A DNA stretch of 41,659 nt from a virus: the IMG/VR virus record IMGVR_UViG_3300025652_000158, positions 1 through 41,659 of that record. One strand, given 5' to 3'. Both the position numbers and the translations under genes were made by a program. The notes below the pieces were generated by a model. That model was not told the origin of the DNA, did not search any database, and saw nothing but the letters and a program-made list of their open reading frames with translations. Below are positions 1 to 41,659 of this stretch, in pieces (position 1 is the stretch's first letter; the number at the start of each line of letters is the position of its first letter).

Positions 1-264
1 AAAGTCAGCGATGTGTGAGCATTCATGCGCCCATGTTGACCGGGTGGCACCCGGCTTGATTACCATTGACAGCCGAATAGCCCCGTCGCTGGTGTAATCC
101 ATATGCGCCGATGCTAATGCAGAATCGTTCTGGCGTTCCAAATCAACGCAGCCCTGCTTTTGTAGAACGGCAAGCCGTTTGGTTTCGCTACGGAAAACAG
201 CAACGCCTAAATTGAACATATCAAGTGGGATATATAATGCGATGCGCTTGTCTTGCTTTATCAT
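1..264 (-). CDS. HExxH-containing protein, 3' end beyond window
   Basis: An open frame of 88 codons begins at ATG 264 and runs off the left edge without a stop. Near the visible end it holds HECSH (residues 80-84), which fits the HExxH zinc-binding signature of metallopeptidases; the rest of the active site, if any, lies outside the window. It is the last visible gene of the lysis module, 20 bases after the holin-like gene. A peptidase or peptidoglycan role is an inference from five residues and position, so the function is uncertain. Confidence 0.6.
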   Translation of the reverse strand, partial: MIKQDKRIALYIPLDMFNLGVAVFRSETKRLAVLQKQGCVDLERQNDSALASAHMDYTSDGAIRLSMVIKPGATRSTWAHECSHIADF

Positions 265-284
265 CTTAGAGCCGCGCCGCTTTT

Positions 285-503
285 TCATTTCTTTGCGCCC
301 CAGCCCAGCCATGCAGCCAAAGCCGCCATGCCAGCAGCGATTGGCCCAGCCATGATCATCGCAACTTGCTTTATGTCGATTGGCCGTAAATCAAGCATGT
401 TTGTGGCGCTGTCATAATCAGCAAGTCCCATATTCGACAGGATTACAGCGACACCGCCAAAGGCCACGGTCAGGTAAATCGCTATTCGCGCTTGTGTCCA
501 CAT
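285..503 (-). CDS. Putative holin (72 aa, two membrane segments)
   Basis: A small protein with two hydrophobic stretches (about residues 7-27 and 46-68) separated by a short polar loop, ending in a basic GAKK tail. Its start codon overlaps the endolysin stop (taATG), so the two are translationally coupled. Size, topology and pairing with a lysozyme gene fit a class II holin that would permeabilise the inner membrane. No sequence family is recognised; the call rests on topology and neighbourhood. Confidence 0.6.
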   Translation of the reverse strand: MWTQARIAIYLTVAFGGVAVILSNMGLADYDSATNMLDLRPIDIKQVAMIMAGPIAAGMAALAAWLGWGAKK

Positions 504-1099
504 TATGTTTTCCTCTGAAAGAATTGCGTGATTGCTTTCACGATGCCCGACCAGAAACTAGGCGCGGCAATGACCGGAACGTGATCGACCGGGGGCTGCG
601 ACACGGGCGCGGCGGTTTTGATAGTTCGCACAGCCGCCATAAAATCCGATACTGAAACATGCGACTTATTCAGCCCATCGCCCGCGTATACGCTGCGGCC
701 CTTCTTTGGACCCGTAACCATCGGCAGGCTGGCCCATTCATGCGCAAGGTTGTTTGCAAAGGTTTCCGTGCTGATTTCGCCGCGCTGATATGCCCGCAAT
801 CCGCGCCGCTTCAAAAGCTGAATTGCAAGCCGGTCCTGCCCTTGCTCGTCAAACAGGTCATTCAAATCCATGCCAGCTTGGGAATACAGACCGCGCAAGG
901 TATCCTCCATAATCTGATACTTGCCTGCGGCCTCGGACATATAAAACGGGTCAATGCTGTCCTGCCATGCCAACACCTGCCCGATTGTCATTTCGACCAA
1001 AGGGCGAGTCGGGCGATGCTGCTTTCTAATGCCGCCCCACACGATATTATAATTGCCGCCGCTTTCCGGCTTGGCGATAAAGTCCAAAAGTGATTTCAT
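503..1099 (-). CDS. Endolysin, lysozyme-like muramidase/transglycosylase
   Basis: 198 aa. The N-terminus has an E-S-G-G-x-Y-N motif (Glu12 is the likely catalytic acid) and then an EAAGKYQIM segment near residue 57, a pairing seen in phage lysozyme-like (GH104/GH24-type) enzymes that cleave the peptidoglycan glycan backbone. The last 30 residues are hydrophobic then basic and could associate with the membrane. There is no signal peptide, so release through a holin is expected, and the holin-like gene follows directly. The start overlaps the preceding gene by four bases (ATGA). Confidence 0.85.
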   Translation of the reverse strand: MKSLLDFIAKPESGGNYNIVWGGIRKQHRPTRPLVEMTIGQVLAWQDSIDPFYMSEAAGKYQIMEDTLRGLYSQAGMDLNDLFDEQGQDRLAIQLLKRRGLRAYQRGEISTETFANNLAHEWASLPMVTGPKKGRSVYAGDGLNKSHVSVSDFMAAVRTIKTAAPVSQPPVDHVPVIAAPSFWSGIVKAITQFFQRKT

Positions 1100-1527
1100 G
1101 GGTAAAACCTCGTTTCAGTCACCCAAAACGGGTGGCAGCGATGAAAGACGGTTGCAAAGCTGCGCGTTCTGATTTCCTCTGGCGTCAGCTTGATACTCCA
1201 CGGCCCAAAGCCAAATCCGCCGCCCACACGCGCCTTGCTGGCTTCCTCTATGTGCAGATCAACAAAAGCGTAGGCGTCGGGCGTGCCGATGTACCATTCG
1301 ATGCGATCAAACGAACATTTGCGTTCCTTCATCGCCCTGCCCCATATCCGCGTGCTAAACTGATCTGTAACTTGCGCGCGTGTGATGTGCGTTCCGCTAA
1401 CAACGGGGAAGAATTGGCCCTCGATGCGCCCGCCGTAGACGCTGCCAAGCCAAAGCAGGCCGACCAAAATTGATGCAAGTATTGTTGAGGTCCAGCCGAA
1501 AATTCGCCTGATAACTCGCAAGGTCAT
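1096..1527 (-). CDS. Membrane-anchored hypothetical protein in lysis module
   Basis: 143 aa with one N-terminal membrane segment (about residues 12-32) preceded by basic residues, then a domain of about 110 aa with two cysteines, probably periplasmic. It overlaps its neighbours by four bases on both sides and lies directly before the endolysin. By position it could be a spanin-like or other lysis-accessory protein, but no spanin signature (lipobox or long coiled coil) is visible, so the function is unassigned. Confidence 0.65.
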   Translation of the reverse strand: MTLRVIRRIFGWTSTILASILVGLLWLGSVYGGRIEGQFFPVVSGTHITRAQVTDQFSTRIWGRAMKERKCSFDRIEWYIGTPDAYAFVDLHIEEASKARVGGGFGFGPWSIKLTPEEIRTRSFATVFHRCHPFWVTETRFYP

Positions 1528-1754
1528 TTCCCTACCCCCAGATTATCAAAGCCCACCTTCACCGCCGCCGCCGTGATTATCAGCCAGATCACTAACCGGC
1601 CCAGCTTTCCCCAGCTTTGGAACATGGCGTATCCGGCAAGCATCTTGCGGATTTCAAGCACCTCGGATTTTGTGAAAATTGTGATTTCGTTATTGTCCCG
1701 CACGCTCTCTGCAAGCTTGCTCAAAATCAGATCTATATCTTGCTGCTCAGGCAT
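1524..1754 (-). CDS. Small membrane protein with C-terminal anchor
   Basis: 76 aa: a charged helical N-terminal part (residues 1-45) and one hydrophobic segment (about 50-70) ending at a short polar tail. It heads the coupled lysis cluster. Tail-anchored proteins of this size beside endolysin genes are often holin or antiholin partners; no family is recognised, so this is only a possibility. Confidence 0.6.
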   Translation of the reverse strand: MPEQQDIDLILSKLAESVRDNNEITIFTKSEVLEIRKMLAGYAMFQSWGKLGRLVIWLIITAAAVKVGFDNLGVGK

Positions 1755-1912
1755 TAAAACGGGCCTCGCACTTGACGCAGCGACCGAATCGCCAACTTGT
1801 GAATATTACCCATGCCATTTCCTATTCTGGTGTGGTCATCGCTGGGGATTGGGTTGCCGCCCTGCCCCAGCGTGCGTATTGTTAGATAGCGCTAAACGTG
1901 ATGAAAAATGCG
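1755..1912 (-). other. Gap between tail spike and lysis genes; perfect hairpin 1840-1872
   Basis: This 158-base stretch has no convincing gene. It holds a perfect 8-bp inverted repeat, CGCTGGGG at 1840-1847 and CCCCAGCG at 1865-1872, with a GGG/CCC pair inside the 17-nt loop. There is no T-run on either side, so it is not a classical terminator; it may slow RNA decay or attenuate read-through from the tail spike into lysis genes. A 23-codon frame with a CxxC pair (1747-1818, minus) is also present but lacks a well-spaced ribosome site. Confidence 0.5.
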
Positions 1913-4429
1913 TTAAGCCAATCCCGCCAAGGCAGGGTTGTCTACACCGACAGAAAGCACGATGTTTCGCACCCTTACGCGGGCGGTATTAACTACCGTT
2001 GCATCGTTCGCTTGTATCCAAAGACCGATGTGTGGATCGGCTCCGAAAGTGAATGCCGAAAGGTCAATGGACGTGGTGCCGCTATATGGAACGCCGCCCC
2101 CAGCCGGGACAGTGATTGCACCGACTATCTGTGCCGTTTGCTCGTTGAGGCGGCTAGACCCTGATCTATTGAACACAGCCACGCGCATCTGGACAAGCCC
2201 GGCCCCGGCACCGTCTACGTCCTCAAAGTCAGCGTATGCCGTTAGATAGCCGCCCCTGAATCGCGCGGGCAACTTTCCGTAAAGCTGTATTGCTTGGAAT
2301 GCGGCCCCAATGCCGGGGTCAAGAATATATGAGACGCCATTTATGCCCTTGGATACAGTAACAGATCCGACCGCTCCAAAGGTTGTAGTTAGCCAGTCAG
2401 TAGCGAATTGGGTTGTAGCGCTGTAGACCGTTCCGCCATCAATCAATTCTGCATCTGGATCGCGCAATAGGTTGCGGGATGGTCCTGTTGGCCCAGCCGA
2501 ACCGATCCGCCGCAACTGCAAGCCCGTTTTCAGGCTGTAGTACCAAGGGTTGCGGTAACGTCGCACCTCTTCTGCGTCTGCATTCCATGCCGGATAAACT
2601 GCAAAATTCCACTCATCAACTTCTACGGTCACTGGAAGCCCGCCGCCGCCATCACGCCGCGACAGCCAGCGCCATCCCGGAATGCGCGAAACCCAATCAT
2701 TTGTACCGGTAGGGTATCCAGCCGGTAGCGTGTTTGGCCGCAGCAAACCTCGTACCTCTATTTTGTCAGCCTTGAATACAAAGCCGCGCGATAGCGTTGC
2801 CGATGGTGCGCTTGATTGTGCGGTTTCCCCGAACCCAACCAGTCCGCAATTCGCGCCCCATGCCCCGTTATGGATCACTGTTATTGTTCCGAAGATGGGC
2901 TGCGGGCCTTCAATGCGAATAAAGTCGGTACTGCCATTCAAGAGTTTGCAGCCCTCGATATGCAGCGATAGCACCTGCAAGCCAGCGGCGTTGTAAAACG
3001 CAATTGGGGCAACCTCATATGACCCATGCTCAACATTGATCTGGCCAACAACACCAGCGAAGCTAATACCGGCACCAAACCGCGCGCCATAACTCGGCGT
3101 ATAGGTATTGCCATCATTGATGTATACGTTTTGCCAAAAGTTGCCCGTTGGCCCGCCTGCCTCCACACCGACGCAATCAATCCCGCAAAAGCTATGCGCG
3201 CCAACTTCCATGGTGCCGATTGTTACCGAGAACGGCAGGCCAATGATTGCTGTGCCGCAGTTGATGGGGCGTACACCATCAATGCGACTGCCGCGCTGCA
3301 AAGTTAGCGAAACACCCGCGCAATCAAGCCCGACGCGCTCGCCTTCGATCTCGGACCCGGTAAGCGTGTCATAGCCCATATCGAAGTCTAAGAGCGATGA
3401 TGTGCGACCGATTTTCAGGATTGGCTCACCAACAGCAAGCGATGCCGAAAGCCCAAGAATGCGTGACCGGAAACCATCAATCCCGCCGCCAGACTTGGCC
3501 CCGCGAATGGTGCAGTTGTCTTTCGCAATGGTCTGACCGGTGGCATAGGTTGTGCTGAGAAGGTTGCATGATCCGTAATTGTCCAGACACTTTTGGATTG
3601 CCGGTCCCATGTCTGTTGTTCCGGGGGTCGCGTTCTCAGCATAATGATCTGGGTAAACCATAATGCCGGGACGAAGGCCGGGCAGGTCGGCAATAGCAGT
3701 TGCCCCAGATGCACCGATGTAATCCATGCCGCGCGCGCGATATGTGACGCCATCAAGCGGGACAAGGCCACCAGAAATTGCGGAAACCAATGCCGACCGG
3801 GCAGCAAATTCCAGTGGCAGAATACCCTCCGCAACGATGGATGCAGCCGCAGAGGATGCGATGCCAGCCTGCGCCGTTGCGATAGCCGCCTGCGCTGTAG
3901 CCTCCACCGCCGCCGCCGCCGTATCTGCCACATCATCAACGATTGATGCCGCCGCAGCCGTTGCAACGCCTGCCTGTGCCGTTGCCGTTACTGCCGCAGC
4001 GTTGGCACTCGCAATCGACGCCAATAGCTCAGCGTAGGCGCTCCCTGAAATATTAACATTCCAGCTCTGCGTTGACGGGACAGGGTTATTCAGTAGCCAT
4101 GCGATTGTTCTTGTCGATGGGGTTGATGGTATCTGAATATTTGCAAGCTTGGTTTCATGCTCTACAGGCATTCCGCCGTTTGCATCTGTGCGAGTTTCAA
4201 CAAGAACGACGCTATAATACGTTCCTCGCAACCCGGCAGTATTGGCCCACAGCGAGAAAGCGGCAGGCAATACCCCATTGACAAGAGTAACCTCAATCGT
4301 TGGCGGGATTACAACGTCATCGCCCTCTACATCGAAGCCGGAAAGCGTAAACTTCGCAACCGCATATGCAGGCACTACGTCATTTGCAAAAGGAAATCGG
4401 CCCGTCAAAACGGTTTTTGTAAGCGCCAT
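1913..4429 (-). CDS. Tail spike, beta-helix (pectate-lyase-like) receptor protein
   Basis: 838 aa. Residues 1-125 form a beta-rich N-terminal domain, probably for tail attachment. Residues 130-205 are an Ala/Thr repeat of the type A-x-A-x-A-G-x-A, likely a trimeric coiled coil or shaft. Around residue 267 a G-T-T-D-M-G-P-A-I-Q segment marks the usual entry of the pectate-lyase superfamily parallel beta-helix, followed by long Gly/Asn/Ile-rich stretches. The C-terminal 150 residues look like a separate beta-sandwich. Such proteins bind and often cut host surface polysaccharide; catalytic residues cannot be assigned from sequence alone. Confidence 0.85.
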   Translation of the reverse strand: MALTKTVLTGRFPFANDVVPAYAVAKFTLSGFDVEGDDVVIPPTIEVTLVNGVLPAAFSLWANTAGLRGTYYSVVLVETRTDANGGMPVEHETKLANIQIPSTPSTRTIAWLLNNPVPSTQSWNVNISGSAYAELLASIASANAAAVTATAQAGVATAAAASIVDDVADTAAAAVEATAQAAIATAQAGIASSAAASIVAEGILPLEFAARSALVSAISGGLVPLDGVTYRARGMDYIGASGATAIADLPGLRPGIMVYPDHYAENATPGTTDMGPAIQKCLDNYGSCNLLSTTYATGQTIAKDNCTIRGAKSGGGIDGFRSRILGLSASLAVGEPILKIGRTSSLLDFDMGYDTLTGSEIEGERVGLDCAGVSLTLQRGSRIDGVRPINCGTAIIGLPFSVTIGTMEVGAHSFCGIDCVGVEAGGPTGNFWQNVYINDGNTYTPSYGARFGAGISFAGVVGQINVEHGSYEVAPIAFYNAAGLQVLSLHIEGCKLLNGSTDFIRIEGPQPIFGTITVIHNGAWGANCGLVGFGETAQSSAPSATLSRGFVFKADKIEVRGLLRPNTLPAGYPTGTNDWVSRIPGWRWLSRRDGGGGLPVTVEVDEWNFAVYPAWNADAEEVRRYRNPWYYSLKTGLQLRRIGSAGPTGPSRNLLRDPDAELIDGGTVYSATTQFATDWLTTTFGAVGSVTVSKGINGVSYILDPGIGAAFQAIQLYGKLPARFRGGYLTAYADFEDVDGAGAGLVQMRVAVFNRSGSSRLNEQTAQIVGAITVPAGGGVPYSGTTSIDLSAFTFGADPHIGLWIQANDATVVNTARVRVRNIVLSVGVDNPALAGLA

Positions 4430-4451
4430 TGGATAACTCCGGTATGTGTGT

Positions 4452-4724
4452 TTAGTGGCCCGCGCGGCTCAATGTTTTGAGCGCCGCCGCGACTTCGCCT
4501 TCCCAAGCCAATCGGCAATGGTCAGGCTGAAAGAAAAAGAGTGCATTTATCATGCGCTCACGCTTGGCCCACTTAGCGCTTGTGAGGCCATCTATATGCG
4601 CCCGTGCGCTTGTCGTCTGGTATGTCGATCCGCCAAATACTGCGGCGTTCAAAACGCGGCTGGCACTTGAGATCAGCATTTCCGCAAACCGAATAATTAT
4701 ATAAACGGGCCGCGAATAAATCAT
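4452..4724 (-). CDS. Conserved small phage protein, 90 aa
   Basis: A hydrophobic N-terminus (residues 3-30) is followed by a V-F-G-G-S segment, a polar central part and an I-N-A-L-F-F-F-Q-x-D-H-C block near residue 60. This pattern is familiar from small proteins near tail-fibre genes of alphaproteobacterial phages, but I know no function for it. It overlaps the preceding frame by four bases and lies just upstream of the tail spike. The N-terminal segment could be a membrane anchor. Confidence 0.65.
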   Translation of the reverse strand: MIYSRPVYIIIRFAEMLISSASRVLNAAVFGGSTYQTTSARAHIDGLTSAKWAKRERMINALFFFQPDHCRLAWEGEVAAALKTLSRAGH

Positions 4725-5020
4725 AGCTTTGCCGCCACTCGGAATAGATCATCCATTTGATCAGGGCTATATCCCAGAGCGGTTCCTATTGCCTCAATAT
4801 CGGGGTGCGTTCTCTGCCATGTCTGCGCGAATTTAAGCGTTTGCTGCAATACCCAAGGCGTTTCCTGGTCGTCTGCCATAGCATCCAGCACCGCGCAAAC
4901 AGCCTCACCAAGAGCAAGGCGGGCTTGCAGGCGTGTGCATGTCATGCCCTGCCTATCCTCGTCTATGGGCGTCTCAATGATAACGCGCTGCCCATCTATA
5001 AACTCAATACGCTTACTCAT
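4721..5020 (-). CDS. Conserved phage protein in tail module, 99 aa
   Basis: ATG 5020 is chosen because it overlaps the stop of the preceding gene by a few bases, while the longer reading adds an unlikely leader. The protein is helical, with an A-R-L-A-L-G-E block near residue 34 and a C-terminal L-G-Y-S-P-x-Q segment that resembles a small helix-turn-helix. Its place among tail-tip genes suggests a structural or assembly role; function unknown. Confidence 0.65.
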   Translation of the reverse strand: MSKRIEFIDGQRVIIETPIDEDRQGMTCTRLQARLALGEAVCAVLDAMADDQETPWVLQQTLKFAQTWQRTHPDIEAIGTALGYSPDQMDDLFRVAAKL

Positions 5021-5582
5021 AGCTAAGGCGCTTTTGCAGGATGATGCGACCGCTATCGAAACTAACAGCAACTTCGTTAATAATGCGAACGGCCTTGATC
5101 TTTGTTTCCGCGCCCATATTCAAAACAACCCCACCGTTCGGCACAACAAGCTTATATCTGTCAGTTGCGCGCGGCAGGATGAACTCCCAGCAATCGCTCA
5201 AAGTTACATTGGGGGACGATGCGATTAAAGCAAGCTGCACCCATGCGTTATTATCCTGTCGCTGCACCTGCAAATTAATCCCATCAGTTCCGCCATTGTT
5301 GGATAAACCAAGCACAATAAGACGATAATCAAACCCATCCAGAAAGTCGGGGCTGGTGACGGAATTAACCCCGCCATCTATGCTGTAATCATACAGCACG
5401 CCTTGGCCCTCACCCACATTTAGAATACCGTGAGGATGCCAGCCAGCCCGCACAACGGGGGCATTATCGCTACCCCTTGCAATAGCAGTCGGGTTTTGTT
5501 CCAAAGCCTTAAATAGTGCCGCAGTACCCGGAGCGAGTGGGTTTGTTTCTGTATCAGCAATGCCGCGATATTCGTCTGCCAT
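5013..5582 (-). CDS. Tail-tip associated structural protein, unknown family
   Basis: 189 aa, mostly beta-rich with many Gly, Asn and Val residues and no signal or membrane segment. It starts immediately after the tail hub gene (shared base at 5582) and ends overlapping the next gene. Position and composition suggest a baseplate or fibre-adaptor protein. I do not recognise the family. Confidence 0.65.
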   Translation of the reverse strand: MADEYRGIADTETNPLAPGTAALFKALEQNPTAIARGSDNAPVVRAGWHPHGILNVGEGQGVLYDYSIDGGVNSVTSPDFLDGFDYRLIVLGLSNNGGTDGINLQVQRQDNNAWVQLALIASSPNVTLSDCWEFILPRATDRYKLVVPNGGVVLNMGAETKIKAVRIINEVAVSFDSGRIILQKRLSYE

Positions 5583-7348
5583 TATATCACCTGATAAGCT
5601 ATGTCGTCTGTGAAACCATCGGCATCCGGTGAAATAAAGGCGTAGGTGGCCTTTTGTTCATCTGTTGCCAGATTATAAGTCGGGGCATCATTTGGCGCTA
5701 TGTACCAATATCGCCCATCGAAGCTAAACGCTTGGCACAAAACCTTAATATCGTGGTACGCAATTGGCTCCTCCCGGCTTGTGACTTGCAGTAATTTAGA
5801 GCTAGGCAGCCCGGTACTGTCTGCCAATTCATCGCTATTGACCTCGATAACATCGGCCAAACGAACGCCCTTTTCTTTGGCATCAAGCGTTATGGATACG
5901 GTCTTCGGCGCGCGCTTGAAGCGGTCCAAAAGGCGCAATGAGGCGATTGCAACGGTTGCATCATCCCCCTGATCAAGCCAACGGGTGCGTATCGTTCGGC
6001 TTGATATTTTACCATTGTGCAGGTCCATAGCGTCAGGGTCTACGGTCAGCATCTTTACGTCAAAATTAGTGTCATCTGATAGTGGCTTGGTCGGGTCTGA
6101 CCTCTTGGACATAAACAGGATTTGCGTTAGGCGGTCCTGATCATTGTCTTTCTGCCTAATATCCTTTGCAGTCCTATCGCTAACAGCCCTGACAATATCG
6201 GTATCAACAGGGCGATTCATGCGTATCTTGATTTTCTGTGAAAACTCGTCTTCCCAGATGGAGCAACCGAGATCCGATAATTCAGATAGAAGGGTAGCAA
6301 CGGCCGTTGGCGTCACAATGTCAGTCTCTAGAAGAATTGATGCGCCCCACCGCCCTACTTCGTCTGAATTTTGCAACCTCTGCGCAGCGTCCAGATATGT
6401 TGTTGGCGTATCCGTGTAGTTTTGCACCAGATCATGCAGCACGGTGTCAATGCGCGCCCTACGGGCCGTGTAGACCTGCTGGACCGTATCCCCGGCGCTA
6501 TGTGACGATGCGGCGGTCCTGCGCTGGCCACGCGCCACTGTGAACACATTGCCAACACGGGCAAATCGCATAATCTCCGAACTAATGCACACCCAGCCGC
6601 TCGCAGCGTATTGCGCATTACCTACGCCTGCCGGGGTCAGGGTGAAGGTAGTTGATGTCGCAGTCATGTCCCTGTCAATGACGCCACTTGTCGGCTTCGG
6701 GCAAAGGGCAGTCTTCTTATTGGCCAAATCAAGAACGCCATACGCCTTTACGCTTACTGCGCCGTTGTTCGGCCCATCTATTTCCTTGATGAAAAAGTGC
6801 TGCGTCTGGGCATCCGTCAAAACACCGTCAACGATGTAGCCTAGAATGCGCCGCACGTTTGCGCCCGCATAGTTGGGCCAACGGTCTTTAAGCTTGTTCA
6901 AGAACGTGCCTTGATCTGCCGGGGTGTAACCGATGCCGGAAAACTGTGCCGCGCCGCTAATGCGATCGGCAAGGTATGGGTCAATCCCGCGCTCGTGATA
7001 TGTGAAGTCACCCAGCGTAAACGATAGCGAAGCCAGCTTTCCAAGGCTGCTCATATCTGGATCACTGCCTGCGATGTTGACCGTTGGCGATGATGCCTTA
7101 ACGCTGGATAGCACGGGAAACGCCACCAGCCCCTTTGGGATTGGCCCATCCTTACAAAACCGCAGCGTTAAGGGCGTTCCTTCTGCAAAATTTGGCACAT
7201 CGCCACACCCCGCCCGCAAATTCCAGCACTTGTTTTTGGTCTTAGATGAAAGTGACGCCGTGCAAGGGGAGTTACCCCACGTTCTTGAGCAGAACGGCAG
7301 GTCAATCTCTATCATTTCAAAGATATATTTATGGCTCACAGTAAGCAC
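5582..7348 (-). CDS. Tail hub / baseplate protein with N-terminal cysteine cluster
   Basis: 588 aa. The N-terminal 70 residues hold five cysteines (about residues 20, 29, 41, 48 and 65) in a C-x8-C-x11-C-x6-C layout with a K-C-W-N-x-R-A-G-C core, a pattern I know from distal tail hub proteins of alphaproteobacterial siphophages. Cysteine clusters there can bind metal; lambda gpL carries an Fe-S cluster, but homology to gpL is not claimed. The long middle and C-terminal region is beta-rich with internal hub-like domains. It follows the distal tail gene with a 20-base overlap, matching the usual order tape measure, distal tail, hub, fibre. Confidence 0.75.
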   Translation of the reverse strand: MLTVSHKYIFEMIEIDLPFCSRTWGNSPCTASLSSKTKNKCWNLRAGCGDVPNFAEGTPLTLRFCKDGPIPKGLVAFPVLSSVKASSPTVNIAGSDPDMSSLGKLASLSFTLGDFTYHERGIDPYLADRISGAAQFSGIGYTPADQGTFLNKLKDRWPNYAGANVRRILGYIVDGVLTDAQTQHFFIKEIDGPNNGAVSVKAYGVLDLANKKTALCPKPTSGVIDRDMTATSTTFTLTPAGVGNAQYAASGWVCISSEIMRFARVGNVFTVARGQRRTAASSHSAGDTVQQVYTARRARIDTVLHDLVQNYTDTPTTYLDAAQRLQNSDEVGRWGASILLETDIVTPTAVATLLSELSDLGCSIWEDEFSQKIKIRMNRPVDTDIVRAVSDRTAKDIRQKDNDQDRLTQILFMSKRSDPTKPLSDDTNFDVKMLTVDPDAMDLHNGKISSRTIRTRWLDQGDDATVAIASLRLLDRFKRAPKTVSITLDAKEKGVRLADVIEVNSDELADSTGLPSSKLLQVTSREEPIAYHDIKVLCQAFSFDGRYWYIAPNDAPTYNLATDEQKATYAFISPDADGFTDDIAYQVI

Positions 7349-8117
7349 TCATTTGCAAAGACAACCCCACCAGATCACCACCGGCCATAATTGGCGCTGC
7401 AAGGCTCGCCCCATTAGCCGCCCAGCAATAGGCCGCATCCTCTTTGAATATTCCGGGCGCAGATGCCCATATAAATGCGCGGCCACTATTGTACCGATCC
7501 CGAAACGCACGCAGCCCATTCAGCGAAAAATCGTGGCTGATAGGCATAAAGCTTGCTGATAGCTCGGCGGTAACGCTGTCGCAGCGCTGCCCAAGCCAAT
7601 GCCCGCGCCGCGTGCCGCCGCCCCACTTATTCACGACACGGCTTGCCCAGATTGGAACATACCCCGGCTCAACGCCTCCGGGTATAATCACGCGCGGCCC
7701 GATCCATGCGTTACCGACTATTGACTCTGCATCTACGCTGAAACCCCACCCCAGCGCTGATTTTCGCGGCCAAACAACCATGAAAGGCTGATTATCAGGC
7801 GGGGTAATGGTGGCGAATGTTGTCCAAGTGCTGCCATTATAGGTTTGCAGATCAATAGCCACGCCAGCAAGTGAGTGCGCATTGAAAAATGCAATATCTG
7901 CAACTTGCGCGGTTGCGAAAGTTGCGCGGTATGTATTGGCCCCGTTGGATCGCCAAAAATCGGCCGTGTTTTCCTCTGCCGCATTTGATCTTGGCGCATC
8001 AATAGGCAGGTCAGGATTAACTATTGCACCGCGCGCGAACAGGTTATCCCAAGCCACCATAGGCTGCGCATTTGCCTCTAGGTATGATCTGGTCGCAGCA
8101 CCGGTAATATAGATCAT
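7329..8117 (-). CDS. Distal tail protein-like structural protein
   Basis: 262 aa, beta-rich and aromatic, starting with ATG in an ATGA overlap with the tape measure stop. The residues 1-170 resemble a carbohydrate-binding or jelly-roll-like domain (repeated W, N and G). The C-terminal part contains a R-A-F-R-D-R-Y-N-S-G-R-A-F-I-W segment, typical of distal tail proteins that ring the tail tip. Gene order, directly after the tape measure and before the hub, supports this. Identity as Dit is an inference. Confidence 0.65.
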   Translation of the reverse strand: MIYITGAATRSYLEANAQPMVAWDNLFARGAIVNPDLPIDAPRSNAAEENTADFWRSNGANTYRATFATAQVADIAFFNAHSLAGVAIDLQTYNGSTWTTFATITPPDNQPFMVVWPRKSALGWGFSVDAESIVGNAWIGPRVIIPGGVEPGYVPIWASRVVNKWGGGTRRGHWLGQRCDSVTAELSASFMPISHDFSLNGLRAFRDRYNSGRAFIWASAPGIFKEDAAYCWAANGASLAAPIMAGGDLVGLSLQMSAYCEP

Positions 8118-10255
8118 ACGAACTCAATCCCTCGGTTGCTAAATTCCTCGCCAAGCATTTCAAAGAGCATCGCGCCTGTGAAAAGGTCGGTCGATTTTAT
8201 GCCTTGGATAACCAGCCGTGATGTTGGTGCAGGGCTGGCGCTTGTCGCGGCCCCCTGCGACGTGCTTGCACCAGTAGCGCTTGCACTGGACCCGCCCATG
8301 CCCTTGATCGAATTGGCAACGCCCATAACCGACCCGAACACGCTTAGAGCCGCTGGTATCTTGGCAAACCATGGTAGGCTTGGATCTGCCGCGACCTGCG
8401 CATAAGCTCTAGCTGCGTTGATTGTGGCCTCTATGCCTGCGGCAACTCGGCTAATTGCAATCATCTTATCATTGCCCTTGGCCAGCGCGGCTGCCATGTC
8501 GCCCATGAATTGCCCGGTTTGGTCTAGTGCGTTGCCATTATACCCCACACGGATACCCGCCAGACGCTCTTGGTACTGCTGCTCTAGTGCAAGCATCGCC
8601 TCTTGCTGGCCTTGCACGCCTAGCAATTCCAACGCGCGACGGTCTGCTAGAATAGCCTGGCTTTCTTCGTACCACGCATCGACCGTTTCGCGCTCGGTTT
8701 GCAGGCTGTCAGTTAGCTGCTTTAGGCTCTCGGCATATTTGTCTGTTTCACCACCGCCCTTGCCTTTAGATCCACCGCCACCACCACCACCGCCGCCCGG
8801 TACTGTTGGCACGTTCAACGGGTTAACGGGGGGGATAGACTCGACAGCCACCTTAAGCTTTCCGGCCGCAACGGCAGCATCGTCAAAGCCTTTCGTCACA
8901 AGGGTTTTTGCCGTGCTGCTCAATTCATCGGCGCGGTTTTTTGCATCTGTTACCGCCGCGCCCATTTCATAGACATATGACCCGGCCACGATTGCTTCGC
9001 CCTTAACGTAATTGGCAACGCTTTCCATTCCGGGAATGTTCTGCAAGCCGGCGCTGATCGCGTGCAGGAAATTGGCCCACTTACGGGACAGGGACTCTAT
9101 CATTGACGTGAAGCCAGCTTCGATAGTCGCCCAAACAGCACCAAGGGCGGGCGGGATGCTTGATGCGCTGGATTTTATGCCATCCCATACGCCACTAGCA
9201 ACATCGCCCAAAAGCGTTAAAGCGTTGCCCCATCCGCCTGTTGCCCGGACTAGCTCATATAGCTTTCCGATCAACCAGCCTGCGGAAATAACAATTGCGC
9301 CAATTCCAGTGGCAATCAAAGCGCCTTTAAGTGTGATGAGCGATGCAATGAACGCGCCGGTTGCTATAGTGCCAGCCACGATTGCAGGCGCAAAGTATAC
9401 CGAAAGCCCCAGCGCCACTGCCGTAACTGTACCGGCGACCGTATCCATGTTTGCGGAAACTATCTGCAACGCCTGATCCAGCGCACCGAAGGCCACCGCC
9501 GCACCCGCCGCAAGCCCAAAGCTTTCCGCAACCGATAGCTTCAATTCCTGCCATGACTGCGAAACACCATCAAGCACGCCGCTAAAGCCTTGAGCAACCG
9601 CCTCTGCCGTGCCACCGTACTGCGCTTCAAGTTCTGCGAGGATATATGCTTGAGCCTTGGCTATATCGCCAGCCTCAACCATTCCTTTAACCAATTCCTT
9701 TTGCTGTGCGGTGAAAACCGTGCCGGTTTCGGAAAGCGCTGAAAGCCCCTGCGTCGGGTTTTCCAGAGCCTTACCGAGCATCAAGGCCGAAGCGTTTAAG
9801 TCCCCACCCAAGGCAGCAGACATATCCGCCGCCGCCTTGATCGTGCGGTCAAACACATCGCCTTGCACCTTTCTGAATGTAAGCAGGGTTTGCTGCGCCC
9901 GCTCAACCCCCTCCGTGCTTTCCAAGGTGGCCCGCGCCATTGCCTTCGCTTGATCTCGCAGCCCTTCGGCACTCTTACCCGCAACGCCTCCCGTGGCCTT
10001 GATGATAGCCTGCGTGCGCAGCATTGATTGCTCAAACATTTCGGCTTCTTTGATCGAACTGCCAAAGAACTTTCCGATTGCTGCCGCGCTAAATACCCCG
10101 CCCGCGATTTTTGCCATCTTTCCCATGGCACCACCAAGCTTTGACGCGCTCTCGGTTGCGCGGTCAGAGGCTTCGGAAAGCTGATCGAGATCATCTGCGC
10201 CTTTTTTTGCCCCCTTGCTGTCGATCTCAATCCCAAGTTTTGCGATGTCAACCAT
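8114..10255 (-). CDS. Tail length tape measure protein
   Basis: 713 aa from ATG 10255, chosen because GGAG lies 9 bases upstream; a TTG five codons earlier would remove that spacing. The N-terminal region (to about 240) is helical with a lambda gpH-like pattern of Ala/Gln/Lys heptads. Two or three hydrophobic segments follow (about residues 245-340), as usual for proteins that cross the membrane during DNA ejection. A run of nine glycines near residue 490 links to a further coiled coil and a hydrophobic C-terminus. The protein sets tail length and sits in the tail lumen. It follows the frameshifting chaperone, as in most siphophages. Confidence 0.92.
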   Translation of the reverse strand: MVDIAKLGIEIDSKGAKKGADDLDQLSEASDRATESASKLGGAMGKMAKIAGGVFSAAAIGKFFGSSIKEAEMFEQSMLRTQAIIKATGGVAGKSAEGLRDQAKAMARATLESTEGVERAQQTLLTFRKVQGDVFDRTIKAAADMSAALGGDLNASALMLGKALENPTQGLSALSETGTVFTAQQKELVKGMVEAGDIAKAQAYILAELEAQYGGTAEAVAQGFSGVLDGVSQSWQELKLSVAESFGLAAGAAVAFGALDQALQIVSANMDTVAGTVTAVALGLSVYFAPAIVAGTIATGAFIASLITLKGALIATGIGAIVISAGWLIGKLYELVRATGGWGNALTLLGDVASGVWDGIKSSASSIPPALGAVWATIEAGFTSMIESLSRKWANFLHAISAGLQNIPGMESVANYVKGEAIVAGSYVYEMGAAVTDAKNRADELSSTAKTLVTKGFDDAAVAAGKLKVAVESIPPVNPLNVPTVPGGGGGGGGGSKGKGGGETDKYAESLKQLTDSLQTERETVDAWYEESQAILADRRALELLGVQGQQEAMLALEQQYQERLAGIRVGYNGNALDQTGQFMGDMAAALAKGNDKMIAISRVAAGIEATINAARAYAQVAADPSLPWFAKIPAALSVFGSVMGVANSIKGMGGSSASATGASTSQGAATSASPAPTSRLVIQGIKSTDLFTGAMLFEMLGEEFSNRGIEFV

Positions 10256-10631
10256 TTTTCTTGTCTCCAAACATCGCTTTAAGCATTCCAGGCCTTACCT
10301 GACCGGCAGGCACGCCCTTGGTTTCTTCGTCTTTTTTCGGGGCGTAGTGGGCCAGCATCACCCTATCCATTGCGCGGATGCACCGATAGAATAGGTCGCG
10401 CTCGTGGTCTGGTATGGGCCAAGCATAAATCGCGCTGCTTGGGATTGGCCCGCCAGATATATGCCGCTCTGTCGATAATTCCCAAAACGCGATATTCCAC
10501 CGATCATATCCCGGCATGATCTTGGGCGGGTGCATATGCTTTGGGATTGGTGCGCCGCGTTTTTTCAGCGCCGCGACATTTGCGTCATAGGTTCCCCCGT
10601 GGGATAGCTGCCACCCCACGAGGGCCGTTAG
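10248..10631 (-). CDS. Tail assembly chaperone, -1 frameshift extension (gpT-like)
   Basis: This frame has no good start of its own: its first possible codon is GTG 10619, without a ribosome site. It is in the -1 frame relative to the chaperone that ends at 10628, and joins it through the slippery heptamer at 10631-10637. The extension gives 127 residues, so the fusion is about 262 aa. By analogy with lambda gpG/gpGT the fusion would bind tail-tube subunits and the tape measure during assembly and be absent from the finished tail. The 3' end overlaps the tape measure start by eight bases. Confidence 0.85.
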   Translation of the reverse strand, partial: LTALVGWQLSHGGTYDANVAALKKRGAPIPKHMHPPKIMPGYDRWNIAFWELSTERHISGGPIPSSAIYAWPIPDHERDLFYRCIRAMDRVMLAHYAPKKDEETKGVPAGQVRPGMLKAMFGDKKNG

Positions 10632-10637
10632 TTTTTT
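10595..10637 (-). promoter_or_regulatory. Programmed -1 frameshift signal: A AAA AAC plus hairpin
   Basis: Minus-strand bases 10637-10631 read A AAA AAC in the X XXY YYZ register of the upstream frame, immediately followed by the stop TAA. Seven bases further, CCTCGTGGG (10623-10615) can pair with CCCACGGGG (10603-10595) over an 11-nt loop: nine pairs with one G-U wobble. Slippery heptamer, spacer and stem together match the standard architecture of programmed -1 frameshifting in tail chaperone genes. Confidence 0.88.
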
Positions 10638-11035
10638 TCAACAACCGCCGCTTTTTCGTCGGTTATGCCATCCACATAGGCCACAGCTACAACCAACATA
10701 TCGCAAAGCGGCTCATAGGCAGGGGATGCGAGTACAGGCCGCAAATCTTCGGCTGTGACAGGCTTTCCCCCGTCTGTCAGGCCTTCAATCTCCATAAGGC
10801 AATGCTCGGCAATCACTTGCCGCATGATGCGAGTTGATGCACGGGCGGTAATATCACCGCCCGGTGTTAGGTCGGTTTCCTTGCGGCATTTTTCTGCATA
10901 CAGATCACGGGCAACCTCGCCGCCCATGCCCCGAACTTTGACGCGCATATCGCCAAGGACTTTTGCTTGGGCTTTTGAAACCCAAGCGCCGCCATCAACT
11001 GCTGCCATGTTTTTGCGGATTGATTTAATATCCAT
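10628..11035 (-). CDS. Tail assembly chaperone, upstream frame (gpG-like)
   Basis: 135 aa, acidic and helical, lying between the tail tube and tape measure genes, the standard place of the tail chaperone. The start ATG shares its A with the stop of the tail-tube gene. The frame ends in Val-Glu-Lys-Asn directly at the slippery A AAA AAC and stop codon, so most ribosomes should make this short form and a minority the fusion. The short form is expected to coat the tape measure protein before tube polymerisation. Confidence 0.85.
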   Translation of the reverse strand: MDIKSIRKNMAAVDGGAWVSKAQAKVLGDMRVKVRGMGGEVARDLYAEKCRKETDLTPGGDITARASTRIMRQVIAEHCLMEIEGLTDGGKPVTAEDLRPVLASPAYEPLCDMLVVAVAYVDGITDEKAAVVEKN

Positions 11036-11514
11036 TATGGGGCCGCCGCGACTTCTACGATGTTCGAGTTGATGCCGATTGCAACGTCAACCTTTTTCAC
11101 ATCATTTGCCCCACCGCCTGCAAAGGGAGCACTCATAACAAGGCCGATGAACAAATCCTGCGATGGTGTCCCGCCGCTAGGTGCATCGTCATATTGGATT
11201 TTGAATGCGTAGTTTGATTTTGACTTTGCCGCCAGCTTTAGGGCCGCCTGCCCAGTATTTCCGGGGACCGTGGCAAACGTGTTGCTCATGTCTCCAGCGT
11301 CAAACGTGCCTTTCTGTTTGGTTACACGCCCACGGTTAATCAGGTTGGTGGCGATGGTTTCAGAACTATCGCCATAAGCGCCAAGAGATTCCCATCCATC
11401 TACTTCAAGCCAAGGCTGGGCGTCAAAGTCAGATGCTATAAAATCGACTATTTTACTTTCCAATACGCCACCGATGTAGAATTTCGCGCCTGCGATTGTC
11501 TCAAGATCAGACAT
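11035..11514 (-). CDS. Major tail tube protein
   Basis: 159 aa with a T-I-A-G-A-K-F-Y-I-G start, a pattern common in siphophage major tail proteins, and a beta-rich body with a W-E-S-L-G-x-Y segment. Size and gene order (neck proteins, tube, chaperone, tape measure) fit the subunit that polymerises as hexameric rings into the tail tube. There are no cysteines and no signal peptide. About 50 bases of non-coding sequence precede it, which would suit a strong independent ribosome site for an abundant structural protein. Confidence 0.85.
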   Translation of the reverse strand: MSDLETIAGAKFYIGGVLESKIVDFIASDFDAQPWLEVDGWESLGAYGDSSETIATNLINRGRVTKQKGTFDAGDMSNTFATVPGNTGQAALKLAAKSKSNYAFKIQYDDAPSGGTPSQDLFIGLVMSAPFAGGGANDVKKVDVAIGINSNIVEVAAAP

Positions 11515-11561
11515 GATATTTTCCTATGATTATGCGCTGGCCCAAGGCGCGAATGGGCAAT

Positions 11562-11963
11562 TTAGGCAAAAGCCTCGAACGGGATGATTACCGGCACGCG
11601 CCAATAAGCCCCGTCTCTGTACCCGCCGCGAACGGACGGTGTTTCTGTGATGCGTAGCGTGGCGCTTGGCAGTGTCTCGCGCAGATCCACGGGGAAGTGA
11701 GCTGCAACCGCATCTGCGATGCTATCCGCCTCTCCCGTTCCCTTACCCGCTGGTATCGCCACATTTACCGACACAAAGCCCGTGATGCGGCTTGTCCCGC
11801 CGATGGTTAGGCGCTGATTTGGCAAGCCTTCGATCTGCACAGCCAGGAACCTAATTCCTGTTGGGGTGTAATCCCGCCCCGGCCATGCCACGGGTATCGC
11901 TGGCGAGAATACCAACGATGCTACCCGCGCCTTTAGAGCCGCGCCAATTTCCGCTGCTATCAT
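11562..11963 (-). CDS. Tail terminator-like protein (DUF4128-type)
   Basis: 133 aa from ATG 11963, which overlaps the stop of the previous gene (ATGA); the longer upstream reading is rejected. It begins with an A-x-I-G-A-A-L-K-A-R-V helix, followed by alternating beta strands and a V-N-V-A-I-P-A-G-K-G block, a layout seen in tail terminator proteins that cap the tail tube and join it to the neck. Position between the gp10-like neck protein and the tail tube agrees. Family assignment is from pattern memory only. Confidence 0.7.
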   Translation of the reverse strand: MIAAEIGAALKARVASLVFSPAIPVAWPGRDYTPTGIRFLAVQIEGLPNQRLTIGGTSRITGFVSVNVAIPAGKGTGEADSIADAVAAHFPVDLRETLPSATLRITETPSVRGGYRDGAYWRVPVIIPFEAFA

Positions 11964-12355
11964 TGTGCCGCTACCCTTGCCGCATTTCTCTCTACGGTGG
12001 CCTGCCATTGCGCGTATGCTTTGGCTGCGTAGAAGTTTCCGCCCATGTTTTCGGTGCCGTACTCTTGTGAGAGTGCGTATTCGGCGGTCCACCCTCCGAA
12101 AATCGTATCCCCGAGCGCGGCCCCTGCGATTATGGCGACGTAGGCGTCAGGCCCAGAAAGCGCCGTGCTTCCGTTAAGGCTGGATTGAAACGTATTGCGC
12201 AGAAATGACGTATCTACGGGCATATTTCCGCCCTGTGCCTTTGGTGTTTGGGCAATGCTGAAAATCTCTTGCGCCGACTCTTTGAAAACCGCCTCCACCT
12301 TTTCCTTGGTTTTGGCGATGAAGGCGTCTATCTGTGCCTTAAACGTGGTTGCCAT
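11960..12355 (-). CDS. Neck / tail-completion protein, HK97 gp10-like
   Basis: 131 aa. It starts with a long amphipathic helix (residues 5-35, rich in K, E and A) followed by P-V-D-T-S-F-L-R-N-T and, near residue 100, Y-A-L-S-Q-E-Y-G-T. A helix, then PVDTGxLRNS and an E-Y-G-T element is the typical signature of HK97 gp10-type neck proteins. It probably connects the head completion ring with the tail terminator. Confidence 0.78.
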   Translation of the reverse strand: MATTFKAQIDAFIAKTKEKVEAVFKESAQEIFSIAQTPKAQGGNMPVDTSFLRNTFQSSLNGSTALSGPDAYVAIIAGAALGDTIFGGWTAEYALSQEYGTENMGGNFYAAKAYAQWQATVERNAARVAAQ

Positions 12356-12367
12356 AAAGGATACCCC

Positions 12368-12679
12368 ATGCGTCTTATCGTTGTTGCGCTGCTTGCCGTT
12401 GTTGCTGCAATCGCCACTGTTGAGGGGGCTTACCGACTACGGGGGGACATGACGCAAGACGCCCAAGCCGCCGTTACGGGGATTGTTATAGCGGCCCAAT
12501 GCCCAGACGTTCCCGCCGCCAAAGGTGTTGCCAATGCAAACGCATATACCTTTGCTGCGAAACACCCGCTGCAATTACCGCCGTGGCATGTGTTTATGAT
12601 TTCTGCGAATGATCAGGATGCGGCAGAGCCAAACCTGTTTGCGACAGGACTCTGCCAAGAGATAATCAGCCGCCAGTAA
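12368..12679 (+). CDS. Lone plus-strand gene for a secreted or membrane-anchored protein
   Basis: 103 aa on the strand opposite to every neighbour in the morphogenesis block. AAAGGA lies about six bases before ATG 12368. Residues 1-20 are a hydrophobic signal or anchor segment (V-V-A-L-L-A-V-V-A-A) and the remainder is polar with two cysteines that could form a disulphide outside the cytoplasm. It fills the only 310-base hole in the minus-strand coding between two head-tail genes and its 3' end overlaps the minor head protein gene by 14 bases. No family is recognised. An independent, moron-like gene is the best reading. Confidence 0.7.
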   Translation: MRLIVVALLAVVAAIATVEGAYRLRGDMTQDAQAAVTGIVIAAQCPDVPAAKGVANANAYTFAAKHPLQLPPWHVFMISANDQDAAEPNLFATGLCQEIISRQ

Positions 12680-13412
12680 CTGCGCCGATATAGTCTATTT
12701 TGATCTCATAAAAGCAACGGCACTGGATCGTTTCAGATGCAGGCGCGCCCAAGCTGCTATCATGCGGGTGCATCATCTGCGCACCGTCTGGCGTGGTGAA
12801 CGGCTGCCCATATGCTACGGCCTGCCCATCCATCGCTGCGTGGCTGTCCCTCGTCCTGCCATCACCTGTTGCGCGCCACACCTTTGTGACTTGGCTGGAT
12901 TGCAATTTACCGGCGTCGATTAGCTGCTGTATGCCCTCTTGCTTTCCAGCATTTAGGCTTGCCAGTGTTTCAGTGCGGGCGATGACCTCGCCGCGATATG
13001 CTAACATGCGGTCCTTGTATCGGCCTGTGATCTTGTCAATGTCAGCTTGCGATAGCGGCTTTCCGCTCTTAATCGCCTTGCGGACCATCCCATCGAAACG
13101 CGCATCCCTGCGCTTTCTGGTGAAATAATGCGCGTCGAGATTTTCCAGCTCTACCCGCGCCCGAATGGTCGCATCTGTCTGGCCGCTGGTTAGGCCCAAG
13201 ATGCCGCCCTCGCGCCGCCCCGTGGCCTTAACCATTCGGCCCGTTATATCCAGTGCTGTTTGGCGCGGACCACGTCCAGCCTCAAGCCCCGCCTGAATGA
13301 CAGCACGAACCGATGCCTTGCTGTCTTCCATGATGCCCTCAATTAGACTTGATGAGTGGCGCGCTACCCATTTCTCCGCCCGAGGATTGCGGCCCTCAAA
13401 GCGGCTAATGAC
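12666..13412 (-). CDS. Minor head protein, C-terminal part (Mu gpF-like), in -1 frame
   Basis: From the GTC at 13412 the frame reads R-F-E-G-R-N-P-R-A-E-K-W and onwards, a stretch normally inside intact minor head proteins of this family. It then gives G-R-R-E-G-G-I-L-G-L-T and, near the end, D-S-H-A-A-M-D-G-Q and Q-C-R-C, the hallmarks of the Mu gpF / SPP1 gp7 domain. A conventional start exists only at ATG 13331, which would lose conserved residues. Joined to the upstream frame through a -1 shift, the product is about 344 aa, a normal length. The protein is a minor capsid component near the portal. Confidence 0.8.
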   Translation of the reverse strand, partial: VISRFEGRNPRAEKWVARHSSSLIEGIMEDSKASVRAVIQAGLEAGRGPRQTALDITGRMVKATGRREGGILGLTSGQTDATIRARVELENLDAHYFTRKRRDARFDGMVRKAIKSGKPLSQADIDKITGRYKDRMLAYRGEVIARTETLASLNAGKQEGIQQLIDAGKLQSSQVTKVWRATGDGRTRDSHAAMDGQAVAYGQPFTTPDGAQMMHPHDSSLGAPASETIQCRCFYEIKIDYIGAVTGG

Positions 13413-13699
13413 TTTCCCGGCCCTACCGGGTCGATAATGACCGGCAGTCCGGCTAATGCGGCCACGCCCCCTTGATAATGAGCGGCCAATATAGCCTGAT
13501 CCAGAGGCGCTAGGAATGCGGGGTCAATATTCAGTGCCCGGTACAGCGCAGCCATGTCGCCACGCTCTAGTGCGTCAACCACAAGCGCGAATTGCGCGTT
13601 TGATTGCATGTCTGCCACCGCGTCAAGAAACGCTTGGCGGATAATAGGCTCTAAAGCATCAATCTTGTTTTTCAGATATGCCGGAATGCGTGTTGCCAT
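13364..13699 (-). CDS. Minor head protein, N-terminal part, frame-broken at GGGAAAG
   Basis: 111 aa. It matches the N-terminal helical region of Mu gpF-like minor head proteins (L-E-P-I-I-R-Q-A-F-L-D-A-V-A-D, then A-L-E-R-G-D and L-N-I-D-P-A-F-L). Family similarity stops after I-I-D-P-V-G-P-G-K, and the last 15 codons (from 13411) look like out-of-frame sequence. The switch point coincides with G GGA AAG (13418-13412) in slippery register. This may be programmed frameshifting, a real one-base deletion or a sequencing error; the sequence alone cannot decide. Confidence 0.75.
   Translation of the reverse strand: MATRIPAYLKNKIDALEPIIRQAFLDAVADMQSNAQFALVVDALERGDMAALYRALNIDPAFLAPLDQAILAAHYQGGVAALAGLPVIIDPVGPGKSLAALRAAILGRRNG
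13412..13418 (-). promoter_or_regulatory. Possible -1 slippery site G GGA AAG in minor head gene
   Basis: The heptamer is in the X XXY YYZ register and is the same sequence used by the lambda G/T tail genes. After a -1 slip, translation continues in the frame of the minor head C-terminal part. Downstream structure is weak: a short GAGG/CCTC hairpin at about 13397-13382, extendable by G-U pairs. Programmed use is therefore plausible but unproven. Confidence 0.45.
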
Positions 13700-14071
13700 T
13701 TAACCCTCCAACGTCACGTCATACAGCAAATCAACGCCACCCGGCGCGAAAGGCATAACCTCGCCAATCCGAACCCGCTGGCCAGATACAACCAGCCATT
13801 CGCCCTTGATCGGCACAATACCAGATGCCTCAATGGTCAATACCCGCATGGTTTCGCCAGTCAGGTTGCCGTTTCCATCCCGCACTTTCCATGTATCCGC
13901 CAGCGCGGTTAATGTGTGTTCGGTCGGTGGGCCTATCACCGGGTCATAATCTGGCCCGGTTTGGGTGCCAGCCTTTTCAAGCGTCACTGTGAAAGGCCCG
14001 TCACCAGTTGCCGCGCCGCCCTCGGCAAGAGCCGCTGCGATTTCTGCGGCAAGGTCGGTGCCTTCGGTCAT
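13700..14071 (-). CDS. Head-tail connector / head closure protein
   Basis: 123 aa from ATG 14071, which overlaps the preceding stop (ATGA). The protein is beta-rich, with a P-x-T-V-T-L-E-K-A-G strand early, an I-P-I-K-G-E-W-L-V-V-S-G block near residue 85 and L-L-Y-D-V-T-L-E-G at the C-terminus. This resembles small head-closure proteins that seal the portal after packaging. Placement between the adaptor and minor head genes supports a connector role. The exact family is not certain. Confidence 0.65.
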   Translation of the reverse strand: MTEGTDLAAEIAAALAEGGAATGDGPFTVTLEKAGTQTGPDYDPVIGPPTEHTLTALADTWKVRDGNGNLTGETMRVLTIEASGIVPIKGEWLVVSGQRVRIGEVMPFAPGGVDLLYDVTLEG

Positions 14072-14460
14072 ACTGTAAACGCCCCTGACTGCCAACCAAC
14101 CCCACCGCCACAAGCGCGCAACATGGCGTCAATCTTGGTGCTGCGAGGGGTAGACGAACCAGCCCGGCTAGCATCGCCCGTAACCGTCCATGTTATGCCC
14201 TTAACGCCCGTCAAAACCTTCTGGTCGGCTGGCGTGAATGTTTTTGACCAAAAGAAAGGCGTTGATACCTCTATGATCGCGGCCTCATATGTTGCGGCCT
14301 CTACGTTCGGGCTGTCAACTGTACAGTTGCCAAACTCCAAGTAGTTGAATTGGATATAATCCGTGGCGCGCATAAGTGCCTGCGCAGTGGCTGGGTTATC
14401 AGCAATAACCGTTCCGCGCTCGGCAGAATACGCAATCAATCCCGCAACAGTCGCAACCAT
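14068..14460 (-). CDS. Head-tail adaptor protein (DnaT-like/Ad1-type)
   Basis: 130 aa from ATG 14460, chosen because GGAG lies eight bases upstream; an in-frame ATG six codons earlier overlaps the previous gene more. It is helical with A-T-A-Q-A-L-M-R-A-T-D-Y-I near residue 25, like the short adaptor proteins that bind under the portal and are sometimes labelled DnaT-like in databases. A central S-P-N-V-E-A-A-T-Y-E-A-A segment is also typical. Confidence 0.68.
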   Translation of the reverse strand: MVATVAGLIAYSAERGTVIADNPATAQALMRATDYIQFNYLEFGNCTVDSPNVEAATYEAAIIEVSTPFFWSKTFTPADQKVLTGVKGITWTVTGDASRAGSSTPRSTKIDAMLRACGGGVGWQSGAFTV

Positions 14461-14461
14461 G

Positions 14462-14752
14462 TCAATCACTCCACCCATGCACAGTCGCCGTTGCGGCTGT
14501 GATGCGGCGAATGCGGCCGGGAAGCGTCACCCCAGCGGGCAGGCCCGTCATGGTAATGGGCGAGGCATCTGCATTGCTATACGGGACGAATGTCACATCA
14601 CCAGACGCGGCAATGGTGAAATATTTGAAGTATTTACCGCTGGCGTCTAGCTGATCGCCCGCGCCGGGCGCAATAAGGACCGCTTGCTTGCCCCAGAGGT
14701 CAGGCCGGTCGTTTTGTGTGCCAGCAGGCTGCAATGAAAAATTGAACGGCAT
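14462..14752 (-). CDS. Small structural protein of head module, 96 aa
   Basis: A beta-rich protein with no membrane segment, containing a T-L-P-G-R-I-R-R-I-T strand and ending in V-H-G-W-S-D. AGGAG lies upstream of ATG 14752. Its place between capsid and adaptor genes suggests a capsid fibre, decoration or stabilising subunit. I do not recognise a named family. Confidence 0.62.
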   Translation of the reverse strand: MPFNFSLQPAGTQNDRPDLWGKQAVLIAPGAGDQLDASGKYFKYFTIAASGDVTFVPYSNADASPITMTGLPAGVTLPGRIRRITAATATVHGWSD

Positions 14753-14773
14753 GGAAAGCCTCCTATTGGTTAA

Positions 14774-14794
14774 GCGGGGCCATTACAGCCCCGC
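14774..14794 (-). other. Intergenic hairpin between capsid and connector genes
   Basis: GCGGGGC (14774-14780) and GCCCCGC (14788-14794) form a perfect 7-bp stem around a 7-nt loop in a 66-base gap. There is no following T-run on the minus strand, so full termination is unlikely. It could protect the 3' end of capsid mRNA or partly attenuate transcription, lowering connector expression relative to the capsid. Confidence 0.5.
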
Positions 14795-14818
14795 CATTGG
14801 TCACTTCTTAGGGCCTTC

Positions 14819-15001
14819 TTAGTCGGCCTTCTTTTCAGCCTTCGACGCAGCCTTCGATGCGACCAGCTTACCATCGTCGATCAGCGATGCTACGCCAGAC
14901 ATGGCAGCCGTCTCGTCGGAAACATCAACGGCCTCGCCATTCGTCAATTCCGCACCATCCGGCATAACGATAGTGCCACCGCTTGCGTTGGTCAATTTCA
15001 T
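14819..15001 (-). CDS. Small acidic/Lys-Ala-tailed protein after capsid gene
   Basis: 60 aa: a compact Gly/Asp-rich domain (M-P-D-G-A-E-L, then V-D-V-S-D-E) and an Ala/Lys tail. It overlaps the capsid stop by four bases. Small proteins with this composition often follow capsid genes as decoration or head-associated subunits. Function unassigned. Confidence 0.6.
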   Translation of the reverse strand: MKLTNASGGTIVMPDGAELTNGEAVDVSDETAAMSGVASLIDDGKLVASKAASKAEKKAD

Positions 15002-15900
15002 ACCGCGACCCCCGTTACATAGCGCATCGCGGTCGGCATACGGATGCTGACCGGTGCGAAACGGAACATGCCCAGCACCTTGACTTCAAGGTTCACAAAC
15101 TGGGGCGGGATGAACTGCAACGGCATGGGCATATGCATTTTCAACACCGAGGGATCGCGCTTGTAGACGACCATGGAAGTCGTCAGGCGGTGCGAGTATT
15201 CGATGGTCAAAGGCAAGCCTGTGCGGCTGGTGTAGGCGTTTGCACGGGCAACAAAGTCGCCAATGGTCACATCCGAACCGTCACCCAAGCGCCGAACCAT
15301 AACTGCGGAAACCGAAAGCGGCAGTACAATAGTGTTGGCAACTTGTGTCCCCAACGTACCTACCTCAATTGCAGACAGAGCGCCATTGATAGCCGCAATG
15401 ATCGTATCCGGCGTGGATGCGGCGAAGGTAGCACCAGCCGCGATAGTTGTGATGCCAGTGGTGTTAAACAGGCCTTGAATGCCAAGCCCTGCGTCACCGA
15501 CCAGCGTCATTTCATCCACTAGCATCTCATATGCCATTCGCGCGGCCATTGCGCCTTCGTTGGAAAGGTTGGTGCCCATCTGCGAAGCCGCCCCAATTTC
15601 CTCCATAGAGAACGAATAACCCACGCCGCCCATGTTCACCATCTGCTCGAACTTGGAGCCGTTGATGTTCACAAATGGCACGTCATCGCCCTTGCCGTTG
15701 ATGATCTTGGCACGGCCAACAGCATCTTGGGTGAAGTGGGTGACGGATGCCGCAAACGGATTGGCGGATGTATCAACCGGGACCAGCTTGGCATACTTGA
15801 ACTCCGGGTACGGCTTGCGCAGCACCTCGGTTTCAATATGCGACCGCTGCGACACGACAAAGCCCAAGGCGTTCGGCGCGTCCATTACAAAATGTTTCAT
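14998..15900 (-). CDS. Major capsid protein (DUF2184-like, HK97 fold expected)
   Basis: 300 aa. The sequence shows the layout of DUF2184-type capsid proteins: an N-terminal arm with Y-A-K-L-V-P-V-D, a G-V-G-Y-S-F-S-M-E-E-I block near residue 92, a segment M-L-V-D-E-M-T-L-V-G-D just before residue 140, and a C-terminal axial domain ending with M-R-Y-V-T-G-V-A-V. It forms the capsid lattice. It follows the protease/scaffold and decoration genes in the standard order. A G-rich ribosome site precedes ATG 15900. Confidence 0.85.
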   Translation of the reverse strand: MKHFVMDAPNALGFVVSQRSHIETEVLRKPYPEFKYAKLVPVDTSANPFAASVTHFTQDAVGRAKIINGKGDDVPFVNINGSKFEQMVNMGGVGYSFSMEEIGAASQMGTNLSNEGAMAARMAYEMLVDEMTLVGDAGLGIQGLFNTTGITTIAAGATFAASTPDTIIAAINGALSAIEVGTLGTQVANTIVLPLSVSAVMVRRLGDGSDVTIGDFVARANAYTSRTGLPLTIEYSHRLTTSMVVYKRDPSVLKMHMPMPLQFIPPQFVNLEVKVLGMFRFAPVSIRMPTAMRYVTGVAV

Positions 15901-15914
15901 GTGATCAGGCCCCC

Positions 15915-16349
15915 TTAGCCCAGATAAACGCGCACGAGGTCGCCAATGGCCCCTGCGGTTTCAAACTTTGCCCCGGCAATCGTGGTGGCAAGGCCCGCCC
16001 CGATAACGCCAGTTGCGGCGGTGAATGTCACGGGGTCCGCAATCGTGACTGCGGTGGACGCCGTGACCCAGATTGTGCCTTTGCGCAGCACGCCTGCAAC
16101 CTCTCCAACCGAATACAGATCGGCGGGGCGGGATTTGTCGGCAACGGTGATGCCTTCAAAGCCTGCGCCGCCCAAGCGGGCGGTTTCGGCGTTTGTGCCA
16201 TCGCGCCCAACGGCAAGGCCGAAAGCAACGGCGGCGGTGGTAACGCGGCGCGATGCCACGTCCTTCGCCAAAGACGCATCGGCAATCATGCCGGGGTAGC
16301 CCTTGGCCATGTTGGTGGTTGTTGCACCATAGCTATCAAAAATGGGCAT
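15915..16349 (-). CDS. Capsid decoration / structural cement protein
   Basis: 144 aa from ATG 16349, two bases after the stop of the protease/scaffold frame; a longer reading would overlap it with a non-typical leader. It is rich in Ala, Gly and Thr with G-x-T-V-A-D and A-G-V-L-R-K-G-T-I-W-V segments. This is the pattern of trimeric cement proteins that bind capsid three-fold sites and stabilise the expanded head. Confidence 0.75.
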   Translation of the reverse strand: MPIFDSYGATTTNMAKGYPGMIADASLAKDVASRRVTTAAVAFGLAVGRDGTNAETARLGGAGFEGITVADKSRPADLYSVGEVAGVLRKGTIWVTASTAVTIADPVTFTAATGVIGAGLATTIAGAKFETAGAIGDLVRVYLG

Positions 16350-16351
16350 GA

Positions 16352-16900
16352 TTATGCGCCTTTCTGTGCAGGGGCTTTCCAAGCATCGGAAAGCGATTGA
16401 TCGCGGGCGGTGTAGACGGCGGCAAGGTCAGTGACCTTTGCGCCCCCATCGGCCAGCGCGGTTTTTGCGGGGTCGGTTGCGGCGTCCTCGGCCAAAATGT
16501 CGAAGCGTGCGTCAATGTACGCCTCCGGCTTTGCGGCCATGGCGTCACCCAGCTTTGCCACCACAACGGCCTTGCGGATTGCAGCATCGGACAAGCCGTC
16601 TGTTTTCACGTCCGGCGCAATGGCTTTGGCTTTGCCCACCAGATCGGCACGGGTTTTCACCAGTGCGTCAAGGGCGGCGGCGTCCAGCGTTTTGGCTTTC
16701 AGGTCTGCGATTTCCGCATCCTTCTTTGCCATTTCAGCCTCGGCTTTGGCGTCAGCTTCTGCGGCCTTCTTTTCGGCCTCAGTCATTTCGGCAGCCATGT
16801 CGGCAACCTTTTTCGTCAGTTTTTCAATGGCGGTTGCGCCTGCATCGGTCGTTTCGACCTGCAACCCGTCCACCATGATCTTGCGCAGATTGTCGGACAT
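16352..16900 (-). CDS. Nested in-frame scaffold protein
   Basis: An internal ATG at 16900, in frame with the protease gene, is preceded by AAGGAGGG (16905-16912), one of the strongest ribosome sites in the window. Initiation there gives a 182-aa protein made of the coiled-coil scaffold domain only. Lambda C/Nu3 has the same arrangement. The expected role is to build the inner core on which capsid subunits assemble before it is degraded by the protease. Confidence 0.75.
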   Translation of the reverse strand: MSDNLRKIMVDGLQVETTDAGATAIEKLTKKVADMAAEMTEAEKKAAEADAKAEAEMAKKDAEIADLKAKTLDAAALDALVKTRADLVGKAKAIAPDVKTDGLSDAAIRKAVVVAKLGDAMAAKPEAYIDARFDILAEDAATDPAKTALADGGAKVTDLAAVYTARDQSLSDAWKAPAQKGA

Positions 16901-17485
16901 TTTGCCCTCCTTATTGTCTGCTACGGTGAGAGGGCTTGCGCCCCAGTGATCCGCACTGTCGCCAATGCGAAGATTTGACCCGCCACGCGCTTTCGGCACG
17001 ATAGCCAGATGATTGATGCGAATTGGCCCGGTTTGTACCGCTTGGTATTTCGTGCCATCCGGGGCAACACCATCCTGCATCAAGACAGGCGTTGTATAGC
17101 CCATGCTGATTTCCTTGGTGTTATCCTCAATCGCCCGAATAGCAGCGGCGTCCATTACCTTGATCTGTACCCGCACATATTCGCCATCGCGCGCAATGTC
17201 GGTTCCAATATCGCCAGCCGCGTAAACCTTCCAATTGTCCGCCGTAACCATTTCGGGCGGATGCCCAAGAGTGACGGGCTTTCCTGAAAACGTGGCAAGG
17301 CTATCCTTGGCAAAAACGGCGCTTTCCGGGCGATAAACAGTTACCTTACCATCCAGCAAGCCGAAGTCTGCACCGGCATAGTCTTGGCATCCGGTACGAG
17401 CACAGCGGACCTCAGCAACCAAATAACCGTCACTTGTGCGGCGCGTGCCTGCGACCGTAACGCTGTCTATGAAATGGTCATTCAT
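16352..17485 (-). CDS. Prohead protease (DUF2213-like) fused to scaffold
   Basis: 377 aa. Residues 1-175 contain V-Y-R-P, T-L-G-H-P-P (His about 75), an I-S-M-G-Y segment near residue 126 and I-N-H-L-A-I-V near 157: the DUF2213 pattern of phage maturation proteases with presumed catalytic Ser and His. From about 200 the sequence becomes a long coiled coil of Ala, Glu, Lys and Asp, as in scaffold domains. The protein would cleave the scaffold and itself inside the prohead. It overlaps the portal gene by four bases. Confidence 0.82.
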   Translation of the reverse strand: MNDHFIDSVTVAGTRRTSDGYLVAEVRCARTGCQDYAGADFGLLDGKVTVYRPESAVFAKDSLATFSGKPVTLGHPPEMVTADNWKVYAAGDIGTDIARDGEYVRVQIKVMDAAAIRAIEDNTKEISMGYTTPVLMQDGVAPDGTKYQAVQTGPIRINHLAIVPKARGGSNLRIGDSADHWGASPLTVADNKEGKMSDNLRKIMVDGLQVETTDAGATAIEKLTKKVADMAAEMTEAEKKAAEADAKAEAEMAKKDAEIADLKAKTLDAAALDALVKTRADLVGKAKAIAPDVKTDGLSDAAIRKAVVVAKLGDAMAAKPEAYIDARFDILAEDAATDPAKTALADGGAKVTDLAAVYTARDQSLSDAWKAPAQKGA

Positions 17486-19293
17486 GCTTCAACAAGTCCC
17501 TTTTCCCAATCATCCTTGACCTCTTGGAAGATTTCAGGCCCAAGGATAATTGGCCCTTGGTATGGCTCAATATCCGCAATATCAGGCGCATCTGGGTTAT
17601 AAGAAATTGTGATGTGCGGCTGGTATTCTGGGTGATCCCAAGTTGCGCCCGCCTCTTTTATTCTCTCGTGCCGATACCGCAATTCTTCGCTTGCAAACAT
17701 CAAAACATACGCCTGCCCAAACCGCTCCATAATGCGCGGGCCACCGGGAGGCAAATCTTCCTTTGGCCGCCAGCTTTCACCGCACTCCATCCAGTCGACA
17801 GGCGTGCGGCTAAATGCGATTGTGACGTGCATGTCATTTGCTGGCATCGTGGTTTTGAAGCCCTGAGCCTTTGCCCATCGGATGATTTCGGCGGCATTCA
17901 AAACATCGCGGCGAACATATAGCGTTCTTGGGGCAGCGTCTACGATAGTGGTGATTTCATCGCCATTTTCATCTTCGCCCGTAGTTGCCTCGAAGTATTC
18001 TTGCATTTCGCCCTCAAGGCCCGGAATACTACCGCCCTCTGTCAGCATGTTCACCGCCGCCGCAGAAAGGGCCTCTGTGGGGAATAGGCCTGTATCAAAC
18101 AATGTCTTGACCGTATCAGCCTGTATCTTCCCAATTTCAGCCCGCTCTTTATCGCTGATTTGCCATAGGCTGCCCCAGCGGTAATAGATTTCTTCGGGGC
18201 GGTTGCCCAAACCCGACCGGATCAAGCATTCGTCCAGCCGATACATGGCCGGGGTGAACTCTAGCTCCTGCATTGCTGACACGCGGTCGTAGTAGTTGCG
18301 CATGTCGCTTTCGCCCGTAGACGATAGGCCAGCGGGCGCTTGCCCCATTAGCCGCGTCATTGGAATGTCTGCCGCGCCGCTTGCCATCATCATCATGCGG
18401 TCGATCACGTCCGGCAGTCCAGCGAATGACGCGGTTTTCTGGCCCAACACCTCGGACGCATCGTGCATCAAAGTGCCGTTTATGCCCTTGCCAGTTTCTG
18501 CCAGCGCCCACCGCTTTAGCATCTGGTTTTCATAGCCGGGATCGCCAAGCCGCTGCATAAAGTCGGGGATTCCCACCGTGTCCACTTTGGCCTCATAGAC
18601 CAAGCTGGCCACGTTTGCCGTGGTGGCGTCCATATTGCGCACGGCATCAAACGCGGAAAGCAAAACGCTGTCAGCGCCGCCAACTGCAATGCCGCCGTAT
18701 GCATCATCAACGACCTCGTTACCGTAGAAAATCGCCAGCCGTGATGCGTGTACGTCCGTTCCCGCTGTCGATCCGGGGTTAAGCCGCCACATCGCAGGCT
18801 TGCCGAAAAACTCGGACGCGGGGTCATAGTTGTTTTCATATGCCGACAGTTGGCGCTTGTGCAGAACTGCCAGATACTTCAACCCGCCCTTTGCCATAGC
18901 GTCCGGGCGCAATGGCTGCGAAAGGTCTGCGTCACCCGTCCCGATCAGGATAGCCGCATAGCCAAACAGCCGCGCGGATATTTTGGCATTTTTGACCTTG
19001 CCACGAAGGCCCAGCCGCTTTTCCTCGCGCTCAATTGCCTCAATTGCGTCTGCATCCGCCTGCCAGTCGCGCCACTTGCGCGTGGCGTCCATTGCTGGAA
19101 TGTCAACAATCTTGCGGGCAAGCCATGTGGTGCGGTATGCCGCCGCCAGAACATCATCGCTTACCATTGCGGCGCTGTATGTTGCACCGAACGCCTTGTC
19201 CCGTGACGTGCCAAGGTTGGCGGTAAGGTTTGTCAGGCTGTCAACTTGGTATGTTTTACCATCCGCAGTGCGGCGGTATTTTGGCTTTGCCAT
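17482..19293 (-). CDS. Portal protein with C-terminal Acb1-like 2H phosphoesterase domain
   Basis: 603 aa. Residues 1-430 match DUF1073-type portals (D-I-P-A-M-D-A-T-R-K-W near 64, W-R-L-N-P near 170, G-L-S-S-T-G-E near 322). The remaining 170 residues are a different fold: H489-V-T-I and H560-I-T-I are two H-x-T motifs about 70 residues apart, the signature of 2H phosphoesterases. Acb1, a phage protein that degrades the cyclic nucleotides of CBASS defence, is of this type, and databases link DUF1073 to Acb1-like domains. The portal would form the packaging ring; cyclic-nucleotide cleavage by the tail domain is an inference. Confidence 0.82.
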   Translation of the reverse strand: MAKPKYRRTADGKTYQVDSLTNLTANLGTSRDKAFGATYSAAMVSDDVLAAAYRTTWLARKIVDIPAMDATRKWRDWQADADAIEAIEREEKRLGLRGKVKNAKISARLFGYAAILIGTGDADLSQPLRPDAMAKGGLKYLAVLHKRQLSAYENNYDPASEFFGKPAMWRLNPGSTAGTDVHASRLAIFYGNEVVDDAYGGIAVGGADSVLLSAFDAVRNMDATTANVASLVYEAKVDTVGIPDFMQRLGDPGYENQMLKRWALAETGKGINGTLMHDASEVLGQKTASFAGLPDVIDRMMMMASGAADIPMTRLMGQAPAGLSSTGESDMRNYYDRVSAMQELEFTPAMYRLDECLIRSGLGNRPEEIYYRWGSLWQISDKERAEIGKIQADTVKTLFDTGLFPTEALSAAAVNMLTEGGSIPGLEGEMQEYFEATTGEDENGDEITTIVDAAPRTLYVRRDVLNAAEIIRWAKAQGFKTTMPANDMHVTIAFSRTPVDWMECGESWRPKEDLPPGGPRIMERFGQAYVLMFASEELRYRHERIKEAGATWDHPEYQPHITISYNPDAPDIADIEPYQGPIILGPEIFQEVKDDWEKGLVEA

Positions 19294-19304
19294 GCCGCCC
19301 TCCT

Positions 19305-20723
19305 TTAGACGTTTGATAGGGTGTAAGTGGTTCCGTCGATCAGTCCGCTAAAAGCGCGCGTTGCTGCGTCAACCTGGTCTTTAAACTTTCCGCTTGGAAA
19401 TGTTGTCATCTCTTCCAGAAAATCATGGTTCCAGTCACCTTGCACGATCATCACGTTTCCCGCCTCTGACTGTGCGGCTAACGGGTCAGCGCGGGTTACT
19501 TTATCGCCGCTTTCAGGGCTGGCAGAATAAGTAAACCCTGCCAGTTGCCTGATTAGATACTGGCTTTGCGCCTTGCCTGCTTGTCCGGGGTCTTGCGGGA
19601 TTGAACCTTTAACGCTTGTACCGTCCTGCGTTGCGGTGTTGACGATTAGACGCTCAACATCAGCAGGGCTTCCTTGTATCCGCCGCGCATCCGCAATGTA
19701 AAACCGACCATCCGGCGCTTTGCCGATCAGAACCCCCGCCGTCCAAGCAGCCGTTTCCTTTGCAGTCGCCGCCAAATCCCAGCCGCGCACCCAACGGCAA
19801 CCAGCGGGGGCCGCACCAACAACCTGAAACCATTCGCGCTTGAACATACCGCCACCACGTGGCGTTGGTCGCTGCTGCAACTGCCCCGCACTGGCATAAC
19901 TGCCCATCGTCCTTTCAAGGTCAGCAACCTGTTTTTCAGGGAACCGATCAGGAAATAGCAACTCGCCGTCGATGGTTCGCGGGTCTTTGAACCTTGTGCT
20001 TTTCGCCGCGCCAACCTCATACCGCATTGGCAGGCATAGATGCTCGTAACCAAGCCCCCGCCCCAAGATAATGCCAGATGTATCGCGCTCATGTAGCCTT
20101 TGCATAATGACTACAATGGCCGATTTGTCGTTATTGACGCGCGTGGGTAGCGCCTCGGTGAACGTGATTTCAGCCGCGTAAAGTGCCGCCTCGGAATTAG
20201 CATCATCAGCCGACAAGGGGTCGTCAAGGATTACCCTGTCGCCCCGCGCGCCCGTCATGCTGGTGAAGGCCATCGCCTCTCGAAAACCCGTCTTTGCGTT
20301 TTCAAACCGCAGCTTGGCGTTGTTGTCTGATGCCAACCCAAGCGGCCATCGCGTTTGATACCATTCCGATTGGATCAAGCGGCGGCACTTCATAGCGTCC
20401 CGCACAGCCAAATCCTGCTTGTGTGCCGTTCCGATGAACCGCATTTGCGGCGCAAAGGTCCACTCCCACGCGGGCCATATAACGCCCGTCAAAAGGCTTT
20501 TCATTGTGCCGGGCGGCACATTCATCAACAACCGCGTAATTTCGCCTTTGCTTACCGCTTGCAGGTGGTCACAGATCGCATCAAGCGCCCATCCCCATTT
20601 CAGGGGCGTTGCAGGCTCCAGCACATGCCAAGCCATTTTGGCGAATTCCGCAAGTCTGCGGCGGCCTAACTCTCTCTCGATTGCAAGGCGGTCAGCTTTC
20701 GTCAGCGTCAGGGGCTTGTTCAT
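19305..20723 (-). CDS. terL: Terminase large subunit
   Basis: 472 aa. The ATPase domain has a Walker A-like N-V-P-P-G-T-M-K-S (68-76), Walker B V-I-L-D-D-P (164-169) and I-M-Q-R-L-H-E-R-D as the coupling motif. The C-terminal RNase H-like nuclease shows G-W-D-L-A-A (Asp316), Q-D-P-G-Q-A-G-K near 390 and a late D-Q-V-D-A. It cuts concatemeric DNA and drives it into the head through the portal. It overlaps the small-subunit gene by 32 bases. Confidence 0.94.
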   Translation of the reverse strand: MNKPLTLTKADRLAIERELGRRRLAEFAKMAWHVLEPATPLKWGWALDAICDHLQAVSKGEITRLLMNVPPGTMKSLLTGVIWPAWEWTFAPQMRFIGTAHKQDLAVRDAMKCRRLIQSEWYQTRWPLGLASDNNAKLRFENAKTGFREAMAFTSMTGARGDRVILDDPLSADDANSEAALYAAEITFTEALPTRVNNDKSAIVVIMQRLHERDTSGIILGRGLGYEHLCLPMRYEVGAAKSTRFKDPRTIDGELLFPDRFPEKQVADLERTMGSYASAGQLQQRPTPRGGGMFKREWFQVVGAAPAGCRWVRGWDLAATAKETAAWTAGVLIGKAPDGRFYIADARRIQGSPADVERLIVNTATQDGTSVKGSIPQDPGQAGKAQSQYLIRQLAGFTYSASPESGDKVTRADPLAAQSEAGNVMIVQGDWNHDFLEEMTTFPSGKFKDQVDAATRAFSGLIDGTTYTLSNV

Positions 20724-21213
20724 TCATAGCCCCCTGCAATTCGATCAGCGCGGCAGTGGATAGTCGGGATGCGTCAAAAGACGGCTTTGGCGTCATTGTT
20801 CCATCGCTTGACGACAGGTCCAGCTTATCGCCGTAAACCTTGGGGCGCAGCTTGCCAGCCATCCACTTGCGCGTATCAATCCGCAGCTTGGCGCGGGCAA
20901 TCGCATCATGGTTTACCTTATCAGGCTCCCCATCGCGGCCCGGAATGATGTCGCCCTCTTGGCTATCGGCAATATCAAGGCATTGATCAAAGATGGTGTC
21001 GGCCTGCTCTTCCCTCGCGCGCGCGTATCGTGCCGAGAATTCAGAGTCAGAAGCCAATCTCTTATTGAGTGTGGACCATGCAGGAAGCCAATCATCCTTG
21101 CAAATATTGCGGATTGCCTCACCCTTAGCGATGCGGCTCAGGATTTCATCCTCAACATCGCTGGTCCACTCGTATGCAGGACCGCCCGGCCCCGTGGCCT
21201 CACGGTCTGCCAT
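20692..21213 (-). CDS. terS: Terminase small subunit
   Basis: 173 aa. The N-terminal helix-turn-helix contains I-L-S-R-I-A-K-G-E-A-I-R and W-S-T-L-N-K-R-L, where DNA would be recognised. A Y-A-R-A-R-E-E-Q-A-D segment is followed by a helical oligomerisation region (I-A-R-A-K-L-R-I-D-T-R-K-W) and an acidic tail. This is the common terS plan. It is the first gene after the terminator at 21241-21271, so late transcription probably starts nearby, but no clear promoter could be identified in the 28-base gap. Confidence 0.88.
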   Translation of the reverse strand: MADREATGPGGPAYEWTSDVEDEILSRIAKGEAIRNICKDDWLPAWSTLNKRLASDSEFSARYARAREEQADTIFDQCLDIADSQEGDIIPGRDGEPDKVNHDAIARAKLRIDTRKWMAGKLRPKVYGDKLDLSSSDGTMTPKPSFDASRLSTAALIELQGAMNEQAPDADES

Positions 21214-21240
21214 TGTCTGGCCTCATATGTTTTGGAATGC

Positions 21241-21271
21241 AAAAAGCCCGCTACTGTTTCCAGTGCGGGCT
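21241..21271 (-). terminator. Rho-independent terminator before the late operon
   Basis: On the minus strand AGCCCGC-ACTG, GAAA loop, CAGT-A-GCGGGCT forms an 11-bp stem with one bulged A, followed by five T residues. It separates the early minus-strand genes from terS and the late genes. Late transcription would need either a new promoter downstream or antitermination across it. Confidence 0.85.
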
Positions 21272-21306
21272 ATCGCTAGACATGATTAGTCAAGCAGGAG
21301 TGTGCA

Positions 21307-21837
21307 TTAATTTTTCGCATCTTGCAAGCCCCAATACACAGCGCAAATATCAAGCCCAGAGATTAGGCTTTTCAAGTCCCTTGGCTTGTCGTTCTCAAAG
21401 CATACGCGGCGCAACTCTGGCCACACCCAAGGACCGCTACATTTGGCAAATATCTTGATGCGGTCATCCTTGTCTCGCAGTTCTGCATGTGTCGGCTCGT
21501 GGTCTCCGTCATATCCTACGGGCGTAAAGTCCAAGCATGATCGCCCCGGCGAAACCATTTGCATCCGATTAAGCATTGCGGCGAAGTCATGTCCTGCTTG
21601 GCATTGCGGGTCCGTGATTATGCCGTGCATCCGCAATTGGTCTAGCATTGTTGAGCATTCATCAACGGCAACTGTAACTCCTGCATCGTCTCCATCACGC
21701 AAGACGAATACGCCCTTTGCCTTGCGTTCCGGCGTTGGGCGGGCTTTCCCCTCTCGGTCTGTCCAGTTTTCCGCATGGCGGGCGGCGCTGATTTGGTCGG
21801 CTCTGCGTTGTGCTTTTTTTTGTGCTTTACTGGTCAT
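21307..21837 (-). CDS. Conserved phage protein near terminase, 176 aa
   Basis: A basic N-terminus (residues 1-40, many K and R) is followed by a mixed domain with I-I-T-D-P-Q-C-Q-A-G-H-D-F near residue 75. It is the last gene before the terminator, close to terS. Phage genes at this spot sometimes encode antitermination or packaging regulators, but nothing in the sequence proves this. I do not recognise the family. Confidence 0.65.
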   Translation of the reverse strand: MTSKAQKKAQRRADQISAARHAENWTDREGKARPTPERKAKGVFVLRDGDDAGVTVAVDECSTMLDQLRMHGIITDPQCQAGHDFAAMLNRMQMVSPGRSCLDFTPVGYDGDHEPTHAELRDKDDRIKIFAKCSGPWVWPELRRVCFENDKPRDLKSLISGLDICAVYWGLQDAKN

Positions 21838-21983
21838 CGAGCTTTGCCTTTCAGGACTTCGATCTGGCGTGCTTGTTCTGCTGTTTTGCGCTGTAACCGT
21901 TCAATGGTTGTGCGTTGCGTGGCGTTGATGCCATCAAGATATGCGATGCGGTCGATGAGGCGTTGTGTGTTGCGGTCCGTCAT
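21834..21983 (-). CDS. Small coiled-coil protein, 49 aa
   Basis: ATG 21983 and the stop at 21834 both lie in ATGA overlaps with neighbouring genes, which supports translation. The product is almost wholly one amphipathic helix (R-I-A-Y-L-D-G-I-N, then R-L-Q-R-K-T-A-E-Q-A-R-Q-I-E-V-L) and basic. A dimeric coiled coil is likely; no function can be given. Confidence 0.6.
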   Translation of the reverse strand: MTDRNTQRLIDRIAYLDGINATQRTTIERLQRKTAEQARQIEVLKGKAR

Positions 21984-22279
21984 CGCTTGGCCTCCGTTTT
22001 GCAATTGTTCTTATGTTCGCAAAATTTCCGCGCTGTTGCATAAGTCTCGATAACGCTTTGTTTTGTGCGATACCCCCTGAATCTCTTGATTACATTGCCA
22101 CGCTTTAGCCGCTTACCTTTTGCGGCTGTCACCCAGATAAAAATACCAAGTGTGAATGACTGACCAGTACCGCCCCTTGATAAGTCCTCGGATGGGGCGC
22201 ATCCACCGTCGAAGTCATACATGCCAGCATAAGGAACAACCTTCATTTTGCCTTGGTCATGTTCTGATCTGTAAATCAT
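21980..22279 (-). CDS. Hypothetical protein, 99 aa, basic C-terminus
   Basis: A small basic protein with a central I-F-I-W-V-T-A-A-K-G-K-R-L-K-R-G segment and two late cysteines. It is coupled by four-base overlaps on both sides to small early genes. No domain is recognised. Its basic charge could reflect nucleic-acid binding, which is only a suggestion. Confidence 0.55.
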   Translation of the reverse strand: MIYRSEHDQGKMKVVPYAGMYDFDGGCAPSEDLSRGGTGQSFTLGIFIWVTAAKGKRLKRGNVIKRFRGYRTKQSVIETYATARKFCEHKNNCKTEAKR

Positions 22280-22509
22280 TGCTTGGCCTCCAATGCGTGC
22301 CTTGCATGTCTGCGATTTTCAGCGTCTGCAATGTCGCATAGAGACAGCGTTGAGTATCCAATAACCTTAAGTGCATCCCGTAGCCTTTCCACCTCGGCCT
22401 CGGCTGTTTCCGCGCGGGCAACTGCTGCGGCGTAGTCCTCATATGCAACCCATTCGCCAGCGCCTCGATCAGGGAATGTGTGGACGGGGGTTTGTTGATG
22501 GTCGGTCAT
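22276..22509 (-). CDS. Hypothetical coiled-coil protein, 77 aa
   Basis: Residues 22-48 form an Ala/Glu/Arg coiled coil (A-R-A-E-T-A-E-A-E-V-E-R-L) ending in a L-K-V-I-G-Y-S segment. Short proteins with this heptad pattern are frequent in the accessory regions of rhodobacterial phages. It is coupled to both neighbours by ATGA overlaps. Function unknown. Confidence 0.55.
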   Translation of the reverse strand: MTDHQQTPVHTFPDRGAGEWVAYEDYAAAVARAETAEAEVERLRDALKVIGYSTLSLCDIADAENRRHARHALEAKQ

Positions 22510-22694
22510 AGCTTCGGCTCCTTGAGTTGGGCGATTGCGGCGCGCGTCGCAACCACTTGAATGTGTCCGCGAATAGTCTTTTTCCGAATGATCGACGCCA
22601 TGGCTAGTCCGTATGCCCGGCTATCAGGATCTTGATCCAGCGCCGCTTGACGCTCGATACGGTTCGCCATTTGCTGGGGTGTTTCATGTGTCAT
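22506..22694 (-). CDS. Hypothetical small basic protein, 62 aa
   Basis: A helical, Arg/Lys-rich protein without membrane segment or cysteines. It overlaps the upstream gene by 11 bases and the downstream gene by four. The chain of overlaps in this area argues that it is translated. No homologous family is recognised. Confidence 0.55.
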   Translation of the reverse strand: MTHETPQQMANRIERQAALDQDPDSRAYGLAMASIIRKKTIRGHIQVVATRAAIAQLKEPKL

Positions 22695-22989
22695 ATGTGC
22701 CTCCCATCGCCAAACGTGCAGGCTCTGCTGCGGTAAGAAAATGCAGTATCATTTCACCAGTGTTTTCATGGCCATGTTTTACAACCTCATCAATTATACG
22801 GCAGGCCTCGAATGCCGCATTTACTCGTTTGCCTGCCATGATCTGCTCTGGGGTGGGTGGAAGATCAGCGCGGCGGTATTCAGTTGCGAGTATTGGAGTT
22901 GGGTTGTGCGCTGATACTGTGTTGTGAGTTATGCCCGTTTCAACGTCTTCGTAATCCCAAGCCCAAATCGTTTCTGGTGCCTCGTTCAT
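22684..22989 (-). CDS. Hypothetical protein, paralogue of the gene at 39723-40022
   Basis: 101 aa. It begins with A-P-E-T-I-W-A and has Y-R-R-A-D-L-P-P-T-P-E-Q-I-M-A near residue 38. The plus-strand gene at 39723-40022 shares both blocks in the same order. The C-terminal halves differ. This module is common in phages and prophages of Rhodobacterales; function unknown. Confidence 0.62.
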   Translation of the reverse strand: MNEAPETIWAWDYEDVETGITHNTVSAHNPTPILATEYRRADLPPTPEQIMAGKRVNAAFEACRIIDEVVKHGHENTGEMILHFLTAAEPARLAMGGTYDT

Positions 22990-23270
22990 GTTGCGTTCCT
23001 CCGCTTTGGTCGTCGGGCTTCGTAAATCCGCTGCTCGTTTTCGATAACTGCAAGCATTTCGCTAATCATGCCGCGATGGGCGAGGTCGCTTATCTCGTTC
23101 ATGGTTTGGCGCATGGCTTGGCAGTCTGCACCTACAGCGCGCTTTTCAACACGCAAGTTGTGATTGGCCACCATCGCCTTGCCCATTTCGTTCTTGTACT
23201 TCTGTATTTCGCGGTGACATTTCGAGAGGTCTTCCTGCATAGATTGAACTATCGCATCTTGAGGCATCAT
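22986..23270 (-). CDS. Hypothetical helical protein, 94 aa
   Basis: ATG 23270 is chosen because it overlaps the previous stop (ATGA); a longer frame upstream is improbable. The product is mostly one long amphipathic helix (residues 8-75), with C-terminal basic residues R-R-P-K-R-R. A coiled-coil oligomer is likely. Function not assignable. Confidence 0.55.
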   Translation of the reverse strand: MMPQDAIVQSMQEDLSKCHREIQKYKNEMGKAMVANHNLRVEKRAVGADCQAMRQTMNEISDLAHRGMISEMLAVIENEQRIYEARRPKRRNAT

Positions 23271-23767
23271 AATACCCCAACATTTTCGCCTGTAGCGCGG
23301 CCTTGCGTGTCTTGGTCTACCTGTGCCGCCTGTGCATCTGGCTTGGCCCATTCACGCGCCTTGCGGCTTGTCTTTGCTGCCCCGATGTATCTATAGGCAA
23401 ATACGTTGCGGCCCAAGTCATCGGCGGCGATTATTTCTTTTTTGCGCAGAAGTGTTAGCACGTCTTTGAAACTGTCAGGTTCCACGCCCATTTCATCCGC
23501 AATATCGGATCGCTTTAGCGGTCGGCCCGCCTCGATCAGAATGGCGATGATCTGCGCCGCCTTCCCTGTGGGCTTCATAACACAACCTGCTTGCGGTGGG
23601 TTGATGGGCAGTCGCCTGAATTGCTGGCCGTACCGAATACCGTTTGCATCAATTCCACCTTTGCGCGCTGCATCTGCCATATTATCGCCCAACGTGCGTT
23701 CAAGGGCTGGCGTCATCAGCCCCGGCAATTTGAAAGCGTTTGCGATGATGATTTGATTTCGTGTCAT
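23267..23767 (-). CDS. Winged-helix DNA-binding protein, 166 aa
   Basis: Residues 64-128 fit a winged helix: G-K-A-A-Q-I-I-A-I-L-I-E-A-G-R-P-L, then S-D-I-A-D-E-M-G-V (turn), then D-V-L-T-L-L-R-K-K-E-I-I and a wing with Y-R-Y-I-G. The flanks are low-complexity. It could be a transcription regulator or an accessory replication protein of the early operon. Coupled to both neighbours. Confidence 0.62.
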   Translation of the reverse strand: MTRNQIIIANAFKLPGLMTPALERTLGDNMADAARKGGIDANGIRYGQQFRRLPINPPQAGCVMKPTGKAAQIIAILIEAGRPLKRSDIADEMGVEPDSFKDVLTLLRKKEIIAADDLGRNVFAYRYIGAAKTSRKAREWAKPDAQAAQVDQDTQGRATGENVGVL

Positions 23768-23958
23768 GCCGCTATTTCCTTTTCAACCTTGCAATGATGG
23801 CAAAATACCTTTGCAAGTACATTGCTGAAAATATTAACCACTAAGCACTTCTCTTGGTGCTTTTTGCGTGTTTCGCTGCACCACGGGCATGTATGTCTAT
23901 ACTGCCCAAATTTATCCGGCACGTTAATCTTGTGCCATGCGAGTTCCATGCCTATCAT
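23764..23958 (-). CDS. Free-standing zinc-ribbon protein (primase ZBD-like)
   Basis: 64 aa. Motif C-P-W-C (24-27), a K-C-L-V-V-N segment and C-H-H-C (53-56) give a four-cysteine zinc ribbon like the N-terminal zinc-binding domain of T7-type primases (C-P-x-C ... R-K-K ... C-H-H-C). No TOPRIM or helicase domain is fused to it and none is seen in the rest of the window. It may recognise single-stranded DNA for another enzyme or be a degenerate remnant. Coupled to the methyltransferase gene upstream. Confidence 0.65.
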   Translation of the reverse strand: MIGMELAWHKINVPDKFGQYRHTCPWCSETRKKHQEKCLVVNIFSNVLAKVFCHHCKVEKEIAA

Positions 23959-24950
23959 GATGCCAACTCGAATAAATCACCAGCCGACCGCTCTGCATCC
24001 ATCATGTTCTTGTTGGCCTGCAATGCATATTCAGGCTTCAACTCAAACCCGATATATTTGCGAAACATCTTGACCGCTTGAAATCCAGTGCTGCCAATCC
24101 CGTTGAATGGGTCCATAACAACATCGCCTGGCTTGCTGTAAAGGCGCAAGCAATTTTCAATCGTATCAAGCTGCAATGGGCAAACGTGGCGCTCATCATG
24201 CTGACCTTTTGCCGCGCGATACCCATTCAAAACCTTGCCCTGATTAATATTCATCCATACAGGGCTTGCAAGTTTCTGCCACTCGTAAACATCAAACTCT
24301 GCATGTTTAATCAACTCTGACAACAAATCATCATCAGGCACGCCAGCGCATAGACCCTCGCGCCGCATATGCTCAAGCCAACGGCGCGCGATTGGCAACG
24401 CATCTTGTGAGCCAGGCGCGGCGTGTTCTACACGGTCTGGATTATCCCCATCCTTGCGGAAAAACAGCATATAGTCAGGCATACCTACACGGTTCATACT
24501 GCTGTCTTTGCGGATCTGCTTATAAAGCAACCCTAGCGCTTTGGTCCGGTGCATTTCTACTACAGGGTCTTTCCAGATTGTAGCGCGGCCATGATATATC
24601 AAACCGGCATCAGTATGTGCCTTGATCAAATCACCAGAAAAGTCTTGCAATCCAATCGCACCATCCCTGCCTTTGCGCATTGGCAAGTCCGTGCAATGCA
24701 CGCAAGCGATGCGGCCTGGCTTCATGACGCGGATTAGTGCCTCGGCAAAAAACTTGTATTGGTTGATGAAGTTTTGCCCTGTTCCGGCGTTCCCTAAATC
24801 TCTTTCGCTGTCAGAATACACGAACAAATCACCAAACGGAGGCGAAAATATGGTTAGATCAACGCTATTTTCATTCATCGCGTGCATACCCTCGATGCAG
24901 TCGCTATTGTGGATTGCCCAACCGACACCTTCGTATTCTGGTTGTTTCAT
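23955..24950 (-). CDS. DNA methyltransferase with SPPF motif (N4-cytosine or N6-adenine)
   Basis: 331 aa. The catalytic motif IV is F-S-P-P-F (35-39), related to S/T-P-P-Y of amino-methyltransferases. The SAM-binding motif I, D-P-F-N-G-I-G-S-T-G (280-289), lies after it, the beta-class order. The middle region (about 95-240) is the target recognition part and is not classifiable. There is no restriction endonuclease beside it, so self-protection of phage DNA is the likely purpose. It overlaps the helicase by four bases. Confidence 0.85.
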   Translation of the reverse strand: MKQPEYEGVGWAIHNSDCIEGMHAMNENSVDLTIFSPPFGDLFVYSDSERDLGNAGTGQNFINQYKFFAEALIRVMKPGRIACVHCTDLPMRKGRDGAIGLQDFSGDLIKAHTDAGLIYHGRATIWKDPVVEMHRTKALGLLYKQIRKDSSMNRVGMPDYMLFFRKDGDNPDRVEHAAPGSQDALPIARRWLEHMRREGLCAGVPDDDLLSELIKHAEFDVYEWQKLASPVWMNINQGKVLNGYRAAKGQHDERHVCPLQLDTIENCLRLYSKPGDVVMDPFNGIGSTGFQAVKMFRKYIGFELKPEYALQANKNMMDAERSAGDLFELAS

Positions 24951-26908
24951 GCTTTTTCCTCCGATTTAAGCCACGATGGAAAGGCCAGATCAATCGGGCG
25001 GTCATATTTCACCCTGACGTCCGCTTGATTTTGCGCCCGTTTCATCGCCTCGCTCATGCGGCGCTTCATTTCATCATGCTTTGCAGCCTTGCCGTGGATC
25101 GCCTGCCAGATCGCGCCCTCTGTATCGGCAATCACAATGTGAAGGTGAACCTGACGATCTTGCCCAAAACGCCAAACCCTGCGAACGCCTTGGTAGAATG
25201 ATTCGTAACTGAAGTTAACAGAAGCAAAGACGACGTTTCTGCAATGCTGGAAATTCATCCCAAAACCAACGATCTTCGTCTTGCTTATCAGTATCGGCCT
25301 TTCGCCATCACACCACGCAAGTATCCTGCCTTCCTTATCCTCCGGCTTGTCGGAACCCCTGACAGAGAATGCAAGACTTCCAAAAGCCTTTTCTAGTGCG
25401 TCCTGCTCGTCATTGGTTTCACAATAAATAAGCCATGGGTCATTCGTTATGGCGCTCCAAATACTCGATTGCCGACTTGAGGATTCCGATGTCGTCCCGC
25501 ATTTTCCCAAGGGCTGTGTTACATGCTGTGCATAACAGCTGCCTGACTTTTCCTGACTTATGGCAGTGATCGACGTGCAAGATTTGCCCTCTTTTTTCCC
25601 CGTGCTTTTTTCCACATATTGCACAAGATGATCCCTGATTTTGAAGCATTCTTTCATAGTCATCTTGGGTAATTCCGTACGTGGATTTAAGCCTGCCGTT
25701 TCTCTTTGATGCTGGACACCTTGCGCTTGCGGATGCTCGCATCCTTGCAGCGTATTCTTGGTCACTGGCATACTTAGCCCTTCGGCTTGCGTTATTCCTG
25801 TCCCTACGCTCTTGAGTATTTGCAAATTTTTCTGGATTGGCGATGTAGTATTCTCGCATGTATTTTGCGTTTTCTTCTGGTGATCTTCCTTGTGACTTTC
25901 TGCGTTCACGCTCCGCTTCGTCGTCGTGGTATCTTTGCTTTCTTGCTGCTGCGTATTCTGGCTTCCAAGGCATTCGACATCTCCACTGTCAGTTTCTGCC
26001 AGTTTAGTACGAAAATCTGAAAACACAAGGGAAATGGTTTGTTCGCACCTTTGACGCAATGTCAGCTTCTTTTCCGCGTGAAATGACGTTGCCGACAATT
26101 CAGGTATACGAAACAGGTTTCCTTGCGTGTCTTGCGTCCTGTCGGCTTCAATCGTGTGTAACGTGCGCAGAACATCTGGCAAAATATAGCCGGTATCATC
26201 GCCACCTAGATCACTTGGCAATGTTGCGCACCGGCTCCAGCTTGCCACCCATTGCCAAAAGTCTTCGACAGCGTGGCCCTTCAAACGCCAATCTTGCGAT
26301 GCTGTGGACGTATCGTTGATAAACCACTTAGACAGCATTTCTTGCTGGCGCATCACGCCTAGGAATTCAGCATGGTTGCCCAATTCCATGTGGTCGTTAG
26401 GCGATGGTGTTGCGGTAGCCGCCATTTTGTATGGCGTGGCGTTGAAAGCATCCATCAGCATCATTCGCGTCCGACCCGCAAACGATTTAAGGATGCTGCT
26501 TTCATCAAGGATGATTGCGCCAAATGATCCGGCATTAAGTTTTGGCAACCGCTCATAGTTGGCAACCATAACACCAGCGCCGACTTCATCCTGTTCTTTG
26601 ATCTGGCGCGCATCAATGCCAAACTTAATCCCCTCTCGCACCATCTGACCTGCAACGGCCAACGGCGTAAGGATCAGCGAAGGCTTGCCAGTTTCTTCTG
26701 CACACTGACGGGCAAATTCCAATTCGATGAATGACTTTCCAAGACCAGTATCAAGAAACATGGCTGATTTGCCTTTATTCAAGGCAAATTCTAACGCCGT
26801 GACTTGGTGCGCCTTTGCTTTGTCATTAATTGGCGAGTGATCAAACCCGCTCATTTGCGGCGCAATGGCACGGCTTGATATGAAATTCCGATATTCTGCT
26901 AAACTCAC
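24947..26908 (-). CDS. SNF2-type (superfamily 2) helicase with in-frame insertion
   Basis: 653 aa from GTG 26908 after a strong AAAGGAGAG site. Motif I D-T-G-L-G-K-S (53-59), motif II I-L-D-E-S (133-137) and motif III T-A-T-P-S (165-169) form the first RecA fold; the second has G-F-G-M-N-F and R-R-V-W-R-F-G-Q late. Between about residues 296 and 488 the family pattern breaks: this stretch is Ser/Thr/Gln/Lys-rich low complexity and overlaps the HNH gene in another frame. Family sequence resumes with N-D-P-W-L-I-Y-C. Whether this 193-residue insertion lets the enzyme work is unknown. Role: remodelling or restarting phage replication. Confidence 0.82.
   Translation of the reverse strand: MSLAEYRNFISSRAIAPQMSGFDHSPINDKAKAHQVTALEFALNKGKSAMFLDTGLGKSFIELEFARQCAEETGKPSLILTPLAVAGQMVREGIKFGIDARQIKEQDEVGAGVMVANYERLPKLNAGSFGAIILDESSILKSFAGRTRMMLMDAFNATPYKMAATATPSPNDHMELGNHAEFLGVMRQQEMLSKWFINDTSTASQDWRLKGHAVEDFWQWVASWSRCATLPSDLGGDDTGYILPDVLRTLHTIEADRTQDTQGNLFRIPELSATSFHAEKKLTLRQRCEQTISLVFSDFRTKLAETDSGDVECLGSQNTQQQESKDTTTTKRSVNAESHKEDHQKKTQNTCENTTSPIQKNLQILKSVGTGITQAEGLSMPVTKNTLQGCEHPQAQGVQHQRETAGLNPRTELPKMTMKECFKIRDHLVQYVEKSTGKKEGKSCTSITAISQEKSGSCYAQHVTQPLGKCGTTSESSSRQSSIWSAITNDPWLIYCETNDEQDALEKAFGSLAFSVRGSDKPEDKEGRILAWCDGERPILISKTKIVGFGMNFQHCRNVVFASVNFSYESFYQGVRRVWRFGQDRQVHLHIVIADTEGAIWQAIHGKAAKHDEMKRRMSEAMKRAQNQADVRVKYDRPIDLAFPSWLKSEEKA
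25440..25973 (-). CDS. HNH endonuclease (endonuclease VII-like) inside the helicase gene
   Basis: 177 aa in a different frame from the helicase that encloses it. GGAG lies eight bases before ATG 25973. Residues 1-95 are Arg/Lys/Tyr/Ala-rich, as in many phage HNH proteins. The catalytic part has C-A-I-C-G, then V-D-H-C-H, then L-L-C-T-A-C-N, the layout of recombination endonuclease VII/HNH enzymes with a zinc site. It probably acts as a homing enzyme that copied itself into the helicase. The stop falls exactly where helicase similarity resumes. Too little flanking sequence exists for a group I intron core. Confidence 0.85.
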   Translation of the reverse strand: MPWKPEYAAARKQRYHDDEAERERRKSQGRSPEENAKYMREYYIANPEKFANTQERRDRNNASRRAKYASDQEYAARMRASASARCPASKRNGRLKSTYGITQDDYERMLQNQGSSCAICGKKHGEKRGQILHVDHCHKSGKVRQLLCTACNTALGKMRDDIGILKSAIEYLERHNE

Positions 26909-27060
26909 GATACTCTCCTTTTGAAACCTCCCAATGTGCGCGCCCCAAAAGGGGGAGGAGCAACCTAGCCGCCGGGGATCAAATCCAACGGGGGGCGCGC
27001 TTGGGTATCATTGCATTGCATGTCGCGCCAATCAAGCGAAAAAGGCGCGGTGAAACGGGT
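26909..27060 (-). other. Structured 150-base leader of the helicase gene
   Basis: GCGCGCCCC (26938-26946) and GGGGCGCGC (26992-27000) are perfect 9-bp inverted arms separated by 45 bases. Inside, CCCC-AAAA-GGGG (26943-26954) offers a competing hairpin that uses part of the left arm. The structure lies a few tens of bases before the helicase ribosome site. No T-run follows, so it is not an ordinary terminator. Switching between two structures might tune helicase translation; this is an inference. Confidence 0.5.
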
Positions 27061-27396
27061 TTATTTTGATGCCCGAATGCTTTTGAATTTCCAGTCTTGG
27101 TATTTAAGTAATTTCACGACAAACCGGCCACGCAGATCGTTGTATCTGGATGCAAACCCCTCGTTTTTTGCCGCTATGATTTCAGGGCGCTTTGCCGCAT
27201 CGCGTACCGTTGTCCACTCACGACCGAGGCGCGGGGCAATCTGTGGGAATGAGTATCCAAGGTCATGTGCGATTGCTGCGGCAACGTGGCGCGGTAGCGA
27301 ATGTACCATGAGGCGAGACGGCCCTGTAATGTCAGCAGGCAGGACCTGAAACTCCTCGGCCACGGCTGCGATGATCTGCGCTATGGTGGGTTTCAT
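27061..27396 (-). CDS. DnaA domain IV-like DNA-binding protein
   Basis: 111 aa from ATG 27396 (ATGA overlap). It resembles the C-terminal DNA-binding domain of DnaA: I-I-A-A-V-A-E-E-F at the start, S-R-L-M-V-H-S-L-P-R-H-V-A-A-A-I-A-H near residue 27, and G-R-E-W-T-T-V-R-D-A, corresponding to the DnaA signature G-R-D-H-T-T-V. The ATPase domain is missing. It may bind DnaA-box-like sites as a replication initiator or regulator of phage genes. Confidence 0.72.
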   Translation of the reverse strand: MKPTIAQIIAAVAEEFQVLPADITGPSRLMVHSLPRHVAAAIAHDLGYSFPQIAPRLGREWTTVRDAAKRPEIIAAKNEGFASRYNDLRGRFVVKLLKYQDWKFKSIRASK

Positions 27397-27740
27397 GGCG
27401 TTAAAATCGCTTTCAGTTTGCGTACATCTTCCAGCGTCAAGTGGCTTGGGACGCTGCTGCTCAGGCCCCGCCAAAAACTAAACCACTCGCTCTGTGCAGC
27501 GGTTGATTTCAGATAATCATCCTCATGCAAGTAAACCTTGCCGGGGCTTGAATATCCGCCCCCGTCAACACGGCAGGTTTCCGCGTCGAACCGCTCCTTG
27601 CCGCCGTCTAAATAAATCCAGACGCGCCCGATTTTGGTAATCGTTGCGGTTCGCGGCTTTATCTCGCCTCGTACGTTTAGCGTAATGACCACGCAAACCT
27701 CCTGCCCTACGGCCCAGCATTCGGGGTGTATTTTGCTCAT
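27393..27740 (-). CDS. Conserved small phage protein, beta-barrel-like, 115 aa
   Basis: Residues 8-55 consist of alternating strands (V-C-V-V-I-T-L, T-I-T-K-I-G-R-V-W-I-Y-L) followed by R-F-D-A-E-T-C-R-V-D-G-G-G-Y-S-S-P-G, a motif I associate with small hypothetical proteins of alphaproteobacterial phages. A small beta-barrel (KOW/SH3-like) is plausible. The C-terminal half is helical. Function unknown. Confidence 0.6.
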   Translation of the reverse strand: MSKIHPECWAVGQEVCVVITLNVRGEIKPRTATITKIGRVWIYLDGGKERFDAETCRVDGGGYSSPGKVYLHEDDYLKSTAAQSEWFSFWRGLSSSVPSHLTLEDVRKLKAILTP

Positions 27741-28156
27741 GGCTTGGCCTCCGTGAAGGGGGCAATGGCGGCTGAAAGTTCATCAAACGCATTGTCTAGA
27801 GCATGGTAAAAGTCGTTGTCGTCTTCACGCATCCATGACGAAGCCCCCGCTCCTCGGCTTGAGTGTGCGGACCCGATATCGGTCATGATGCTCTTACGCT
27901 TTTTGGCGAAGTATTCAGCCGCTGTGTGTATAGCCTTGATCTCTGGCAGTTCCATCGCGGCGGATAGCGTGGGAGTGGCGCGAGTGTTCCATGCGTTGAA
28001 TGCTATGATTGGGTCATACAGGCTATCGCCGCTCGTTATCGGGGAAGCTGGGCAGTTCACTGTTTGGCAGTCAACTTGCATACCTCCGAAACCAGCATCG
28101 AAAACATGTGCCTTTGGCGTTTCTCCGCAAAATGGGCATGGCTTCAAATCGCTCAT
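27737..28156 (-). CDS. Lar-like restriction alleviation protein
   Basis: 139 aa. The N-terminus L-K-P-C-P-F-C-G (about residues 4-11), a central C-x(n)-C pair and A-F-N-A-W-N near residue 53 match the Lar family, whose founding member in the Rac prophage reduces type I restriction by host enzymes. The C-terminal 80 residues are an extra helical domain not usual in Lar. It may help phage DNA survive restriction. Many phage proteins carry this zinc motif without tested function. Confidence 0.65.
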   Translation of the reverse strand: MSDLKPCPFCGETPKAHVFDAGFGGMQVDCQTVNCPASPITSGDSLYDPIIAFNAWNTRATPTLSAAMELPEIKAIHTAAEYFAKKRKSIMTDIGSAHSSRGAGASSWMREDDNDFYHALDNAFDELSAAIAPFTEAKP

Positions 28157-28221
28157 TCTGCGGCCCCCTTGCGGTTAGATGCGGCGATAATCGCGGCGAT
28201 TGCCTGGTGTTGGTCGGTCAT
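28153..28221 (-). CDS. 22-aa coupled micro-ORF
   Basis: ATG 28221 overlaps the stop of the preceding gene (ATGA) and its own stop overlaps the next start in the same way, so ribosomes can pass from one to the next. The product is a short helix (A-I-A-A-I-I-A-A) with a basic tail. It may act mainly as a translational bridge between its neighbours. Confidence 0.45.
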   Translation of the reverse strand: MTDQHQAIAAIIAASNRKGAAE

Positions 28222-28418
28222 GCTGCGGCCCCCATGTTGGCGGGCAAGCGGTTCCAGTGTTCCAGCGTCTTTTTGCCATGCTCGTATAGCGTGGTGCCTG
28301 CCTGATATTCCCGCATCCAGCGCTCTGCGGTTGGGATTACCTTGGTTTCCAATAGTTCCCTTTCCTCTCGGCTCAAGCTGTTCACATCGCCGCGCTTGGG
28401 TTGAAAGTTATTCTGCAT
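28218..28418 (-). CDS. Hypothetical helical protein, 66 aa
   Basis: ATG 28418 is preferred because the longer reading overlaps deeply with the upstream gene. The protein is helical and charged, with L-S-R-E-E-R-E-L-L-E near residue 14 and W-M-R-E-Y-Q-A-G-T-T-L-Y-E-H-G-K-K at 33-49. It belongs to the run of small coupled genes after the replication proteins. No function known. Confidence 0.55.
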   Translation of the reverse strand: MQNNFQPKRGDVNSLSREERELLETKVIPTAERWMREYQAGTTLYEHGKKTLEHWNRLPANMGAAA

Positions 28419-28833
28419 TGTCAAAACCTCCCATAAAATTCTTTGGCCGAAAGCCAACCTCATTCATAATTTCAGCAGCCCGATCCGCAGACATTCTTTC
28501 GCGCTCTGGCTCTGGCTCTCTTGGCGCTGACCTATGCACAACAACGGGCGCAGGCATTAGGTCTCGTGTCAGTGCGTAGATGGCAGCAGGTGTAGGCTTG
28601 CTGCGCGATGTCTGTTGAAACTTGATGCAGGCTTTCTGAATGAACTCCTGCGGCAAGCCTTCCAACACGTCAGCCCAATCACGGGCAATGGCGGCGCTCA
28701 TCTCAACAGGGTCATCGGCGCGCCAGTAATGGTTCAGCAATGTCAGCACCCGGCCCCCGATCCATTCACGATGTGTTGCGCGCGCCTCTAATGAAGGCAT
28801 CCAAGCGTTGTTGCTCTTTGTTAGGTTTGACAT
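28408..28833 (-). CDS. Replication-region protein, 141 aa, unknown family
   Basis: Helical protein with L-L-N-H-Y-W near residue 32, D-W-A-D-V-L-E-G-L-P near 52, and K-P-T-P-A-A-I-Y-A-L near 79. Proteins with this pattern sit directly downstream of DUF1376-type replication genes in related phages. That position recalls helicase loaders or replication accessory proteins such as lambda P, but no motif proves the role. Its start lies 68 bases inside the upstream gene. Confidence 0.6.
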   Translation of the reverse strand: MSNLTKSNNAWMPSLEARATHREWIGGRVLTLLNHYWRADDPVEMSAAIARDWADVLEGLPQEFIQKACIKFQQTSRSKPTPAAIYALTRDLMPAPVVVHRSAPREPEPERERMSADRAAEIMNEVGFRPKNFMGGFDNAE

Positions 28834-29512
28834 ATTGGCCTCCGGTGATTGCTGTGAATTTTGGTTTTGCGTCCGAGATTGCTTTCCTGATCCAGTTTCG
28901 CCATGTGGCCTCCCAATCAGCCTTTCGGGCTTTGGCCCCTGCTACCCCGATCCAGTAATCTTTGAATTTATCAGCCTCGGACCGGATCTGTTCTTGGCTT
29001 GCGCCTTCTTGCAAAGCCCATTGACCCCAAGATGCTGGGAGGAACCAATCAGGCGAAAGTCTAGCCCCGTTTTTTGGAGAAGCTTTAGCTTCTCTTTTCT
29101 CTTCTATTCTATTCTCTTCTATTCTGCTTGAAGCCGTTGCTTTGACGGTATCGTTATTTTCCAATGCCTTAGCGGCGTTTTCAGCACGCTTTCGCCCACC
29201 TTTCGCGCCATTTTCAGCCATCGAACCACTCACGAAACCACGCTGAACCATGTCCGAACGTGCTCGTTCGTTCCAAATTCTATCGTCCTCAAGAACCAGC
29301 TTTCCTGCTTCGATCAACTCGGAAACCAGCGCCCGCGCCTTGCGTGTTGAGGTGCGAAACAGCCCAGCCAGCACGCGGTCATTGTTCGGTACTGGGGCAT
29401 CATGCTTGTGAATTGCGTTGACCACGCGCAGATATGCGGCCTCTTGCTCTAGGGTCAATTCAGCAGTACCGAAGTCCCAAGCGGCGGGGTCCATTTTGTA
29501 AAAGCTACTCAA
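28766..29512 (-). CDS. DUF1376/YdaU-like replication protein
   Basis: 248 aa. The first 75 residues (W-D-F-G-T-A-E-L-T-L-E-Q-E-A-A-Y-L-R, then V-P-N-N-D-R-V-L-A-G-L-F) match the DUF1376 (YdaU) winged-helix region of phage replication proteins. A low-complexity K/R/E linker (about 100-150) follows, then a C-terminal domain with W-x-x-W-A-L-Q-E and W-E-A-T-W-R-N-W-I-R-K. This plan fits an initiator that binds the phage origin and recruits the host helicase. The linker could hide an origin in DNA; no clear iterons were seen. Confidence 0.75.
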   Translation of the reverse strand: MSSFYKMDPAAWDFGTAELTLEQEAAYLRVVNAIHKHDAPVPNNDRVLAGLFRTSTRKARALVSELIEAGKLVLEDDRIWNERARSDMVQRGFVSGSMAENGAKGGRKRAENAAKALENNDTVKATASSRIEENRIEEKREAKASPKNGARLSPDWFLPASWGQWALQEGASQEQIRSEADKFKDYWIGVAGAKARKADWEATWRNWIRKAISDAKPKFTAITGGQYVKPNKEQQRLDAFIRGARNTS

Positions 29513-29949
29513 GTAGCACCCCCGAACAGGTCGCCCGCCGCAAGTTGCAATCGCGCACGCTCTGCAATTCCAGCTTTTCGCATAGGCATGTCATAGATAT
29601 TATGGCAGCGCTGGCACCACGCCTTGAGGTTATCATCGGCGCAGTTTTCCGGCATGTGGTCTAGGTGTGCCACGGTCAGTACGACCTTAACCGCCCGCCC
29701 CCAGCACACGGCATCCTCGCCAGTACCTGGCACGACTGCACCCGTATCTGCGCAGTATCCATCCATATACGGGGTATCACTTGCCAGCCGCCAGACGTGC
29801 AAACCATCGTCAGAAATGCCGCGCCGTATCAACTCGCCGTTTGGCGTACTGCAATTTTCGCACTTCTGCCCCGCCCGCTCACGGATGCGCAGGGAAATGG
29901 CTTTCCAGTCTTTTGGATAGCGGTTTTTGTTCTCTGGCCTAATTGGCAT
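29509..29949 (-). CDS. HNH endonuclease in the replication cluster
   Basis: 146 aa from ATG 29949 (a GTG one codon earlier is possible). C-E-N-C (about 32-35) and C-Q-R-C-H-N (near 115) form a zinc site around the A-H-L-D-H catalytic segment (near 94), the classic HNH pattern. It follows a 32-codon stub of a DUF1376 protein and directly precedes an intact DUF1376-type gene, as if it had been inserted in or between replication genes. Either homing activity or help in DNA packaging is known for such proteins. Confidence 0.82.
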   Translation of the reverse strand: MPIRPENKNRYPKDWKAISLRIRERAGQKCENCSTPNGELIRRGISDDGLHVWRLASDTPYMDGYCADTGAVVPGTGEDAVCWGRAVKVVLTVAHLDHMPENCADDNLKAWCQRCHNIYDMPMRKAGIAERARLQLAAGDLFGGAT

Positions 29950-30037
29950 CACAAGCCCCCTTGGTCGCAGCGGTCATGCCGCCAGTACCTCCAAGGAAGT
30001 CAGATGTGTAAAATGGTATAAATGGTGATTGGCTCAT
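29939..30037 (-). pseudogene. 32-codon stub of a DUF1376 replication protein
   Basis: ATG 30037 follows an AGAGGG ribosome site. The first 27 codons read S-P-F-I-P-F-Y-T-S-D-F-L-G-G-T and M-T-A-A-T-K-G-A, the usual N-terminus of DUF1376/YdaU proteins, and then stop after C-D-A-N. The following HNH gene begins within its 3' end. It is best read as the remnant of an interrupted replication gene whose start signals survive and now serve the HNH gene. Confidence 0.6.
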
Positions 30038-30179
30038 ACTGCCCTCTAATTCGGGCAAGGTCTTGCATATCGGCACCACCCGTGTATACTCGGCCTTGCA
30101 GTTAAGTGCGTTGACTATAGGCCCACCAAGCCACAAAAGCAAGCCCTGCTGGGAATTACCCGGTGGGGCTTTTTGCTGC
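30038..30179 (-). promoter_or_regulatory. Intergenic candidate promoter and hairpin
   Basis: On the minus strand TTGCTT (30142-30137), 17 bases and TATAGT (30119-30114) make a plausible sigma70-type promoter for the DUF1376 stub/HNH/replication genes. A hairpin overlaps it: AAGCCC (30141-30146) pairs with GGGCTT (30166-30171) and an inner GGG/CCC adds stability, with a T5 run on the plus strand side and a broken T-run on the minus strand. It could end transcription from the upstream gene. Confidence 0.4.
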
Positions 30180-30590
30180 CTAGAATGCAATATCATCAAT
30201 TACATCATCTTCGCTTGACGATTTCGGCGCGTATTTGGGCGGGGCTGATTTGTCGAAAACCCGCCGCGCCTTTTCTGGACGTGCTTGGATCATCGGCAAC
30301 TCCATTATTTGCCACATTGGTGATGCTCCAATACCGGCAGGCCCAATTTTTCCCGCACTTGTCGCTTGGATCATGCCCACCTTTTCAAGCGCCTTGAAGT
30401 AACCTGTTATGGTGTCTTTCGTGACATTTAGGGCAATGGCCGCATCACGGTGGCTCATAAATATTGACCCATTGTTTGAACCCGTGAATTTGCGCTTTAG
30501 TTCAACGTAAAGCATCCTTGGCCCCGGCTTTAGAAACGCCCACGCATCGCTCGCAAGCAGCTCCTCATCAAGTTTTACGAATTTGCTCAT
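30180..30590 (-). CDS. Winged-helix replication or regulatory protein, 136 aa
   Basis: ATG 30590 follows AAGG at a good distance. The central part G-P-R-M-L-Y-V-E-L, then M-S-H-R-D-A-A-I-A-L-N-V-T-K-D-T-I-T-G-Y-F-K-A-L-E (two segments of one HTH) is the pattern of N-terminal domains of phage replication proteins and plasmid initiators. The C-terminal acidic tail (S-S-E-D-D-V-I-D-D-I) is disordered. The HNH gene upstream overlaps its first 23 bases. Confidence 0.65.
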   Translation of the reverse strand: MSKFVKLDEELLASDAWAFLKPGPRMLYVELKRKFTGSNNGSIFMSHRDAAIALNVTKDTITGYFKALEKVGMIQATSAGKIGPAGIGASPMWQIMELPMIQARPEKARRVFDKSAPPKYAPKSSSEDDVIDDIAF

Positions 30591-31038
30591 TTTCAACCTT
30601 ATGTTCTGCATGGTGACATTTTGAACAAAGCCACAGCACATCAAGCGGCTTCGTGTAGTCGTGATGGTGTCCGTGTATGCGACCACCAGACCCGCATCTG
30701 GCGCATTTGTCTGGCTTTATAATGCGCCCACACTTTACAGAATTTCCAAGAATTACATGCGCAGCGCGTTTATCTGAATTTTCTTCTAGCCACTTTTTTC
30801 GAGATGCTAACATTGAAGCCTTACCGGCTTCCGTGGATTGATACCGCTTATGTCGCGCCAACACCCTTGGGTCATCCTGAAACCTCTGCGCATCATATGC
30901 GCGGTATCGGGCAACGTTTGCCGCCCGATTTTCTCTTACCTTTGCCTTATGGCATTCAGCGCACCTATTATTTACTCCATCATAGAATGATGTTTCATCA
31001 GAAGTCGCGCCGCAAATGGTGCATGTTTTTTTCATCAT
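30568..31038 (-). CDS. HNH endonuclease next to ssb
   Basis: 156 aa. N-terminal C-x2-C and C-A-E-C pairs form a zinc finger, followed by a basic Arg/Ala/Tyr-rich middle. The C-terminal H-G-H-H-H-D-Y-T-K-P-L-D, then W-L-C-S-K-C-H-H, is the motif of free-standing phage HNH nucleases. It lies between ssb and a replication-type gene and overlaps the start of the latter. Its upstream region carries inverted repeats (31041-31080), suggesting its own regulation. Probable homing endonuclease. Confidence 0.82.
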   Translation of the reverse strand: MMKKTCTICGATSDETSFYDGVNNRCAECHKAKVRENRAANVARYRAYDAQRFQDDPRVLARHKRYQSTEAGKASMLASRKKWLEENSDKRAAHVILGNSVKCGRIIKPDKCARCGSGGRIHGHHHDYTKPLDVLWLCSKCHHAEHKVENEQIRKT

Positions 31039-31040
31039 GC

Positions 31041-31080
31041 GATACCATCACCATAAAAATGGTATATGTCAAGATATACC
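31041..31080 (-). promoter_or_regulatory. Cluster of ATACC/GGTAT inverted repeats with TTGACA
   Basis: GGTATAT (31061-31067) and ATATACC (31074-31080) form a perfect 7-bp repeat around six bases. ATACCAT (31042-31048) and ATGGTAT (31059-31065) form a second, overlapping one. A minus-strand TTGACA (31072-31067) lies in the centre of the first. The arrangement suggests an operator or RNA hairpin in the 43 bases between ssb and the HNH gene. A matching -10 box at usual distance is weak and too near the start codon. Confidence 0.45.
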
Positions 31081-31081
31081 G

Positions 31082-31552
31082 TTAGAACGGAATTTCTTCG
31101 TCCATATCGGACCGCCCGCCCAGTGTGCCGCCCGCGCCGTATCCATCGCCAGACGCCACGCCCGATTGATACCCGCCCGCGTCACCGTTGCCCTGCGATT
31201 GCCCGCCGCCCAACAGCGTCAGCTCGCCTCGGAATGGCTTGACCATGATTACCGTGGTGTATTTTTCAACGCCTGCCTGGTCAGTCCATTTGCGCGTTTC
31301 AAGCTGCCCCTCGATGTAGACCGTTGATCCCTTGCGAAGATACTTTTCCGCAATGCCAGCCAGCGCCTCGTTTGTGATGCTGACCCGGTGCCATTCCGTG
31401 CGCTCTTTGCGTTCGCCCGTGGCCTTGTCGCGCCATGTTTCGGACGTAGCGACATTCAGGTTGACCACCTTGCCGCCGTTAGCGAAAGTCCGCACTTCCA
31501 CATCGCGCCCGAGGTTGCCCACGATGATGACTTTGTTTACTGAACCGGCCAT
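31082..31552 (-). CDS. ssb: Single-stranded DNA-binding protein
   Basis: 156 aa. It begins [16 protein letters not shown] and contains [18 protein letters not shown], the OB-fold of bacterial-type SSB. A Gly/Gln-rich linker (about 113-148) leads to the acidic tip M-D-E-E-I-P-F, the peptide that binds partner proteins. An AAGGAG site lies eight bases before the ATG. It protects single-stranded DNA during replication and recombination and likely works with the ERF protein. Confidence 0.95.
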
Positions 31553-31564
31553 TATGCTTGCTCC

Positions 31565-31690
31565 TTATTTGTTGATCCAATAGACCCGAAACGGGCCGAA
31601 AAAGATGGTTGTGTCGATCACGCACTGCTCAAAGCGAGGGCGCAGCCAATGGAATGGGACAAAGTGGAAACAGATGCTTTCAAGCTTCAT
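31565..31690 (-). CDS. Small aromatic-rich protein, 41 aa
   Basis: ATG 31690 shares its A with the stop of the upstream nuclease gene and GAGGAAA precedes it. The product is rich in Phe, Trp and Pro (F-H-F-V-P-F-H-W, then F-F-G-P-F-R-V-Y-W). This compact pattern is familiar from tiny phage proteins near recombination genes. It could be membrane-associated. No function is known. Confidence 0.55.
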   Translation of the reverse strand: MKLESICFHFVPFHWLRPRFEQCVIDTTIFFGPFRVYWINK

Positions 31691-32025
31691 TATGCTTTCC
31701 TCTCATTTCCGTTGATTGTTCCGGCCAAGTGCAGGCCGATTGCTCCGATGATTGCCAGCGCCGCGCCCGATGTTTCCACAGTCGCAACCTGCCCTTTCCA
31801 GCCCGCGTGCCATTCGACTTGGCGCTCGTTCAGCTTCTTTTTGCTTGGGGCTTTGCTCACGTCTTTGACTTCCATTAGCCAGTTTTTGCCGCGATACCCA
31901 ACCAACAGGTCAGGGCATCCCGCGCCAACGCTGTGAAGCGGTTCCACTGACGCGCCTGCCTTGCGTAGGCCTGCGACTATCTCGGATTGGTTTGCGTCTA
32001 CAGCCGCCGCCCAGCGCCTGCTCAC
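31690..32025 (-). CDS. VRR-NUC family nuclease
   Basis: 111 aa. The motif G-C-P-D-L-L-V-G-Y-R-G (Asp about 39) followed by W-L-M-E-V-K-D is the PD-(D/E)xK signature of small phage VRR-NUC proteins, whose members cut branched DNA such as Holliday junctions or flaps. A conserved L-N-E-R-Q-V-E-W-H helix follows. It is coupled to the GapR-like gene upstream. It likely resolves recombination or replication intermediates before packaging. Confidence 0.82.
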   Translation of the reverse strand: MSRRWAAAVDANQSEIVAGLRKAGASVEPLHSVGAGCPDLLVGYRGKNWLMEVKDVSKAPSKKKLNERQVEWHAGWKGQVATVETSGAALAIIGAIGLHLAGTINGNERKA

Positions 32026-32288
32026 GACATCCCCAGCGCGGTCTTGTACAATTCCAGCGCCGCCTCTTCCTCTGCCCGCTTGTCGGGATCCTCCGCGCGC
32101 AGCTTGACGACCGTCCGCATGGGACGGGTCATGTATCCCCTGCCCTTGGCTTCGGCATAAACCTCTTTCTTGAGTAGCTTCAAATCAGCCTCTTGGGCGT
32201 TTATCTTCTCAACCCGCTCTATGAAGGCGCGCAATTCATCAGCCGCAACGCTGTAGTTTCCGCCGATCTCTATGTTCGATCCGTCCAT
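32022..32288 (-). CDS. GapR-like nucleoid protein (DUF2312)
   Basis: 88 aa. E-L-R-A-F-I-E-R-V-E-K near residue 18, K-K-E-V-Y-A-E-A-K-G-R-G-Y at 40-52 and R-A-E-E-E-A-A-L-E-L-Y near the end are the DUF2312 pattern. In Caulobacter, GapR forms tetramers that clamp over-twisted DNA ahead of replication forks and stimulate topoisomerases. The phage copy may relieve torsion during its own replication or compete with the host protein. A GGAGG site precedes the start. Confidence 0.85.
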   Translation of the reverse strand: MDGSNIEIGGNYSVAADELRAFIERVEKINAQEADLKLLKKEVYAEAKGRGYMTRPMRTVVKLRAEDPDKRAEEEAALELYKTALGMS

Positions 32289-32335
32289 GTTGTGCCTCCG
32301 TGCATCGTTTCAAACTCCTTTGGGTTGTGACTAGA

Positions 32336-32602
32336 TCAGCGTTCCCTGTGCCGTATCAGGCTCATGTTTTTTGCGATGTACGCCGCCGCCTGCTTGCGGT
32401 TCCGGCGTTCCTGCGATGCTCTGGCCCGTATCGCCTCGGATGGTGCCAATCGCGGCGTCACGGCGGGCGTAGGCTTCGCGCTCGTGGGCGAGGCAGAACG
32501 GTAAGCGTCCGCGCTTGTTTGGCTGTAGCTGGCTGTAGAGGCCGGGGTGACGTAGGGCGTGCGGGGTTTCAGCGCCGCAATGAAAGCAGATAGCCACTTC
32601 AT
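32336..32602 (-). CDS. Small Ser/Ala/Pro-rich protein coupled to methyltransferase, 88 aa
   Basis: ATG 32602 overlaps the methyltransferase stop (ATGA), a strong sign of coupling. An amphipathic N-terminus (W-L-S-A-F-I-A-A-L-K) is followed by a Ser/Thr/Pro/Ala linker and a basic helical tail (R-A-S-Q-E-R-R-N-R-K-Q). An overlapping frame (32331-32597, GTG start) encodes C-F-H-C-G and F-C-L-A-H-E zinc-like motifs and may be the real gene or an extra one. The choice is uncertain. Confidence 0.45.
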   Translation of the reverse strand: MKWLSAFIAALKPRTPYVTPASTASYSQTSADAYRSASPTSAKPTPAVTPRLAPSEAIRARASQERRNRKQAAAYIAKNMSLIRHRER

Positions 32603-33402
32603 GCGCCTGCCTCCGCCGCTAGAATGGCGCGGCCTATGAGTTCGGAGATTGCTGGATAAACGGCGTTGCCGGCTGCTGCACATCGGCGTGATCCATCGGA
32701 AAACCCATCAGCCACAAGTGAAAGGCCGGATTGCTTTTCCCAGTCCGCAATGATGTTTTCGCCACCCAATGCGCCAACATCTCTTGGTGCCCACCGTCCG
32801 CACGCTTCATAGACATCTCTGGCGATATCGAATAATGCCACTTCGGTCCGTCCGACCGCTGCGGGGTAGGCAATAACCCAGACGCGTTCCCTGCGATGCA
32901 AAGCGCCCATGGTTGCTGCCGGTATGTTTTCCCATTCCGCATCATACCCGCACTCGGCCAAGTCTCCGAGTACACGGCCAAACCATCCGCCTCGCCGTTC
33001 GCTTGGGCCAGAAAGCAATGCTGCGACGTTCTCCACGATGACGTAGCGGGGTCGTAACTCGCCAATAAGTCGGACGATTTCGGACCACAGCCCGCTTCTG
33101 GTGCCTTCGCCCATTCCTGCCCGCTTTCCTGCTGTGGAAAGGTCTTGGCATGGGAATCCGCCCGTGATGACATCAACGGCAATTCCGTCTCTTGCCAGAA
33201 TGTCGCCTGTGAGGGTTCTAACATCGTCATACTGCGGCACCTCCGGCCAATGTTTCGCCAGCACCCTGCGGGGGAATGGCTCGATTTCGCAGAATGCAAC
33301 GGTGGAAAAACCGCCTGTCCGTTCAAGGCCAAGAGAAAAACCTCCGACTAAAATGCCAGAGAACAAATCCAACACTTTCAATTTTGGTTTGCTCTCTGAC
33401 AT
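32599..33402 (-). CDS. C5-cytosine DNA methyltransferase
   Basis: 267 aa from ATG 33402, which has GGGAGG eight bases before it. Motif I is L-D-L-F-S-G-I-L-V-G-G-F (11-22), with two residues (L-V) more than the usual F-S-G-I-G-G-F. Motif IV G-G-F-P-C-Q (81-86, nucleophile Cys85), motif VI E-N-V (124-126), motif VIII R-R-E-R-V-W (170-175) and motif X G-N-A-V are present. The target-recognition region is very short (about 70 residues). It methylates cytosine in some short site, probably for evasion of restriction. Whether the changed motif I binds SAM is uncertain. Confidence 0.88.
   Translation of the reverse strand: MSESKPKLKVLDLFSGILVGGFSLGLERTGGFSTVAFCEIEPFPRRVLAKHWPEVPQYDDVRTLTGDILARDGIAVDVITGGFPCQDLSTAGKRAGMGEGTRSGLWSEIVRLIGELRPRYVIVENVAALLSGPSERRGGWFGRVLGDLAECGYDAEWENIPAATMGALHRRERVWVIAYPAAVGRTEVALFDIARDVYEACGRWAPRDVGALGGENIIADWEKQSGLSLVADGFSDGSRRCAAAGNAVYPAISELIGRAILAAEAGA
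32634..33332 (-). other. Long alternative frame across the methyltransferase gene (232 codons)
   Basis: A 232-codon frame lies in the -1 register of the methyltransferase. It is not random in look: it contains S-S-W-R-T-S-Q, then S-E-T-W-P-S-A-G-M-M-R-N-G and L-L-P-T-P-Q-R-S-D-G, then W-L-M-G-F-P, in this order. I recall these strings from phage proteins often annotated as cytosine-methyltransferase-associated. It may be an overprinted gene, or the database family may itself have arisen from this frame. No ribosome site is evident. Confidence 0.35.
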
Positions 33403-33944
33403 TATTTTACCTCCCGCCATGTTCTAATCTCCCAATCAGGAAAGCGCGGTGAGGCCGCGCGGTTATAGACGGTCTGCCGACTTATGCCGTGATGCAGTGC
33501 TGCCTGCTCTGGTGTTTCAAACTTTGACCCGCCTGCGATATAAGCGCGCGCCTCACCACGCCACCTAGACCCGCAAAGCGCCGCCTTATGGCTTTCGCTT
33601 ATGGCCCTTCCACTCACATGGTGGCCGCGCTGTAACCCATTGGCGTAGGCGTGAATCTGGTTTTCGCTTTGCGTCACCCACTCAAGATTTGATGCACGAT
33701 TGTTTGATTTATTCCCGTCAATATGGTTCACCTGCGGCTTGCCTTGTGGGTTTGGGATGAATGCCGCCGCGACAAGGCGATGCACTAGATGTTTTTTCCC
33801 AACGCCATTTTCCCACAATTCAACCCGTGCATATCCCGACGTATCAAGTTGCTGTTTTATAGTTCGGCCAAAGCGCGACAAAACAAGGCCATCCTCTCGA
33901 ATGGTATATCCGCTGAATAAATCGAGAACGCGAAATTTATTCAT
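33402..33944 (-). CDS. HNH endonuclease with a methyltransferase-derived N-terminus
   Basis: 180 aa. Residues 1-12 read M-N-K-F-R-V-L-D-L-F-S-G, which is motif I of a C5-cytosine methyltransferase. The next part is a NUMOD4-like segment (Y-T-I-R-E-D-G-L-V-L-S) and then H-R-L-V-A-A-A-F-I-P-N and V-N-H-I-D-G-N-K-S-N-N-R-A-S-N-L-E-W-V-T, the catalytic HNH module of homing endonucleases. A C-terminal HTH (about 145-165) likely adds DNA specificity. The gene starts inside a methyltransferase-like context and stops on the start codon of the real methyltransferase gene. Confidence 0.85.
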   Translation of the reverse strand: MNKFRVLDLFSGYTIREDGLVLSRFGRTIKQQLDTSGYARVELWENGVGKKHLVHRLVAAAFIPNPQGKPQVNHIDGNKSNNRASNLEWVTQSENQIHAYANGLQRGHHVSGRAISESHKAALCGSRWRGEARAYIAGGSKFETPEQAALHHGISRQTVYNRAASPRFPDWEIRTWREVK

Positions 33945-34122
33945 AGCGCACCCCCCGCCGATACTGTTGCCGGGTATTGTCTCGCACCCCCGGCAAGTGC
34001 GCAGGGTCCATCGCTTTTCGCGTCACAACGATAACCGGGGTCAAGCCGCGAAAAACAGCGACAGCGTGTTAAGGATAGGTCTGCCACCCACCCGAAAGGT
34101 TTTGCTTGTCCGGTATTGGAAT
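33945..34122 (-). other. Gap between HNH gene and tRNA; hairpin 33967-33996
   Basis: TTGCCGGG (33967-33974) and CCCGGCAA (33989-33996) are perfect 8-bp arms around 14 bases. No T-run follows on the minus strand. It may be part of the 3' trailer of the tRNA transcript or protect the downstream mRNA. Beyond this hairpin and the G-rich ribosome site of the HNH gene I see nothing in the gap. Confidence 0.45.
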
Positions 34123-34197
34123 TGGTGGGACCTGCTGGATTCGAACCAGCAACCAGAGCGTTATGAGCGCTTGGCTCTACCGTTGAGCTAAAGTCCC
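34123..34197 (-). tRNA. tRNA with CAT anticodon (Met or Ile2)
   Basis: 75 nt including an encoded CCA. The acceptor stem is GGGACTT/AGGTCCC (one G-U), the D arm GCTC/GAGC with AACGGTA loop, the anticodon loop CTCATAA, and the T arm GCTGG-TTCGAAT-CCAGC. The top pair of the anticodon stem (A/C) is mismatched. Anticodon CAT could be elongator Met, or Ile2 if a lysidine enzyme modifies C34; the sequence alone does not separate them. It probably supplements a codon used more by the phage than the host. Confidence 0.92.
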
Positions 34198-34266
34198 GGT
34201 AATAAAAGCCCGCCAGCGCATCGGCAACGATAGCCGCTGGCGGTAGTTGGGAGGTTACTGTGAGGG
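34198..34266 (-). other. Short gap upstream of tRNA
   Basis: 70 bases with no gene. I see no convincing promoter for the tRNA; it is probably co-transcribed from the regulator promoter at about 34720-34780. Confidence 0.4.
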
Positions 34267-34536
34267 TCATTCGCCCGCCCCCAACGCATCATGGCCCAAC
34301 TGCGTAAGCCTGAACCGTGCGCCGATGATCTGCCCGTAATCAACCTGCCAGATGAGGCCCTTGGTCTTCGCAACAACGATTTGCTGCCGACTGAACCGAG
34401 GCGCGAGACTGTGCCAGCCGCCATCGTCTAGGTGCAACAGGATTTGGCGAGTTGCGTCTGTCATTGGGATGCCCCCGTTCTGCCGTATAACTCTGCTTGA
34501 CCATGTGAATTTGTGTGGGTCGTCATTTCTGAACAC
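34267..34536 (-). CDS. Small winged-helix-like protein, 89 aa
   Basis: The frame begins at ATG 34536, which overlaps the regulator gene by 14 bases; a second ATG at 34464 would give 65 aa. The shorter part contains T-R-Q-I-L-L-H-L-D-D-G-G-W-H-S-L (helix and turn), Q-Q-I-V-V-A-K-T-K-G-L-I (recognition-like helix) and F-R-L-T-Q-L-G-H-D-A-L (wing), a MarR/winged-helix type pattern. It probably binds DNA and could modulate the early promoters together with the Cro-like gene beside it. Confidence 0.6.
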   Translation of the reverse strand: MFRNDDPHKFTWSSRVIRQNGGIPMTDATRQILLHLDDGGWHSLAPRFSRQQIVVAKTKGLIWQVDYGQIIGARFRLTQLGHDALGAGE

Positions 34537-34717
34537 CCTTGAATGTAAACAGATGCCGGGGCAAGCGCTTGCCCACAGCCTTTTCGCAAAAATCGAACCA
34601 TGACGCGGGCATGATACCTGCCAAGCGGTGCCGGTTGATTTGGCTATCGGTCACGCCCAGCGCCGCTTTGATGCGGGGCTTTCCGATTTTGTCGATGATT
34701 TGTTGTGTGTTTTCCAT
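34523..34717 (-). CDS. Cro/CI-like HTH regulator, 64 aa
   Basis: ATG 34717 is chosen since the longer frame runs back through the promoter region. The residues I-I-D-K-I-G-K-P-R-I-K-A-A-L-G-V-T and D-S-Q-I-N-R-H-R-L-A-G form a helix-turn-helix of the kind found in small phage repressors. The rest, P-A-S-W-F-D-F and L-P-R-H-L-F-T-F-K, is also usual in these proteins. It is divergent from the ERF operon and most likely binds the CTTGCA palindromes between the two genes. Confidence 0.78.
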   Translation of the reverse strand: MENTQQIIDKIGKPRIKAALGVTDSQINRHRLAGIMPASWFDFCEKAVGKRLPRHLFTFKGVQK

Positions 34718-34826
34718 ACGCCCATCTTGCACGAAATAAAAGCATGTGCAAGCTTTTTTCGCGCTTGCAATGCAAGTTTTTGGCGCGTAATGTTGGGCAG
34801 GATTAAACGCAATGAGGAGCGAAACA
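34718..34826 (+). promoter_or_regulatory. Divergent regulatory region with palindromic operators and promoter
   Basis: CTTGCAC (34726-34732) and GTGCAAG (34746-34752) form one inverted pair. CTTGCA-A-TGCAAG (34764-34776) is a perfect palindrome. The plus-strand promoter TTGCAA (34765-34770), 17 bases, TAATGT (34788-34793) has its -35 box inside the palindrome, so a repressor bound there would block it. This is the best candidate operator for the HTH regulator and serves the ERF operon. The regulator's own promoter should lie on the other strand here, but no clear box pair was found. Confidence 0.65.
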
Positions 34827-35540
34827 ATGACCAAGAACGAAGATGAAAGCACCACCCATAAAGGGCTGTATTCCGCCCTTGCCGCCGCGCAAGGTGAAAT
34901 GGGTAAGGCGCTGAAAGACACCAACAACCCACATTTCAAAAGCAAATATGCCGACCTTGCCAGCGTTTGCGATGCCTGTATGCCCGCTTTGTCCAAGCAC
35001 GGCATTGCCGTATTGCAGCCCGCGTTTGATGATGACACGGGGCGCTATGTTAAAACTATCCTTGTGCATGGCGAAAGCGGCGAAACCGCAGAATGCCGCG
35101 TCCCGCTGATCGTCGCCAAGAATGATATGCAAGGCTATGGGTCGGCTGTCACATATGCCCGCCGCTATGGATTGATGGGCATGGCAGGGATTGCGCCAGA
35201 AGATGATGACGGTAACGCCGCCGCCAAGTCCCCGCCAAAGGATGAACCGCGCCAAGAGCGCAAACCTGCGCCACAAGAGAACGCGCCGACAAACGACAGC
35301 AAGCGCGACTGGTTCAAGTCGACTATGGCAAAAGCCGATAGCCGCGACAAGCTGCGCGATTGGTGGACAGGCGAGAAAATTGCGGCTGGCGTTGCTGTCC
35401 TGCCGGAACACATGCGCGATGAACTGGCCACAGAATATAACCGCCTGTTTGACCAATTCACGCTTGCCGATACCGCCGACCAGATTGCAAACCACGACCT
35501 CGGCGGGGACGGTATTCCAGAATTTGGGGGCGCAAAATGA
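34827..35540 (+). CDS. erf: ERF family single-strand annealing protein
   Basis: 237 aa from ATG 34827, with GAGGAG about nine bases upstream (the ATG at 34812 overlaps that site). Y-S-A-L-A-A-A-Q-G-E-M-G near residue 15, then P-H-F-K-S-K-Y-A-D-L-A-S-V, Y-G-S-A-V-T-Y-A-R-R-Y-G near 95, are the ERF superfamily landmarks. A proline/lysine linker and C-terminal helical domain follow. Such proteins anneal complementary single strands in recombination and genome circularisation. It heads the plus operon with an exonuclease next. Confidence 0.88.
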   Translation: MTKNEDESTTHKGLYSALAAAQGEMGKALKDTNNPHFKSKYADLASVCDACMPALSKHGIAVLQPAFDDDTGRYVKTILVHGESGETAECRVPLIVAKNDMQGYGSAVTYARRYGLMGMAGIAPEDDDGNAAAKSPPKDEPRQERKPAPQENAPTNDSKRDWFKSTMAKADSRDKLRDWWTGEKIAAGVAVLPEHMRDELATEYNRLFDQFTLADTADQIANHDLGGDGIPEFGGAK

Positions 35541-36196
35541 ACGAATTTCTATATCTCGACATCGAAACTATCCCAAGCCAAAACCCCGCAACTCTGGCCG
35601 CATTTCAAGATGCGGTCACGGCCCCGGCCACATACAAAAAGCAGGAAAGCATTGATGCTTGGCTTTTGGAAAACCGCGAAAGCGCTGCGCTTGATGCGCT
35701 GGATAAAACCAGCTTTGACCCTGCCCACGGCCACATCTGCACAATCTCTTGGGCTATCGGTGAGGGTGATGTGATGGTTGCCCATGCTGAAACTGTCGAG
35801 GATGAAGCCAAGGTCTTAGCCGCGTTCTTTGCGCACGTTGACGAATACCACTCACAGATTTTTGTGGGGCATTTTATCAACGGATTTGACCTGCGGTTTT
35901 TGCTGTGCCGTGCGGTGATTTTGGGGGTGAAAATCCCTCGCGGCATTCCGCGCGACCCGAAGGCGTGGGATAAGAATATCCACGATACAATGACCATGTG
36001 GGCCGGGTCCAAGGGAAAAATCAGCTTGGACAATCTAAGCAAGGCTCTCGGCATTAAAGGCAAGGGCGGCTTTGATGGTTCTCAAGTTGCTGGGGCTTGG
36101 GCGCGAGGCGAACACGTCATCATCGCAGAATACTGCATGGATGACGTGCGGATCGTGCGCGACATTCACCGCAAATTCATGGCGGTCAATTTCTGA
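35537..36196 (+). CDS. DEDDy 3'-5' exonuclease (PolB exonuclease-like)
   Basis: 219 aa. Motif ExoI is L-D-I-E-T (7-11), ExoII G-H-F-I-N-G-F-D-L-R near 112-121 and ExoIII Y-C-M-D-D-V near 199, the DEDDy set found in predicted exonucleases related to the PolB proofreading domain. No polymerase domain is attached. Next to ERF it would produce or trim single-stranded ends for annealing. It overlaps both neighbours by short ATGA-type junctions. Confidence 0.82.
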   Translation: MNEFLYLDIETIPSQNPATLAAFQDAVTAPATYKKQESIDAWLLENRESAALDALDKTSFDPAHGHICTISWAIGEGDVMVAHAETVEDEAKVLAAFFAHVDEYHSQIFVGHFINGFDLRFLLCRAVILGVKIPRGIPRDPKAWDKNIHDTMTMWAGSKGKISLDNLSKALGIKGKGGFDGSQVAGAWARGEHVIIAEYCMDDVRIVRDIHRKFMAVNF

Positions 36197-36597
36197 TGGC
36201 ACAGAAGCCCGTTGCCATAGCGCGCATCAGCCGGGGGCAACTGTCCCCGGTGTCTGCGTGGGATGCGGAACTGCTGGCAGAGTTGCCAGATGGATCTGAA
36301 TTTGACTTGGTGCCACGGTCCAAGCGGTCAGGCGCGCATAACTCGCTGTATTGGGTCCAGCTTGGCCGAATTGTCAAAGCCACGGTGGCATGGCCGAACG
36401 CGCAGAAGATGCACGATTGGATTAAGCTGCGCCTCGGTTATGTGTCACCAATATTCGGGCCAAAGGGTGACGTGGTGGGAATGACCATCGACAGCACCGC
36501 ATTCGACAAAATGAAACAAGCCGATTTCAACGCATACCACGAAGCCGCAATTCAGTTGATTGCTGCAGAGTTGGGGATTGATGTGGCTGACCTGTGA
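36196..36597 (+). CDS. Conserved phage protein, DUF1367/NinB-like pattern, 133 aa
   Basis: The segments R-S-G-A-H-N-S-L-Y-W, then L-R-L-G-Y-V-S-P, then D-S-T-A-F-D-K-M-K-Q resemble proteins from phage recombination (nin-type) regions. Some of them are named NinB or DUF1367. It lies between the exonuclease and a hypothetical gene and before the Ref-like nuclease. A supporting role in recombination is likely; the exact function is not known. Confidence 0.65.
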   Translation: MAQKPVAIARISRGQLSPVSAWDAELLAELPDGSEFDLVPRSKRSGAHNSLYWVQLGRIVKATVAWPNAQKMHDWIKLRLGYVSPIFGPKGDVVGMTIDSTAFDKMKQADFNAYHEAAIQLIAAELGIDVADL

Positions 36598-36608
36598 AAG
36601 AGAAAAAC

Positions 36609-37085
36609 ATGAAACTGTTTGATTGCCGTTATGACTACGAGACACCCGCAGAACGTGGGACCGGGCGCATTGTTCTAATTGCAGAAGATGAAGACGCCGC
36701 GATTGCAAAAGCAAAGATGATTGGCGGGGCAGATAGCAACTTCACGAATTGCAGCGCGGTAGAGGCATTCGGCGGCTTTATCAGGATGGGCGAAAAGGTG
36801 CTTGCTGACGCCATAGAGGTAAAGCGCGAGGAAGCCGAAAAGGCGGAAGCGCAAAGATTGCCGCGCTTCCATTTTCAAGTCGCGGCAATGGCGACTGTTA
36901 TCGCGCGGGATAGGTTCGCGGCCTATAAACAACTCTCTTGGATGGTCAAGCAAGACACGCCGCCCGATGGGCTGAAACGCAAGGTTGTATCAAAAGAGCC
37001 TTTAGAGGAAACGCAAAGCCGATTTGACCGGAACGCGCAATATACTGAAACGCGGATATTTCAAGGCGGAAAGGCCGGAGGATGA
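36609..37085 (+). CDS. Hypothetical protein, 158 aa
   Basis: ATG 36609 is preferred over the GTG at 36594 because of the GAAAGAG ribosome site. The N-terminal half is a small alpha/beta domain (L-F-D-C-R-Y-D-Y, then I-V-L-I-A-E-D-E-D-A-A) and the C-terminal half is charged and helical. It overlaps the Ref-like gene by four bases. No family is recognised. Confidence 0.6.
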   Translation: MKLFDCRYDYETPAERGTGRIVLIAEDEDAAIAKAKMIGGADSNFTNCSAVEAFGGFIRMGEKVLADAIEVKREEAEKAEAQRLPRFHFQVAAMATVIARDRFAAYKQLSWMVKQDTPPDGLKRKVVSKEPLEETQSRFDRNAQYTETRIFQGGKAGG

Positions 37086-37396
37086 GCAACCTGGCAGGCA
37101 AACCGCCCCTCGGACAGAAGACAGGCAAGCCCAAGAACGGCACCGCAAAGGGCATCAAGCACATGGGCAGGGTCAAGATGCTGCCTTGCGTGTGCTGTGG
37201 CCGTGCGCCGCCATCTGACGCCCATCATTGCAAATCTGACGGGATGCTGCGCGATGACTTCAAGACCATTCCGCTGTGCAAGCTGCACCACCAAGGGTCG
37301 GAAGGATACCATGAACAAAAGGAAACGTGGGAGGCGCGGTATGGAAAAGACTATGATTGGCTTGATTTTGTGAAAAATGCGCTTGGTGTAAAATAA
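37082..37396 (+). CDS. Ref-like HNH recombination nuclease
   Basis: 104 aa. C-V-C-C-G (about 36-40), D-A-H-H-C near 46, and I-P-L-C-K-L-H-H-Q-G near 64-73, followed by W-E-A-R-Y-G, fit the Ref family founded by the RecA-dependent HNH nuclease of phage P1. The N-terminal 30 residues are basic and flexible, as in Ref. It would cut DNA within recombination intermediates, in line with ERF and the exonuclease in the same operon. Confidence 0.75.
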   Translation: MSNLAGKPPLGQKTGKPKNGTAKGIKHMGRVKMLPCVCCGRAPPSDAHHCKSDGMLRDDFKTIPLCKLHHQGSEGYHEQKETWEARYGKDYDWLDFVKNALGVK

Positions 37397-37496
37397 TTGC
37401 GCCGCGCGTTTTTATTGCTTGCATTGCGCGTTTTTGGCGCGTATGGTTATTGAACAAGCGGAACAATCGCCAGCATAATGATAGGAGAATATGACA
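37397..37496 (+). promoter_or_regulatory. Second copy of the operon promoter
   Basis: TTGCAT (37419-37424), 17 bases and TATGGT (37442-37447). The spacer shares GTTTTTGGCGCG with the ERF promoter, and the -35 box again overlaps a CTTGCA half-site, though the other half is changed to GCGCG. It probably drives the small-gene part of the plus operon, under weaker control by the same regulator. AGGAGA (37483-37488) serves the next gene. Confidence 0.62.
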
Positions 37497-37652
37497 ATGA
37501 CCATGTATTACGCACAATGGACGCGCCACGGCGAAACGCATTTTGCAGAAGCTTCGACTATGGCGGAATTGGAAAAGTTGGTAAGCACGCACCATAGCAA
37601 TCCTGTTTATGGAACGGCCCATTATTGGCAGAAGGAAGTTGCAAATGCGTGA
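37497..37652 (+). CDS. Small hypothetical protein, 51 aa
   Basis: First gene after the second promoter. ATG 37497 stands nine bases from GGAG; an in-frame ATG at 37491 is too close to it. The product is rich in His, Tyr and Glu (T-H-F-A-E-A-S-T-M-A-E-L-E-K-L) and soluble. No family is known. Confidence 0.58.
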   Translation: MTMYYAQWTRHGETHFAEASTMAELEKLVSTHHSNPVYGTAHYWQKEVANA

Positions 37653-37737
37653 GTTTATTTCAGACGCAATCGCGTGTGTCGCAATTTTTGGCATACTGTT
37701 TGGAATGCTGCTTATTGGATATGGGGCAGGGCTATGA
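37645..37737 (+). CDS. Single-pass membrane microprotein, 30 aa
   Basis: ATG 37645 lies in the last codons of the previous gene, and the stop overlaps the next start (ATGA). Residues 9-28 are a membrane helix (V-A-I-F-G-I-L-F-G-M-L-L-I-G). It is likely inserted in the inner membrane; function unknown. Confidence 0.55.
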   Translation: MREFISDAIACVAIFGILFGMLLIGYGAGL

Positions 37738-38081
37738 GTATTTACAGTCACATGCAGATTTGCGGCGATAACCACGAAATCCGCGTTCACAATCATCACG
37801 CCGCCGATTGGGTCACGATTGAATGCGCTGGCGGCACCATCACAATGCAGCCTGTCCACGTCCGCGCCCTTGCCGCCGCGCTTGATGCCTATGAAGCTGC
37901 TAAACCGGAGCCGCGCACAAGCACCCCAATGACCGCGCAACCGATCCCCGGCCCGGCCGCTGCAATCCAGGACGCCGAATTGAAGCGCATCGCCGCAGAG
38001 CGTGAGGCCAGCATCCGATCAATAGCTGGCGATGATCCACACGCTGAAATCAACATTGACAAGAGAAAGGCCGGAAAATGA
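37734..38081 (+). CDS. Hypothetical protein, 115 aa
   Basis: ATG 37734 overlaps the microprotein stop. The N-terminal half is His-rich and beta-like (R-V-H-N-H-H-A-A-D-W-V-T-I). The C-terminal half has a Pro-rich linker and a charged helix. No metal-binding family can be claimed from the histidines alone. Confidence 0.58.
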   Translation: MSIYSHMQICGDNHEIRVHNHHAADWVTIECAGGTITMQPVHVRALAAALDAYEAAKPEPRTSTPMTAQPIPGPAAAIQDAELKRIAAEREASIRSIAGDDPHAEINIDKRKAGK

Positions 38082-38302
38082 GCCGTATTCACGACCCAGA
38101 TTTCACCGGGATGAATGCCACAGATATGTTTGGCGATACAGGGCCAGCGTATTTCTCCAACTTGCGCGACGGTGGAAACATCGAAACCAAGGCCCGCTTT
38201 CAAGGCCTGATCCTCGCAGCAATCTTTATCGTATCTGCACTGCTTGTCTTATCGGCTGGCATCGTCTGGGCAGCGTTCAATCTGGTGTGGTGGCTGGCAT
38301 GA
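38078..38302 (+). CDS. Membrane protein, 74 aa, one C-terminal helix
   Basis: A polar N-terminal 44 residues are followed by a long hydrophobic segment (L-I-L-A-A-I-F-I-V-S-A-L-L-V-L-S-A-G) to the end. It is coupled to both neighbours. A tail-anchored phage membrane protein; possible roles such as superinfection exclusion are only guesses. Confidence 0.58.
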   Translation: MSRIHDPDFTGMNATDMFGDTGPAYFSNLRDGGNIETKARFQGLILAAIFIVSALLVLSAGIVWAAFNLVWWLA

Positions 38303-38415
38303 ACCCCTACCGCTACCTGCCGACAGTATTCGCCTCAACCATAGCGCTGTGTGCGCTGATATGGTGCGTCGATGCTGGAATGACCGCGTTTGTATCGCAA
38401 CAGATTGGATATTGA
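38299..38415 (+). CDS. Membrane microprotein, 38 aa
   Basis: ATG 38299 overlaps the previous stop by four bases. Residues 8-28 (V-F-A-S-T-I-A-L-C-A-L-I-W) span the membrane. It lies in a run of four membrane or secreted small genes. Confidence 0.5.
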   Translation: MNPYRYLPTVFASTIALCALIWCVDAGMTAFVSQQIGY

Positions 38416-38417
38416 AA

Positions 38418-38750
38418 ATGAAAACCCTCACCATCGCCCTGATCATCGCCGCAAGCCTCGCCAACGCAACGCCTTGGAGCGTCCCGGATGGCAACGGCGG
38501 CTGGAAAGACAACCCAGACTGCACCGGATCATGCCGTGACACGGGCATCCCTGACGCCAAGCCAGCCCCAGAGCGGCCCGCGCAGGCGCATGAGCGGCCA
38601 GCGCCACGCCACACAGCCCAGCGGCAAGATTGCTGCATCCTGCCAGATCACAGGCCATTCGTGCGGGTATTCGGCGGCGATGTTGACGCCACGGTCAGGC
38701 AGTGCGTTGCCGTGCTGCGGGTTAACCCTGTTGAATGTGGGGTGAAGTGA
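38418..38750 (+). CDS. Secreted cysteine-containing protein, 110 aa
   Basis: A clear signal peptide (K-T-L-T-I-A-L-I-I-A-A-S-L-A-N-A, cleavage likely after residue 17) precedes a mature part with six cysteines, two of them adjacent, which suggests disulphides in the periplasm. A Pro/Arg/His-rich linker lies in the middle. Exported small phage proteins often alter the cell envelope, but this one has no recognisable family. Confidence 0.6.
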   Translation: MKTLTIALIIAASLANATPWSVPDGNGGWKDNPDCTGSCRDTGIPDAKPAPERPAQAHERPAPRHTAQRQDCCILPDHRPFVRVFGGDVDATVRQCVAVLRVNPVECGVK

Positions 38751-39730
38751 TGGCCGACATAAGCAAAGAGGCCGTTGAACGCATGGCCCAATACTACATC
38801 AAATGGGCCGCTGACATTCGCAAAATGAATGGACATAGCGTTGACGCCGATCACGCTGAACTGACCGCCGCCACCCTGCAAACCCTATCCGCCAAACTCG
38901 CCGCCGCTCTTGAGGCTGTGGAGCGGGCGAATATCCGGGCCGATGATCAAGCCATGCTTGTAAATTGCGCATGTGCCTATGACAACCCAACAGACCTATG
39001 CGATGTTCACAAGCGTATTGTCGATGCGGCTGTGGAGCGGGCCAACCGGTCACTATGTATAATGGAATTACAGGCAAGACGCGCACTAATATATGCGCGT
39101 GAGGCGCGTCCGGCAGATTATGAGATTGTTATCCTCAAGATTGTGGAAATCTTGGGTGATGCCATACGCACCAAACCTTGTGACACAAAACCAGCCGAAA
39201 ACGCAACACAATCTGGTTTGTGTAACATGGATGCAGCGCAAGCTATGACCGTGCAGGAAGATGCCACACAAAATAACGGCAGTGGGTGGCAATGGTGGGC
39301 AGGCGCTAACGAAGAATGGTTTACAATCGGGCCTTGCGACACAAAGGAACAGGCAATTGATGAAGCATTAAATGATGGCATCGGTGAATGGCTTGATGAA
39401 ACACAAGACCCGCCAGCATGGATGCAATCGTTCTTCGTCGTTGAAGCCCGCCAATATCCGCTGAAACTTTCAGATTGGATTAATGCAGATTTGATACTTG
39501 ATCTGGCCAATGAAAACCTTGTTGGAAGTGACCGCGTATCGTCAGAGAATGATGATGGGCCTTGGTTTGAAGTAACGCCAGAACAACAAGCTGATCTGGT
39601 AAATCGCCTAAAATCAGTGTGTGATGAATGGCAGTCTTCGCACGGCCTTGTGTTTCACAGCAGCACATTTAGTCACCAGCGCAACAGCGAAACAATCATT
39701 CGCGCAATCGCAGGAGGCCGGGATGAGTGA
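38750..39730 (+). CDS. Hypothetical protein, 326 aa, possibly two fused domains
   Basis: ATG 38750 shares its A with the previous stop (tgATG). Residues 1-150 are helical (A-A-L-E-A-V-E-R-A-N, then A-V-E-R-A-N again near 91), and residues 180-325 form a mixed domain with F-T-I-G-P-C-D-T-K-E-Q-A-I-D-E-A and W-F-E-V-T-P-E-Q-Q. The two halves look unrelated, as if two accessory genes had fused. Related C-terminal domains are common in phages as proteins of unknown role. Confidence 0.6.
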   Translation: MADISKEAVERMAQYYIKWAADIRKMNGHSVDADHAELTAATLQTLSAKLAAALEAVERANIRADDQAMLVNCACAYDNPTDLCDVHKRIVDAAVERANRSLCIMELQARRALIYAREARPADYEIVILKIVEILGDAIRTKPCDTKPAENATQSGLCNMDAAQAMTVQEDATQNNGSGWQWWAGANEEWFTIGPCDTKEQAIDEALNDGIGEWLDETQDPPAWMQSFFVVEARQYPLKLSDWINADLILDLANENLVGSDRVSSENDDGPWFEVTPEQQADLVNRLKSVCDEWQSSHGLVFHSSTFSHQRNSETIIRAIAGGRDE

Positions 39731-40022
39731 TGCACCAGAAACGCTTTGGGCGCAGGTGACAATCCGCGACCCGGAGTACGGCACATACGCGGCAACGCCG
39801 GTCATGGAAATGAGCAATGTCCGCTACCGACGCGCAGACCTACCACCCACCCCCGAGCAGATCATGGCCGACAAACGGGTAAAGGCGCTGGTGGAGGCAG
39901 GAAACTGGTTGTCAGTTTGTGCTCAAACAACAGGCGGAACTGCTGGACGCGATGATGCTCTTGTGGCCGCAATATCCAGTTGGAACGCAACCCTCGCCGC
40001 ATTCAAGGAGCCGAAGCCATGA
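39723..40022 (+). CDS. Hypothetical protein, paralogue of 22684-22989
   Basis: 99 aa. It shares A-P-E-T-L-W-A at the start and Y-R-R-A-D-L-P-P-T-P-E-Q-I-M-A with the minus-strand gene at 22684-22989. The start overlaps the previous gene by eight bases. The paralogues lie in oppositely directed early operons, so duplication and transfer between the operons or separate acquisition is possible. Confidence 0.6.
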   Translation: MSDAPETLWAQVTIRDPEYGTYAATPVMEMSNVRYRRADLPPTPEQIMADKRVKALVEAGNWLSVCAQTTGGTAGRDDALVAAISSWNATLAAFKEPKP

Positions 40023-40144
40023 CCGCCCGCGCGATCCTCACCGCCCGCCTTGGCCGTGACCTTGGCCCACTGGTGACAATGCCCCGCGACCTGCGCAACG
40101 CCATGTATCGGCTGGCCCTGCAACTGCAAAGGATGAAGCCATGA
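40019..40144 (+). CDS. Small basic protein, 41 aa
   Basis: Start and stop lie in ATGA overlaps with neighbours. The product is an Arg/Leu-rich amphipathic peptide (L-T-A-R-L-G-R-D-L-G, then Y-R-L-A-L-Q-L-Q-R). It may bind nucleic acid or membrane surface; unknown. Confidence 0.5.
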   Translation: MTARAILTARLGRDLGPLVTMPRDLRNAMYRLALQLQRMKP

Positions 40145-40473
40145 CCGACCATGACAAGATGATTGCAGCAATAACAACCGCTATCCTTGGCAAGACCGCC
40201 CCACAAGCAGCCGCCGCCGTTATGGCGCTGGTATCGCCAAAGCCGCTTGTGTGGGAACACCCATCATCTGCGAATTTCAAAAAGGGCGAGTGCTTCCACG
40301 CACGATGCTCGACATACCACCACGCGGTACACAAAAAGCACGATGGCTGGTGGTACAATATCGACAGCAAAACCTACCCCACCCTCGAAGCCGCCCAAGC
40401 CGCCGCCCAATCCCACGCAGACGCAGCGCATTGGGCTAACACGGCGCTGGCTGATATGATTGGGGGTGAGTGA
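40141..40473 (+). CDS. Hypothetical protein, 110 aa
   Basis: N-terminal helices (A-A-I-T-T-A-I-L, Q-A-A-A-A-V-M-A-L-V) are followed by a C/H/W-rich part (G-E-C-F-H-A-R-C, then H-D-G-W-W-Y-N-I-D) that could bind metal. The C-terminus is Ala-rich. Coupled to the upstream gene. Not assignable. Confidence 0.55.
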   Translation: MTDHDKMIAAITTAILGKTAPQAAAAVMALVSPKPLVWEHPSSANFKKGECFHARCSTYHHAVHKKHDGWWYNIDSKTYPTLEAAQAAAQSHADAAHWANTALADMIGGE

Positions 40474-40474
40474 T

Positions 40475-40855
40475 ATGGTGGCAGCGATGATCGGGCCTCC
40501 ACAGTACCGCATCAATCGGGGAACTGCTTTGAAGTGGATTGATGCTATGGCCAACACTGAATGGAAATTTGACCCAGCGCAGCTTTCTTTCTGTTGGGAC
40601 GGTGAAATATATGGCAGCCCAGAAGGAATTTTGGCCAGCATCGCAGAGCCAAACCCGGCGTTGGCGTGGGACGGAATGTCACACCTTTATGATGGTGAGC
40701 AGTTTGTACTCTCGAATGAGTTGAGAAAGCGCTTAAAAGTGAAGGGAACGCTGCCATATTTTGAGAGCTTTCTGGATGCTAAAATTTCCATTGAATACAT
40801 GCTTGCCAGCTTTGAAGCCGAGAAGAAGCAAAACCCCCAGCCCGAGCCGCATTGA
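40475..40855 (+). CDS. Hypothetical protein, 126 aa, last larger gene of the operon
   Basis: ATG 40475 follows GGGGGTGAG. The protein is mixed, with W-K-F-D-P-A-Q-L-S-F-C-W-D-G-E-I near residue 30. The stop codon TGA lies within the loop of the terminator-like hairpin that follows, so translation and termination may compete. No known family. Confidence 0.55.
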   Translation: MVAAMIGPPQYRINRGTALKWIDAMANTEWKFDPAQLSFCWDGEIYGSPEGILASIAEPNPALAWDGMSHLYDGEQFVLSNELRKRLKVKGTLPYFESFLDAKISIEYMLASFEAEKKQNPQPEPH

Positions 40856-40875
40856 TGCGGGCCGGGGTATTTTCT
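40841..40875 (+). terminator. Hairpin terminator at the end of 40475-40855
   Basis: CCCG (40841-40844), AG, CCGCAT / ATGCGG (40847-40860), GC, CGGG (40863-40866) forms a ten-pair stem with a small internal loop, followed by TATTTTCT. Its loop overlaps the stop codon. Probably partial, because a small ORF and a stronger terminator follow. Confidence 0.55.
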
Positions 40876-40891
40876 GAATGGATGTAATGAA

Positions 40892-41014
40892 ATGATGATG
40901 CGATACCTTAACCGCCCCATAACTCGCCTTGAGGTTCTTGCGTTCTATATTGCATATAGCACGCTAAATTCGCCTATAATTGCAGCCTATGTTCGCGGAT
41001 TTTTTGCCAATTAA
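40892..41014 (+). CDS. Small membrane-like protein, 40 aa
   Basis: Three consecutive ATG codons (40892, 40895, 40898) follow GGATG. The product has hydrophobic L-E-V-L-A-F-Y-I-A-Y and I-I-A-A-Y-V stretches and would be membrane-associated. It lies between two terminators. Translation is plausible but not proven. Confidence 0.42.
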   Translation: MMMRYLNRPITRLEVLAFYIAYSTLNSPIIAAYVRGFFAN

Positions 41015-41066
41015 CCCGCAAGCGTGCTGTGTTTGTGATCTGGTGGCAGAAATAGGTTTCCAGCCC

Positions 41067-41105
41067 GCGCCGCCCCGATAATACCAGGGCGGCGCTTTGC
41101 TTTCT
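41067..41105 (+). terminator. Strong terminator ending the plus operon
   Basis: GCGCCGCCC (41067-41075) and GGGCGGCGC (41087-41095) give a perfect 9-bp stem with an 11-nt loop, followed by TTTGCTTTCT. It stops plus-strand transcription before the convergent tail-fibre-like gene. Because the opposite side lacks T-runs, it would serve only one direction. Confidence 0.82.
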
Positions 41106-41113
41106 CGCGGCGG

Positions 41114-41659
41114 TTATGCCACTTCAAACACCCACGCCACGGCATCCTCTGCCGCAAGGACTGTGCCGGTTGTTACACCAGCGATCGGCGTCGTCCCACC
41201 ATCATACTGCCATGTGCGGCGATGCGCAGCGATGCTTGGTGTCACAAGGCTAAAGCCTGCTGGCACCCCAAGATTGGAAGATCCACTCCGCGATGCGCCC
41301 ATCGCGAATGTGGCGTTGGTTGCGCCGCCTGCTGGGGTAAAGTCTGGAATAAGCAAAGGCGTTTCAGCCGTTGGTGTATTTGTGTCGATAAACACTGCCC
41401 CAGCAAGAATTGAGGTTGGCCCACGCAAAACAAGGGCAGCCTTGTAAGGCTGGCCAGTGGCATTTGGTATTGCCTCGCTATCGGCTGTTGCAACCTTGTA
41501 GGCCAAGCGAATAGACCTGTCAGCACCAGTAGCACCATTATTGCGCAGCAAAGCATTGGTGTAACCAGATGGCAAATCTGCGGCATTGCCATTATTCTCA
41601 AAATAGGCCACGCAAATAAGATCGCCGGTTGCAATGGCCGGAATTGCCGCCACCGCATT
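41114..41659 (-). CDS. Tail-fibre-like protein, 5' end beyond window
   Basis: An open frame of 181 residues enters from the right edge, so its true start lies outside; the GTG at 41653 is only the first internal start codon. The sequence A-T-G-D-L-I-C-V-A-Y-F, then L-P-S-G-Y-T, then S-I-R-L-A-Y-K-V-A, is typical of beta-sandwich domains in phage tail fibres and minor tail proteins. If the genome is circular, this gene follows the lysis module. It converges on the plus operon. Confidence 0.62.
   Translation of the reverse strand, partial: NAVAAIPAIATGDLICVAYFENNGNAADLPSGYTNALLRNNGATGADRSIRLAYKVATADSEAIPNATGQPYKAALVLRGPTSILAGAVFIDTNTPTAETPLLIPDFTPAGGATNATFAMGASRSGSSNLGVPAGFSLVTPSIAAHRRTWQYDGGTTPIAGVTTGTVLAAEDAVAWVFEVA

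Follow-up and report, generated by a model that had tools for sequence, protein, structure and literature searches.

We conclude, with a probability of roughly 0.82, that the phage genome analyzed here carries a splice-free mobile element in the inter-lobe loop of an SNF2-type helicase gene, namely a homing-type gene for a nuclease of the Endonuclease VII (DHHRN) class. The usual view is that mobile genes within conserved genes require an intron or an intein to spare their host. The nested nuclease family appears to persist in phages of very different hosts with neither, and the host protein would carry the translated insert. This reading is based on the nesting, a maintained open host frame, intact catalytic and helicase motifs, presence or absence of the nuclease in close relatives, and a block of sequence that travels with the gene.

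The window (the whole stretch of DNA that was analyzed) comprises the 41,659 bases of a virus record. It contains portal, terminase, protease, tape-measure and tail genes and is thus derived from a tailed phage. A tRNA gene is located at 34126-34197 on the minus strand. The features of the helicase locus are as follows.

24947-26908, minus strand: SNF2-type helicase gene, 653 codons with a GTG start, one open frame through the nested gene
26024-26908, minus strand: helicase N-lobe, residues 1-295, 87% identical to that of the uninterrupted relative L110
25442-26023, minus strand: insert in the helicase frame, residues about 296-489, rich in Ser, Thr, Gln and Lys, a predicted disordered inter-lobe loop
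25241-25441, minus strand: proximal C-lobe of the DEQ...FG..AFSVRG type, which travels together with the nuclease gene
24947-25240, minus strand: distal C-lobe with motif VI (QGVRRVWRFGQ), in frame with the N-lobe
25440-25973, minus strand: nested Endonuclease VII-type (DHHRN/HNH-like) nuclease gene, ATG start, 534 bp, 177 aa, in the -1 frame relative to the helicase
25455-25694, minus strand: Endonuclease_7 catalytic domain (CxxC ... DHCH ... R ... CxxCN), motif residues invariant in the nested copies
25981-25984, minus strand: GGAG, Shine-Dalgarno-like, 7 nt before the nuclease ATG
25997-26006, minus strand: the 10-mer TAAACTGGCA, upstream of the nuclease start, identical DNA in 7 of 10 loci
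23955-24950, minus strand: N4/N6 DNA methyltransferase gene, which adjoins the helicase with or without the insert, with a 4-bp ATGA overlap

The earlier note described the helicase frame as free of stops from 26908 to 24947, and none was found in its 653 codons. The protein has the two motor lobes and conserved motifs of an SNF2-type helicase. Pfam placed Helicase_C at residues 489-582, comparison with PDB profiles matched Sulfolobus Snf2/Rad54 (1z63, E=2.8e-15), and the fold of the model matched SNF2-family motors. It had also been noted that helicase residues of about 296-488 are of low complexity and unlike helicases, and that helicase sequence resumes at the HNH stop. The proposed alignment to uninterrupted homologues agreed with both statements: the insert, at residues about 296-489 (nucleotides about 26023-25442), has no counterpart in these homologues, and homology to them returns within one codon of the nuclease stop. 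The observation that had been named as contrary evidence, the same low-complexity region without a nuclease gene, was made in none of the relatives examined. AlphaFold2 modelling with 29 relatives gave a pLDDT below 50 at residues 310-412 and 437-477 and values of 80-97 over most of the lobes. Judging from the sequence, the helicase most likely includes the about 190 additional residues in translated form, as a disordered loop that separates the two motor lobes.

An endonuclease VII-like HNH gene in another frame of the helicase was likewise recovered, since the -1 frame product matched Endonuclease_7 (PF02945) with E=2.6e-27 at residues 94-173 of 177. The residues D135, H136, H138, R144 and N152 and the pairs C117/C120 and C148/C151 are invariant across the nested nucleases. 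The C-terminal position of the motif places the window nuclease in the endonuclease clade of the DHHRN class and not among the resolvases. Its model was confident (mean 85), and T4 Endonuclease VII and Hpy99I were its nearest solved relatives both by fold and by sequence.

Searches with the window helicase and the window nuclease, each as query, revealed nine more diverged loci with the same nesting, in the same relative frame and at the same site; the host frame is free of stops in all ten. Seven of the nine are viral (IMG/VR) contigs (L001, L002, L003, L088, L089, L090 and L097, of which L003 is incomplete at its 5' end), one is a Sphingobium MAG (L099) and one is the Gordonia phage Squiddly (L082). 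The Gordonia phage Malisha (L083) is near-identical to Squiddly in the block and was not counted separately. A complete nuclease ORF lies in the alternate frame of the insert in every nested locus; the nuclease proteins are 46-82% identical to that of the window, and the GC content of their genes ranges from 39 to 67% across the ten loci. The nested nuclease is not one recent accident and is spread over very diverged phages. Most of the other loci are metagenomic contigs, but an assembly artefact is unlikely because Squiddly and Malisha are isolate genomes. Annotation has a blind spot here: the nuclease was missed in both Gordonia genomes, where the whole is annotated as one 'DNA helicase'. 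In L003, L088, L089, L090 and L099, the 3' end of the nuclease ORF runs past the insert into conserved C-lobe codons, so that conserved helicase sequence is itself dual-coded.

Among 158 complete helicases (a redundant set; 101 distinct uninterrupted ones were used in the later comparison), all those with a lobe-to-lobe gap of about 178-198 aa contained the nested gene. The remaining ones had an inter-lobe gap of up to about 20 residues, except L079 and L023, and L023 is a weak match to a different helicase. The L079 helicase (ORF from 2171) has a 74-residue gap with no nuclease match. Close nuclease relatives with an MPWKPEYA-type N-terminus were all nested, and the other nuclease matches looked at (L091, Adolin, T7-like Endonuclease VII and others) were distant and free-standing. 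In the plasmid collection, no helicase match covered 80% of the query. In the Mycobacterium phage Bubbles123 (L180), a short 'HNH endonuclease' gene at 1250-1453 lies directly upstream of an uninterrupted helicase.

The presence and absence of the nuclease among close relatives conflicts with the host phylogeny. The Gordonia phage Holliday has an uninterrupted allele whose protein is 85% identical to that of Squiddly. Outside the replaced block, which consists of the insert plus about 20 bp on the left and about 190 bp on the right, the DNA of these two phages is mostly 77-95% identical. Between Squiddly and Malisha, identity is 98-100% for about 960 bp that span the block and 65-93% for most of the remaining gene; short near-identical stretches occur elsewhere. 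The nearest N-lobe to that of the window belongs to the uninterrupted L110, while the C-lobe differs; similar breaks were found in the pairs L002/L115 and L089/L169. In trees for which the segments and the grouping had been seen in a quick tree beforehand, so that the p-values are a check and not a blind prediction, the nested loci were scattered by the N-lobe (8 changes, at least 7 of them forced; one clade rejected, p=1.6e-7) and by the distal C-lobe (5 changes; one clade rejected, p about 1e-74), and grouped by the proximal C-lobe, a short segment of 67 columns (2 changes, a number as low in 0 of 500 shuffles; one clade not rejected, p=0.12). This scatter, together with the proximal grouping, suggests repeated transfer, and the simplest reading is that a block of the nuclease gene and about 200 bp of downstream helicase was repeatedly transferred, as in intronless homing. 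The shared proximal C-lobe could in part reflect co-adaptation to the insert and not co-conversion. Mantel tests of nuclease against helicase-segment distances did not separate a vertical from a horizontal history. The proximal C-lobe group includes one uninterrupted locus, L159, whose helicase (within the ORF 1768-4326) has a proximal C-lobe type otherwise seen only with a nested nuclease; it represents either a precise loss of the nuclease or a relative of the source.

The same comparisons bear on the idea that the nested gene is old and vertically inherited, with the nuclease as a domesticated partner of the helicase-methyltransferase pair and not a selfish element. Its wide spread, intact catalytic sites and constant link to a helicase that adjoins a DNA methyltransferase would fit such a history, and nucleases similar to Hpy99I can serve as restriction enzymes with a methylase as partner (PMC6083498). 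However, the helicase-methyltransferase pair is retained in uninterrupted relatives, so the nuclease is dispensable; nested and uninterrupted loci are interspersed both in the N-lobe tree and in that of the distal C-lobe; and Squiddly and Malisha have shared the block recently. Domestication is therefore unlikely.

Splice-free residence is supported by searches for the two known alternatives. Rfam at gathering and relaxed thresholds gave no intron family match, and no ribozyme core was recognized. An intein splicing domain was not found in the window helicase protein, where Pfam shows Helicase_C only, and the insert is modelled as disordered, against such a domain. A self-splicing intron of an unusual type, with the nuclease gene as its cargo and an open host frame that is incidental, is quite improbable. 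The disjunct distribution fits a mobile intron, and Endonuclease VII-type homing nucleases are known within group I introns of other phages (PMC6083498). Nevertheless, besides the negative Rfam result, the nuclease ORF takes up about 530 of about 580 nt and leaves no space for a separate ribozyme core. An intron also needs no open frame, yet the frame is open in 10 of 10 nested loci and is not in twelve free-standing relatives.

To quantify this openness, synonymous codons were permuted within each nuclease gene. The resulting probability of an open host frame, P(open), was 0.0013 in the window, 0.03 in L090 (39% GC) and 0.49 in L089, the highest value; its product over the ten loci was about 3e-11, or about 2e-12 with sampling from host codon usage, products that assume independence of the loci. 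All 12 free-standing genes of the Endonuclease VII type (GC 23-63%) had 2-14 stops in the equivalent frame, whereas none of the 11 nested ones had any; a search with the nuclease of L091 gave 6 loci that were used as free-standing controls. The third frame of the nested copies had 1-15 stops. The stop-prone codons NTA and NTG make up 4-6% of codons in nested nucleases, compared with 7-13% in a set of six free-standing genes and 10-14% in the N-lobes of the hosts. The zero stops in nested as against free-standing genes, together with the permutation product, indicate that the helicase frame through the insert is kept open by selection. On the nucleotide data, what is selected within the insert is chiefly the nuclease, and the constraint from the helicase side would be one of staying open and not of keeping a sequence: between the window and L001 the insert is 81% identical in the nuclease frame versus 45% in the helicase frame, and four-fold-site divergence (0.60 in the nuclease gene versus 0.64 in the C-lobe) gave no sign of selection on the amino acids of the loop.

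Chance, or the composition of the nuclease, could also leave the host frame open, in which case the helicase C-lobe would not be made or would be made separately. P(open) is 0.3-0.5 in the GC-rich loci L089, L082 and L099, so some openness is cheap at high GC, and of the alternative frames of most free-standing genes, the one equivalent to the host frame has fewer stops. Against this stand the joint probability over ten loci and the low values for the window and L090. In addition, the C-lobe after the insert is conserved and in frame with the N-lobe in all loci, and its divergences at the three codon positions (about 0.22/0.12/0.56 between the window and L002) show that it evolves as protein-coding sequence. 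There is no conserved in-frame start before it from which a separate C-lobe could be made. We regard this explanation as very improbable. Bypassing of the insert by ribosomes, as in T4 gene 60, would likewise leave no splicing signature and the loop would never be made, but it would have to cross about 580 nt compared with the about 50 nt of gene 60 and needs no open frame through the insert, although openness is selected, and it is hardly credible.

The preferred reading of a splice-free homing gene implies read-through translation, nuclease expression, cutting and homing, all of which we infer from comparative sequence data. Translation of the nuclease would begin at a start codon of its own, in the -1 frame, and the helicase would be read straight through, which would turn the insert into an unstructured loop of about 190 residues. 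This loop would sit between the folded lobes, where extra sequence is tolerated. Selection on the helicase purges stops from its frame and skews the codons of the nuclease. The nuclease would cut helicase alleles that lack the nuclease gene, and repair of the break would copy the nuclease gene and about 200 bp or more of downstream helicase into the recipient. Squiddly or Malisha, which carry the gene, and Holliday, which does not, form an empty-site pair in cultivable phages. With this pair, the statistical evidence for the open frame and the co-conversion footprint, translation and homing are directly testable.

T4-type free-standing homing genes (seg, mob) use no splicing, and their flanks are co-converted with the gene. 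The nested nuclease resembles them in both respects, but seg and mob genes lie between genes, whereas the window nuclease lies inside a host reading frame. Such genes and intronless homing are among the subjects reviewed in PMC2988022. The DHHRN class of F-CphI is defined by the residues D, H, H, R and N and two CxxC pairs (PMC6083498), and the nested nucleases share these with F-CphI, as well as the C-terminal Endonuclease VII motif. In contrast to the window nuclease, which is inside its presumed target, F-CphI is free-standing beside its target gene and uses an intron against self-cutting (PMC6083498).

Out-of-frame HNH insertions in phage methylase genes, namely the ShiLan domain and Pacc40 gp60, were described by Arsenault et al. 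2025 (PMC11855218). The ShiLan domain resembles the window as an alternate-frame nuclease in a phage gene with a disjunct distribution. It was reported without a detectable ribosome site, and the PhagesDB phages covered all infect Mycobacterium (PMC11855218). The features of its kind were found here as well, namely an open host frame, a complete alternate-frame ORF, no intron or intein signature, and discordant presence and absence. On re-reading, ShiLan gp65 has its nuclease in the same relative frame as the window, with zero stops and P(open)=0.016. However, its host gene is a methylase and its nuclease an HNH_3 protein with zinc fingers, in place of the helicase and Endonuclease_7 of the window, and the two nucleases have no detectable similarity (BLASTP E=1.1), although such homology is no part of what defines the kind. 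In Pacc40 gp60 of a Mycobacterium phage (hidden HNH at L197 3866-4342), the host protein contains a helicase of the same family (N-lobe profile 2.4e-60), with the hidden ORF in the same relative frame. Its insertion point, which separates the PSDI and GYDLP motifs, lies about 55 profile positions farther upstream and not between the lobes; helicase and methylase are one protein; and by the tests made the hidden nuclease is unrelated to that of the window. The main text of PMC11855218 does not mention Gordonia, Squiddly or SNF2, and its two mentions of 'helicase' concern an archaeal helicase intein and Pacc40.

The Endonuclease VII-type nested nuclease family is thus an addition to the kind described in 2025, as a third, unrelated and far wider family. 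The earlier note had proposed a homing gene that keeps its host frame open by dual coding as a third solution besides intron and intein; this solution is well supported by the comparative data, but the principle is not new (PMC11855218). It is conceivable, at slightly less than even odds, that dual coding without splicing is a general third way of life for homing genes, next to introns and inteins. Taken as a whole, this proposal would comprise three or more nuclease families with no relation to one another (Endonuclease VII type in the helicases, HNH_3 in ShiLan and another in Pacc40), all in the same relative frame, with the host reading the nuclease codon positions 2-3-1, host selection that shapes the nuclease codons, and annotation that misses such genes. 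It further holds that, in the helicase family, co-conversion may necessarily extend over the stretch that separates a downstream cut site from the point of insertion, which would change the target in the invaded allele.

The ribosome site that had been noted for the nuclease corresponds to the GGAG before its ATG. A Shine-Dalgarno-like GGAG or GAGGA is found in the window, L001, L002, L003 and L089. In L082, L090, L097 and L099, which have none, TAAACT (TAAGCT in L099) ends 6 nt before the start codon. TAAACTGGCA is present in the window, L001, L003, L082, L083, L089, L090 and L097, and the preceding host amino acid varies. Loci with 33-36 nt from the start of TAAACTGGCA to the ATG have a Shine-Dalgarno sequence, and those with the motif adjacent to the start do not; L088 lacks the motif and does not fit clearly into either group. 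Given the amino acids, the joint probability of the TAAACTGGCA codons is about 3e-18 under independence, a figure that overstates the case because the motif was noticed after viewing the sequences. A role of TAAACTGGCA at the DNA or RNA level is likely from this conservation. A -10 box could explain the split in spacing and Shine-Dalgarno sequences, but a promoter is not claimed; a strict sigma-70 scan found none near the nuclease start. TAAACTGGCA was also considered as a homing site but not upheld as one, since most leaders have their best match at another place in the majority of relatives. Near-matches occur at the uninterrupted insertion site. AACTGGCA is also present in helicase motif V of many uninterrupted relatives, where it codes for NWQH, and the nested alleles mostly have NFQH.
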